This document shows positions 1-64,000 of a DNA stretch of 64,000 nucleotides, one piece after another. Origin of the DNA: Xestospongia muta. Taxonomy: Eukaryota > Porifera > Demospongiae > Haplosclerida > Petrosiidae. The notes under the pieces were generated by a model. The model did no database searches. It was not told the DNA's origin and was given only the letters and a program-made list of their open reading frames with translations. A program made the position numbers and the translations under genes. Numbering within the stretch: position 1 is the stretch's first letter; each line of letters opens with the position of its first letter. Location of the stretch: positions 4,865,827 to 4,929,826 of the forward strand of contig OY848928.1 in NCBI GenBank assembly GCA_963693285.1, in the 5' to 3' direction.

Positions 1-504
1 GCTAGTCTCCTTTCTAATTTCATAACTATTTTTATATCATCTGAGACATCTTCAGACATAGTTAATAATACACCATGGACAGAAATTGCATTTTACGAAT
101 TCCCGAATAAATAAGATTATTACGGTATAGAATACTTATTTTATTAGCTACACATTATCTTTAATCTTTTATTGTATGAATTATTGTTTGTATCATATGA
201 CAGATCAATTTAGAGTCTATATGCATCCCTGCCATAATTTGAATTCAAATCTAACTTTTCTAGTTTTCTTAGCAATGTCCAACAAAATCTTGTTTTAAAC
301 ACAATAATTGTGACAATACAATGACACTGGTAATAGCTATTCTTGGGACTTGAAGACTCCTTGCCCTGGGAAGTTATCCCTCCTCCCCTCTCTCTAACAA
401 CCTGTGTGTGTGTGTGTGTGTGTGTGTGATTCTCTGTAAATTACATTTTTGTAACTTCTTGCCAAAATGTAATTTATATATGACATACTTCCTGTCCCTG
501 CAAA
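1..504. other. Non-coding 5' flank of first SLCO gene
   Basis: No coding region is visible. The stretch is AT-rich and holds a (TG)n microsatellite at about 403-428, about 75 bp before the first ATG. It probably contains the promoter and 5' leader of the first transporter gene. I see no recognisable RNA gene or TATA element that I would defend. Confidence 0.5.
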
Positions 505-2998
505 ATGGTTGATAACTATGGTCTTAAAAAAGATACTCTGAACGGAAAGAACTCTCCAGAGACAGATCAATCAGTAGACAATGTACCACCTGATCTGTTG
601 AAGACCTATAGTTGTGGTTGTGGCCCTTGTCATCCAAAATGGCTTCAGATTTTTGCCAGAAAGAAGACATTTACATTTTTATTATGTGTATTCTCCTTTC
701 TACAATCAGGCTTAATATCAGGTGAGTAACACTGCTATGTGTGATGTAGTATTCCCCCTCCCAAAGGATACCAACATGATGGGTGGTCCCTCATTTTAGC
801 ATATTAATTTATAATACTATATTGTTTGTTAAGTTACCATACAAAAATGGGATTGTTATATAACACTTTTAGCAATTGGTAGTCTTGTTTAGCTATATCA
901 TATAGAATGGTGTATTCTATTTTAGTATCAAAATATTGTATATACAGTAATAATACAAGCATCACTTGTTGTCGTGGTTGAACGGATTTATGGAATGTAT
1001 TGTAATTAGGTTATTATAATTCACAATAGGTCTTATTTCAATATCAATTTCTACTATTGAGAAGCGATACAATTTCAACAGTACATCCGCTGGTATCATT
1101 GTCATCTCTTATGATGTAACTGCAGCCATCGGTATCATCCTGATCAGTTATTTTGGAAGTAAAACACATCGGCCAAGACTTTTAGGTGTTGGAGCTATTG
1201 TTATGGGTGTTGGTGCTTTTATATTTGCTTCACCACAGCTCTTCTTTGGTCGATATGAAGCTGGATCTAACAATGATTTGCGGCTGGAACAATGTTTGGA
1301 TAATCATAATTACACAAGTGATTGTAGTCCTGGTAACTATGGTGCCTATAGTCTTTTTATATTGAGTAATATTGTTATGGGGATAGCAGTGACACCGCTA
1401 TATACTTTAGGAACGGCATACATTGATGAAATTGTTTTTCCAAAGTATGTTTCATTGCACATTGGTGTATATGCTGTGATGCTTGTAGCTGGTCCTCTCG
1501 TTGCTTATGGTTTTGGCAGTGCTTTTCTCAAAATTTATGTTGATCCATGGAAATCAACCAGCTTAACTGAAGAAGATCCAGCATGGGTAGGAGCTTGGTG
1601 GATACCATTTGTATTATATGGTATTTTTCTACTACTTTTATCCATTCCATTGCTCATGTTTCCGAGATATTTATCTGATAGTTATCTTGTTCGACAAGAG
1701 AGAGCTAAAGAGATTGTTAAGATTTATCCTAGTAAATATGCTAATGAAGACAATTTGACAATTATGGCAAAAATGTTTCCAATACATATTAAAAGACTAC
1801 TTTTAAATGCGTCATTTATGTTAATGGCTCTAGGATTCTCAGTAACCTACATTCCCATTCAAGGCATTCTTTCATTTGCACCTAAGTTTTATGAAACTCA
1901 ATACAAATTTACAGCCTCCACTGCTGGACTAGTCGCTGGTGGAGTTGGTCTACCTGGAGCAAGTATGTGTATGCATTTCTTTCATTGTAATGTTAACAAT
2001 GAAACCATTTCAGTTTTAGGAACACTGACTGGTGCCCTTTTAGTCTTTGGATGTAAAACAAAGGGAAAAAAGGATGCTTTAATAGTAACTATTATTGCCT
2101 TGATTATCCTTCCTCTTACACTTGTGTTTTTGTTGCATTGTTCTGGAGCACAAGTTCCTGGTATTACAGTTCCATATAGTGATGGGTAACACTGATAATA
2201 CACGTATTTTCTATAATTTTAACATTTGATTTAGATCTCAGAGTGGTCAAGATAGCAGTATTTGTGCACAACAATGTGAATGTACGTCAACTTTGTTTGA
2301 ACCAGTCTGTGGAGCTGATGGTCTGACTTACTTCTCACCTTGTCGAGCTGGTTGTACAAGAAGTGGTGGAGTAAGTTATGGCTGACTAATAAATGTTTTA
2401 TTGATTGATTTTTATTGTTTTCTCTTTATAGACAATTGAGTTTGAGAATTGTACGTGTATAGCAGAATCTTTGCGTAATACTAGTAATTATTCTAATCTA
2501 AGTGTTAATGCTAATGCATCAATTGGGTTCTGTGGTTCACGATGCATTATAGTCATACCAGCTCTCTTTGGCATCCTTCTTTTAATCTTTTCAGCATTTG
2601 TTATACAAATGCCATATGTCCACTTCATGCTGAGGTATATTTAGTATGAATGTTTTAATTAATTTTGTTATTCATTTTACAGGGTTGTTGCTGATGATCA
2701 ACGGGCTCTTGCCTTAGGTCTACAGTCTTCAATGAATAGAATAATTGGTGGTATACCTGGTCCTCTGATAGCTGGAGCACTCTTTGATATTGCATGTGCA
2801 TCATGGCAGATAGAGTGTGGTAGACAAGGGAACTGCTGGTTATATAATAACAAGAGATTGAGTTTGAATGTGACATTATTGGCACTTCCCTGTATTGGTG
2901 TGGCTTTTGTCTTGTTTTTTCTTGCGTGGTTAACTTATCCAAAGAGAAAAGACAAAAGAGAAAAGAAAGAGGAGATAGAATTAGCTGGTACTAACTGA
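505..2998 (+). CDS. SLCO/OATP organic-anion transporter, copy 1
   Basis: Twelve-TM organic anion transporting polypeptide (SLCO family) of the plasma membrane, expected to move amphipathic organic anions. Six exons: 505-721, 1030-1962, 2014-2185, 2235-2370, 2432-2634, 2683-2998; 658 aa. The N-terminal motif CGCGPCHPKWLQ (about residues 37-48) precedes TM1. The OATP signature DPAWVGAWW lies at about 255-263. Exon 4 encodes the Kazal-like extracellular loop (EPVCGADGLTYFSPCRAGC). The tail is short and basic/acidic. The start is the first in-frame ATG before the conserved block. This exon pattern recurs in all eight copies, so the family assignment is firm. The substrate cannot be read from the sequence. 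Confidence 0.93.
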
Positions 2999-3123
2999 TT
3001 AAGCAAATAAAATAATTCATAAAATACTATAATATACTGCTCTTATTGCTGCTATAAATAGAATTGTTCTATTTTTAGAAGATAAGGCTTTGTTATTATT
3101 AGTTATTAATAATTAGTGTGAAC

Positions 3124-6100
3124 ATGGTGGAACTATCAACAAGAACGGATAGCAAGATGATTCCCTCTGATCTTTCAATGAATTACTATTTTGGTTGTGG
3201 TCCCTGCATTCCACAATGTCTGCAGATATTTGCAAAGAAGAAGTTCTTCACCTTCTTGCTGTGCATGTTTACATTTTTACAATCAAGTATTATTTCAGGT
3301 TCATTATGATATCTACACCAAAGACAGCTTCCATCACATAAGTGGTTTCACAGTCGCATTATTATTATTATTAGTATTAGTATTAGTATTAGTATTATAT
3401 TTATTATTATTATTATTGTTGTTGTTGTTCATATAGGTCTTATTTCAACATCAATTTCTACTATTGAGAAGCGATACAATTTCAACAGTACATTTTCCGG
3501 TATCATTATCATTTCTTATGATATAACTGTGGTCATTGGTGTTGTCCTGATCAGCTATTTTGGAAATAAAACACATCGTCCAAGACTTCTAGGTTTTGGA
3601 GCACTCTTGATGAGCATTGGTGCTTTACTATTTGCCTCACCACAGTTTTTCTTTGATTCGTACAAGTACAGCTCAAACACTCAGTTGGAGTTTGAGCAAT
3701 GTTTAGATGCAGGAAATCATACCAGTGACTGTAGTGCTGGTCAAATCAGTGCTTATAGCATTTTTATATTCAGTAACATTATTATGGGAGTAGGAGCCAC
3801 ACCATTGTATACCTTAGGAATATCCTATCTAGATGAAATTGTCTATCCAAAGTATGTCTCCTTACACATGGGATTAAACAATGCTATGATTGTAATTGGT
3901 ATTCTTATCGGGTTTGGTGTAGGTAGTGCTTTTCTCTCCGTTTATGTTGATCCATGGACTGATACTTCTTTGACTCAGTCGAATCCTACATGGGTAGGAG
4001 CATGGTGGATAGGATTTGTTCTATTTTCTTTTTTATTGTTTCTACTCTCAATTGTTTTTTTCATGTTTCCGAGGTATTTATCTGATAGCTATCTTGTTCA
4101 ACAAGAGAGAGCTAAAGAAATGGCTAAGATTTATCCCAGTAAATATGCCAATGAGGATAAATTGACTGTTATGGTCAAAATGTTTCCAACTCACATTAAA
4201 AGATTACTTCTAAATCCATCATTTGTATTCATGTGTTTTGGTTCATCTATTTCTGTCATTCTCATTCAAGGAATGGTATCATTTGCTCCTAAATATTATG
4301 AAGTCCAATTCAGGTTTACGGCTTCCACGGCTGGACTGGTAGCAGGAGGAATGGGGATACCAGGTGCAAGTAAGTATAATAAAACATATTGTTACATTTA
4401 TAAATGTATCTTTTAGTCATGGGAACTCTGATTGGTTCTTTCTTGGTGTTTATTTGTAAGATGAAAGGACGTAGAAATGCGATAACTCTAGCCATTATAA
4501 CCTTGATGACGGCTCCTTTTCCAGCTATTTATCTCCTGCATTGTCCTAGAGTTGATTTAGCAGGAATAACAGCTCCCTATGCAGATGGGTAAATTATATG
4601 CAACGAGCTATTTACTATTGCTTATGTGCTGGTAACATGCATGAACACATATGCTGTGTAATAATATAGTATTTATCACTATAAAAAATTGTAGCTTACA
4701 TGGACGGATTACTATCGAATCTAGAATCATGTAAATTACTCATTTGTTGAAGCAACAAATTATATAGTGAGTAATTACATGAATATATATAATATATAAT
4801 ATATGAACAATACATTTCTATAGCAATCCATCTATGTGACCTACAAATTAGTTATTAAAATAACATAACAGTTTTTACTGTGAATTAATATAACTTATTA
4901 AATGTGTAAGTTGTAGCTTAAATAAACTCTTCTATTGCAGATTTCAAGCATAGTAAATTAAAGTGTATGTTTTTATGACACATATGTATATGATTTAGTG
5001 CACAGTTTTGCTATTGGCTACCTTGGCATGATATATACTTATCCTATTATAGATCTTGGAGGTGGATTGGTTACCGTCTTATGATATCAATATGGTTATT
5101 ATAATGACAAATATTGAATTATATTTATATTATAATAGTTACTATCTTATATTGTATTCTATTGTGATTAAGTAGCAGGCAATTGTAAGTTCTATGTGTG
5201 ACTCAAGTCTATATTCTGTTAGAATCATTTTCTAGTGTGTATTATTATAGTACTGTCCTTTGTATTAAATTGTATAGTAATTGATGGCCAAAATTATCAC
5301 AGAATAAAACACCATTTCTTGTCTATACAGATCTGAAAATGGTATAGATGGTAGTATGTGTGCTCAGCAATGTGATTGTGAATCAAATTTATTTGAACCT
5401 GTCTGTGGGGCTGATGATCTGAATTACTTTTCTCCATGTCGTGCAGGATGTACACGAATACCACTACAGGTTGATGATGTGAGTTAAACAAAAAAGCATA
5501 TAAATTCCATTACTCTTAAATTTCTCTATAGAGCTATGCTTTTAAAAATTGTACATGTATAATAGAGCCACTTAATATAACAACTGCTTTTATTTCTGTG
5601 AATAATGCTACAGCAGAGATTGGATTCTGTGATGTATCGTGTATTAATGTCATCATACCAGCTCTGATTGGGAATTTCATGACAGTTCTAATTATGTCCA
5701 TTTTAACTATACCATATACCCATTTCATGCTGAGGTAAGTTCTTATCCTTATCCATGTTTAACAAGGGTAAGTTAAGTCCAACAATACCAATTTCTTTCA
5801 CATGATTAATCAATGCATTAAAATAATAAACTAAGTAAATAACAATCACTAAATAAAATCAAATATTTGTTTGGTTTTATTTGTCAATATAGAGTTGTTG
5901 CTGATGATCAGCGAGCTCTTTCTTTAGCTTTGCAGTCTACAGTGTTGAGAGTCATTGGTGCTATACCAGGTCGTCTAATATTTGGCACACTTTTTGATGT
6001 TTCGTGTGTATTGTGGCAGACAGAGTGTGATAGACAAGGAAATTGCTGGTTGTATGATAACAAAAAATTGGGTTGGAGCATTTTTTTGTTAGCTCTTTCT

Positions 6101-6238
6101 TGTAAAATTGTTGCCTTTGTATTCTTTATTTTTGCATTTTTGACTTTTCCAAAGAAGCAGAGCTTAGTTAAAGATGAAATGAAAGAACTAGAGTTGAAGG
6201 AAAGAACAGAAATGATGGATAACTCACTAAAGAACTGA
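3124..6238 (+). CDS. SLCO/OATP organic-anion transporter, copy 2
   Basis: Paralogue of copy 1, also 658 aa. Exons: 3124-3298, 3437-4369, 4417-4588, 5331-5478, 5532-5734, 5893-6238. The ATG at 3124 is chosen; the open frame upstream of it begins with a GTG and is probably 5' UTR. Exon 1 encodes FGCGPCIPQCLQIFAKKKFF. The OATP signature reads NPTWVGAWW. Exon 4 carries the Kazal-like loop (EPVCGADDLNYFSPCRAGC). Intron 1 has an (ATT)n tract, and intron 3 (4589-5330) is 742 bp with nothing recognisable. The 3' flank shares a block (TTATTGCTGCTATRAATAGA) with copy 1, supporting direct tandem duplication of these two. Many substitutions separate it from copies 3-5, which form another subgroup. Confidence 0.92.
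3358..3429. repeat. (ATT)n / (TTAG)-like microsatellite in intron 1
   Basis: Run of ATT, AGT and GTT triplets inside the first intron of SLCO copy 2. It ends just before the acceptor used at 3436. Simple-sequence tract seen directly. Confidence 0.85.
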
Positions 6239-6560
6239 AACACTAAATGAATATCTAAACACATGACCTGCAAAATATGATGTATTGTAACTGTGTTGTT
6301 CTCATTGGAGTATGTAAACTACTTATAATTCATGAACTGAGAGTTCACAACATAACTCTACTCTTATTGCTGCTATGAATAGAATTGTATTGGTTTAACA
6401 TCCAAAGCATTAATTGTTTTGGTTTACTTTTAACTTATGAATACCTGTATAATGAATTAGGAAGTGGTTAATAAAGCCAACTAGTTACATCTACAACCAC
6501 ATTGCTTTTACAACCACTTTGCTATAGTAATTGATCATGGCTTCAATTGAAGCTATAAGC

Positions 6561-6612
6561 AGATACTATTTCAACTGAAACTAATCCAATTAGTTAAGTT
6601 GAAATAGTATCT
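6561..6612. repeat. Perfect 16-bp inverted repeat (hairpin)
   Basis: AGATACTATTTCAACT is followed after 20 bp by its exact reverse complement. It could form a cruciform or be the stem of a small fold-back element. No flanking duplication was identified. Confidence 0.8.
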
Positions 6613-7169
6613 ACCTCTCCCTCATAGTTTCAGTTATTAGACATAAACTACAAAAAGTACTTTTTCTAGTCGACTTTATACACATTGAGTTAGACCAGGT
6701 TTGGCTTTGAGGTAACTCTATATTGGGGTTATATTATATTGATGAGATTATACTAACGAAGACAATAGTTGAAATGACAAAATGCTATTTTAAGTGCAAC
6801 TGTTTAAACATGTCATCACTCAGTCTACATCTTTCTGATATGAAAATTTTCTTGTATTGCTGAACAGCCTCTCCACTGGTGAAGACAAAGCAGTACTCCA
6901 AGAACTTTGGCAAGCTTCACAGGAGATGGATGCTTCTGTGATTCTCTTCCTAATACTTGGCTGGATTTGTGTCCATGAAGACAAGAGGAGGTGCTAAGTA
7001 ATCATCTGTGTTTGAATATGATTTTGGAAAGGAGTGGTTTCAGTCTCAGGATCTGGCATGAAGTTAAATAAGGTTTCGGTCTTCTTTGAATGTGGTTCCA
7101 AACTACCCTTGATATGGACTTGGGTAACGTTAACTTTGTTGACTTTGATGAATAAGATTATAAGGACTT

Positions 7170-7330
7170 AAAGGTACTTCAAAGTACTTAGAAGTATTTA
7201 AGTACTTGTAAGTACATAGCTCAGTACTTGAGTACAAGTACAAGTACTGTACAAAAACGAAGGAAGGACTTAAGTAAAAGTACAAGTACTTTCATAGCCG
7301 TACTTACAGTACTTGTACAAGTACCAATGT
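7170..7330. repeat. AGTACTTGTAC-type low-complexity repeat
   Basis: Repeated variants of GTACTTGTACAAGTAC and AAGTACTTAAGTACTT in both orientations over about 160 bp. Seen directly; origin unknown. Confidence 0.75.
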
Positions 7331-7437
7331 ATGTGGCCCTATGGCTGGTTCCTATCCCATGCCAGTAAGCCTATAGCTATGTACAAAACATTATTTGTTA
7401 GTTCCCTTGTCCGTGGCTGCTATGTATATATGTAATC

Positions 7438-8195
7438 TTCTCATAGCCATTCTATTCTTGTTGTTTCCAAAATACTTATCAGATAGTAGTTATCTTATAT
7501 CAACAAGAGAGAGTTAAAAAGATGGCTAATTATAAGGTTTACTCTAGTGAATATGTTAGTGAGAACAATTTCACTATCATTGTTAAAATGTTTCTAGTAC
7601 ACACATATTATACTATTTTTTACTCCATTACCATTACTCATGTTGCTGTTATTTAGTCTATCACTTGCCAAAGATGGAATATAGTTGGAATAACAGTTAC
7701 AATATTGAGTAGACAATTTACTATAGCTGGATGAATAGGCATAATATGTGCAAGTATTGACAGTATTTACTATTTCTTAGTAGACATGAGTATAACAGAT
7801 GGCCAAGTGTAAATACTACATCCATATGAAGCCTTATCTTGACATAAATTATTTATTTTACAAGTGTGTATACACAAACATCACATGTATGCTAGTCAGT
7901 TCTTACTTGACAACTTATACGATTAGTTATCAATCCCTTTAATTTATATACTAGTTAAACAATAAACTTTGTATGTGATGAGCAACAACACTTAACACTT
8001 GGTATCCAGACATTTATTTATATGTCTAGACCAGATCCTCCTTTATTTGGTGTCATGTACGTATTATATTTGAGTATCTCTTTAGTTATGTCTGCAGCAT
8101 ATGTAGATAACTGTTGACTTTACGACAATGACAAGCTTAGGCTTTGTATTATGTGTCTTTGTTGCTTTTCTGTTTTATTGGATTGTGTATGACAA
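7438..8195 (+). pseudogene. Decayed SLCO/OATP copy between copies 2 and 3
   Basis: Fragments resemble copies 3-5 at the DNA level. 7438-7600 matches the stretch encoding the LMFPRYLPDSYLVQQERAKE region and on to the TIVVKMF block. 7650-7770 matches the end of exon 2 (a degenerate counterpart of the ITCAG codons). About 7965-8195 matches the last exon (VVSDEQRHLALGVQ through GNCWIYDNNKLS to the final TM). Indels and stops break every frame, and exons 1 and 3-5 are not recognisable. Order and strand match the array, so this is a dead tandem member and not a retrocopy: the remnant of the last intron boundary is kept. Confidence 0.82.
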
Positions 8196-8412
8196 CAACA
8201 GTAAGAGAATAATAGCAAGCAAGTAAAGGAATGATATTTTGTTTGTGAATAGAAAATGGTTCTCCTAGGTCATCAGTGAATTGTTGTTCTTTTTATCAGC
8301 TGTGGTACTCTTATTATAACTAATAATAGTTTTATTATAAAATTAATTATGCAATAATTAAGTGATTTCTTGATAGGCCACACCCTCTATTTTCAATTTT
8401 GAATTAAGAGAG

Positions 8413-11400
8413 ATGGCTAACACCGCTAATGATGACGCAGACTTCGGGCATCCTCTACAAGTATTAACGTCAGATCATTTAGATTCACAGACTACTTCCC
8501 TAGTTAAGCCAGTACTGCCAACGGAGACAAGCGAACCTCAAAAGTCTACTAACAGTAGTTCCATTACTGGAGCAGGGCTTGGGGAAGACAGAACTCAAGT
8601 TCCAGAAGATCAACCTGAATTGAAAAATAGTTATTTTTTTGGCTGTGGTCCTTGTCATCCAAACTGGTTGCAGATCTTTTCTAACAAAAAATTCTTCACT
8701 TTAATATTATGCCTTTCGGCTCTTTTACAAGGAGCTGTTGTTGCAGGCAAGTGTAGTGCAATGAGTGTGTGTGTGTGATATATTATATATATTTACATAC
8801 ATGAACACAAATCAGAAAAACCATAATTGGTAACTTGAGTCCAAATACACAAATTTTATTTCTGTTGGGAATTCTATGGCATAACATATAGACAATTTAC
8901 ATACCAACTTCACGTACTTACGTTACATAATTAAGAAGGATGTGGAGCTAATATTCTTTGAATATGCATCTACCTACATGAAATATACATTAACCACCTA
9001 TCTGAAATATAGCTTTATAGATAATTATTCATAGCAATGTCTTTAATGAGTTATTAACTCATAAACACTCTAACTGTTATAAAAAACTGTTTACTTTGTG
9101 AAATCATGTGACAGTCACAATGAATATTGTATTTCAGTGTTGCCTAGCAACTTAGCCAGAGTAGTTTAGAATTGACTGAAGCGCTAAACACAAAACCTGG
9201 ATGTAACCAGTATCACTATATTACATCATTCCATTGTTGCATCTGGACAAAAATTGCAAACATTTGCTTTTAATCACCATTATTTTTTCTTTTTTTTCCT
9301 CTAGGTTTTATACCTGTGATCATTTCAAATCTGGAGAAACGGTATAATTTTGCCAGTACTGAGTCTGGTGCATTGTTGGGAATATTTGATGCTACAATTG
9401 TTATCACTGTCATCTTTATCACCTACTTTGGTGGCAAGACTCACAAACCTCGATTTATCGGAATATCTATCGTTATTGTAGCAATAGGAGCGTTTGTCTT
9501 TGCTTTGCCTCAGTTCATCTTTGGTACTTATGCTAGTGGTAATTTTAACTCTACTTCAACAGTTGACTTAGAAGAATGTCGTGACATTAGAAATAACAGT
9601 AATGAAGATTGTTCATCAGCTAATTATGGAGCATACACCATATTTTTGATTGCTCAAGTGCTTATTGGTATTGGCTATGCTCCAACCTTGACAATAGCTC
9701 CTGCATATCTTGATGAAATAATCCCCCCAAAATATATCAGTATTTATATTGGTATTATTTCTATACCTACTGTTGTAGGTCCTGCCATAGGGTTTGGTTT
9801 GGGAAGTGCCTTTCTTTCTATCTATGTTGATCCTTGGATAAACACCTATTTAACACCAACAGATCCTACTTGGGTTGGAGCATGGTGGATAGGATATATT
9901 CTGGTTGGTGTTCTCCTTCTTATTATAGCCATTCCATTCTTAATGTTTCCAAGATACTTACCAGATAGTTATCTTGTACAACAAGAGAGAGCTAAAGAGA
10001 TGGCTAAGGTTTACCCTAGTGAATATGTTAATGAAAACAATCTCACTATTGTTGTTAAAATGTTTCCAGTACATATAAAGAGACTACTTCTTAATCCATC
10101 ATTTATATTGTTATCATTTGGATTAGCATTTTCACTATTTGTCAGAGATGGAATAGTTGCATTTGGGGCCAAATATTTTGAAACAATGTTTGATCTAACA
10201 GCTACAACAAGTGGACTACTATCTGGAGGGATAGCTATAACATGTGCAGGTAATCATATGTAAATTTCAGATTCAATGTTCACTATCAGCAATCTTTATA
10301 ATTATTATTTAATGAAGCATATGAAGGTATATTGGGGTAATACCCCATATATTGATAACCACTAGTAATAAGGCATATAAAAGTGATCTATAGTTTAGAT
10401 AATGGTCATATATTGCTGACAATGATGTGACTATAATGTCTTTATTACCATAAATAGGAATCAAGTTTATATAGTCATTAGATAATGGGACAATTACAAC
10501 AACACTGTAACTTCAAATATAGCAACTATGGCATAACCTAAGCATTACGTATTTAATGGGACAATTACAACAACACTGTAACTTCAAATATAGCAACTAT
10601 GGCATAACCTAAGCATTACGTATTAGTTGCATCCATGTAGTATACATTATAAACATTCAATGCTATTATTATTTAGAATATATTTAATTCATATGCTTAA
10701 TTTTATTATTTAGTATTTGGTGTGATAACTGGATCACTTATTATTCACCTCTGTAAGTTAAATGGCCGACAAGCAGGTACTATTCTTTGGGTGGCTTTAC
10801 TCCTCTGTATACCAACTACGTTTCTTTATTTCTTAAAGTGTCCTTCTCTTCAAGTAGCTGGTATAACTGTACCTTATGCAGATGGGTAGGTAATAAATAT
10901 TATATGATATGATATTAATTTATCTGTTTAGATCTCAAAATGGTCAAGATAGTAGCACTTGTGCACAACTATGTGAATGTACATCAAATTTGTTTGAGCC
11001 AGTTTGTGGAGCTGATGATGTGACTTACTTCTCTCCTTGTCGAGCTGGATGTTTGAGAACATTAGGAGGTGATGGAGTAAGTTATTATGATAAATTAAAT
11101 CATTTGAAGTAATATTTTCTGTTAAAAGGAATATCATTTCAACAACTGTACATGTGTCATGGAGTCATTTACTAACAGTAGTATCAATAATACTCTGGCT
11201 AGTGCTGTAAATGGAAACTGTGATACCAACTGTAACAGATTATGGATATATTTTGTGTTCTTGGGTTTTCTTATATACTTACTACTAGTTATACATATTC
11301 CCTATTTCTATGCAACACTAAGGTTAGTTATCATTCTATATATTGCTAATTACATTAGTGAAATTATAGGGTTGTATCTGATGAGCAACGCCACTTAGCA

Positions 11401-11736
11401 TTGGGTGTCCAAGCATTTATTTACAGAACTTTTGGATCTATACCAGGTCGTGTTCTGTTTGGTGTAATGTTTGATGTTTCGTGTATTACTTTTAATTATG
11501 AATGTGGTGTCCGTGGTAACTGCTGGATTTATGACAACAACAAACTAAGTCTTTATATATTTTCTCTTGCTTTTCCTTGTGTTGTTATTGCCTTTATTCT
11601 TTTCTTATTCCATTGGATACTCTATCCCAAACAAGCATTGACTATTGCCGAGGGATCTAAAGTCGTTGCAAGTACAGATAATCAGAGTACTAGTGGTGAG
11701 ATTGGAAACAATGAAAAGGATAGCAACATAGAATAA
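8413..11736 (+). CDS. SLCO/OATP organic-anion transporter, copy 3
   Basis: Exons: 8413-8746, 9305-10249, 10714-10885, 10932-11076, 11129-11322, 11370-11736; 718 aa. The N-terminal cytoplasmic region is longer than in copies 1-2 (about 75 residues before FGCGPCHPNWLQIF). The OATP signature is DPTWVGAWW. The Kazal-like loop reads EPVCGADDVTYFSPCRAGC. The first intron uses a GC donor (GCAAGT at 8747), where all other copies have GT. Reading phase across it (GCA G|GT) matches the paralogues exactly, so this is a GC-AG intron and not a broken gene. Intron 2 holds a 71-bp tandem duplication. From exon 2 to the 3' flank it is nearly identical to copies 4 and 5. Confidence 0.93.
10483..10624. repeat. 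71-bp perfect tandem duplication (2 copies)
   Basis: The unit starting TAATGGGACAATTACAACAA at 10483-10553 is repeated at 10554-10624 inside intron 2 of SLCO copy 3. The matching introns of copies 4 and 5 are only 47 bp, so this intron has grown separately. Confidence 0.93.
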
Positions 11737-11954
11737 AACATTTTAGTAACACAAAAGAGGGAGTGAAATATTTTTCTAATCTACTATTATGCTTTTTTTA
11801 ATTATTAATTTTAATTTAATTTTTAGTTCAATGTTTATTGCAGTTTTCTTTTAAAATATATATTTGAAGTTTATTGAATGATGTTATTGGGTTTGTGTGT
11901 GTGTGCATATGTCTAATTATAACATTATAAAAGAGAATCCTAAGAAGGTCATCA

Positions 11955-14920
11955 ATGTTAATTGCTTCTAAGATGGCTAAAAGTGACACTAGCAGTGATA
12001 ATACCGACTTTGATTATTCTCTGACATCAAATCATGTAGTAGTGTCACATTCTGTTTTCATATCTAGTCCATGGCAGGCTGAGGAAGAAAGAGTTAACTC
12101 AATAACTGAAACAACTAAAGAAGATCTAAACAGTATCCCAGGAGCTCTGCCTGAATTAAAGAAGACATATTTCTTTGGTTGTGGTCTTTGTCATCCACAA
12201 ATGGTGCAAGTCTTTGCTAGCAAGAAATTATTCACTTTAATATTATGTTTTTCCACTTTATTAGAAGGAGCCATTGTCTTGGGTAAGCCTTGTATCTACT
12301 ATTGTAGTTATGAAATATATACAAAAGCACTCTGATTATACAAAATTATATCTAATATACATATGCTTAATTCCATTCAGCCATCCATCTTTGCCCTTAC
12401 ATGTATATTTTTAAAACTAGCTTATAATTAGCTCTTGATAGAACAGTTGTAAAAAGTATTATTCTTATTATTGTTAATAGTTATCTTCTGGCTAGGCAAC
12501 ACATGTATGTAGATTAAATACCACACATAGTGGTACTCTTAGATGTGTAACAAATGCAATGATATTGTTAAATATATATTAGTTTAGAACATACTTATAT
12601 CATAATGTTAGCAAACAAACTATTAACCACGTTAACCATCACTGCATGCAGTTGAATGTAGTATGTACACTGACTGACCCGTTGTTATGTTTCTGGTTAA
12701 GCTGGAATTTATGTAGTCATTTATTGCAGAGTTACTTTGGCCCTAAAATAGTTGCTTAATTCAGTAACCATATACATTATTAATCATTTTAGTTAAACTT
12801 AATATCTGTGACCATCACCATTATGTATTAGAGAATTCTGAAGTGACCAGACCCAGTATTACCTTATTTAATTCATCTTAACATTGTTGATTATTTTAAT
12901 ATGTAGGACTTACACCTGTGACCATTTCAAATCTGGAGAAGCGATATCATTTTGCCAGCACTGAGTCTGGTGTGTTGTTTGCAATATATGATGTAACGAT
13001 TGCTGTTAGCATTATTTTTATCACCTACTTTGGTGGCAAGACTCACAAACCTCGATTTATCGGAATATCCATCATTATTGTAGCAATAGGAGCATTTGTC
13101 TTTGCCTTGCCTCAGTTCATCTTTGGTACCTATGCTAGTGGTAATTTTAACTCTACTTCAACAGTTGACTTAGAAGAGTGTCACGACATTAGAAATAACA
13201 GTAATGAAGATTGCTCATCAGCTAATTATGGAGCATACACCATTTTCTTATTTGGGCGAATTATTCAGGGTATTGGTTACGCTCCAACCTTGACAATAGC
13301 TCCTGCATATCTTGATGAAATAATCTCTCCAAAATATATCAGTATTTATATTGGTATTATTTCTATACCTACTGTCGTAGGTCCTGCCATAGGGTTTGGT
13401 TTGGGAAGTGCCTTTCTTTCTATCTATGTTGATCCTTGGATAAACACCTATTTAACACCAACAGATCCTACTTGGGTTGGAGCATGGTGGATAGGATATA
13501 TTCTGATTGGTGTTCTCCTTCTTCTTATAGCCATTCCATTCTTAATGTTTCCAAGATACTTACCAGATAGCTATCTTGTACAAAAAGAGAGAGCTAAAGA
13601 GATGGCTAAGGTTTACCCTAGTGAATATGTTCATGAGAACAATCTCACTATTGTTGTTAAAATGTTTCCAGTACATATAAAGAGACTACTTCTTAATCCA
13701 TCATTTATATTTTTATCATTTGGAGTAGCATTTTCAATATTTGTCAGAGATGGAGTAGTTGGTTTTGGAGCCAAATATTTTGAAACAATGTTTGGTCTAA
13801 CAGCTACAACAAGTGGACTACTATCTGGAGGACTAGCTATAACATGTGCAGGTATGTTAATAGGACAATTTTGACTATAATATCAAAGTTTCTGGCAGTT
13901 ATGGGTGTTTTAACTGGAACAGTTATTATTCACCTTTGTAAGTTAAATGGCCGACAAGCAGGTACTATTCTTTGGGTGGCTTTACTCCTCTGTATACCAA
14001 CTACGTTTCTTTATTTCTTAAAGTGTCCTTCTCTTCAAATAGCTGGCATAACTGTACCTTATGCAGATGGGTAGGTAATAAATATTATACAATATGCTTA
14101 AATTTATCTGTTTAGATCTCAAAATGGTCAAGATAGTAGCACTTGTGCACAGCTATGTGATTGTACATCAAATTTGTTTGAGCCAGTCTGTGGAGCTGAT
14201 GATGTGACTTACTTCTCTCCTTGTCGAGCTGGATGTTTGAGAACATTGGGAGGTGATGGAGTAAGTTATTATGATAAATTAAATCATTTGAAGTAATATT
14301 TTCTGTTAAAAGGAATATCATTTCAACAACTGTACATGTGTCATGGAGTCATTTGTTAACAGTGTCAACAATAATAGTCTAGCTAGTGCTGTAAATGGAA
14401 ACTGTGATAGTAACTGTAACAGATTATGGATATATTTTGTGTTCTTGGGTTTTCTTATATACTTATTACTAGTTATACATATTCCCAATCTCTATGCAAC
14501 ACTAAGGTTAGTTATCATTCTATATAGTGGTAATTACATTAGTGAAATTATAGGGTTGTTTCTGATGAGCAACGCCACTTAGCATTGGGTGTCCAAGCAT
14601 TTATTTACAGAACTTTTGGATCTATACCAGGTCGTGTTCTGTTTGGTGTAATGTTTGATGTTTCGTGTATTACTTTTAATTATGAATGTGGTGTCCGTGG
14701 TAACTGCTGGATTTATGACAACAACAAACTAAGTCTTTATATATTTTCACTTGCTTTTCCTTGTGTTGTTATTGCCTTTATTCTTTTCTTATTCCATTGG
14801 ATACTCTATCCCAAACAAGCATTGACTATTGCCGAGGGATCTAAAGTCGTTGCAAGTACAGATAGCCAGAGTACTAGTGGTGAGATTGGAAACAATGAAA
14901 AGGATATTAACATAGAATAA
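11955..14920 (+). CDS. SLCO/OATP organic-anion transporter, copy 4
   Basis: Exons: 11955-12282, 12907-13851, 13899-14070, 14116-14260, 14313-14506, 14554-14920; 716 aa. A second in-frame ATG at 11973 (AAGATGG) has a better start context and gives 710 aa; copy 3 starts at the equivalent of this second ATG. Exon 1 has CGLCHPQMVQVF where its relatives have CGPCHPQWLQIF, so both the Pro and the Trp of an otherwise strongly conserved motif are changed. Exons 2-6 and the 3' flank are almost the same as copy 3. The promoter and first half of exon 1 are almost the same as copy 5. Kazal-like loop and DPTWVGAWW signature are intact. Confidence 0.92.
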
Positions 14921-15138
14921 AACATTTTAGTAACACAAAAGAGGGAGTGAAATATTTTTCTAATCTACTATTATGCTTTTTTTAATTATTAATTTTAATT
15001 TAATTTTTAGTTCAATGTTTATTGCAGTTTTCTTTTAAAATATATATTTTAAGTTTATTGAATTATTTCATTGGGTGTGTGTATGTGTGCATATGTCTAA
15101 TTATAACATTATAAAAGAGAATCCTAAAAAGGTCACCA

Positions 15139-18017
15139 ATGCAAATTGCTCCCAAGATGGCTAAAAGTGACACTAGCAGTGATAATACTGACTTTGATTA
15201 TTCTCTGACATCAAATCATGTAGTAGTGTCACATTCTGTTTTCATATCTAGACCATGGCAGGCTGCTGAGGAAGAAAGAGTTAACTCAATAACTGAAACA
15301 ACTAAAGAAGATCTAAACATTATTCCAGAAGCTTTGCCTGAATTAAAGAAGACATATTTCTTTGGTTGTGGTCCTTGTCATCCACAATGGCTGCAGATCT
15401 TTGCTAGCAAGAAATTTTTCACTTTAATATTATGTTTTATCACATTACTACAAGGCATCATTGTCTCAGGTAAGTCTTGTATCTATCTACTATTGTACAT
15501 ATGAAATATATATGAAAGCACTTCTGATCAGACAAAATTATATCTATGCATGTACATATATATGCAAACACATGTGCTTATAAGTAGCTCTTGATATGAC
15601 AGTTGTAAAAAGTATTATTCTTATTATTGTTAATAGTTATCTTCTGGCTAGCCAACATGTATGTAGATTAAATACCACACATAGTGGTATTCTTAGATGT
15701 GTAACAAATGCAGTTACAAATTAATTTAGAACATACTTATATCATAATGTTAGCAAACAAACTATTAACCATGTTAACCAGCACTGTATGCAGTTGAATG
15801 TAGTATGTATACTGACTACCCATTGCTATGTTTCTGGTTAAGCTGGAATTTATGTAGTCATTTATTGCAGAGTTACTTTGGCCCTAAAATAGTTGCTTAA
15901 TTCAGTAACCATATACATTATTAATCATTTTAGTTAAATTTAATATCTGTGACCATCACCATTATGTATTAGAGAATTCTGAAGTAACCTGACCCAGTAA
16001 TACCTTATTTAATTCATCCTAACATTTTTGATCATTTTTATATATAGGACTTACACCTGTGACCATTTCTACTCTGGAGAAGCGATATCGTTTTGCCAGC
16101 ACTGAGTCTGGTGTGTTGTTTGCAATATATGATATAACAATTGCTGTTAGCATTATCTTTATCACCTACTTTGGCGGCAAGACTCACAAACCTCGATTTA
16201 TCGGAATATCCATCATTATTGTAGTAATAGGAGCATTTGTCTTTGCCTTACCTCAGTTCATCTTTGGTACCTATGCTAGTGGTAATTTTAACTCTACTTC
16301 AACAGTTGACTTAGAAGAATGTCGTGACATTAGAAATAACAGTAATGAAGATTGTTCATCAGCTAATTATGGAGCATACACCATATTTTTGATTGCTCAA
16401 GTGCTTATTGGTATTGGTTACGCTCCAACCTTGACAATAGCTCCCGCATATCTTGATGAAATAATCTCTCCAAAATATATCAGTATTTATATTGGCATTA
16501 TTTCTATACCTACTGTCGTAGGTCCTGCCATAGGGTTTGGTTTGGGAAGTGCCTTTCTTTCTATCTATGTTGATCCTTGGATAAACACCTATTTAACACC
16601 AACAGATCCTACTTGGGTTGGAGCATGGTGGATAGGATATATTCTGATTGGTGTTCTCCTTCTTATTATAGCCATTCCATTCTTAATGTTTCCAAGATAC
16701 TTACCAGATAGTTATCTTGTACAACAAGAGAGAGCTAAAGAGATGGCTAAGGTTTACCCTAGTGAATACGTTCATGAGAACAATCTCACTATTGTTGTTA
16801 AAATGTTTCCAGTACATATAAAGAGACTACTTCTTAATCCATCATTTATATTGTTATCATTTGGATTAGCATTTTCAATATTTGTCAGAGATGGAGTAGT
16901 TGGTTTTACAGCCAAATATTTTGAAACAATGTTTGATCTAACAGCTACAACAAGTGGACTATTATCTGGAGGACTAGCTATAACATGTGCAGGTATGTTA
17001 AGAGGATGATTTTGACTATAACATTAAAATTTTTGGCAGTTATGGGTGTTTTAACTGGATCAGTCATTATTCACCTTTGTAAGTTAAATGGCCGACAAGC
17101 AGGTACTATTCTTTGGGTGGCTCTACTCCTCTGTATACCAACTACATTTCTTTATTTCTTAAAGTGTCCTTCTCTTCAAATAGCTGGTATAACTGTACCT
17201 TATGCAGATGGGTAGGTAATAAATATTATACAATATGATATTAATTTATCTGTTTAGATCTCAAAATGGTCAAGATAGTAGTACTTGTACACAACTATGT
17301 GATTGTACATCAAATTTGTTTGAGCCAGTCTGTGGAGCTGATGATGTGACTTACTTCTCTCCTTGTCGAGCTGGATGTTTGAGAACATTGGGAGGTGATG
17401 GAGTAAGTTGTTATGATAAATTAAATTATTTGAAGTAATATTTTCTGTTAAAAGGAATATCATTTCAACAACTGTACATGTATCATGGGGTCTTTCGTTG
17501 ACAGTAGTATCAATAATACTCTAGCTAGTGCTGTGAATGGAAACTGTGATAGTAACTGTAACAGATTATGGATATATTTTGTGTTCTTGGGTTTTCTTAT
17601 ATACTTATTACTAGTTATACATATTCCCAATCTCTATGCAACACTAAGGTTAGTTATCATTCTATATATTGCTAATTACATTAGTGAAATTATAGAGTTG
17701 TATCTGATGAGCAACGCCACTTAGCATTGGGTGTCCAAGCATTTATTTACAGAACGTTTGGATCTGTACCAGGTGATTTTCTGTTTGGAGTAATGTTTGA
17801 TGTTTCGTGTATCACTTTTAACTATGAATGTGGTGTCCGTGGTAACTGCTGGATTTATGACAACAACAAACTAAGTCTTTATATATTTTCTCTTGCTTTT
17901 CCTTGTGTTGTTATTGCCTTTATTCTTTTCTTATTCCATTGGATACTCTATCCTAAACAACCTCCAGCTGATAAGGTAGTAGAGTCTACTGTCTACGTTA
18001 ACACCAACCAACAATGA
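15139..18017 (+). CDS. SLCO/OATP organic-anion transporter, copy 5
   Basis: Exons: 15139-15469, 16048-16992, 17040-17211, 17258-17402, 17455-17648, 17696-18017; 702 aa, or 696 from the better-context ATG at 15157. FGCGPCHPQWLQIF is intact, unlike in copy 4. The gene matches copies 3 and 4 closely until about 17955 in the last exon. There the tail switches from the QALTIAEGSK type to an unrelated PPADKVVESTVY type, and the 3' flank also differs. That marks a duplication or recombination breakpoint. OATP signature and Kazal-like loop are present. Confidence 0.92.
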
Positions 18018-18414
18018 TTAAGTTAACAACAACAATGAGAAGATTGAAGTTGAAGAATGAAATAATTTTCTTTGTAATAATATTTTAGAAGCAAAAGTCT
18101 CAAGAATTTTATGACTTGATATATTTATATTCAAAGTTTTGGAGTCAAACTTAAGTACCAATTCTGAAACTTCAAACTGTATCATGTTGATAAGCTGATA
18201 TGTTTGATGTAATAAAAGTGAAACTATTCTTAAAAGTCAGTATATTATTAAAGCTCAAACTTTGTAAAATCTAAATTTTCATAATTCTATAGTACCTCCA
18301 TGTTGCTAAATAACAATGAATGCAATTATCTTTAGGTGGGTTTTAATATAATAAAGATGAATGTCAATTAGTTGGAGGCTGGGCTTTTGAAAAGATTTTG
18401 GTATTAAACTATTT
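18018..18414. other. Intergenic spacer between SLCO copies 5 and 6
   Basis: AT-rich, no coding potential seen. It probably holds the 3' UTR of copy 5 (AATAAA-like sites near 18060 and 18210) and the promoter of copy 6. Confidence 0.4.
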
Positions 18415-20949
18415 ATGATGAGTAAATCTGAAGTAGTAACCATCGATTATGGAACTGATCAGGGGAAAGACTTACACAGTACGTCTGACAGTGATGTTCC
18501 TCCTGATCTGTTGAAGACATACTATTGTGGCTGTGGACCTTGTCATCCAAAATGGCTGAACGTCTTTGCTAACAAAAAATTCTTCACATTTTTGTTATGT
18601 ATGTATACACTATATGAAGGAGCACTAGTCACAGGTTAGTAGGAATATTAGCTCATTGATTACTACACCTAGTTTACTTGTCTATAGTGTATGATTTGAC
18701 TGATGTAGTACAACAATGTTCTTTTTCTCTCAAACAGGGCTAACTTCAGTGATTATATCAACTGTAGAAGTACGTTATAAATTTAGCAGTACCGCTGCAG
18801 GTCTTATGACGAGCTCATTTGACTTGTCTGTTGTCCTTAGTGTCATATTCATAACTTATTTTGCTGGTAAAAGTCACAAACCTAGATGGATTGGTATCAG
18901 TATGTTAATAATGGGTACTGGAGCATTAGTGTTTGCATCACCACAATTCCTGTTTGGAAGATATGAAATTGGTTTGGAAACAGATTCCTTAAATGAAGCT
19001 TGCCAAGAGAGAAATGAGACACTAGATGACTGCACACCCACCAATAGTGCTGCTTATACTATCTTCATTATTGGACAAGTTCTTCTTGGAATTGGTGCAG
19101 CACCTACTTATACAGTTGCTGCAGCTTATCTTGATGAAATAGTTCATCCAAAATATCTCTCAGTATATATTGGTATCTATGTTTTACCCTCAATTATTGG
19201 ACCAGTATTAGGTTTTGGGTTGGCTAGTGTTTTTCTATCTATCTATGTTGATCCATGGATTGAAACAAATTTAACAGAGACTGATCCTGGTTGGGTTGGT
19301 GCATGGTGGATTGGGTACGTATTTGTGGGTATTCTAACTCTACTTCTTGCTATCCCATTTTTAATGTTTCCAAGATATTTACCTGATAGTTACCTCATAC
19401 GACAAGAGAGAGCTAAAGAAATGGCTAAGATATATTCCAGTAAATACGCTAATGAAGATAATTTGACAATTATTATTAAAATGTTTCCAGTTCATATTAA
19501 GAGATTACTTCTTAATCCATCGTTCATGTTTGGGTCATTTGCATTGGCTGTTTTGTTTTTAGTTAAAGATGGCGTTATATCTTTTGGACCTAAACTTGTT
19601 GAAGTTCAATTTGGAGTGACTGCCTCCACAGCAGGTTTAATAGCTGGAGGAATTGGTATCACTGCTGCAGGTACGAAATCATATCTTTGCTAATTTGAAC
19701 ATAAAATGAATTTTTGTCCTTTCCATTACACAGTTTTTGGTTGCATTACTGGAGCTGCGTGCCTCTATGTAGTGAAACTGAAAGGAAGAAAAGTTGTTGC
19801 TTTGTTCTGGCTTGTGATGTTGATATCTATACCAACTTCAACTGCATTTCTACTACATTGCAATACTCAAAATGTAGCTGGTATTTCAGTCCCTTATGCT
19901 GATGGGTATGTTCAATGTCAAGAGTCATATTTTATTAAGATTGTCCATACTAAGATGGGTTTATCAAAAGATCCCAGTTGTGACTGGAATTATAAATGAT
20001 TTCAATATTGTGAATATATATTTTTCCTATTAAGTTCTCAAGATGGTGAGGACAGTAGTACTTGTGCACAACAATGTGAATGCACATCAAAGTTGTTTGA
20101 GCCAGTCTGTGGAGCTGATGATCTGACTTACTTCTCTCCTTGTCGAGCTGGATGTATGAAAACACTGGGAAGTGATGGAGTGAGTTGTGCATATAGACCA
20201 ATTAACTTTTATTATGTTATTTCATATTCTACTTTTGTTGATTATAGGAATACATTTTTGGGAATTGTTCTTGTGTGGCAGAGTCATTGGAAAATTCTAC
20301 TTTATTTTATGCCTCTGCTGGCTCCACTACTAAGAGCATTCTTTATAATAGTACTGCTTCAGAAGGAATATGCCCAGTCAATTGTAATTATAAATTGGCT
20401 TTTTTCATACTTGTAACGACTGGATTAATCTACTTCCTCTTTATCATTGAAGTCCCCTATTATTATTTTACTCTGAGGTAAGTTATAAAATCGTACACAG
20501 TCCTCACTCAGCAAGAAATTAAAACCATCTCAAGCTTGTATGGAGTATACTTGTCCATTCTAATTATATAGTGACAATGTACTGTACAGAGTCCCTTTAA
20601 TAACAGTAACTTAAATCTTTTTTGTATCTCTTATAGAGTTGTTTCTGATGAACAACGTCATCTTGCTCTCGGACTCCAGTCAGCCATTTATAGGACCTTT
20701 GGTGCAGTACCTGGTCCTCTTCTTTTTGGCGCCATAATTGACTTGACTTGCATCAAGTGGCAATACGAGTGTGGTCGTCGTGGTAACTGTTGGATCTATG
20801 ATAACAATAAACTTGGTTTGAATGGTCTTGCACTAACATTACCATGTGCAACACTTACTTTCATTTTGTTTTTCTTCTCATGGGTAACATATCCTAAGAA
20901 ACAGAAGCAACAAGATACTACAGAGGAGCAAGAAATAACTAAAGTGTAA
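18415..20949 (+). CDS. SLCO/OATP organic-anion transporter, copy 6
   Basis: Exons: 18415-18634, 18738-19670, 19734-19905, 20035-20179, 20248-20477, 20637-20949; 670 aa. Starts MMSKSEVV; either of the first two ATGs may be used. CGCGPCHPKWLNVF precedes TM1. The OATP signature is DPGWVGAWW. The Kazal-like loop reads EPVCGADDLTYFSPCRAGC. It is clearly diverged from copies 3-5 in the first extracellular loop (ETDSLNEACQERNETLDDC) and in the loop encoded by exon 5. It is the last member before the hydrolase genes interrupt the array. Confidence 0.93.
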
Positions 20950-21221
20950 TATGATTTAAATGTCAAGAAATTAGTTTTATTGTATGAAATTTTTTGAATT
21001 TAGTAAAATAATTATTCCATGACAGCAAGTTTGGAGTGAAAAGTATATATATTTATATATACAAATTAAAATTAAAAATTCATTATTATTTATATTAAAA
21101 TAAATATACTTAGAGAGCAAATTCTAATCTGAAAGAAGATAAATAAAAGTGTTGTCAAGATAATTTATACTTCAATCAGTAGATTGATGTCAATTTAATC
21201 CTACACGGTGTGTTACAAAGT

Positions 21222-22926
21222 TTACGGATCTTTTGAATATGTTTTCATTGCACCTAAAACTTCTTGAGTTACTCTGTTCATCCAGGTACGTCCACGAGGA
21301 AACCATCCTTCCATAAAACCAAAATGACCTCCATGTTGAACTACTACTAACATTGTATTAGAATTAGCCTTGAACTCAGCTATTGGTAAAGCTACGGAAA
21401 AAGAAGATTGTTTTTATAAACAAAGCTATAGAATAGAATGCTAACTTTCAGGTGGTATAAAAGGATCGTTTACAGCAGAAACACTAATCAATGGTGTTTT
21501 GATTTGATCAATTTTACCATAATTACTAGCTTTAGCATAATACTCTCCAACACTATTATAACCAAAGACAGGTACTGTAACAGCTGCATCAAACTCTGTA
21601 AGTGTTGAGCTCTGTATGTGGGAACAAGATAAATCGAGTTTTAATCTGCCTAAAATGATGTCATATGATTGGCACTATAAGACTTACCCTTCTAGCTTTC
21701 TTAGGTAGTTCTGGATCAAGGTCTATACCTTTTGCTATAAGCACTTCATAGTTACTATTCAATAGCAGTTAGTGATATCAAGTTATGTTAAGCTTATTTT
21801 TACCTCTCAACATATTGAATCAGTTTTCCTGTAAGATGTCTGTTATATATTAGTCTATTTACTGTCTTTTCTAAGGATATGGAACTATTATGAAAATTCC
21901 AAGGTGATGAGAATGTCACCACGGCAACTAAACCACAATCCTCCCCGGTTGCTATGATATGTTGTATAAGAATTATACTACAACAATAAAGAGATCAAGT
22001 AAGGGATAATATCGATGACTGTTGGATTTACCCTCCTAAGGACACACCTAGCCCAGCAACAGGAGAATTTGGCCAACACTTCCGAATATGATTAATAACA
22101 GGACCAATGTCATCAGTGTTAGCACAAAATGCTCTTGAATTCTATTGTATTAGCATAACATAGTGCTATAAAACTGGCTCAAAATATAGCATACTTTCAA
22201 AGGGATTCCACCAAATCCTCGGTAGTTCATTACAACTGGACGGTAGCCTTGACTGGCACCATCACATACCAGCCATTGAATATATATCTTACCACTGGTT
22301 GCTATAAAATGAAATGAACAATAAAGCAGTTATATTCATATGTGATGAAGTGATCTTTCGACAGGGGTCTAAGTTTTATGGTCGATAGGATTTAGTATTT
22401 GAACTATCCACTTTCTGATACATTAAATTGCTTGCACATGAAATCATGAGTTTACATGTTAATCCTGGCAATATCAACAATATTGGTGCATCTTCTTTGA
22501 TATTTGAGTCATTATAGTCAGTATCATACCAATCTAGAGCTAGCTCGCCTTCATCAGGTGTAGTAAAGATTTCTCTGAAAGGACAAAAGTTAAAAGACGT
22601 CATATTAATTTACAAACAACAAACCTTTTGTATTTTAAAGGAGGTCTCCGTTGTACTACTACTCTAGCTATTGTCATAACGTGTCTGTTAAAAGCCCACC
22701 ATGTAGGCCAATATGGTTGTCGTAAGATTGGACAATGCTCCAAGAGATGAGTCCGAAATTTTCCCTGACCACAACTCAATTGAGGTTTACTAACTTTTCT
22801 AAAGATATAGTACGAAGTATAAGAGAAGACTATTCCAGCAAAGAGAACAGTTAACAGAGATATAAATATACTGTCACTAAACAACCAAAGAATGGAAGTT
22901 AGGAGCATCTTTTGTGCTTTCGACAC
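21222..22926 (-). CDS. ABHD1/3-type alpha/beta-hydrolase, copy A
   Basis: Membrane-anchored alpha/beta-hydrolase of the ABHD1/ABHD3 (YheT-like) group, whose known members act on phospholipids or other esters. Eight exons on the minus strand: 22926-22625, 22574-22456, 22301-22195, 22141-22032, 21977-21804, 21754-21688, 21611-21446, 21391-21222; 404 aa. One N-terminal TM segment comes first, then PYWPTWWAFNRHVMT, a core strand ILLILPGL, the nucleophile elbow G-V-S-L-G-G (split at an exon end), an acid-loop Asp (NDPFIPPE) and a C-terminal His near the W(L/F)PRGRTWMNRV block. The start could also be the ATG at 22908. Substrate unknown. Confidence 0.9.
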
Positions 22927-23058
22927 CGCCTACTCTAGTTGGCTTATTAGTAATGGGTGGATACATACAAGTATTCTTTTAATTTAGTATTATTTTATTA
23001 TTTTTTATTATAAGTGTTTGATGATTGGACAGTCCATCACAAAAAAATTACTAAATTC

Positions 23059-24628
23059 TTATTTTATGTAGGTTTTCATTGCTACTAAGAACTCTTGAGC
23101 TACTTTGTTCGCCCAGGTTCGTCCACAAGGAATCCATCCTTCCAAGAAACCCAAATGACCACCATGTTGAACTACTGCCAACATTGTATTAGAGTTTTCT
23201 TGAAACTCAGCCACTGGCAAAGCTAAATGAGAGACATTGATTCATATAACAGACAGACAGACAAATATTTACATTCTGGTGGGACACATGGATCATTTGA
23301 TGAAGTAATACTTAATAATGGCGTCCTAATTCGATGGCATTTTCCAGTGACATTGACATCTTGATAATAATCTTCTATATTGTTGTAACCCAATATTGGT
23401 ACAGTAATTGTAGCGTCAAATTCTCTGATCGTTGAACACTACAAGATTTAAAAAATGAGCTTGTTATAATGAACTTGTTATCAACGAGTCCTAATTATAA
23501 AAGATACTTCTGTGTACCAACTTTGTGCATTATACCTTTCTAACTTTCCGTATAAATTCCTTTCCTTCATCAAGAGTCTTTAAACTTCTAAAAAGAGAAT
23601 TAAAGTATAAAAATTACATAAACAATAAGTCACTTACTTTTCAACATGATCAACTAGTCTTCTTGTCATAACAAGATTATATAACCGAGACACTGTTCTC
23701 TCTAATGCTTGCATACTAAAGTCATAGTTCCATGGCGATGATAAAGTTGCCACAGCAACTAAGCCACATTGTTCTTGAGTGCGAATCAAATGCTGGACAA
23801 GAAACAGACTAAGAAAACAATTTGATATGACAAAATTTTCTTTCATACCCTCCTAATGATATACCAATTGCTATAATAGGAGCATTTGGCCAACATTTAT
23901 GAATGTGATTAATGACTAAACTTATATCATCAGGATTTGGTCCAAAAACAGTTACTGTCTAAAAGTGAGATTATAGATCAAATTAAACTTTAATAATCTG
24001 ATGTTCTATTTGCTATGTAAGTATATTCTACCTTTAAAGGTACACCACAAGAGCCTCTATAATTCATAACCACAGGGCGATAGTTTTGTAGTATGCCATC
24101 ATATACTAGCCAATGAATAATAGGAGTTTTAGTGTTTGCTGCAATGACATATACAATATATACATGAAAATAATAAAATATTAGTTTACATGATGTTCCT
24201 GGTAATATCAACAATATTGGTGTGTCTTCTTTAAGATCAGTGTTATTACTATCAGTATAATACCAATCTAAAGTATTGTCATCAGGACTAGTTGTTTCCC
24301 TATAAAAATTAAGTTTCATCCTTACATAGTTATGCCTGTAGACCGTCGATTGGGGTCTCGTTGCAGCCAGATGTACTAACCTTTTATATTTCAAGTGTAG
24401 TCCTTTTTGTAGGACTGATCTAGCTATTGTCATAACATGTCTGTTAAAAGCCCACCACGTAGGCCAATATGGCTGCTGTAAGATTGGGCAATGTTCCAAG
24501 AGATGACTCCGAAATGTTCCATGACCACAACTCAATTGAGGTTTACTGACTTTTCTAAAGATATAGTACAAAGTATAGCAGGAGACTATTCCAACAATAA
24601 CAACAGTTGATAGCGATAAAAGAAGCAT
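23059..24628 (-). CDS. ABHD1/3-type alpha/beta-hydrolase, copy B
   Basis: Eight minus-strand exons: 24628-24381, 24299-24190, 24138-24032, 23958-23849, 23808-23638, 23587-23536, 23438-23273, 23222-23059; 375 aa. One N-terminal TM (LLLSLSTVVIVGIVS), then PYWPTWWAFNRHVM, ILLILPGTS, and the nucleophile elbow GISLGG. It is shorter than copy A mainly in exons 1, 2 and 6. It lies head-to-head with copy C, with only 95 bp between the two start codons, so a shared bidirectional promoter is likely. Exon 1 is near-identical to that of copy C while exon 2 differs (TSPDDNTLDWYYTD). Confidence 0.9.
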
Positions 24629-24723
24629 TTTGTCACAGCCCTCTGGGCTGAATATAGTTTGTGAAGGGTGTGGCTAATCAAATGAAGATAAGATTAAACC
24701 TTAATTAGCGGGATTATGAGGAA
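24629..24723. promoter_or_regulatory. 95-bp divergent promoter between hydrolases B and C
   Basis: Both genes start at the edges of this gap and run away from each other. The gap must contain both 5' leaders and core promoters unless distal non-coding exons exist. It is the centre of an inverted duplication but is not itself a perfect palindrome. No specific factor site is claimed. Confidence 0.5.
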
Positions 24724-26568
24724 ATGCTGCTTTTATCGCTATCAACTGTTGTCATTGCTGGAATAGTCTCCTGCTATACTTTGTACTATATCTTTAGAAA
24801 AGTCAGTAAACCTCAATTGAGTTGTGGTCGGGGTACATTTCGAAGTCATCTCTTGGAACATTGTCCAATCTTACAGCAGCCATATTGGCCTACATGGTGG
24901 GCTTTTAACAGACATGTTATGACAATAGGTAGATATTTAATACAACAAAAACCACATTTTAAATACAAAAGGTTAGTATTATCAAATGTGTCACTGTAAG
25001 AAATTGCTTGATTTTCTCTTTCAGAGAAATCTTTACTACACCTGATGAAGGCGAGCTAGCTCTAGATTGGTATGATACCGACTATAATGACTCACATATC
25101 AAAGAAGATGCACCAATATTGTTGATATTACCAGGATTAACATGTAAGCTAAACACAGTATTGCAATACTAAATCCATGCATAATAGTTATACGAAGAGT
25201 AACAGTATATAACTGATATATCATTTGTAACTAATATGTATCTTTGTTTTTGCAGCAACCAGTCAAGATATTACTATTCATTGGCTGGTATGTGATGGTG
25301 TTAGTCAAGGCTATCATCCAGTTGTAATGAACTATCGAGGTTGTGCTGGTGTTCCTTTAAAGGTATCCATGTTTAACTCTATATAAACTATTGAAATCTC
25401 CCTGTCTCTCTAAGACATTAAGAGGTTATTGTGCTAACAGTGATGATATTGGACCAGTTATAAACCATCTTCATAAATCATGTCCAAACGTTCCTATTGT
25501 AGCATTAGGTGTGTCACTAGGAGGGTAAGACAAAGTACTTGTATGTTTATTCATTTAGTTTAATTGTATCCCTTTTCTTTAATTTAGTTTGATTCTTGTA
25601 CAGCATCTGATCAAAGCTAAAGAATGTTGTGGTCTTGTTGCTGCAGTGACTTTCTCTTCTTCGTGGAACTTACACCTCACCACAATGTCTTTAGAAACAA
25701 AGGTCAATTGGTTATTATATAACAATTATCTCACCAACAATCTTATCGAATACATTGAAAGGCAAGGATTTCGTTCTAATGGAGTCATACAATTATATAA
25801 TTATTATTTATTTTTGTAGTAATCGTACAGCTCTTATTTTGAGAGGTATAGTTGACAGCGATACAACTGCAGAATTGATGACAAAAGTGAGAAGGGTAAG
25901 TTGCATATTGATGTGTGTAGTTGCTTATCTTTTGCTGATATCCTACATTTCTCCACAGCTAGTCTATTATATGACCACTTTAATGATTGTGTTTGTTATA
26001 ATGTAGTAATTCCCAAACTATTAAAATTATATACTGTCAACTTAAATAGTCTTTATCTTTAAACAAGATATAAATGGCAACTACAGATCTCGTTGACTAT
26101 TTATTTCTGTTACCTAGAGTTCAAGCATAAAAGAGTTTGATATAACTATTACAGTGCCAATGTTTGGTTATAATAGCATTGAGGAATATTATGATCAAGC
26201 TAGCAATGCAGGAAGACTTGATCAAATCATGATACCTTTAGTCAGTGTTACTGCAGCCAATGATCCTTTTGTCCCATCAGAAAGTAAGCAAGTAAACGAA
26301 CTACATCTTTAAATATGTGTAATATAGTACTTCATATCTTTCTAGAATATTTTCTACAATATAATGCCTTTTAATCCCTTTAGCCTTGCCAGTATACGAA
26401 TTTCAAGCTAATTCTAATACTATGTTGGTTGTAACTAAAAATGGAGGTCATATCAGTTTTATGGAAGGATGGTTACCTCGTGGACGCACATGGATGAACA
26501 GAGTAACTCAAGAGGTTTTAGCTGCAATCAAAAAATACCCACAACAAAATACCAAAAATGAACTATAG
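24724..26568 (+). CDS. ABHD1/3-type alpha/beta-hydrolase, copy C
   Basis: Eight plus-strand exons: 24724-24971, 25025-25143, 25256-25362, 25415-25524, 25588-25761, 25820-25895, 26118-26283, 26384-26568; 394 aa. N-terminal TM, PYWPTWWAFNRHVMT, ILLILPGL, nucleophile elbow GVSLGG, acid NDPFVPSE, and catalytic His in NGGHISFMEGWLPRG. Intron 5 (25762-25819) has a GC donor (GCAAGG); the position matches GT donors in copies A and B. The protein is a mosaic: exon 1 is like copy B, exon 2 (EIFTTPDEGELALDWYDTD) is like copy A. That fits gene conversion inside the inverted pair. Confidence 0.92.
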
Positions 26569-26682
26569 AAATAGAAAAATAATGTAATTTCTAGTTAATT
26601 GAAGTTTATATTTCCGTTATGACTGCATATTCTAACGAGAGGGTTTGTCGGAGGCGTTGCCAGGACTGGGAGAAGACACAAG

Positions 26683-28500
26683 ATGAGTGATGTTGAATAC
26701 AATGAAACTCGCGAACTTCTACTTTCAGATGCTACTAAAGATAACATGCTATACACACAAAATACCGAGGTAGAGACTAACGAAGAAGATACAGATCAAG
26801 ACAGAGATGAAACGATACCCTCAGATCCTGATGTACCTTCTGAGCTTTTAAAGGTTTATCATTGTGGTTGTGGGCCTTGTCATCCGAAATGGCTTCAGTG
26901 GTTCGCTAAAAAGAAGGTATTTACATTATTGCTCAGTTTATTTGCTGTTCTTGAAGGCGCTGTTGTATCAGGTAAGGATATAGTTTTGTTCCCAGACCTA
27001 CCAGAGAGAAAATGTTTCCCTCTGGTCAGTTTGGGAATCGAACAAGACTAGTAAAGATGACATCTTTTATTTTCCATCAAAGTTTAACTCTGATATATTT
27101 AATTACATTTAGGTCTTACTTCTGTTATTCTGTCTACAATTGAAAAACGCTACAAATTTACCAGTACAATTGTTGGGATTATACCAGCATCTTTTGACAT
27201 CACAATAACATCCTGCATCATTTTTATAAGCTACTTTGGAGGCAAAAGTCACAAACCCAAGTGGCTGGGAATCAGTCTAATAATCATGGGAATTGGAGCT
27301 CTAGTTTTTGCATCGCCTCAATTTTTTCTTGGTCGCTATGATGTTGGTTCTTCAAGTGAGAATTTTCTATTTGAGACTTGTCTTGACCAGAGAAACTTCA
27401 CTTCGGATTGTTCTCCTTCTAACAATGCTGCTTTTGTTCTTTTCATATCTGGTAAATTTTTGATAGCTATTGGAGCAGCTCCTCTTTTTACTGTAGGACA
27501 AGCATATCTTGATGAAATTGTACATCCACGATACATATCTGTACATCTTGGTATCTACTATACTATGAATGTCTTTGGTCCAGTATTTGGATATGTTCTT
27601 GGCAGTAGTTTTCTCTCTGTATATGTGGATCCGTGGGTTGACACTACTCTTAAGACAACTGATCCAGCCTGGGTTGGTGCTTGGTGGATACCATTTGTAC
27701 TGTGTGGATCCTTGTCGTTAATCGTTGCCATTCCATTTTTAATGTTTCCGAGATATTTACCAGATAGCTATCTGATACGGCAAGAGAGAATTAAAGAGAT
27801 GGCAAAGAGTTATTCTAACAGATATGTTGATGAAGATCTGAAAACTATGGTGAGAATGTTACCGATTCATTTAAAGAGATTGCTTCTAAACCCTTCGTTT
27901 CTCTTTATTTCCTTTGGATTAGCAGGGCTGTTTGTTATAGCCAGTGGAATGGTTGCCTTTGCTCCTCAATATTTAGAATATCAATTTCATTTAACTGCTA
28001 CTGTAGCTGGTCTTTTATCAGGGGGAGTAGGTGTCACAACTGCAGGTATTGTACTAAGGTCCTTAAGTTATAGTGTTGTTTTAAAGTGATGCTTATATGA
28101 GTTCCTATTTTATTTCTTTTTAGTTTTTGGAGTGATGTCTGGAGCTTTAATTATTCATTTTGCTAAACTCAAAGGGAGAGGGATTACTATTTTTGTTGGT
28201 ATTACTTCGCTAATAATTATTCCAGCAATTTCTGGACTCCTTTTACATTGTTCATCTTTGAAAATTGCTGGTATTACTACCCCCTATGCTAACAGGTTAT
28301 TGCTAAAGTTTAATGCTGTTGTTATAATGATGTATTTTTCTTATCTCAGGTCCACTGTATGGTTTGATGATACTCCTTGTGTGGATGAATGTCACTGTTC
28401 ATCATATGTATTTGAGCCAGTCTGTGGAGCTGATGATCTGACTTACTTCTCTCCTTGTCGAGCTGGATGTTTGAACACAGACAATAATGATGGAGTTAGT

Positions 28501-28550
<50 letters not shown>

Positions 28551-29319
28551 ATATATAAATCTTTATACTTTCTATTCCTTTAGACTTATTCTTTCAGTAA
28601 TTGTACTTGTGTAGCTGAAGGTCTACTCAATGGTACTAATATAACTATAGCACACCTTCCATTTAGTGATATTCTACATAAGTATAGTACAGCTACCAGT
28701 GGAGAGTGTAGTGAAGTTTGTCATTTGCTAATACCTTTTATTTTGGGAATAATAATTATCATGGTATTGATGTTCATGTCACAGATACCAATAGCTTATT
28801 TTACATTGAGGTCAGTATGGAAATTAATTTATGCTTTACTCATATGTAACTATAAATTAACAAGTACTAATATAATAGTTAATTGTCGTCTTCTCTAGAG
28901 TTGTTGCTGATGATCAACGTTCACTGGCATTGGGTGTCCAGTCAGCCATTTGGCGACTTTTTGGTTCCATTCCTGGTCCAATAATATTTGGTGCTATTTT
29001 TGATGCCTCTTGTTTAAAGTGGCAAGGAGAGTGTGGTCACCATGGTAACTGTTGGGTGTATGATAATACGACATTGAGTTTGGTTTCAATAGCTGTATCT
29101 ATTCCCATCATGTGTCTTGTAACACTTGTCTTCTTTTTGGCTTGTCTCACGTATCCCAAACAACAGAAAGAATATGTCATTAATAAAAATGAAAGAAATA
29201 CAGATGATACAAGTCATGAATTAAACATGAGAGCAGGTTTTGATTATATTAAGAAGAAATGGTTTGTTAAGTTTTCAAAGCATTCTTCTCTGAAAAATGA
29301 AGATGAAAGCAGTCTCTAA
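26683..29319 (+). CDS. SLCO/OATP organic-anion transporter, copy 7
   Basis: Exons: 26683-26971, 27113-28045, 28124-28295, 28350-28494, 28584-28810, 28899-29319; 728 aa. CGCGPCHPKWLQWF precedes TM1. OATP signature DPAWVGAWW. Kazal-like loop EPVCGADDLTYFSPCRAGC. At the exon 3-4 junction it reads ANRST where most paralogues read (A/S)DGS. The C-terminal cytoplasmic tail is longer and rich in Lys, Ser and Asn. Intron 4 carries a long (GA)n tract at 28505-28548. Copy 8 has a short (GA)n at the same place, so the two share a recent ancestor. Confidence 0.92.
28505..28548. repeat. (GA)n microsatellite in intron 4 of SLCO copy 7
   Basis: Uninterrupted GA dinucleotide run in a 89-bp intron; the homologous intron of copy 8 has a short run at about 34094-34110. 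Confidence 0.9.
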
Positions 29320-29575
29320 TAATTGTATTATATAGAGTTCCAAGTTTATTTATCAATCATCTTCTGACACATCCTTGTAAATATTCAGAGTTATCAATAA
29401 TAAAATTCCATTGTTCTATTAAAACAATAAAAAACATTTGACTTCCTTATGTTTTATAGCCCCTCCTTCTTTTAACAGTAGGAAATCACACCTTATTCCT
29501 TTATACATCGCAGTAATTAACTACGCCTTGTACATAGTAAGCTTCTTTGCGCAGCAAGTTCATATCAGTACTAAC

Positions 29576-32500
29576 ATGGCCGAATCAACTGACTTTGGAC
29601 TACAGAAAGAACCTCCCATCCTCCCTAGCAGTCTTATTAAACAACTGGTCGGAGAAAATGAATTGCACACTGTTACTGCAGGAGATGAGATAGAACAAAA
29701 CGTTATAGTGACACCACCTGTACCTCCAGAACTTTTAAAGACATACTATTGTGGCTTTGGTCCTTGCCATCCGAAATGGCTGCAGTTTTTTGCTAGGAAG
29801 AAGGTCTTCACCATCTTATTGTGTGCATTTGCCTTTATTCAAGGATCCATTGTATCTGGTAAGTTTTTCTCAATTTGAAATATACTGTATCTCTGTGCAT
29901 TTGGTACTTTGATTTACACATGGGTACCTGTGCTCACATGTGGAGGAACCAATAAGAAATTTTGTGTCTATGCATGCTACTAGGTGTGAAGAGTATGGCA
30001 ATACAAACATTTGTACTAAAAATTGATATTATCTAAATATGGACTGTCTCATTAGTAATGAAAGGCAAGGTATAATCAATAAAACTTTATAGATATCATA
30101 CCAATTAACCAATATGGTATTATCTAATTAGGACATGTGGTTCAAGTAATATAGTATACTGCCAATCTCATTTGTGGGCAGAAAATGTTGCTAAAATTTA
30201 CACAGGATTTAATTTTTGCTTTTACTTCCTGTCCTCCATGTTTTAATTTATGTGAAATTAATGCTTGGTAAGATTTAAATTTTGTGCATTTTAGACACAA
30301 AGAAAAGTAAAATATAACAAAGACTGACTATATAGTATCCAATAATGTTCAGTATTTGTACTGAATATGAACGTTGCTAATATTTTATTATATTACTACT
30401 GTATCGTCTTCATCAATCATATTACAGGTACACTTAATATGATACTGACTGCCTTTATTGTCAGTACATATTTTACATTCATTAACCGTTAGATCATTTA
30501 CTGTACTACTATAAAATAAACTGTTTATGATTGGTTGTTACTAATCTCTAGACATGTCTGTAGCAGCTGCTTTACTTTAATTTAAACCCCACTAGCCATT
30601 CAAAGCAACTTAAGTATAGTATATTAAATCTATTATTGACCACAGATGTGTTCACTATGGCCTCTGTTGGCTGTGAGAATTGGTCTACTCTTGTATAACT
30701 GTAAGATCATGAATATATCCTGGGTGTGTCATGACTTCACTTGTTGTCACACATGACCAACATCTATATAACTCTCATTACTGAATGACTTCTAATGAAG
30801 ATTGGGTCAAAAGTACATTACTAATAGGACTAATGAGAATAGATTTTAAAAGAATTTCATAAAAGTAACTCAAAATAAACTTTCAAATTTGAAAGCAAAA
30901 CTTGATTTTCAAATTTTAAATGTTTATGTATTGCTTTAGTTGAGAAAGGAGTAAGAAATGCTGAGATGAAGAAAGGAAATTTAAGTAAACAAATTGATTA
31001 GCCAACTAGCCAAGAGTTGTAAAGTAATAGATCACTTTTCTTACCAATAAGATAGTTCCTACATTTATAAGACCTCTAATATTTACTAATAGAAATGTAC
31101 AATGTGAAGAAAAGATACTATTACCTGTACAAACACAATTATATCATTACAACTTTATGTATTCTCAATTAATTTACTTTAATTAATTGTTTATATGTTA
31201 TCATAGTAACCATATAAGATTTACTGACTACTAAACACTTAGACCTAACTAAAAATGTTTTTAATTAATTAATTCTATCACTACTCTGTTTTTAATAGTT
31301 CAGTTACAAATTATAAGAATGACAATAATAGTATTATAGTATTATAGTGACACACCTAGAGTTGATTATCAAGTGATATAATTTATACATTGGTCATCCA
31401 TTACCTGTTCTAGTTTACTATTTTCTTTTTGGAATTATTGTTGTTTACTTTGGGAATATACAAATATACAAACAACAGTCCTCAAATGATATTCACATTC
31501 TAAATTATAACTAACTACGATAATGAAGTCCATTTTGTATATCTGGATAACTTCTTATCTCTAGTATACTATAGCTCCATATTAGCTGTCAATAGCCACA
31601 TTGCTTGAAGTTGCCATGGTTACTTTATACACTAAACTCTTACGACATGAAAATTGTTTAAATTTATTTTAATACACATACAATGCTCAGTAAAATGATG
31701 ACGTATATTACATGAGTGACACATGTAACATAGTGTGGGTGTGTAACATTTGCTCTATGATCTAGCTTGTCAGCTTGTAACCGAACAATTCTATAGTATT
31801 ATAGAACTATGTTGATTTGTACATCAACAAAGAACAGGAAAGACTTGTAGTACTTAGAAAATAAAGTTATTGTCTCATTTGTTACTTCACTTATTTGTAT
31901 TTGTATTAATAGTGTGAAGTTACTATGACGTCATTGTTTACATTAATAATCTCATTGCTATAACTGGTACATTGAGTTTGGTCATGTCATGTTCCCTTGT
32001 TACATATAAAGGCTCTTGTATGAGTAAATGAAGAATAATTTTTTAATAATGATACAATCTTTCTATTAAAAGAGAGTATTAACTATTATTAAATGTGGTA
32101 AATTTTACATTGATTTTGTCTTTTGACCTTTGTACTGATGACCTTGATTTATTGATAAGTTAATATTGTATTATGTACTGACATGTTATATGATTATAGT
32201 TATTAGTACCAAAATATATACTTAATTATTAGAAATGATCTATATATGTTGTCTAGACTGCTAGACAAAGTATAATATGAATAGAGGCATGTGGATATAT
32301 AATAGGAAGAGGATGTAGTACAAATGGATACATGAGAGATATAAATGGATTCATAAGTATAATACACATATTATAGTTAGCTGGGAAAACCGAGTAGTAA
32401 TTCTTTTATATTATAATTATATAATTGATGTATTATTATTCTCTGTCCTAGTAGTGATGTTAATATACGGTGTGTGGGATATACTTATCTAAACATTCTT

Positions 32501-35067
32501 TCTTCCCTTAGGTTTCACCTCTGTCATACTTTCCACAGTTGAGAAGCGATATAGTTTTACAAGTGCAGCTGCTGGTTTCATAGCTGTATCCTACGATACC
32601 ACCGTGACATTAAGTATCATTTTTATAAGCTATTTTGGAGGCAAAAGTCACAAACCCAGGTGGCTGGGAATCAGCCTAATAATCATGGGAATTGGAGCAT
32701 TCGTTTTTGCTTCACCACAATTTATTTTTGGTCATTATGATGTTGGTTCTTCAAATAACTTTCTGTTTGAGACTTGTCTTGACAAGAGGAACTTCACATC
32801 AGATTGCTCTCCATCTGATGATGCTGCCTACGCTATTTTCGTAATGGGTAACATGTTGATAGCTATCGGAGCTGTTCCTCTTTATACTATAGGTCTAGCT
32901 TACCTCGATGAAATAGTACACCCAAAATATATATCTATACACATTGGTGTATATTATACTATGGCAGTCCTTGGTCCCGCTTTTGGATATATTATTGGTA
33001 GTAGTCTTCTCTCTGTCTATGTGGATCCGTGGGTTGATACTACTCTAACTACATCAGATCCAGCTTGGGTGGGTGCTTGGTGGATATCGTTCGTAATGTC
33101 TGGTATCCTGTGCTTGTTTCTTGCCATTCCGTTCTTAATGTTTCCGAGATATTTATCTGATAGTTACCTCATACGACAAGAGAGAGCCAAAGAGATGGCT
33201 AAGATTTATCCTAGTAAATATGCTAATGAAGACAATCTTACTATTATTGTTAAAATGTTTCCTATACATATTAAGAGGCTGATCTTCAATTCATCTTTTA
33301 TGCTTGCCTCATTTGGTTTAGCTTCAATGTTCCTCCTCGTTTCTGGATTGGTTTCATTTGGACCAAAGTATTTTGAAAATCAATTCCAACTATCAGCTAC
33401 TTTTTCTGGACTTCTCTCAGGCGGAATAGGTATCACGAGTGCAGGTATATAGCTAACTAATATTACTGTACAATAATCTATTAATATAAATACTAACAGT
33501 CGTCTTAAATGCAGCTGGTTGATAGATAGGATACTCCCCCCCTGCTTTCATTTGTTCCCTCCTTTTAATTCTATACAGTTTTTTCAAAATGACTTTTGAA
33601 TTAAACAATGACAGCTTGTTTAAATCAAGTGTTTTGTTTAAAGAGAACATTTTAAAAATCAAATATTACAACCTGAAATCTTATATTTTCTTTTTAGCAT
33701 TTGGAGCTATGACTGGAGCACTGATCCTTTATTTTACTAAGATCAAAGGAAGAAGAGTGATATTACTTATTTTCATAATTGTGGCTGTTCTTGTACCACT
33801 AACTCCAGCATTTCTCATTCATTGTCCGTCAGTAGAAGTTGCTGGTATCACTGCATCATATTCAGATGGGTTAGTTAATGTTATGTTAGTGTGATTGTAT
33901 GGAGTTCCTGTTTCTTTAGTTCTATTGATGATATTGATGAGGCCTCTTGTGCTAATAAATGTGGTTGTTCATCATATGTATTTGAACCAGTCTGTGGAGC
34001 CGATGATCTGACTTACTTCTCTCCTTGTCGAGCTGGATGTTTGAGAACACTAGAAAGTGATGGAGTAAGTTGTGAGCTGAATAACAAATGATGAAAGAGA
34101 GAGAGAGAGTGCTAGAAGATAATAAGTATTTTTATTTATTTTCTATTCCTTTAGACTTATTCTTTCAGTAATTGTACTTGTGTAGCTGAAGGTCTACTCA
34201 ATGGTACTAATACCACTATAGCACAACTTCCATTTAGTGATGTTCTACATCAGTACAGTACAGCTACCGATGGAAAATGTAGTCATAGTTGTAAAGCTTT
34301 GATACCTTTCATTTTAATTATGTTGTTATCTTTGTACTTTGTCTTCATAACACAAATACCTTACAACTACTTTACATTGAGGTAATGGCTTGATGGATGG
34401 ATTGACAGATAGATGAATGGATGGACAGATGAATGGATAAACGAATGACTGATGGATGAATAGGTGGACAGAATCATATGTAGGCAACTAAATGTAGTAA
34501 TTATTGTTCTTTTTAACCAGAGTTGTTGCTGATGACCAGCGTTCTCTTGCATTGGGCTTCCAGTCGGCCATTTGGCGTATCTTTGGTCCCATACCTGGAC
34601 CTATTATATTTGGTGCACTGTTTGATGCATCCTGTGTAAAGTGGCAAGGAGAGTGTGGTCGCCGTGGTAACTGCTGGGTGTATGACAATGGGCAATTGAG
34701 CATCTATGCAGCATCCTTTGGTATACCATGTATGGCTGTTGCAGCTGTTCTTCTTTTCTTTGCGTGGCTGACATATCCCAAACAACAACAACATTTTGAC
34801 ACTAATAAGGAAATAGAAGATGAGACACAAAGAAATGAACCAATTGAAGACAATATCAGGCTTAATGGTGACTCTTCACACAGAGTGAATTCACGATCAT
34901 GGTCTCATGGGAGTCGGCCCTCTACACTAGCAAAATTGTTGACTGAAGATGGACACGTTAAATTATTAAATGATACTTCAGCTGTTAATACTCCATTAGA
35001 TGAATTTGGTAGCTCTACTGAAAACTCACCAGATAGTAATATCCCAATTCTACCATCTTCAATCTAA
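29576..35067 (+). CDS. SLCO/OATP organic-anion transporter, copy 8
   Basis: Exons: 29576-29858, 32512-33444, 33698-33869, 33920-34064, 34155-34381, 34521-35067; 768 aa, the longest copy. The ATG at 29576 (AACATGGCC) has good context; the frame stays open upstream but without conserved content. CGFGPCHPKWLQFF replaces the usual CGCG motif. OATP signature DPAWVGAWW; Kazal-like loop EPVCGADDLTYFSPCRAGC. Intron 1 is 2,653 bp, far larger than in any other copy, and I recognise nothing coding inside it. The C-terminal tail is extended by about 80 Ser/Asp-rich residues (SWSHGSRPSTLAKLL), which might carry phosphorylation or trafficking signals. It is the right-hand end of the array. Confidence 0.92.
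29859..32511 (+). other. 2.65-kb first intron of SLCO copy 8
   Basis: AT-rich, no open frame with conserved content on either strand, and no recognised transposon ends. It is unusual only for its length in a locus where most introns are near 50 bp. It may hold regulatory sequence. Confidence 0.6.
34386..34470. repeat. Degenerate GATG(GA) tetranucleotide repeat
   Basis: Repeats of GATGGATGRAT-type units in the last intron of SLCO copy 8. Similar GGATGGAT tracts occur in intron 3 of two tetraspanins (about 50172-50200 and 53768-53800). Confidence 0.8.
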
Positions 35068-35290
35068 TATGCATCATGTATCATTAATCTTGTAACATGT
35101 CATACATCATTTGCTATTTATATAATATATATTTTCAGTTAAGTTAATATATTATTACACACTAACTATATTATGTACATTTTTAATTTAATAAGGGAAA
35201 TCATGTTGAACTGAGTGTCTACGTGTGCTTCCTAATAACGTGTGAAAGATTAACAAGGTAGCTAGTAATGTACTGTTAGTCTGAAAACAA

Positions 35291-38200
35291 TTAAGTTAGT
35301 TTACTACCGAATGTAACCCAATCTATTATTGGTAGAGATTTCAGTGGTAATTTCTTCATATGCATATCAATTAATATTTTCTCCTGTGACCTCAAAGTGT
35401 CTTCCAGGATAGATGATTTGCTAATTCCAATGTATTGAAGTGAGGGATGAATATAGATAGCTTGACAAAACGTTTGGATTTGCTCTAACAAGCTAGGTTG
35501 AAGGAAACTCAAACGGTCACAGGGTTGGTATACAGTGACAGTAACATCGAGGTTAAGAAAAAGTTTAGTAATTGTTCCATGTGAATCTAACATCTTAATA
35601 ATAAGTGTTAATGCCTGCTCACATAGCAATTGATTTATAAAATTTCTGATGCCATCACATACCTCATCTTGAATAAAATATATTGCAAGTTCTGTGAGCT
35701 TACACTTGTGAGAGATAACATTAAAAAAATGTAATGGTTGTTCCCAGTTGGTATCTGACAGTGGAATAGGTACATCCAACTCTTGTAGATTGGTGTTGTG
35801 TGAGAGACCAGTTGTTAGAAAAGGCAAGTAAGTACTGGAACTGGTCGATCTTAAATCATTATAGTCAATCTTAAGATATTGTATCGTTTGGTTTTGTGTT
35901 AACATGTCTTGTAAACTAGGACCCATACCATCATCAGTATCACCTAACATCACTATCAGAGACTTAACTGTAGTATTACTCTGTAGAATATTAAATAGTT
36001 CAATAACACTATCAGCTGTGTCTAGTGATAACTTAAGTCGTTGTAGATTGGGATATGATTGAAATAAAGGAGGTATTGAGTGAGGTTTGCATACAAGACA
36101 ATGCAGATCAAGTCCTTCGATATGTTTAAGAAGCAATATTGTCAATTGTTCAGTCTCCTCTCCCATACTGAGAGCAGTGAGAGGTGAATACACTTTTACT
36201 ATATTATCTAGTGAATCTGACACATATTCTGGCTTTATGAAGAGCTGAAGAGCTTGTAATGTGTGATTGTCTTTCAATAATTGTCCAATTATTTTGTTGA
36301 GAAATGGAGATTTTAGTTTATTATGATGTCCGCTAAGAAACATAAATGAAAATGTTTTAATAGATTTGTTTTTGGTTACTCCTTTCAAAATACTCTCAAC
36401 TACATTAGCAACATCAGTCTCAAGAGATTGTGGTGGGTCCAAGAGAAATGAACATACAATAGTTATTGTTAGATCCTGTAGTATAGTATTGACACTTAAA
36501 TGTTCCTCTACTTGACACACAATTTTTTCGTCCATCTTTATGTATGGCTCTTCGCATAGTACAGTTATATTAGCATTAATGTAGAATACCTTTAAATGTT
36601 GTAGTTCTATTACAACCAATAGTAAAAGAGTGAAATCAGATGGATGTAGTTTTACATCATGAAAAGTGCCCATTCCAATATGACACTCTTGAAGGCAGTG
36701 AAAAGATCTCATTAATGACCTTAGGTCTATATAGTTATAATCATAATTGGACTTGCATACAATATGAATCTCTAGTCTTTTACATTGGATGTTATTTTTG
36801 AGTTCATTAGTAAGAAATTGGATTAATTTTGGCTCATTCATCAGTAGTATTCCCAGATCCAAAGAATTCCATGTTGTGTTTGAGTGTTTGAGGAAATAGC
36901 TAAGGCATAACACATCAAACAGTGACGACAATGATACTGCATCAAAACACAATGAGCGGTTCTTCATTGTTTGTGATAATGATTGACACAGCTTTGTATT
37001 TTGTGACTCGTATAACAAATGAAGGAGAAGAATATCCAATTTATCAGTGATAAAATCAGGAGACAAATGTGAGTATAAAAAAGTAGCATTTCGTTTAAAG
37101 TGAGAGTTAAAACATTTCTCAGATGCAAACAATGGTCTCCTTTTACATTGTAGGTCATGTTCTTTGTTAAAATATTGCTGATAGCTCTGATGTTCTAGGT
37201 GAGTTAGACCTGCCACAAACATCAGACACATTCTAAAGTGATCATTATCAAAATTTTCTGCAAACATTTCCTCTGTCTTCTGACTCTTCTCATACTTAGC
37301 TATCCACCATGCTGCTAGAAATTCCTGGATACTCAGGTGAAGAAATTGATACCTCTCTTCAATACCTACAATAAATGTTGTCATTAGTCCAAGATAGCCT
37401 TCCTTCTCTGACTGAACAAGAGAGTGACGGAGTTGAAATGAGGAAAATGTTAGTTTTGGATTGTTTTCTTTCAAACTGAGGTAAGCAAAGTGACAAATCT
37501 CTTTAAATGTTGTATCTAAGACTGATGGTAAATGATGAAGGTTATATAATTGTACAGGTTCTATATTGTCAATTCTCTTAATTTTAACATGTCTTCTGAC
37601 TGTTTGTAGGATAAAATTCTCATATAATTCTGTGAGTGTTGTTGGCAACTGTCCATCTGACTGACGATAAACTAAGATGACTATGGAACAGACTAGTGGT
37701 ATATAACACAATGACTGGACATCACCTCGTACTTCAAGATCTTGGATAAGTTTCTCAGCTAGATGTGGTTCTTTTTCTAGTGTTCCTTTGACTACTTCCT
37801 TGATCTCCTTAACTGAAAATCCTAACACTTCAACATGTCTGTTAACTGAAGGTAATTCTAACAGTGAGTAGGAGGCATAGCTACGAGATGTAACAACTAC
37901 TGAACATTTGGCTAATATCTCTCTACGAATTATTCTAGCTGCTAGTGAGGATTGTCTGAGAGCTGTATTTAATTCATCCCAACCATCAAAAATCAGAAGC
38001 AGTCCTTCCCCATGTATTTCACTTAGCCATTTATTCACACTGGAAACTTCATTACAGTCATAAGTGTACTTGAGAATATCTTGTAATTCAATAGCTTGAG
38101 CTACCTTGTCATTTCTGAGAGGACAATAAAGTACTAAGTCATATTGTCCATGTGTGAGTTCTCCTTTAGCCCACATATTTAACAGTTTACGACAGAGTGT

Positions 38201-39654
38201 TGTCTTACCAATACCAGGAGGACCATCAACTACTACTCTAAGAGACTGACCACTATCACATGGTTTAAGAACATCCTGGATATTTATCTGTTTATCTTTA
38301 GTAACTTGAGGTATTTTGTCAACTTGTCCTCTTAACATACACCATTGTTTCTGTAGTATTGTTTGAGGAGTGGCATGTCTGTCTTTTGTTTGTAGTAGTG
38401 CTAATCTTCCAAAGAAGTCTTGTCCAACTGGTGGTGGCCAGTCTATAGGGACAATAGGTTGGTGTTTGTATCGATCTATCATAATATCACGATATCGCTG
38501 AACATCAGGATCTAATGAACTGGTGGGTGGATTATCAATATCAGTACATTCACCTTAACAAAATAAGATACATAGAAAGGAAAGGTAATACATTAATTGA
38601 CTCACCTAATTGTTGTAATATAAATGTAGTAATATCTCTTAGTCTCTGATGTTGTTGGTTTCTTAATACATGACATATATTCACTAGATACTGGTGTGGA
38701 TCTCTTTGTGCTTGTAACTGTCTCTGTAACATACCTACCAACTTACTAGATTTTACCAAATCACTCTCTCCTTTCGTTGTTAATATGTCAATATAAGTGT
38801 CAAATGGTATAAGTCCTTTAGCATACAGTACATTAGCTATACTGGTGGTGATAGGAGTGATAGCATCAATTAGATCAGCAAAGTGAGTACGTAATATTTC
38901 ACTTGGAGTCATAGGCGTATCTAGGTGGCCAAATGACTAGGGCTAATTAATTATTCATTATTATTAATATTAATTAAATTTAATTAGCTACAATGTTTAG
39001 TAAAATTAATAATTAAAGAAGTGTTATTTTAGAGTTTTTGTGACCTCTAGCAAACTCAATAACCAGCTCATCAAGTGAATCCCACAGTCGCGAAGAAAGC
39101 TCTCGTTCAATAGCGAGTAAATTTATACAACTGCAGGTGCTGAATTATACACGTGTGGTTGGTTCTTAACTCGTTAAGTATATGTAGGTGTGTTGTGGTT
39201 AGCTATAATCATTATTGGTTTTAATTGTAATAACAGTCAAAGCAATGAATTTAATTTTGGAATTTATTTAAGGAAAATGGATTTTGAGAAAGTTACCCGG
39301 GGAAATGCCTGTGCCAGCCCGAGTCTAAATACGCCTATGCTTGAAGTGAGATTGCCTACAGAGTTACATTTTTAGTAGATGATGTTACTATGTGTTTGAG
39401 TGATGTGTGTCTGTCTGTAGATAATGATCACCTGTTTTAGGTCCAGGGTTGAGTTCAATATCACCTGATAAAATGAGGAGAAGTAAAAGAAATAAAACTA
39501 GAGAGAAGGTCAGGTTACCACCACCCTCATCTCCTGACCATAGTGACTCCACCCATCCTGAGATATCAGTAGTAGTTCCCGTTTTAGTAGTATATGATAT
39601 CTGATGACAATACCATAACCCAATACTGGCTCTCCATTGAGTGGTATCTATCAT
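35291..39654 (-). CDS. NLR (NACHT) innate sensor with N-terminal 2A exon
   Basis: NOD-like receptor, probable intracellular immune sensor. Model on the minus strand: exon A 39654-39432, exon B 38920-38606, exon C 38553-35291; 1,266 aa. Exon A encodes a hydrophobic run followed by the 2A motif DIELNPGP (residues 65-72). Exon B is a helical death-fold (CARD/Death-like) domain. Exon C has Walker A GPPGIGKTT (about 290-298), Walker B LLLIFDGWDEL (about 364-374), a helical region and leucine-rich repeats to the end. The junction A-B keeps phase (G|AT). A shorter form from the ATG at 38912 (1,189 aa) is the safe minimum. The A-B link rests on splice sites and phase only. The acceptor lies in a transposon end. 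An upstream ATG at 39708 is also possible. Confidence 0.8.
38910..39339. mobile_element. hAT-like MITE inside NLR exon B
   Basis: 430 bp bounded by inverted CATAGGCGTAT(C/T)TAG ends, of the kind seen in hAT elements. It is flanked by an 8-bp target duplication with one mismatch: CTTGGAGT at 38902-38909 and CTTGAAGT at 39340-39347. No transposase frame is present, so it is non-autonomous. It lies between the 2A exon and the rest of the NLR. Its left end (minus reading CCACCTAG|ATACGCCTATG) provides the acceptor used in the gene model and also forms the ATG at 38912. Confidence 0.78.
39432..39654 (-). CDS. 2A-like ribosome-skipping exon (exon A of NLR)
   Basis: Encodes 74 residues. A strongly hydrophobic segment (about 50-62) runs directly into SGDIELNPGP. 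D-x-E-x-N-P-G-P is the full canonical 2A consensus. In known 2A peptides the Gly-Pro bond is not made and translation resumes at Pro, so separation is expected between G71 and P72. A donor (ACAG|GTGATC) follows three codons later. Upstream, a pyrimidine tract ending TTTCTTTTAG just before the ATG suggests this exon has its own acceptor and a 5' non-coding exon. If that is wrong, the open frame extends to an ATG at 39708 with a further hydrophobic N-terminus. Confidence 0.75.
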
Positions 39655-41340
39655 AGCTAAAAGAAATAGTAAGAAAACAGCAAACACTTGGTAAACACAC
39701 AAGTTCAAATTACACCCACATTACTATGATGATATAAAAACAAAGCTATAGTTACCAAAGGTGTAGGAAGCAATTTCTAAGTGCTGAGGCCAATGGGTGT
39801 AATACGCAGGCGTGGCTAGTTATTAATGTTGGGACAGATTAATTAACTTGATTAATTATCATTAAGTGAAAAGTTTTCTTGTTGGTGTATTGCTGAAAGA
39901 GATTCTCCGACATCTTTAGTTGTGGAAGGCAATGTCATCACTTTAAGAGTTGCTTCTTTGTGACAGTTGCTAGAAGAATGTATATTAAACTTAGTAGAAG
40001 CATCCTTCCATTTGTGGTAACCTTTTTAAATAAATTGCCATATCAAGATGAGGAGACCACTGAAGTTTTTTTCTGAATAAGCACGAGCACAAGTATATAT
40101 AGCACAACACAACCTCTTCATTTTCAACACAATGTAACCAAGACCATTTATTAAACCACGAAACTTGGAAGCTTCTCTTACAAACCACTTTTTTCCCAAA
40201 TTCCCTTTTTGGAAATGGAAAAGTAAAAGGTTGGTGTGATTGGTTAGGCAAACATCTACCACTATTACCAGCGACTACCATTGCATACATGTGGCTGAGG
40301 TTCAATGAAGTGTGAAGAAAGGGAAGAATTAGAGTAGTTAAAAAAATATTTTCACTATTAATAGTTTATGAATATTAATAACTATGAAATTAATGAATTA
40401 ACATTGGTAAAAAGTGTAGCGGCCATGGCTTCTACGGTCGCTACAGCTCCTACGCCACTAAGTTATTATGTAAACTAACATCATTTAACCAAACAGATTA
40501 GGTCTGTGGGTAGTTATGAACATCAGTGTTACAATCATTACAGATAGTAGTATGTAATTTAAAATACTCTCTCAGTATAATAATAGTAGACTAATATAGG
40601 AAAGGAGGACACCATGTGGCAGCTGATAAAGGTCAACCTATTTTTAGTAACATGTTCTAAAAATAAATTTGACACTACAACATACATCTTATATAGTTCT
40701 GTCAATAATATTGACCCTGTCTATAGATGTATTAATTAAATACATCAACTAGATTAAAAAAGATGATGTTAATTAGTTAAAACAAAATAAATTAAATATA
40801 TAAACAGATATCGATCATAACTTGAAAAAATAGTGAGTGCCTTTTACTAGACTAATACACAGCAATAGGTCACTTAAGTACACCCACTTTTGATCTAAGT
40901 CAAATGTATTCATTTATTGTCGAATGAGTAATATAGAATTGTGAATATTATTACTGTGTAATTACTTGTTTTACAATAAATATAATTTTTAATTCAATAA
41001 GGAAAGTACAAATTAATCAACTTGTGCTGTGTGTGGGCACTTCCTCTTTTAGTCATCACACGTGCACTGTAATTGAATCTTCAGTCCAAACAAATTATAC
41101 TCGCTTCCTCATTCTCATCAATGCAGGATTATGTTACACATGGTAATAATAAAATACTTACTACTACTATACTTTACAATACAGCAGCATTTGAGAGGAA
41201 AGGAATTTGTGAGTGGGTGTACAACTTCCTCAATCTTCAATATACTGTATATAAGATCACCGATAGGTTGAAGGAACATTAATACTAAACAGATGGTAGA
41301 TTTATAGTTCTGGTAGAAATATTTCTCTTTCCAGCAAACA
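39655..41340. other. Mostly non-coding spacer between NLR and SRCR genes
   Basis: Apart from the zinc-finger transposon relic (separate entry) no gene is supported. Around 40418-40460 is a short GC-richer patch (GTAGCGGCC ... GGTCGCTAC) that stands out from its AT-rich surroundings and may be a transposon end. Nothing else is recognised. Confidence 0.5.
39991..40305 (-). pseudogene. TTF-type zinc-finger transposon gene relic
   Basis: Minus-strand open frame of 104 codons including FPFPKREFGKK, RSFQVSWFNKWSWLHC and a later Cys-x-x-x-Cys. This resembles the TTF-type zinc finger found at the N-terminus of hAT-related transposase-derived proteins (KIAA1586/ZMYM-like). The rest of such a protein (DUF4371, hAT dimerisation region) is absent, and the cysteine spacing looks damaged. 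I read it as a transposon fragment and not a host gene. Confidence 0.6.
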
Positions 41341-43790
41341 ATGTCAAGTCTTATTTGTCAATTGACTGTCATTTCATTATTTCTCTATCAAGGTATGTGT
41401 ATTCAATTTAATAAATGTCCTCATCTCTCCTCAATCTTATTTTCTACAGCAACATCCACTAGTTGTGTGGATGATCAAGTCAGACTAACTGGTTTGTCAA
41501 CATCCGTAATTGGACGCTTGGAACTTTGCAGAAATGGTTCTTGGACTCGAGTGTGCAACAGTAACAAAGAATGGACACTGAGAAATTCCATGGTGGTTTG
41601 TAAAATGCTTGGCTATGGATATGCTTTGAATGTGGACTCTATACCAAGCAACAGGTGAAAACTAAAATGATATTGTTTAATGAAAATAGTGAACTAGAAT
41701 TTACTATATAGAAAGTTATAGGCACAGCTGCATGAAGTTCAAATGTTTTATTGCAAGCAATTCAAATGTATTTTAATTTGTAGGTCTTTGATAATTACCC
41801 AGGTGAAGTACCTTTCCGTGTACAGTATACATGTATAAGTTCTCCCTGTTCTTGTCGGCATGATATACGACTATTCTAATATTTATTTTGTCAGCAACTC
41901 CTTTGTCACATTATATTCTTCGAATTCCTGCAAATAACTTTCACTATCTGACATATATTATAAGTTCTCCCTATTATTGTCAGCATGATATAAGATTGTT
42001 CTAATAATTATTTGCTAACACTTTGTCAATCTTGCAACTTAATAAAGTTTCACTACTTGTCACAAATAAGTTCCCCCTGTTATTGTCAGCAGATATATTA
42101 GATTACTCTAATATGCGTGTTTCATTATTATGTTCTTCCTGTAACTAAATACTTTCACTATATTCATTCCACAAACTAGACTTGCACAGGATTCAACATG
42201 GATGCCTTTTTCTTATGGTAATGTTAAGTGTCTGGGACTGGAAGGAAACTTAAATGAATGTGAAGTGACCAATGCTACACAAGATTGTACTCAAGATGAT
42301 GAAGTGATCATTTTCTGTACAAGTATGTTAATAATAGATAGTAAATGGCTAAATATTACCAATTGATTTATACAAGTGACTAGTATATATTCCTCTTATT
42401 TATGTAAAAACCATTGATCATATCTAGTGTATCATTGAATATCTTTATTATGGAGAAAATATGTAAGCAAGTTTGAATTTGTACACACTTGTTGACTTCA
42501 TTTGGTCAACAAAGTAATATTTCGTACTCTCTTTAATTGTATGCTGTTTGATAAAAATTAACGCATCTCAATTACTCATGCAACTAACATATATCCTTGA
42601 TAATATATTGATTATGTAATGTACAATGAGAAAGCTAATATAACTATATCCATGTATATAGTGAATTTTGAAATCAACCCAAACAAATTAGTACAAATAC
42701 AAATTTGATTATATGTGTACTTGGCACTCCTTCAATACTAATTTGTAACACTTAAAAGTTACAGATTATTTGACTCTCATTACTTTTGACATAGTCCACA
42801 GAAATGGAATACTGGAAATGGAATACTGGATACTTGTTTGTTAAAAATAGTACTGTACTACATATTATCTTTATAACAAATACATAGTTTATTTATTATA
42901 TCTTTCTCCTCTTGCAGATCCAAAAGACGGAGATGTTCGTTTGGTGGGTCCTGGTGATGATGCTAGTGGTATTGTTGAATTATATAGCATAAGCTATGGA
43001 TGGTCAACTGTATGTATAAATAAATGGAGTGATAAGGAAGCAAGTTTAGTGTGCCAAGAAGTTGGTTATGATAGTGGTGACAGTAGTACATCAAGGTTTG
43101 TGGTTTTGATAACATATAAGAGATGTTATGTGGTTCATTAATATTCATATTTTCATTCAGTTATGGGTCAAGGTCCTTACCAGTTAGACGATATGACTAT
43201 TTCCAGTGTACTGATAATGATCAGAAGCTCTCTCAATGTGCGTACGATGGTCCCTTTCCTAATGGATGTAGAACATCATCGAGAGGAGCTGTTTCATGTA
43301 AAAAAACAAATAAATGTAAGTTGCAGATCTACAGTAGGTATACAGGAATAGGAAATCTGCTGTGCTATAATAGACCTGCTTCATATCTATCTGATAAGCC
43401 TAAATTTAACACTGATAAGTATAATATTATGGAAGTGTAGTAATTACAACACACCACATCCTTTTTGTACTCTATAATTTACTCTACAATTTTATCATGT
43501 CCATGTTAGCACTTCTGTTTCCTGTCTTTAACTCAGGTGCGGTCGAGAATTTGATTATCATCACACTGACAGCTTTACTACTGGGTAATCTTTTACTATT
43601 TGCTATAGCCATTTTGATTGCGATATACGTAAAGTGCAAGCAGAAAAAGAAGCAATCCCTTTCACATCAAACAATTCTTAATGGCCATCCTGATCCCTGG
43701 GAATATGTTCCTACTACAGATTCTCCACCTACTTATAATGAGTCTTGCGGAAATGATGAGTCTGCAGACATTATATCTACCAGTATATAA
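41341..43790 (+). CDS. SRCR-domain single-pass membrane receptor
   Basis: Scavenger-receptor cysteine-rich protein, probably a cell-surface recognition molecule. Exons: 41341-41392, 41450-41654, 42180-42322, 42918-43095, 43161-43315, 43537-43790; 328 aa. Signal peptide about 1-17. Two SRCR domains follow, about 25-132 (VRLTG, GRLELCRNGSWTRVC, VVCKMLGYG) and about 135-238 (VRLVGPGDDASGIVELY, WSTVC, ASLVCQEVGYD). A TM helix lies at about 250-275, then a basic stop-transfer KCKQKKK. The cytoplasmic tail contains PPTY (308-311), a PPxY motif of the kind bound by WW domains such as those of NEDD4-type ligases. Intron 2 has a three-fold degenerate repeat. Ligand unknown. Confidence 0.9.
41836..42170. 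repeat. Three degenerate direct repeats in SRCR intron 2
   Basis: Units beginning AAGTTCTCCCTGTTCTTGTC, AAGTTCTCCCTATTATTGTC and AAGTTCCCCCTGTTATTGTC (about 41836, 41960, 42068), each followed by CAGCATGATAT-, CTAATA- and CTTTCACTA-like blocks. Unit length about 105-125 bp. They fill most of the intron. Confidence 0.8.
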
Positions 43791-43884
43791 CTAATATAAT
43801 TAGTAGACATGTGTTATAAATTGCATTACATAATATAAAATTTGTTGTAATTTGTCATAGCTATGTTCTATTAATAATTATTCA

Positions 43885-44165
43885 TATTTTCCTCTGAAAT
43901 CAATGTGTAATAAAGTATATATACAGTGTGTGGGACATCTATTAGTGAATGGTTTGGATAACAAACATTGTTCCTGACATTTTGTTGATGTTTGCAGGTG
44001 TTCCTCATCATAAAATAATATGACGTCAAACAAAGTGTCTCTGTTAGCAATACCCAAAGTCCTCTGAAGTCAATGTGCAATAAAGTATATATATACAGTA
44101 AATGGACATCCATTAGTGAATGGTTTGGATAACAAACATTGGTCCTGACACTTTGTTGATGTTTG
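43885..44165. repeat. Dispersed repeat, two adjacent copies
   Basis: Copies share CAATGTGYAATAAAGTATAT, GGACATC(T/C)ATTAGTGAATGG and CAAACATTG(T/G)TCCTGACA. A third relative lies at about 46380-46520 after tetraspanin 1, so the repeat marks the edge of the duplicated tetraspanin unit. Confidence 0.8.
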
Positions 44166-44170
44166 TATAT

Positions 44171-44410
44171 CACTGTAAAAAATGGTGGTTGATTTAACCA
44201 TTATTTGGTTATACAGGTTGCAATTGCAAACTTATTTTGGTCAAAAAAGTAATCATAAAACTGTTTTCATTACTAATATACTACTGATTATGTAGCTACA
44301 AAACCATCAATCTCATAGTACATTAGTAATCAAAATAGTATTATGTTTACATTTGGCATATGCAACCTTAACCATATATTAGTTAATTCAACCTATTAGT
44401 TTTTACAGTG
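44171..44410. mobile_element. 240-bp MITE with CACTGTAAAAA ends
   Basis: Starts CACTGTAAAAAATGGTGGTT and ends in TTTTTACAGTG, an inverted CACTGTAAAAA. It interrupts the second dispersed-repeat copy: the first copy reads GTTTGCAGGTGTTCC where the second reads GTTTGTA-[element]-TAGGTGTTCC. This supports a TA target duplication. No coding capacity. Confidence 0.78.
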
Positions 44411-44719
44411 TAGGTGTTCCTCATTGTAGAATAATATGACATTAAAGAAAGTGATTTATCATTCTCTGTACATCCTAATACAATATTAAATAAAGAGTGC
44501 ATAAATAACTGCTAATAAAAGAGTCATTTAACAAGACAAGTAGAGTTTAGGTGTGTACATAAATTTGGATTTATAATGAATTCAGTGGACTTTGGGTGTT
44601 GGACTTATATAGCATGCTACTATCTGGGTTTAGCAATATTCACGTTTCATTCAAATAGTAAATTAATAAATATTTATAACTTAGATAATCCTCTACGTGA
44701 CTGACTTGACCACATTAAG

Positions 44720-46308
44720 ATGGCTGAAGGATTGAATTGTTGTTCTATTTGCATCAAAGGTATCCTTATTATCATCAATATTATGTATCTGGTGAGTGAA
44801 TTACCACTTAATTAATATTAATTACTAGATAGCTAGCCACAACATAATACTATTCTGATTCATGTACCGTGCCTTTTCCAATTACAAATAATTCTAGTGT
44901 TTACTACTTACACACTCTTTCGGTTATGTAGAGTAATATTCTGTCTCTTATATAGTTGACTGCCCTAGGTGTTATATCTTTGGGAATATATTTCTTTATT
45001 GATGAGAAGAAACTGAGCATTCTGATCGGCGTCAATGCAACTATAATAGCCATTGTAATCTTGTCGCTTGGTATTATTTTATTGATCACAGCAATTCTTG
45101 GGATCATAGGAGCAGCAGCAGATCTTTGGTGTTTGCTTATTGTTGTGAGTAAAGTGTTATGAACCCTTTCATCAATTGACTCAATCAATAAAGGAGGTTC
45201 ACAGGACCTCAACATGGCTTCAGGTTTATAGTTTCATTTCATCTTTTTTGATTATTATAGTATTGCCTGCTTATTTTTGGATTCATTATTCTCCAAGTAG
45301 CTGGAGGAATTTGGAGTATTTTATTGAAGAACAAAATTGTAAGATGCATAAATCAATAATTGAGTCACTCATTAGACTAGTATCCATGTATCTAATAACA
45401 GGCTTTTCCTTCTGTAGGAGGTGAAAGTTGATAAACAAATATTGGGCTATATCCAAAGTTATACAACTGATGATGATGCCAACTACAATAAAGAAAATAA
45501 TTTTGCCATTGATTTTATACAAGAAACTGTAAGAGTAATTTTTGTCCCATTGTTCAGATGATAATATTTTACCTATCTTTAATCTAGTTTCATTGTTGTG
45601 GTTTGACTGGACCTACAGATTGGCTACTTTATAATCCAACGTATACCTTGACTAATGGAGTTCCCAGCAGCTGTGAATGTGATAGTTCTGACACTAGTAA
45701 ATGCTTTACTGTTCTGCACACTAACTTTGGTGTTTGGAAACAGGTATATAGTGTGTGTTGAGAGTGTTTCTTTATCAGACAAGAAGCCAATATTTTAGTA
45801 TGTATAGTAGGATTTAGGGGGTGAGGATCAATTAATAATACACTAAAGTATTTGCATTCTGCTGGACTAATAAATACTGTCTTTAATAAATGTCATTGGA
45901 TTTATTTTTTCCATGATAGGGATGCAATGAGACATTCTATCACTTTATGGAGAAGAACTTCATTTATTTTGGTATCAGTGCCTTTTGTATGATTACAATT
46001 CAGGTTAATTAGCACAATAGCTGATAGTGTACAAAATATACAGATAAATTAAACATTTATATTTCATATGCTTTATGTTATTTATCCACTATCATTTATT
46101 ATGTGTAATCATACTCTTTTCTTTATAGTTCCTAATGATAGTACTCAATGTTGGCCTCTGTGTCTGTATTCTGTCAGCCAAAAATTCACATCATCATAAC
46201 ACTACAAGATATGTTCGTGTGGAACCTACCAACAATAATGATATACAAGACACAGGATATGCTATGTATCATGATTCTTATCCTAGTGCATATGACAATG
46301 ATTATTAA
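44720..46308 (+). CDS. Tetraspanin 1
   Basis: Four-TM tetraspanin, a plasma-membrane organiser. Exons: 44720-44791, 44956-45144, 45261-45338, 45418-45528, 45588-45743, 45920-46003, 46129-46308; 289 aa. TM1 follows MAEGLNCC. The large extracellular loop has the diagnostic CCG (FHCCGLTGPTDW), further cysteines (SCECDSSDTSKC) and the closing GC before TM4. The cytoplasmic tail is Tyr-rich. It forms a close pair with tetraspanin 2: introns, promoter blocks and 3' flank are recognisably shared. All five tetraspanins here have the same seven exons in the same phase. Confidence 0.92.
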
Positions 46309-46820
46309 GAAACAATAATCTATTACTTTACTCCCTGATAATTGCACAAGTGTATTATAATTACAAATTGTATTCATAATTTCCTCCAAAATCAATTTTT
46401 GATAAAATATATAGTAAGTGGACATCCATTAATTAGTGAATGGATTGGACAACAAACGTTGCTTCTAGCACTTAGTGACATTTCATCCAATCTCTCATTC
46501 TAACATAATATGACAATGATATCAAAGAGTAGTCATTTATGAATCTCTATGCATCCTAATATAATATTACATTTTACATGAATAGAGAGTCCATAAGTAA
46601 CAGTTAATAAAGTAACCATTTAGCAACACAAATAGAGTTCGTGTGGGTATGGTCATGTTGAATTCAATTGACTTTGGGTGCACTAATTATTCAGTATAAT
46701 GAATATTGATAAGTGTATTTCTCAGAGCATGTTGTTATCTGGGTTTAATAATATTCACAGTTTCCTACAAACAGTATAATTATATTTATAGCTATCTCAA
46801 AGTAACTGACTTTGTCAACA
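46309..46820. other. Spacer between tetraspanins 1 and 2
   Basis: Contains the third copy of the dispersed repeat (about 46380-46520) and a 5' flank resembling that of tetraspanin 1 (shared GACTTTGGGTG and TTATCTGGGTTTARYAATATTC blocks). No gene. Confidence 0.65.
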
Positions 46821-48628
46821 ATGGCTGAAGGCTTGAATAGTTGTGGTGTTTGCATCAAAGTTACTCTTATCATTGTCAATATTTTGTATCTGGTGAGTGA
46901 ATTACTACTTAATTAATTACTAAGATAACAAACAAAGTTAGTCAGTAAAACACAGATAAACAGTACTGGCACTTCTGATGTACCACACCCCAGCTAGAGC
47001 TTGTTACTTCAAAATACAAGATGCATGCAATAAATTCTAGGTCATAGATCCAACCATTTATAATATTACATTCATGCTCTTTTTAAAAGTGATGTTCTAT
47101 CTCTTATATAGTTGACTAGCCTAGGTGTTATATCATTGGGAATATATTTCTTTATTGATGAGAAGGAATTGAATGTTCTGATCGGCATCAATGCAAATAT
47201 AATAGGCATCATAATCTTGTCGCTTGGGATTATTTTATTGATCACAGCAATTCTTGGGATCATAGGGACAGCGGCAGACCTGTGGTGTTTGCTTATCATT
47301 GTGAGTCAACTCCTTCATCAATTGACTTAATCAGGTTCTTGGTGTAACTTGACTATGATGACATCATAATGAAATGACACATAGTGATGTCATCATATAT
47401 GATGACATTACCTAAACCCTAAACCAAACTTAACATTATTAACTCTATGACACTTAGTGATGTCATCATAGGACATGTTGTTACACCAAGAAGCACTCTA
47501 ATCAATGAAGGAGGTTCACAGGACCTCAACATGGCTTCAGGGTTATAGTTTCACTTCCTCTCTTTTATATTTGTTTTAGTACTCTCTGCTCATTATTGGA
47601 CTTATTGGTCTCCAAGGTGCTGGAGGAATTTGGAGTGTTTTATCAAGGGACACAATTGTAAGATGCATAAATCAATAATTGAGTCACTCATTAGACTAGT
47701 ATCCATGTATGCAATAACAGACTTTTCCTTCTATAGGAGGTGAAAGTTGATAAACAAATATTGGGCTATATCCAAAACTATACAACTGATGATGATGCCA
47801 ACTACAATGAAGGAACTAATTTTGCCATTAATGTTATACAAGAAACTGTAAGAAATAATTTTGTCACATTGTTCAGATGATAATAATTTACCTATTTTTT
47901 GATCTAGTTTCATTGTTGTGGTTTGACTGGACCTACAGATTGGCTACTTTATAATCCAAAATATACCTTGATTAACGGAGTTCCCAGCAGCTGTGAATGT
48001 GATAGTTCTGACACTAGTAAATGCTTTACTGTTCTGCACACTAACTTTGGTGTTTGGAAACAGGTATATAGTGTGTGTTGAGAGTGTTTCTTTATCAGAC
48101 AAGAAGCCAATATTTTAGTATGTATAGTAGGATTTAGGGGGTGGGGATCAATTAATAATACACTAAAATATTTACATTCTGCTGGACTAATAAACACTGT
48201 CTTTAATAAATGTCATTGGATTTATTTTTTCCATGATAGGGATGCAATGAGACATTCTATCACTTTATCGAGAAGAACCTCATTTATTTTGGTATCAGTG
48301 CCTTTTGTATAATTACAATTCAGGTTAATTAGCACAATAGCTGATAATGTGCAAAATATACAGATAAATTAAACATTTATATTTCATATGCTTCATCTTA
48401 TTTATCCATTATCATTTATTATATGTAATCATACTCTTTTCTTTATAGATTCTAATGATAGTACTCAATGTTGGCCTCTGTGTCTGTATTCTGTCAGCCA
48501 AAAATTCACGTCGTCATAACACTATAAGATATGTTCGTTTAGAACCTACTGCCATTAACAATATACAAGACACAGAATGTGATACATATCATGATTCTTC
48601 TTCTAGCACATATGACAATGATTATTAA
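46821..48628 (+). CDS. Tetraspanin 2
   Basis: Exons: 46821-46892, 47112-47300, 47580-47657, 47737-47847, 47908-48063, 48240-48323, 48449-48628; 289 aa, same length as tetraspanin 1. CCG motif in FHCCGLTGPTDW; the four TM segments and Tyr-rich tail are kept. Exons 4-7 are nearly identical to tetraspanin 1, including intron sequence. Exon 3 and the start are more diverged. Intron 2 carries a MITE (47334-47498) absent from the matching intron of tetraspanin 1. Confidence 0.92.
47334..47498. mobile_element. 165-bp MITE in tetraspanin 2 intron 2 (copy 1)
   Basis: Ends GGTTCTTGGTGTAAC and GTTACACCAAGAAGCACTC are inverted repeats. TAATCA flanks both sides (47328-47333 and 47499-47504). Tetraspanin 1 has the uninterrupted sequence CAATCAATAAAGG at the same place. 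The inside is built from TGATGTCATCAT-type palindromes. A second copy lies at 54916-55082. Confidence 0.85.
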
Positions 48629-49213
48629 GGAGCAACAATTTACCACTTACTCCCTGCAAACTGTACGCATACATTACACTTAAACTATAGTCTTATGTTT
48701 ACATACATGTATTAAATAGGAAATATATTTATATATATATATAAGTACTAGTTTGGAAATTAGTTTTTAAGTGATAATTGATGTACATTTGTAAAATGTC
48801 TGGACACAGACATTCATGTTTTTAAAAATTCATTTAAGGATGTATACAATTACACTATGTTCGATAGAACATGATCTAATGTAAGTAATTGCAACCACTG
48901 GATACATAACAATGTAGTGTTACAGTGGGTGAGTAGTTATGTCTGTAGAATAGGGTTCTAATATGAGCAAATGCAAATGGATTATGTAGTAATAAGTTGT
49001 GTAGCTAGCACTAAATATGTGTTGTTACATTTTTGGTGTAGAAAGGTTTAGGCTTTTGGGAATAGAGTTTATTTAGATGTAGTACCAGGTTTATAGTATA
49101 TAGCAGATGGTGGGCTGGAGTAAGTTAGTTGTGATAGGCCATGCTGATAAGTACTGAATTATGATAACTTGGAGGCTTGTCCCACAATTTTTTATTGACG
49201 ATTGAATAAGAAA
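48629..49213. other. Spacer between tetraspanins 2 and 3
   Basis: AT-rich, no gene, no recognised repeat apart from a short (TA)n near 48730. It probably holds the 3' UTR of tetraspanin 2 and promoter of tetraspanin 3. Confidence 0.5.
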
Positions 49214-51418
49214 ATGGCTGAGCTGAACTGTTGTAATGCATGTGTGACAATTCTCCTGGTTGTCATCAATATACTATATTTGGTAAGTTAAACACAATAT
49301 TTTGTTAAATATTATTAGTAAACTATGATAAGCATGTGGGATAACGTATCTACCTGAATTCACTTAGTTTGAAGGAAAATTGTACATAAGATGGGAGGGG
49401 GGGGCTTTAAGAATGGGGGCATAGCCCCCCTAATTTGAATGATTCAGCAATTTTAAAAACATTATCAAAAAATGAATTCACATGTAACATATTTAATTCA
49501 TTGTATTTTTTCCGGAATGGTAGTAGAAGTATCAGGTTACATTAGAGCCCCCCTCCCCCCCCCCCCCTCCTAATTTTTTATGGTGTCTAAGCCACTGTAT
49601 AAGGATAAGATTATAGGATTTTATAAATAAAGGTATGTAATAGGATATATTATATACAAGGATCAATTGGAGTCCTGTCAATGTGCTCATATCTCCATCA
49701 CATTTCACTGTGCATCTTAGTATAATAAATTTAACCACAGCTATGCTAAATTTTAATAGTTAGTTAACTATTTGTCACCATATGTCAGTTTATATATATT
49801 TGTAGATAATAATAATTACTAAGTGATAAATTTTTGTTACCTTGTTTAGTTAATTGGTATATTTTTGATTTGTCTTGGAACATTTTTCCTCATTGTTGAA
49901 AGATATTTAGATGCAACTATTGGCTCCAGTATGTTCGTGGTACCAGCTGTTGTTATTCTTGTGGTGGGTATTGTGACAGTTATAATGGCTATAATCGGTA
50001 CGATAGGTGCCTGTGCTGATCTCAGTGCTCTGTTAATTATAGTATGTTGATGAGTTTGTTATTAATAATTACTTGATTGTTTTATAGTATTGTTTCCTTC
50101 TTGTTGGAGTAATTTGTGTTCAAGTGTTAGGTGGAGCATGGATCATTTACAGTAAAGACAATGTTGTAAGAATGGATGAATGGATGGATGGATGGAACAG
50201 ATGGACAGATAGGGTAGACCACATAGATGGACAGATGGATGTACTCTGATAAATTATATCTTATTTATTTTCTAGGAACAAAAAGTTAGTAAACAGTTAA
50301 TGAAGTGTCTTCAAGACTACACAACTGCTACTAATGCAAGTTACAATGAAGTAAAAAATGATGTTATTGATTTTGTGCAAGATACAGTAAGTTATATATC
50401 TATTTAATAACTAATAACTATATAATATATTATATAGTTTCATTGCTGTGGTATCAATGGACCTACTGATTGGTTAACACATAATCCAAAGTATTTTGTA
50501 TCAAATGGAGTACCTGACAGTTGTTTATGTTACTCTGGTAGCAGTAATGATTGTTATAATCTTTCTCCATTGACATATAGTGTGTGGAAAAAGGTACATA
50601 TTATTGTAATATAGTTATTAATGAACAACAGAATAACTATATTGTAAGAGAAGGAAGCTAGGGGGAGGGGCTCTAACTTTTGGTTTGTTTTGTAAAGGAT
50701 ATTGTACCGTATACCAGGATTTATTGGCGACTGATAAAATTTGGTGAATTGGCAAATTTCAAAAAAATCACCAAATTAAATAACAGTCAAAATTTATCAC
50801 GTATTCGCCATTCCCACATGCCCACAATTTTAACAATAGCACTCTATACACTTTGTACACATGATATGGTAGCCTCTAACAACAGAATCAAACCTGAACT
50901 CCATTTTCATTAAAATGGGTGTGGTAACAAGACATGCTAAATTCATCGAATTTAATCTCGCCAATTATATAATTTTACAATTCTGCCAAATTTTATCGTC
51001 GCCAATAAATCCCAGTATACGGTATATTACAATGTGATAATATTTATAGTCCTGGTTGTAATGTTTTACTTTATTTTACTATTTCTTTATATATAGGGCT
51101 GTGATGAGAAAGTCCGTGATGAAATCAATAATATCATGACTGGTTTTGCAGATGGCCTATGGGTTCTTAGTGGATTTCAAGTTAGCTACCCTCTCTCTCT
51201 TCCCCTAATAACTGCTATCTCATCTCTTGTAGATACTGACTCTAGTGCTGAGCTGTGGATTTTGTTGTTGTATTAGGTCTTCAAGATCAGATGAGCATAG
51301 AGCAATGGCTGTTGAATACATGCCATCGTCCACTATTTATAATTATGGAAGTCATGATATGCCATCTTCCACTACTTATAATTATGGAAGTAATGATGCA
51401 GTAGCTACGAGGTTATAG
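49214..51418 (+). CDS. Tetraspanin 3
   Basis: Exons: 49214-49282, 49850-50041, 50088-50165, 50276-50386, 50438-50593, 51097-51180, 51233-51418; 291 aa. CCG in FHCCGINGPTDW. The large loop cysteines are SCLCYSGSSNDC and GC before TM4. The cytoplasmic tail contains an internal duplication (MPSSTIYNYGSHD then MPSSTTYNYGSND), giving two YNYG units; tetraspanin 4 lacks this duplication and has one INNYGS. Intron 1 contains a G-run/C-run fold-back, intron 5 a TIR element. Closest relative is tetraspanin 4. Confidence 0.92.
49386..49578. repeat. Fold-back with G-run and C-run arms in tetraspanin 3 intron 1
   Basis: GGGAGGGGGGGGCTTTAAG near the left end and TTAGAGCCCCCCTCCCCCCC near the right end face each other about 150 bp apart. 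Probably a small inverted-repeat element whose ends expanded into homopolymer runs. Confidence 0.6.
50706..51023. mobile_element. 318-bp TIR element in tetraspanin 3 intron 5
   Basis: Long imperfect inverted ends: left ACCGTATACCAGGATTTATT, then GGCGACTGATAAAATTTGG; right, reversed, ACCGTATACTGGGATTTATT, then GGCGACGATAAAATTTGG. Possible TA target duplication. No coding capacity. The homologous intron in tetraspanin 4 (about 54365-54395) has only a short palindromic remnant. Confidence 0.85.
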
Positions 51419-51692
51419 TCCAACAAATAACAATTATATTAATCTTGATCTCTATTGAAATGTTAATATAGTATTCTTAATTTTTACAATCTTTTTTATT
51501 GTGTGTGAGACTAGAGCAAAACAACTTGACAAATTAAAAAAAAGAATATCAAACTACTACTCAAAACAGACTACCAGTAATACTAGTAACATTTTGATGT
51601 AGATATTAACGAGCTTTTCAACTTGCATTGACGCGAACCAGGCAGAAAAGACACGCCTCTTGTAGACACACCTTCTGCCATCCAATAGCAAA

Positions 51693-54600
51693 ATGGCTGA
51701 TCTGAACGGTTGTGGTATATTTATCAAAATCATCTTGATTATTATCAATATACTATATTTAGTAAGTTAAACTTACGTACTACTATTTTTAGAAAGCATA
51801 TTACCATATTTAGGGCTAGAAATATGAATGACGTATTCTGGGACTGTTGTAATATGAATATAAGTAATCGAGTGGTTACTATAGTTTATTGAGCATTCTA
51901 GTACAATGTATTTCACTGGATTTGGTCACAGCTGGTATACTAATCAAAATGGTTACACTTTACTAGAACATATGGAGCACCTATAACAACAGGAATGCAC
52001 TTACAAATATTCATAACAGGAAATTACTATGATTACATATGTAAAACCAAAGTTCTGACTGTATACTTTATGCTGTTAATAAAAATGCAGACACGAGTAC
52101 CACGAGGCATCTCATAGAATCGAGTGCAAACAAGATGTTTCCAATTGGGTTGGGCTCCTGATTTTGATTGTATATTGAATATTCATAACTGCAGTCCTGT
52201 TGTTAAGGCTGATTCACACTACACACGTAGAGCATTGCGTTACGATCGGAAGTGTCTACAAACAAATGAGCATGTGCTATGTAACGCAAGAGTAGAAATA
52301 TTTTTTACTCTTGCGTTACGTTACATGTCATTGTTGGTCTGTAGGGACTTTCGGTCGTAACGCAATGCTCTACGTGCGTAGTGTGAATCAGCCATTAGAG
52401 GACAAAAAAGTATCAATGCTTGGTTTTTATTCTGATTCTCTTACTTAATTCTACAATCAATTTGTAATCAATTTGACAAGCAGTTATTTAAAGTGGGCGT
52501 GTCCATTTATGTGACTCAGATGATGTTAGGTCTATGCTTAAGAATTTAAGATTTAAGGAACAATCCATTGTTATTGAGTGAAACTGTTCCCTGTACTCTA
52601 GATCTTAAACTCCTAAGCGTAGGGCTAACATGTTATTGAGTGAAACTGTTCCCTATACTCTAGATCTTAAACTCCTAAGCGTAGGGCTAACATGTTATTG
52701 AGTGAAACTGTTCCCTATACTCTAGATCTTAAACTCCTAAGCGTAGGGCTAACATGTTATTGAGTGAAACTGTTCCCTATACTCTAGATCTTAAACTCCT
52801 AAGCGTAGGGCTAACATGTTATTGAGTGAAACTGTTCCCTATACTCTAGATCTTAAACTCCTAAGCGTAGGGCTAACATGTTATTGAGTGAAACTGTTCC
52901 CTATACTCTAGATCTTAAACTCCTAAGCGTAGGGCTAACATGTTATTGAGTGAAACTGTTCCCTATACTCTAGATCTTAAACTCCTAAGCGTAGGGCTAA
53001 CATGTTATTGAGTGAAACTGTTCCCTATACTCTAGATCTTAAACTCCTAAGCGTAGGGCTAACATGTTATTGAGTGAAAATGTTCCCTATACTCTAGATC
53101 TTAAACTCCTAAGCGTAGGGCTAACATGTTATTGAGTGAAACTGTTCCCTATACTCTAGATCTTAAACTCCTAAGCGTAGGGCTAACATGTTATTGAGTG
53201 AAACTGTTCCCTATACTCTAGATCTTAAACTCCTAAGCGTAGGGCTAACATGGCCATGCCCACTCCAAATAAACTAAGCTTGTAATAAATTGGCTTTAAA
53301 ATGAAATGAGAATCAGTATATTAATTGAATATTTGTACTTACCAAAACTTGGCTTTTATCCTCTAGGGCACTCCATATGAGCCTTTAGAGTTTAGTTTAT
53401 TGATATAGCAACCACTAATTCATAACTTTATATTATCTTTGTCTAGTTAATTGGTTTACTTTTGGCTTGTCTTGGGACATTTTTCCTCATTGTTGAAAGA
53501 TATTTAAATGCAACTATTGGCTCCAGTATGTTAATGCTACCAGCTGTTATTATTCTTGTAGTGGGTATTGTGACAGTTGTAATTGCTATAACTGGTATGG
53601 TAGGTGCCTGTGCTGATCTCAGTGCTCTGTTAATTATAGTATGTTGATGAGTTTGTTATTAATAATTACTTGATTGTTTTATAGTATTGTTTCCTTCTTG
53701 TTGGACTAATTTGTGTTCAAGTGTTAGGTGGAGCATGGATCATTCACTATAGAGCCAATGTTGTAAGAATGAATGAATGGATGGATGGATGGATGGCACA
53801 CTTGGAGAGACCAGATAGATGGACAGATAGGCCAGACTAGATAGATGAATAATTTATATCTTATTTATTTCTAGGAGCAAAAAATTAGTAAACAGTTAAT
53901 GAAGTGTCTTCAAAACTACACAACTATAGATAACATCAATTACAATGAAGTAAATAATGACGTTATTGATTTTGTACAAGATACAGTAAGTTATATATCA
54001 ATTTAATAGCTAATGACTATATCATATGTTATATAGTTTCATTGCTGTGGTATCAATGGACCTATTGATTGGTTAACACATAATCCAAAGTATTTTACAT
54101 CAAATGGAGTACCTGACAGTTGTTTATGTTACTCTGGTAGCAGTAATGATTGTTATAATCGTTCTCCATTTACATTTAGTGTGTGGAAAAAGGTACTCTT
54201 ATTATTATAATATAGTTATTAATGGACAATAGATGTTAGCAAAGGTGCATTTTAATAATCTTAATATTTCTATAGAGCATAGACTATAGGTATATATACC
54301 AGTACCAGTAAGTAGTTATATCTTTAGGTAACGTTGATATCTGTTAATTTATCTTGTAAAGGATATGATATACTGAGTCCAGTATATTGTATATTACAAT
54401 GTGATGATATTTATAGTCCTGGTTGTAATGTTTTATTTTATTTTGCTATTTCTTCTCATATAGGGCTGTGATGATAAAGTCCATAATGAAGTTGACAATA
54501 TTATGACTGGTTTTGCAGTGGGTCTTATGGTTTTCAGTGGATTCCAAGTACATATAGCTAGCACCAATCTTACATTTCTCTCTCTCTTTCTTTCTCTCTC

Positions 54601-54809
54601 TCTCTGATAACTGTTATCTCATCTCTTTGTAGGTACTGACTCTAGTGCTAAGCATTGGACTTTGTTGTTGTATCATGTCTTCAAGATCTGATCGGCATAA
54701 AGCAATAGCCATTGGATATTCACCATTGTCTTATCCTTCTGCATATACATCTATTAATAATTATGGAAGCACTGATGCGGTAGCTACAGAGGCTATAGGC
54801 CAGTATTAA
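51693..54809 (+). CDS. Tetraspanin 4
   Basis: Exons: 51693-51761, 53447-53638, 53685-53762, 53875-53985, 54037-54192, 54464-54547, 54633-54809; 288 aa. CCG in FHCCGINGPIDW; same loop cysteines as tetraspanin 3 (SCLCYSGSSNDC). Exons 2-6 are close to tetraspanin 3. Intron 1 is 1,685 bp because it holds a 187-bp palindromic MITE and a 62-bp satellite array in a larger fold-back. Confidence 0.92.
52207..52393. mobile_element. 187-bp palindromic MITE
   Basis: Begins GGCTGATTCACACTACACAC and ends with its near-exact reverse complement (left arm TACGATCGG, right arm TACGACCGA). The arms cover most of the element, leaving a short centre. TTA occurs on both sides one base out, which hints at a PIF/Harbinger-type target site, not proven. 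Located in intron 1 of tetraspanin 4. Confidence 0.88.
52571..53252. repeat. 62-bp satellite, 11 tandem copies
   Basis: Exactly 682 bp = 11 x 62. Unit starts TTATTGAGTGAAACTGTTCC and ends GCGTAGGGCTAACATG. Copies are nearly identical: the first has CCCTGTACTC and one late copy has GAAAATG. An inverted partial unit lies just upstream (about 52522-52560). Confidence 0.97.
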
Positions 54810-54915
54810 CAATGATTATAATCATGATCTCTGTTAATATATCATTTAATTTTTACTCCATTAAAATTAATAATTATAATTAACCATAATATTAATAACA
54901 AACCGCACCTCCAGG

Positions 54916-55082
54916 GTGGTTCTTGGTGTAACTTGACTATGATGACATCAATGAAACGACACATAATGATGTCATCATATTGATGACATCACCTAAACCC
55001 TAAACCAAACCTAACATTATTCACAAGTGATGTCATCATAGGACATGTTACATCATCAGCCAGATTACACCAAGAAGCACCC
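54916..55082. mobile_element. 167-bp MITE, copy 2, upstream of tetraspanin 5
   Basis: Same family as 47334-47498: TTCTTGGTGTAAC / TTACACCAAGAA ends, internal TGATGTCATCAT palindromes and CCTAAACCCTAAACCAAAC. Flanked by a direct CACCTCCAGG (54906-54915 and 55083-55092), longer than the flank of copy 1, so the target-site length is not settled. Confidence 0.82.
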
Positions 55083-55154
55083 CACCTCCAGGAACTAACT
55101 CAAAGTTAACTTACACATTCTGGTCAAGTAAAACGTACTGATATCGTTCGAGAT

Positions 55155-57254
55155 ATGGCCGAAGGACTAAACTGTTGTGGTATTTTGACGAAAGTCGTTC
55201 TGATTTTAATCAACATCTTCTATTTGGTGAGTGTTCTTGATATACCTGGCTTCGTCCTTTTTACATGTGCTGCAGAGGCCAAACGTTCAATTCCAGTAAA
55301 CTGTTTTTATCAATTGTATTGTTTTCTAGGTCATTGGTCTTTTACTGACTGGTATTGCCGCATATACGTTTATTCATCTTATGGAGGATGCAACAATTGG
55401 CGCCATTGTTCTCTTGGTTGTTGGAGTTGTTACAATGCTCACTGCTACTATGGGAATAGTAGGAGCAGCTGCTCATCTCTGGCCATTATTGATTGTGGTA
55501 AGAGTCTAATGAATGTAGCTTTTATATGGTGTATCCATATTACCAGTAATATTACCAGGCTATGGTTACATTCATAGTACAGTAGTGAATATACATTGAC
55601 TAGCTGAGATCCTTTGTAGGTGAATATTATTTTCTATACATTTCTGAAAGATATTTTCTAACTCCTGGGTTTATATAGAGTCTTTTTAGTTTATACTAAA
55701 CAAACACTATCAATACTAGACTATTTATACTAAAAAACACTATCAATACAACTATCAAATTCTGATGGTATTTGGCATTTAGTCATTTTGACTGTAGATG
55801 GCAAATTCCATAGTGCGAGGGAGTTCTCATTAGTAATGACATTTATCACTCTAACATAACAGTATTATAAATATAAGCAGAGAGTATAGTTACATGAGTT
55901 ATGATGTTATATATAGCATCATATGATTATATGTGCTATATATAGCATCATATGATAATATTAGCTATATATATATAGCATCATATGATTATATGTGCTA
56001 TATATAGCATCATATGACAAGAGTTGTCCATGTATTGATAAAATGATGAGTGTACTACCTGTTAATAATTATATCCTTTAAAAGTAATCGCTGTTTACAC
56101 TGTATCAACAACTGTCGTGTGTTTAATATGTTATGGCCTCTCTTGGCATTGACTTTGTTATTCTTGTTCTATTTTTCTCTAGTATTCTGTGTTTTTGTTT
56201 GCACTTATCGCACTGCAAATAACAGCTGGAATTGTTGCTTTTATTAGCATTAACAAAATTGTAAGGAAGTGTTAAGTATAACAATAAGTTAACATATACT
56301 AACTGTTAGTATTGCTAATTGTTATTGTTATAAAACTGTTTCATTTATCATTTGTATGTATGTGTTATATTATTAGGAAGGGGCTGTTGGTAATGTATTG
56401 AAAGAATGCATTGAAAACTACACAACCACAGACAGTCTGAAATATAATGAACGATGCAATGATCTTATTGATTTTGTACAAGAAACAGTAAGCTGTACAT
56501 ATCACTGTTGTATACTGTCATCCTGAGAGTGTATTTCATATATTGATTTTAATATACTTTCTTGTAAAGAATTGTAGTTTCAAATTATATCTGCTCTGCT
56601 TAATAGTTTTCATTTCATAATTTTAGTTCCATTGCTGTGGTCTGACACAACCTGCTGATTGGTTTGTTTTAAACAGTCGTTATATAATAGCCAATGGACC
56701 TCCTGCCAGCTGCAATTGTGATTCTACAACAGACTCTACTAATAACCAATGTCTTTATCTATCATCTGAGCTGCTTCATCTGGATATCTCAGCAACAAAC
56801 TTGCATGTTTGGAAAAGAGTAAGTTGTAGATAATAATAATAACTGTTGTCAAGGTCATCTAAAGTAATATCTGTTTAATTATGTAATTACAATTGTATTT
56901 TTTGTTTCCTAAAGGGTTGTAGAGACGCTTTCTCAGACTTCTTGAAGAAGTATGCAATTGCTTTAGGCAGTATTTCTGCTTTCTTTGGTTTAATCCAGGT
57001 TAGTGCATACGATAATTAAAATATTTAAAAAATCTCTTTCTTTCTCTTCTCTTTTCCCTCTCTCTCTCTAGTTGTTGACACTAATAATGACTATTGGTTT
57101 TATTTTGTGCGTTGTTGTGTCCAATAAGAGGCGACGACGTGCTGCTCACATCCAGAATGTGGCATACATGCCATTAGATGCCTATCCTTCTAATACGATT
57201 GTTAATAATTATAAGGAGAATGAATATACTCCTGCTAATGCTACAATACAGTGA
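55155..57254 (+). CDS. Tetraspanin 5
   Basis: Exons: 55155-55226, 55330-55497, 56183-56260, 56377-56487, 56627-56818, 56915-56998, 57072-57254; 295 aa. CCG in FHCCGLTQPADW. The large extracellular loop is longer than in the other four (extra block around SSELLHLDISATN in exon 5), and exon 2 is shorter (168 nt). The tail is basic near the membrane (NKRRRRAAH). It is the most diverged member of the array. Intron 2 has an AT-rich palindromic repeat at about 55907-56018. Confidence 0.92.
55907..56018. repeat. Palindromic AT-rich tandem repeat in tetraspanin 5 intron 2
   Basis: Four TATATAGCATCATATGA units in tandem, separated by TTATATGTGC- or TAATATTAGC-type spacers. Each unit contains the palindrome ATCATATGAT. 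Confidence 0.85.
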
Positions 57255-58309
57255 CCACACCCACTGTAATTGATAAGCCTTAAGTATTTAATAAACACAT
57301 TGCTTTGTATTATGTTATTGTGATTGTTGTACTATTTTGACTAATAAATTTTACAGGAAAATTCATTACTTTACTCATTGTACTCAAAATCATTAACAAC
57401 AACAACAACCATTTGTGTTAAGATGGGGCTGCTTATATGGAAAATAGTATACAAGGACTTGTTTCTAAAGATTTAAGAATATAGGTCCATCATATTGTGT
57501 GTAATAGTAGATTATGGCAGACACAAGCAGCATTCTGAAGTTCTGGTTGCATAAAATATTAAAACACAATGAGACAACAAGAATGCCTATTTGCAATTGC
57601 TCTTCAGTGGGTGTTACAACAGGACCTTGTACTCCTAACAAAGGGAGTACATGGGAAATGACAAACGCGGTAAAGAAAGATTTCTTATTGTAGAAGATAA
57701 GACTACATGTGACTACAAACTACAGTACAACAATATTCTATAGAACTATTTAAAATAGTGTAGTCTGATTTAAGTCTTCAAGTATAGATATCTACTCATT
57801 GTACTGCTACAAAAAGTATAATTGGACATTCAAATTTAGAATATTCATATATGTCAGTGACTTCATTGATGTAAGTGAAGTGTTTCCTTCTCTATAGGTA
57901 CTAGTGATGGTTCACCAGTTGTAGAAGGTATCTTTGTTAGAACAAGACTGATACTTTCTACAATATAGGACTCTACAGACTATTTCTTGTAAAGAACAAT
58001 GTGTTAAGAGAAAAAGACACTATATCTTTTGTAAGAGACACTGAATTAAGTGCTTTTACAACACGATAACATATTGAAAAGGAGACATTAAGTACAAAAC
58101 AAGTTGGATGATTGATAAAGCATTTGTGTCATGAGGAATTAATCCCCTCCATTTCAGAGTGGTGCTGTTGTGGAGTTCCATCCTGATATGTCTGGGAATA
58201 ACTAATATTATGCTTTAAAATTCAGCTATATAACATTTACACACGTGAACTAATTATTTTAATTTCTAATAATTACATCATCAATATACATGCCCGGCGG
58301 GTACCTGCT
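57255..58309. other. Spacer between tetraspanin 5 and the coiled-coil gene
   Basis: About 1 kb AT-rich. I see no supported exon, RNA gene or transposon end. It contains the 3' UTRs of two converging genes. Confidence 0.5.
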
Positions 58310-60851
58310 TTAATCTTTGTCATCAGTTGGTAGTCTTGTTCGTTTCAATCTGTCTTTTTGCAAAAAGGACTGCACTCGGTTTATTTGATGACACAATTGA
58401 GTGTCCATGAACTCTTCGTCAACATCTTCATCTGATAACATCACTGCAAGATCATGTATAAGACATGCATCTTTATGAGCTACTTCCACATCTCCTTCTG
58501 ATACTGAAGAGTCTATGCCAGTTTTACTGGCTAATTTAGACTCAGTCTCAATTTCAGGCACCAATTTTCCAGATTCAGTCTCAGTTGTAGAAATTGAATT
58601 GGTACTGTCCTCAATGTTTGTTACTGAGTTAGAAATAGGTTCAGACTCATACTGACTGGGTTTGGAATTTAAAGTGTTACCATCTTCAGATTCATTTAAT
58701 GTGATAATATGAGCTTCACAATTGTTTTTACTGACATCAACTGGGTTATTTAGATTGCATTCTATGGGATCTGCTGACAATAAGGATGACTGGTCACTGT
58801 TGCATTCTGTTGGTAGCAAAGTATGAGATTCTCTATTGTTTACAACTGTTAGAAATTGCTGTGACTCTTTCTTGCTCAATACTACTTCTGGTATTGGTTC
58901 TGTTGTTGGTATTAGATCAGGACTATTGTCATATGATCTAGGTTTCTTTAATTGGGGAGATGAAGTCATCTCTTTATTTTGCTGTGAAGATCGTTTGCTT
59001 CTAGGTCTACTTGGAGTTATATTATCAGGAGTGGGAACAGTAACACACTCTTCTTCATGATTGGACAGCTCAATCATGGGAGACTTGTTTGTATTTTCAG
59101 AAATGTCATTGTAAGACACTTCTCTTTCATCAACCTGTATATATAAAATAAGATGATATCACATAGAGGCTTAGATTTATTAATATACTTGATCTTCCTT
59201 TATTCCTGAGATCTTGGTCAACTTCTCCGCTAATTCCAAACTTTGTTGCATCTCCGAGAGTCTTGTGATCATTTCAATTTTTTCTTTCTCAAACTGAGCT
59301 ATTTTTAGTTGGTTATTCTCTGATTCAATCTTTTGAAGACTTAGCTATATAATTCAAATACTACTATATCAAGTATAGACATTTTATTCATACTTCATTT
59401 TTTGTTTCTTCCATGATGTTATTTTCTCTGACTTTCTCCTCTTGAAGAAGGGCAAACTTCTCTTCAAGTAGCTCATGAGAAATTTGCAGAGAACAATAGT
59501 CTTGCTGCAAGGACTTAAGACGCTGAGTGAGATCTAAAACCTGGGATTGAGAAAATCTAAACAGTCCAACACGATGTTATACTGTACATTTTCTTCATGC
59601 TGTTTGTTGTCATTTTTTAGTTTCTTTTCCAAACTGTTACACTGGTCATCTTTCAATGTTAGTTCTTGTTGCAAATGCTCCATTTGTTTCTTTAATTCAC
59701 CAACTTCCTCTTTTAAGTTGGTCTACATAGCAAAGAACAAAGATTTACAGCTTTGATATACTAAGCACGTGTGAACCTCATGATTTGTAGCTATTGTTAT
59801 TGTTACCACGTGTTTATCAATGAGTTGATGAGCTTCCTTGAGAGACTGAAGGACAGAGCAATGCTCTTCTCTTAACTGAGTTAGCTGAGTCTCAAGTTGA
59901 TGTACTACTTCCTTTTGCTATAATAGAGAATAATGATCCAAAATTATGAATACTATTATAATTGTTGATTAGAACACTTACAATTTTTATTTCCTGTTCA
60001 ATGTTTCTTCCTTTATCATTTAGGGAATGGTCTTCTTTTGAAACACTCGATATCATGACCTATGTAATAAAATGTATTGTATTGGAATCACAAGAGTACT
60101 CTACCTTTGCTTCAGTTAGTTCTTTATAGCATTTACTAAGGTTTTCTTTGTATTCATTAATCAAGCATTCCTGATGACTATTAATATATTGAAGCTTCTT
60201 ATTTAATACCATAGCTTCCTTCACTATAGAAAAACAAAAAAAAACATCATCAACTAGATATACATTTCATAATATCACATGTACCATTATTTTCTAGTGC
60301 GTCAATCTGTTCAGTGATCTCCATCACTTGTCTATCAACAGCTATGCATTGTTGTTCTGTCTGGCTCAATTGACTATGATAACTGTCACGTGATGATGTA
60401 AGGACCTGAAAAGTATGCTCCTATTATTTAAAAAGTAAAATATCAAACATTTTAAAAATAAATACCTGTTCTCCCAATTTCTTTTCAAGAGTATATTTAC
60501 TCATCTATACCATAGTGTGTGTGAGTGAGAGAGAGAGAGAGAGGGGGGGGGGGAGGAGAGAGGGAGAGGAAATGAGAGATTTTATTAATTTAAACTACTG
60601 CCATAACTGACTAACATGGAGAGCTCTGATTTCATCTTTCAATGTTTGAAATTCTTTCTCTTTCCCTTCATTACAGCAAGCCAGTTTAATCTAACAAGAC
60701 AAAGGTTCAATATATGTCACTACTCATGACATATGAATAGTACTTTTTCCTCTTCAAGTTGTCTCATTTGATCATGATATTTTCTTTGTATATCAGACTC
60801 TTGTTGTAAATGACTCTCAACAAGTTCAGATAGCTTCTGTTGTTGTTCCTC
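58310..60851 (-). CDS. Coiled-coil protein with acidic C-terminus (5' end unresolved)
   Basis: At least eleven minus-strand exons: 60851-60744, 60690-60616, 60504-60466, 60405-60285, 60223-60105, 60059-59982, 59917-59777, 59722-59588, 59540-59394, 59344-59189, 59134-58310; at least 647 aa in one unbroken phase. The first ~370 residues are Gln/Glu/Lys/Leu-rich heptad-type coiled coil (for example KLSELVESHLQQESDIQRKY). The last ~275 are low-complexity, Ser/Glu-rich and probably disordered, with one basic patch (RPRSKRSS) that may be a nuclear signal. The true start is not clear: an ATG in a tiny upstream exon would need a 35-bp intron. Family not recognised; a scaffold or cytoskeletal role would be a guess. 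Confidence 0.8.
60515..60575. repeat. (GT)/(GA)/(G)n simple-sequence tract
   Basis: GTGTGTGAGTGAGAGAGAG followed by a G run and purine-rich sequence in an intron of the coiled-coil gene. Confidence 0.85.
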
Positions 60852-61034
60852 CTATTAATGCAAAAATGGAACATCAAAATAATTACATTCATTGTTTAGC
60901 AAATAAAACAACGTGGGCGTGGCTCAAAAGGTGTATTTGGTAAACAAAGAAACAAGGTGAGTTTTCTTCTCCTAGGCTAGTAAATTTATACCTAATTCAA
61001 ACATAAAGCTTATATCTTATCTTTAGTTTACAGA

Positions 61035-64000
61035 ATGAACCTGCAAGCTACTCTATTTACTGTGCTCTGTGTAGTTGGTGCAGTGACATCTAGCTGTCCT
61101 CTACAGCCAACAGTTTATATAAGTTATAGTGATATTATCGTGCCTTTAAATGAGCTGAAGAGAAATTGTACTCAAGCAACATATAAAAGCAACACCAATT
61201 GTTGCTCTTGTGACAATAATACTCGAGTGTGTGATAACTTAGATTCAGCACTACACAGCATAACATCTCTGGAAACACCCATACAGATCACATTAGGTGA
61301 TAATGGAACAATGACCTATTATAATTTGACCTCATTACCACAATTAAGTTCACAACATGTTATATTTTATGGCTATGGTGACACTATCATTCAATGTAAC
61401 GATACAGGGATTGCTTTTATTGGAATAACAAGACTAGAATTGTATCATCTAACATGGCAATCATGTGGCTATATATATATTGAAAACAAATATAGCCCCC
61501 TTACTGGAATGGTCATTGAAAACTGTCAAAGTGTACTCCTTCATGATGTACATGTCATTGACAGTCCAAATACTGGTTGTTTCATTGACATTACTAGACA
61601 AAACACCTTTTATAACTACACTATTGAGTATTCATCTTTTGAAAACAATGGACCAGGTAGTGGACTCTCTATAATAAAATTACAAGGAAACACTCCAAGT
61701 ACCTTTATATTTAGAAACACTCTTTTCTATAACAATACAGGTGACTATGGAGGAGGAGTCACTGCAATAATGCAAAATTTGCCCACAGGCAATGGTTGTG
61801 AAAACCTAATACCAAATATACAATTTATTGATTGTAACTTCACAGAAAACAATGCTAAGTACCATGGGGGTGGAGTCTATCTACTAGCACAGTCGTCATT
61901 ATACAATGCAACCTTTACTGGCTGTTATATTACTAGCAATACAGCAGGTAGATCAGGTGGAGGAGCATACTTAAGAATTGAAGATGATGTAGCAACTTGC
62001 AATGTTGATGTTCAAATAGGGTTTTACAACTGTTTCTGGATGTTCAACAAAGCTCCAAAATCTTCTGTAATTTCTTTTAAAAACACACAGTTCCTTCAAG
62101 CTAGTGTTCATTTTTTGAAAAACCTTTGGTTGAATAATTCTGTATTCCAGCAATCCTTTGGTGGAGAAACTTTCTGTCTTTCAAAGTTTGAAGATGTTGT
62201 TGTGATTTTTGAAAACAGTAATATTACTTTCAATAATGGATCAGGAATTTGTGTTCAAAGCTCCAAATTAGAAATTAGAGAAACTATTTTGTTTGAAAGA
62301 AATGCTGGCTTTAAAGGAGGTGGAATTTATTTAAGCGACAATGCCTGGATTTCTCTTTCGCAAATGTCACATGTTATATTCATTGAGAATATGGCTGTTT
62401 ATGGGGCAGGAATCTACCAAAGCTCTATTGTCAACTCTACTCTCTGTTTTTTAGAAGTTGACTACACAAACACAAGTTACCCTCTTCCTCGTTTCACATT
62501 TAATGACAACAGAGTGCTCATTAGTGGACAATCCATTTATTTTGGAGATCCTACACAACAATGTGTGACAGAAATGGACAATGTCTCAATTACATACATT
62601 CCTAAGAACTCTCCTGTCCAGCAGATAACATCTACAGCAAAAACTATTAAATTCTCTGATCCAATTATCAATGATCATATAGAACTAATACTAGGTCAGT
62701 ACTTGATACTCAATGCAACTATCACAGATTTATTTGACAACGCGACAACAGCTCTAATAAATGTCTACATTCTCCCTCAAGGAGAAAGTCTTTTTGGGAA
62801 CATATCTTACAGACTTTCTGGCTTTACTTCTTTCACAATAGAAAGTGGTATCAACAATCCAAATATTTACATTGAGGGACCAATAGTTAATACTAAAGAC
62901 ACAAGATATATTCTAAAAATAGCACAGGCTGAACAATCAAATGACTTTCAAAAGACTATTAACCTCACTATAAACAGCTGTTCTTTAGGGTTTAAATATA
63001 GCACTAACAAGTGCATTTGTGCATCTGAAGATTTGAAATGCAATTTCACATCTGGTAAGGCTTGTATCACTAAAGGTTACTGGCATGGTATTGTCAAAGG
63101 AAAACACATAACAGTTCTGTGTACTTCAGCCAAATGTAAAAACATAGAAAACTGCATTGATTGTTCTAGTACAGGATACTGTAAATTACCACAACAGGAA
63201 TCAGATCAATGTATTGACAATAGAGCTGGTGTCTTGTGCACTGAATGCTCACCAAATTATTCTTACACATTTGGAGCTATCAACTGTGTTCCTGTTACAA
63301 CTTGTGAAAATGGGAAGTTCATTATTATTGTGATTATGATGATTTTGTTCATCCTAATACTTCTCTTCCTACTGTTTGTCCTTTTGAAACTGGGTAAGCA
63401 TATCAAAGTGGGATATCTCTTTAGTTTCATCTATTACTTCAGTATTATTAATTACATACTCATACCAAATTACGTTAGTAATGAGAAGCGTATAATGGTG
63501 TCTTTATTTGAAAGTATCACTCAACTTAACCCACATTTCTTGGGTTACATACCAATCTGTCTTGCTCCCAAAAGCAGCATCCTTGAGCAGCAAATGATTC
63601 TCTATGTTAGTCCACTGCTGGTTTCAGCCATAGTTTTGAGTATATTGTGGCTATCTAAATACTGTCCTCGCTACCTTACTTTCAGAGACAATACACCAGT
63701 CAGAGCCATTTCTCTTCTTGTTTTACTCTCTTTTACAGATTTGGCTGAGACCAGCTTTAATATAATGAACCCAATAGAGTTTGAAGAAGTTGAGACAGTC
63801 TTTGTCAAAATCCAACCAAGTACAGAATACTTTGCTTTAAAGGAACATCTACCCTGGTTTATTTTTAGTGCATTTATTGAATTTGGACTAGTTCTACCAT
63901 TTACGTTCTTCCTCCTTTTAGCACCATTGTTGATACGTTGTTGTAACTTGAATAAAATAAAGCCTTTTCTAGATGAATTCCAAGGATGTTACAAGGACAA
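61035..64000 (+). CDS. Beta-helix ectodomain, multi-TM receptor-like protein (partial)
   Basis: Single open frame without introns running off the window (988 codons so far). Signal peptide about 1-19. A long N-glycosylation-rich ectodomain has repeated short motifs such as NNTGDYGGGV, NNAKYHGGGVYL, NTAGRSGGGAYL and NAGFKGGGIYL. These are typical of right-handed parallel beta-helix (Pbh1-like) repeats. A Cys-rich EGF-like stalk (about 650-755, CIDNRAGVLCTECSPNYSYT) leads to several TM helices from about 761 (then near 795, 853, 889 and 940). I know this layout as a large uncharacterised family in sponges and other animals. Function is unknown; surface receptor or channel-like are both possible. 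Confidence 0.85.
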   Translation, partial: MNLQATLFTVLCVVGAVTSSCPLQPTVYISYSDIIVPLNELKRNCTQATYKSNTNCCSCDNNTRVCDNLDSALHSITSLETPIQITLGDNGTMTYYNLTSLPQLSSQHVIFYGYGDTIIQCNDTGIAFIGITRLELYHLTWQSCGYIYIENKYSPLTGMVIENCQSVLLHDVHVIDSPNTGCFIDITRQNTFYNYTIEYSSFENNGPGSGLSIIKLQGNTPSTFIFRNTLFYNNTGDYGGGVTAIMQNLPTGNGCENLIPNIQFIDCNFTENNAKYHGGGVYLLAQSSLYNATFTGCYITSNTAGRSGGGAYLRIEDDVATCNVDVQIGFYNCFWMFNKAPKSSVISFKNTQFLQASVHFLKNLWLNNSVFQQSFGGETFCLSKFEDVVVIFENSNITFNNGSGICVQSSKLEIRETILFERNAGFKGGGIYLSDNAWISLSQMSHVIFIENMAVYGAGIYQSSIVNSTLCFLEVDYTNTSYPLPRFTFNDNRVLISGQSIYFGDPTQQCVTEMDNVSITYIPKNSPVQQITSTAKTIKFSDPIINDHIELILGQYLILNATITDLFDNATTALINVYILPQGESLFGNISYRLSGFTSFTIESGINNPNIYIEGPIVNTKDTRYILKIAQAEQSNDFQKTINLTINSCSLGFKYSTNKCICASEDLKCNFTSGKACITKGYWHGIVKGKHITVLCTSAKCKNIENCIDCSSTGYCKLPQQESDQCIDNRAGVLCTECSPNYSYTFGAINCVPVTTCENGKFIIIVIMMILFILILLFLLFVLLKLGKHIKVGYLFSFIYYFSIINYILIPNYVSNEKRIMVSLFESITQLNPHFLGYIPICLAPKSSILEQQMILYVSPLLVSAIVLSILWLSKYCPRYLTFRDNTPVRAISLLVLLSFTDLAETSFNIMNPIEFEEVETVFVKIQPSTEYFALKEHLPWFIFSAFIEFGLVLPFTFFLLLAPLLIRCCNLNKIKPFLDEFQGCYKD

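Follow-up and report, generated by a model that had tools for sequence, protein, structure and literature searches.

A multi-copy leader exon carrying a 2A-like motif ahead of death-fold immune genes in the genome of Xestospongia muta

Described 2A systems and the sponge leader

N-terminal 2A-like signal sequences are carried by NLRs of the sea urchin Strongylocentrotus purpuratus (SpNLR2A); according to the available sections of the source, the urchin N-terminal 2A was estimated to be about 80% active in vitro, and its inactivation sent a reporter mainly to the Golgi (PMC4981915). The same sections place the 2A (StopGo) sequences of picornaviruses and non-LTR retrotransposons internally in polyproteins or transposon frames (PMC4981915). 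The words “sponge” and “Amphimedon” do not occur in this paper.

The exon described here was found in a window of 64,000 nucleotides from Xestospongia muta (the whole stretch of DNA analyzed). It resembles the picornavirus and non-LTR sequences, as presented in the available part of PMC4981915, in the motif, the Gly–Pro skip site, and the hydrophobic context upstream, but constitutes the first coding exon of host immune genes. With SpNLR2A it shares an N-terminal position on NLR proteins and D(V/I)ExNPGP preceded by a hydrophobic tract. The sea urchin 2A signals cited in the initial annotation are published, although the type of leader differs: the urchin leader described in those sections of PMC4981915 has 26 residues, whereas the sponge leader is not short (72 residues in the window copy, 65–76 with a median of 72 in 26 representatives), has a conserved N-terminal motif, forms a separate phase-1 exon, and also stands ahead of DEATH–ankyrin and multi-DEATH genes. 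The share of NLRs with 2A is given in the same source as approximately 35% in the urchin (85 out of 241); here, a leader or motif lies at most 6 kb upstream of 45 out of 98 NACHT hits.

Transmembrane segments in sponge NLRs are reported in a 2026 paper on Dysidea avara, whose available text credits the first report to work on Amphimedon queenslandica (PMC12909245). These proteins resemble ours in that NACHT is combined with a membrane segment identified by prediction; neither “skipping” nor “signal peptide” appears in the paper, and it would be a guess that its membrane segments are identical with the leader described here. Among the titles and abstract openings listed from the open-licence PMC literature, none concerned 2A in the immune genes of sponges, and the available parts of PMC5519566, PMC5009743, and PMC5890393 contain nothing on this subject; an earlier mention is possible. 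N-terminal 2A sequences on NLRs were already known, and what appears new is a long conserved leader exon common to several death-fold architectures.

The window gene and the transposon at its first junction

The start codon, hydrophobic run, DIELNPGP motif, Pro72, and donor (ACAG/GTGATC, with 39432 as the last exon base) were all confirmed by direct reading as initially annotated (Table 1). The translation of the minus-strand exon reads MIDTTQWRASIGLWYCHQ...NLTFSLVLFLLLLLILSGDIELNPGPKT; it contains the D[V/I]ExNPGP signature of 2A-like (StopGo) peptides and, upstream of it, the tract of long hydrophobic residues that is the second mark of such peptides. The 2A pattern matches once in the 64-kb window and in none of 100 shuffles, and the motif is real, beyond chance.

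Table 1. Features of the window gene (positions within the window).
Feature	Position	Strand	Remarks
Leader exon	39432..39654	−	Coding from ATG 39654; 72-residue leader, K-T, and first base of next codon
Hydrophobic run, residues 48–62 (LTFSLVLFLLLLLIL)	39469..39513	−	Hydropathy; also compared across 26 representatives
2A motif DIELNPGP, residues 65–72	39439..39462	−	Direct reading and pattern search
Predicted skip site Gly71/Pro72	39442/39441	−	
Predicted splice donor GT, phase 1	39430..39431	−	Paralog comparison
Older acceptor AG (ctctgtag/GCAATCTC)	39356..39357	−	Intron of 76 nt; paralog comparison
Target-site duplication, copy 1 (ACTTCAAG)	39340..39347	−	
430-bp insert, read as non-autonomous DNA transposon	38910..39339	−	15-nt terminal inverted repeats, 93% complementary
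Candidate acceptor AG of the initially annotated junction	38921..38922	−	In transposon terminal repeat; in phase
Putative death-fold exon	38606..38920	−	Best structural resemblance to CARDs; first codons D-T-P-M from transposon end
Target-site duplication, copy 2 (ACTCCAAG)	38902..38909	−	7/8 identical; runs on into CARD-like coding sequence
NACHT exon and C-terminal part, open to stop	35291..38553	−	NACHT at 37775–38239

The NACHT domain expected of an NLR was identified by Pfam (PF05729, E 8e-24). The CARD-like exon has no Pfam or CARD match by sequence; Pfam LRRs were not detected in the gene at E 0.1, repeat-like stretches being visible by eye, and neither NCBIfam on the NACHT frame (nothing over the cut-off) nor Rfam on the 64-kb window (0 matches at the gathering score) gave further assignments. 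Spliced as in the initial annotation, the leader, putative death-fold, and NACHT exons join in phase into 1266 residues. Neighboring plus-strand frames encode an organic anion transporter (OATP, 32604–33452) and a scavenger receptor (SRCR, 41341–41658).

The initially proposed K-T-D-T-P-M junction exists in phase as sequence, but its acceptor turned out to lie within one of the terminal inverted repeats of a transposon that has inserted where the CARD-like exon begins. Intron 1 measures 511 nt in this splice form, versus 48–53 nt in four relatives with the leader joined directly to a CARD-like exon (L059, L060, L007, L003), which across the junction read, by eye, R-T-[DE]-K-P-T-P-N-E or K-T-D-Q-V-[ND]-P-S-E. 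The older acceptor reads K-T-G-N-L-T-S-S... into the insert and then reaches a stop, giving 104 residues in all; its K-T-G-N-L-T is in the same register as in the relatives. Two halves of the queried segment 38910–39328 match other places in the genome at 90–96%, where they lie farther apart, as would be the case for an internally deleted copy of the element. The 8-nt duplication combined with such terminal repeats recalls hAT elements. Since D-T-P-M comes from the element end and the older acceptor leads to a stop, the window gene is either rescued by an exonized transposon end or broken; a full protein would require use of the splice site that the end of the transposon provides, or of another, unrecognized one.

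As the junction is transposon-made, the window copy may be broken, and we give slightly less than even odds to its being a dead copy, broken by the transposon, whose junction is in phase by chance; this reading applies to the window copy alone and is compatible with the family-wide reading given below. Such a loss would agree with the insertion and its 7/8 target duplication where the CARD-like exon starts, the stop beyond the older acceptor, the weak pyrimidine tract (catttggccacctag) ahead of the new one, and the probability of one in three that phase fits by chance. Against it, the NACHT frame (1063 codons), the CARD-like exon, and the leader are all still open; the element ends match other copies at 90–96%, so that decay may not have had time to act.

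The leader family and its coupling to death-fold genes

In the genome searched (158 Mb, 28 contigs), the 2A motif pattern was matched at 150 places and the control pattern, its reverse, at 0; places were listed for 100 of these matches, none of them on C13–C15. A search with the leader protein yielded 150 matches scored from 188 candidates (E 1.2e-45 to 1.1e-8), 129 without and 21 with stops inside the leader. From the loci read, 50 distinct leaders were picked by a pattern demanding M..QWR-like residues and NPGP, so that leaders lacking either are absent from this set. Their common layout is MID..QWR..IGLW, a variable linker, approximately 15 hydrophobic residues, SGD[VI]ExNPGP, and a phase-1 donor; a phase-1 GTR lies within 14 nt of NPGP in 50 out of 50, a few leaders seemingly having shifted donors with the phase preserved, and a purine occupies position −3 of the ATG in 48 out of 49. 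Among the 26 representatives, the 2A segment reads SGD[VI]ELNPGP and residue 48 is the median start of the hydrophobic run. Three copies have the leader and the following type-A exon (see below) in a single open frame that runs through the short intron.

On those contigs for which every motif hit was listed, the strict motif is kept in 67 out of 70 stop-free leaders versus two out of eight with stops (Fisher p 8.5e-6), and with the listed part of C12 added, in 78 out of 82 versus two out of 10; these counts, inflated by the presence of the motif in the query itself and by the use of 150 scored leaders of 188 candidates, support upkeep of the motif in apparently coding copies. The dN/dS ratios (325 pairs, 26 representatives) range from 0.08 in the 2A segment through 0.13 in the N-terminal motif and 0.18 in the hydrophobic run to 0.72 in the linker, the values for the N-terminal motif and 2A being lowered by the leader-picking pattern and the contrast between linker and hydrophobic run being far less affected. 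Synonymous positions of SGDxELNPGP (39439–39468 and relatives) are unusually uniform, with CCT for the first Pro in 24 out of 26 and GGA for Gly in 21 out of 26; dS of this segment is 0.47, versus 1.1–1.6 in the rest of the leader.

The exons following leaders were labeled type A, type B, and CARD-like. Four type-A members match Pfam Death with E 7e-5 to 4e-3, one of them over the curated cut-off; for type B, one out of four members matches at E 0.06, the other three and the type-B query-source frame giving no Death match, and these exons are only weakly death-like. An in-phase acceptor with an open path was found for 39 out of 42 leaders having a type-A, type-B, or CARD exon downstream and is absent in three; phase fits at the nearest AG in 38 of the 42 and at the most pyrimidine-rich one in 35, the chance expectation being approximately one third. 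Introns between leader and type A span 47–60 nt, except for three loci at 183–185 nt, and those between leader and type B range from 135 to 1469 nt.

The coupling can be viewed from both sides. Starting from the exons, a leader or listed motif lies within 600 nt upstream of 59 out of 68 type-A exons (at least 62% identity), 56 of these at 45–64 nt; a leader is found at the same distance upstream of 14 out of 27 CARD-like exons (at least 47% identity), ten of them at 390–515 nt and mostly with a type-A exon between, and of 13 out of 150 type-B exons and seven out of 32 weaker type-A matches. In the control, with leaders sought within 600 nt downstream, all four exon sets gave 0, including 0 out of 68 for type A. 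The type-B set comprises 150 scored of 1398 candidates, and 17 further weak and 123 weaker entries of the exon lists were left out. Starting from the leaders, a type-A, type-B, or CARD-like exon occurs within 2.5 kb downstream in 101 out of 150 and upstream in one out of 150; among the matches listed, 49 out of 150 leaders have no death-fold exon within 2.5 kb downstream. The exon next to a leader is thus usually a predicted death fold.

Within 6 kb downstream of the 150 leaders we see NACHT in 43 cases, an ankyrin frame in 32, other DEATH frames in 13, and none of these in 62; the corresponding upstream control gave 14, 12, and three, as expected in tandem arrays. These counts used 35 of 133 ankyrin matches and 17 of 111 plus 15 of 150 DEATH matches, chosen for nearness to leaders. 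For the 98 NACHT hits, the 45 upstream leaders or motifs cited above are on the same strand, compared with three on the opposite strand and 13 downstream. For example, one locus (L071) combines a leader, a type-A exon, a second death-fold-like frame, and ankyrin repeats, and another (L072) a leader, a type-B exon, and two DEATH frames, the joining in both cases being suggested by order and strand. The downstream genes thus include NLRs, DEATH–ankyrin genes, and multi-DEATH genes, which makes the leader a shared cassette. None of the 16 NACHT hits on C2 and only one of the 10 on C3 has a leader or motif by it, and C13 and C15 have no leader among the matches listed (150 scored of 188); hence, only some NLR clades seem to be marked by the cassette.

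The idea of a 2A leader on NLR genes therefore holds in the paralogs, where phase, short introns, genome position, and motif retention place it at the N-terminus of NLR (NACHT) genes, but it is not NLR-specific, and in the window copy this placement depends on the splice site in the transposon. Taken as a whole, the data are best explained by the window exon belonging to a multi-copy set of phase-1 leader cassettes that precede death-fold immune genes and, in intact copies, would skip as described in the next section; to this explanation as a whole we assign a probability of approximately 0.7. The family, its conserved motif, the coupling to death folds, the phase, and the architectures are established at the level of genome sequence.

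The genome also contains an expansion of DEATH domains (PF00531), with 1488 first-look candidates, all 150 scored ones being reported as matches. In the array at C14:5.10–5.22 Mb, a second, stop-containing leader lies 1.96–2.24 kb upstream, on the same strand, of eight out of 10 stop-free leaders.

Predicted skipping and alternative origins of the leader

By analogy with published 2A work, the leader is predicted to skip at Gly–Pro, and its membrane fate and purpose are suggested indirectly. In intact copies, the ribosome would read the N-terminal and hydrophobic segments and reach D[VI]ExNPGP before the latter segment has left the exit tunnel. The Gly–Pro bond would often be skipped, releasing a leader of approximately 71 residues with a C-terminal hydrophobic tail, and a cytosolic receptor would begin with Pro-Lys-Thr; without the skip, the hydrophobic segment would emerge and could act as a signal or anchor, leaving the same receptor membrane-bound or in the secretory path. 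One mRNA would thereby set the ratio of free to membrane-targeted receptor.

Judging from hydropathy, a run starting at about residue 48 is no less compatible with a signal anchor or tail anchor than with a cleavable signal, an anchor being suggested by the long N-terminal segment and the late position of the run. Once released, the leader would be similar to a tail-anchored peptide, since the run is approximately 8–24 residues from the peptidyl center at the time of choice. Flanking charge gives no consistent orientation among the 26 representatives (C side more positive in nine, equal in three, less positive in 14). In our opinion, a membrane-tethered form facing the cytosol makes more sense than secretion for a NACHT/CARD receptor.

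If skipping works, a translational switch between skip and run-through would decide receptor location for several receptor classes at once, N-terminal 2A targeting would exist in a second, distant animal lineage, with common descent or convergence with sea urchins in question, and the reported membrane segments of sponge NLRs would have a possible explanation. A broader proposal, which we hold as tentative and consider less probable than its opposite, is that a single leader-2A exon has been shuffled via phase-1 introns onto about 100 or more death-fold genes with three or more architectures. A single decision in translation would then set the free versus membrane-bound pool for a good part of the intracellular immune repertoire of the animal. 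On this proposal, the released leader of approximately 71 residues would itself be tail-anchored, and its conserved N-terminus (MID..QWR..IGLW), at too great a distance from the skip site for a role in skipping alone, would have a task of its own.

Alternatively, the leader could be translated and joined as proposed, with the hydrophobic segment serving just as a membrane anchor and 2A inactive or weak, so that all product is membrane-bound. Transmembrane segments reported in sponge NLRs (available text of PMC12909245), including one Dysidea NLR transcript (available text of PMC6208332), agree with this. Moreover, according to the available sections of PMC4981915, 2A activity depends on the upstream context besides the motif, and the sponge leader has Leu at position 11 from the C-end, where R11A lowered activity in the urchin. 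However, the motif is the most conserved part of the leader, kept in 67 out of 70 open copies beyond what an anchor needs, and Leu at both positions 13 and 14, important in the urchin according to the same sections (PMC4981915), is present in 22 out of 26 representatives (by eye). We consider an anchor with inactive or weak 2A improbable.

Far less probable still is that the exon is a stray retrotransposon fragment with 2A that happens to lie near an NLR, although a retrotransposon may be the ancient source of the leader. 2A motifs are known in non-LTR elements (available sections of PMC4981915), a further 2A class in the genome is joined to a PHD-finger-like segment, and two out of 150 leaders have a reverse transcriptase upstream on their own strand, at 3.9 and 5.2 kb. 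Against this origin, none of the 150 has a same-strand reverse transcriptase in the 6 kb downstream (150 scored of 966 RT candidates), and the spacing and phase to death-fold exons are tight.

In a search across species, no relative of the leader was found in viral contigs, and the one locus matched in genome contigs (L073) was rejected, since by eye it encodes a bacterial membrane transporter that lacks 2A and whose hydrophobic residues match by chance.

The second DxExNPGP class is represented by L012, L018, L022, L023, and L027 (motif near position 1500), where a short hydrophobic run and 2A are followed directly by the PHD-finger-like segment, matched by Pfam PHD in L018 only; among 150 scored reverse transcriptase matches, none lies within 8 kb downstream of these loci. 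A diverged leader-like sequence, MVDISIWRARIGLF...AGDVEVNPGP, is located approximately 0.3 kb ahead of a TPR-repeat frame at L011 (C1:568584).
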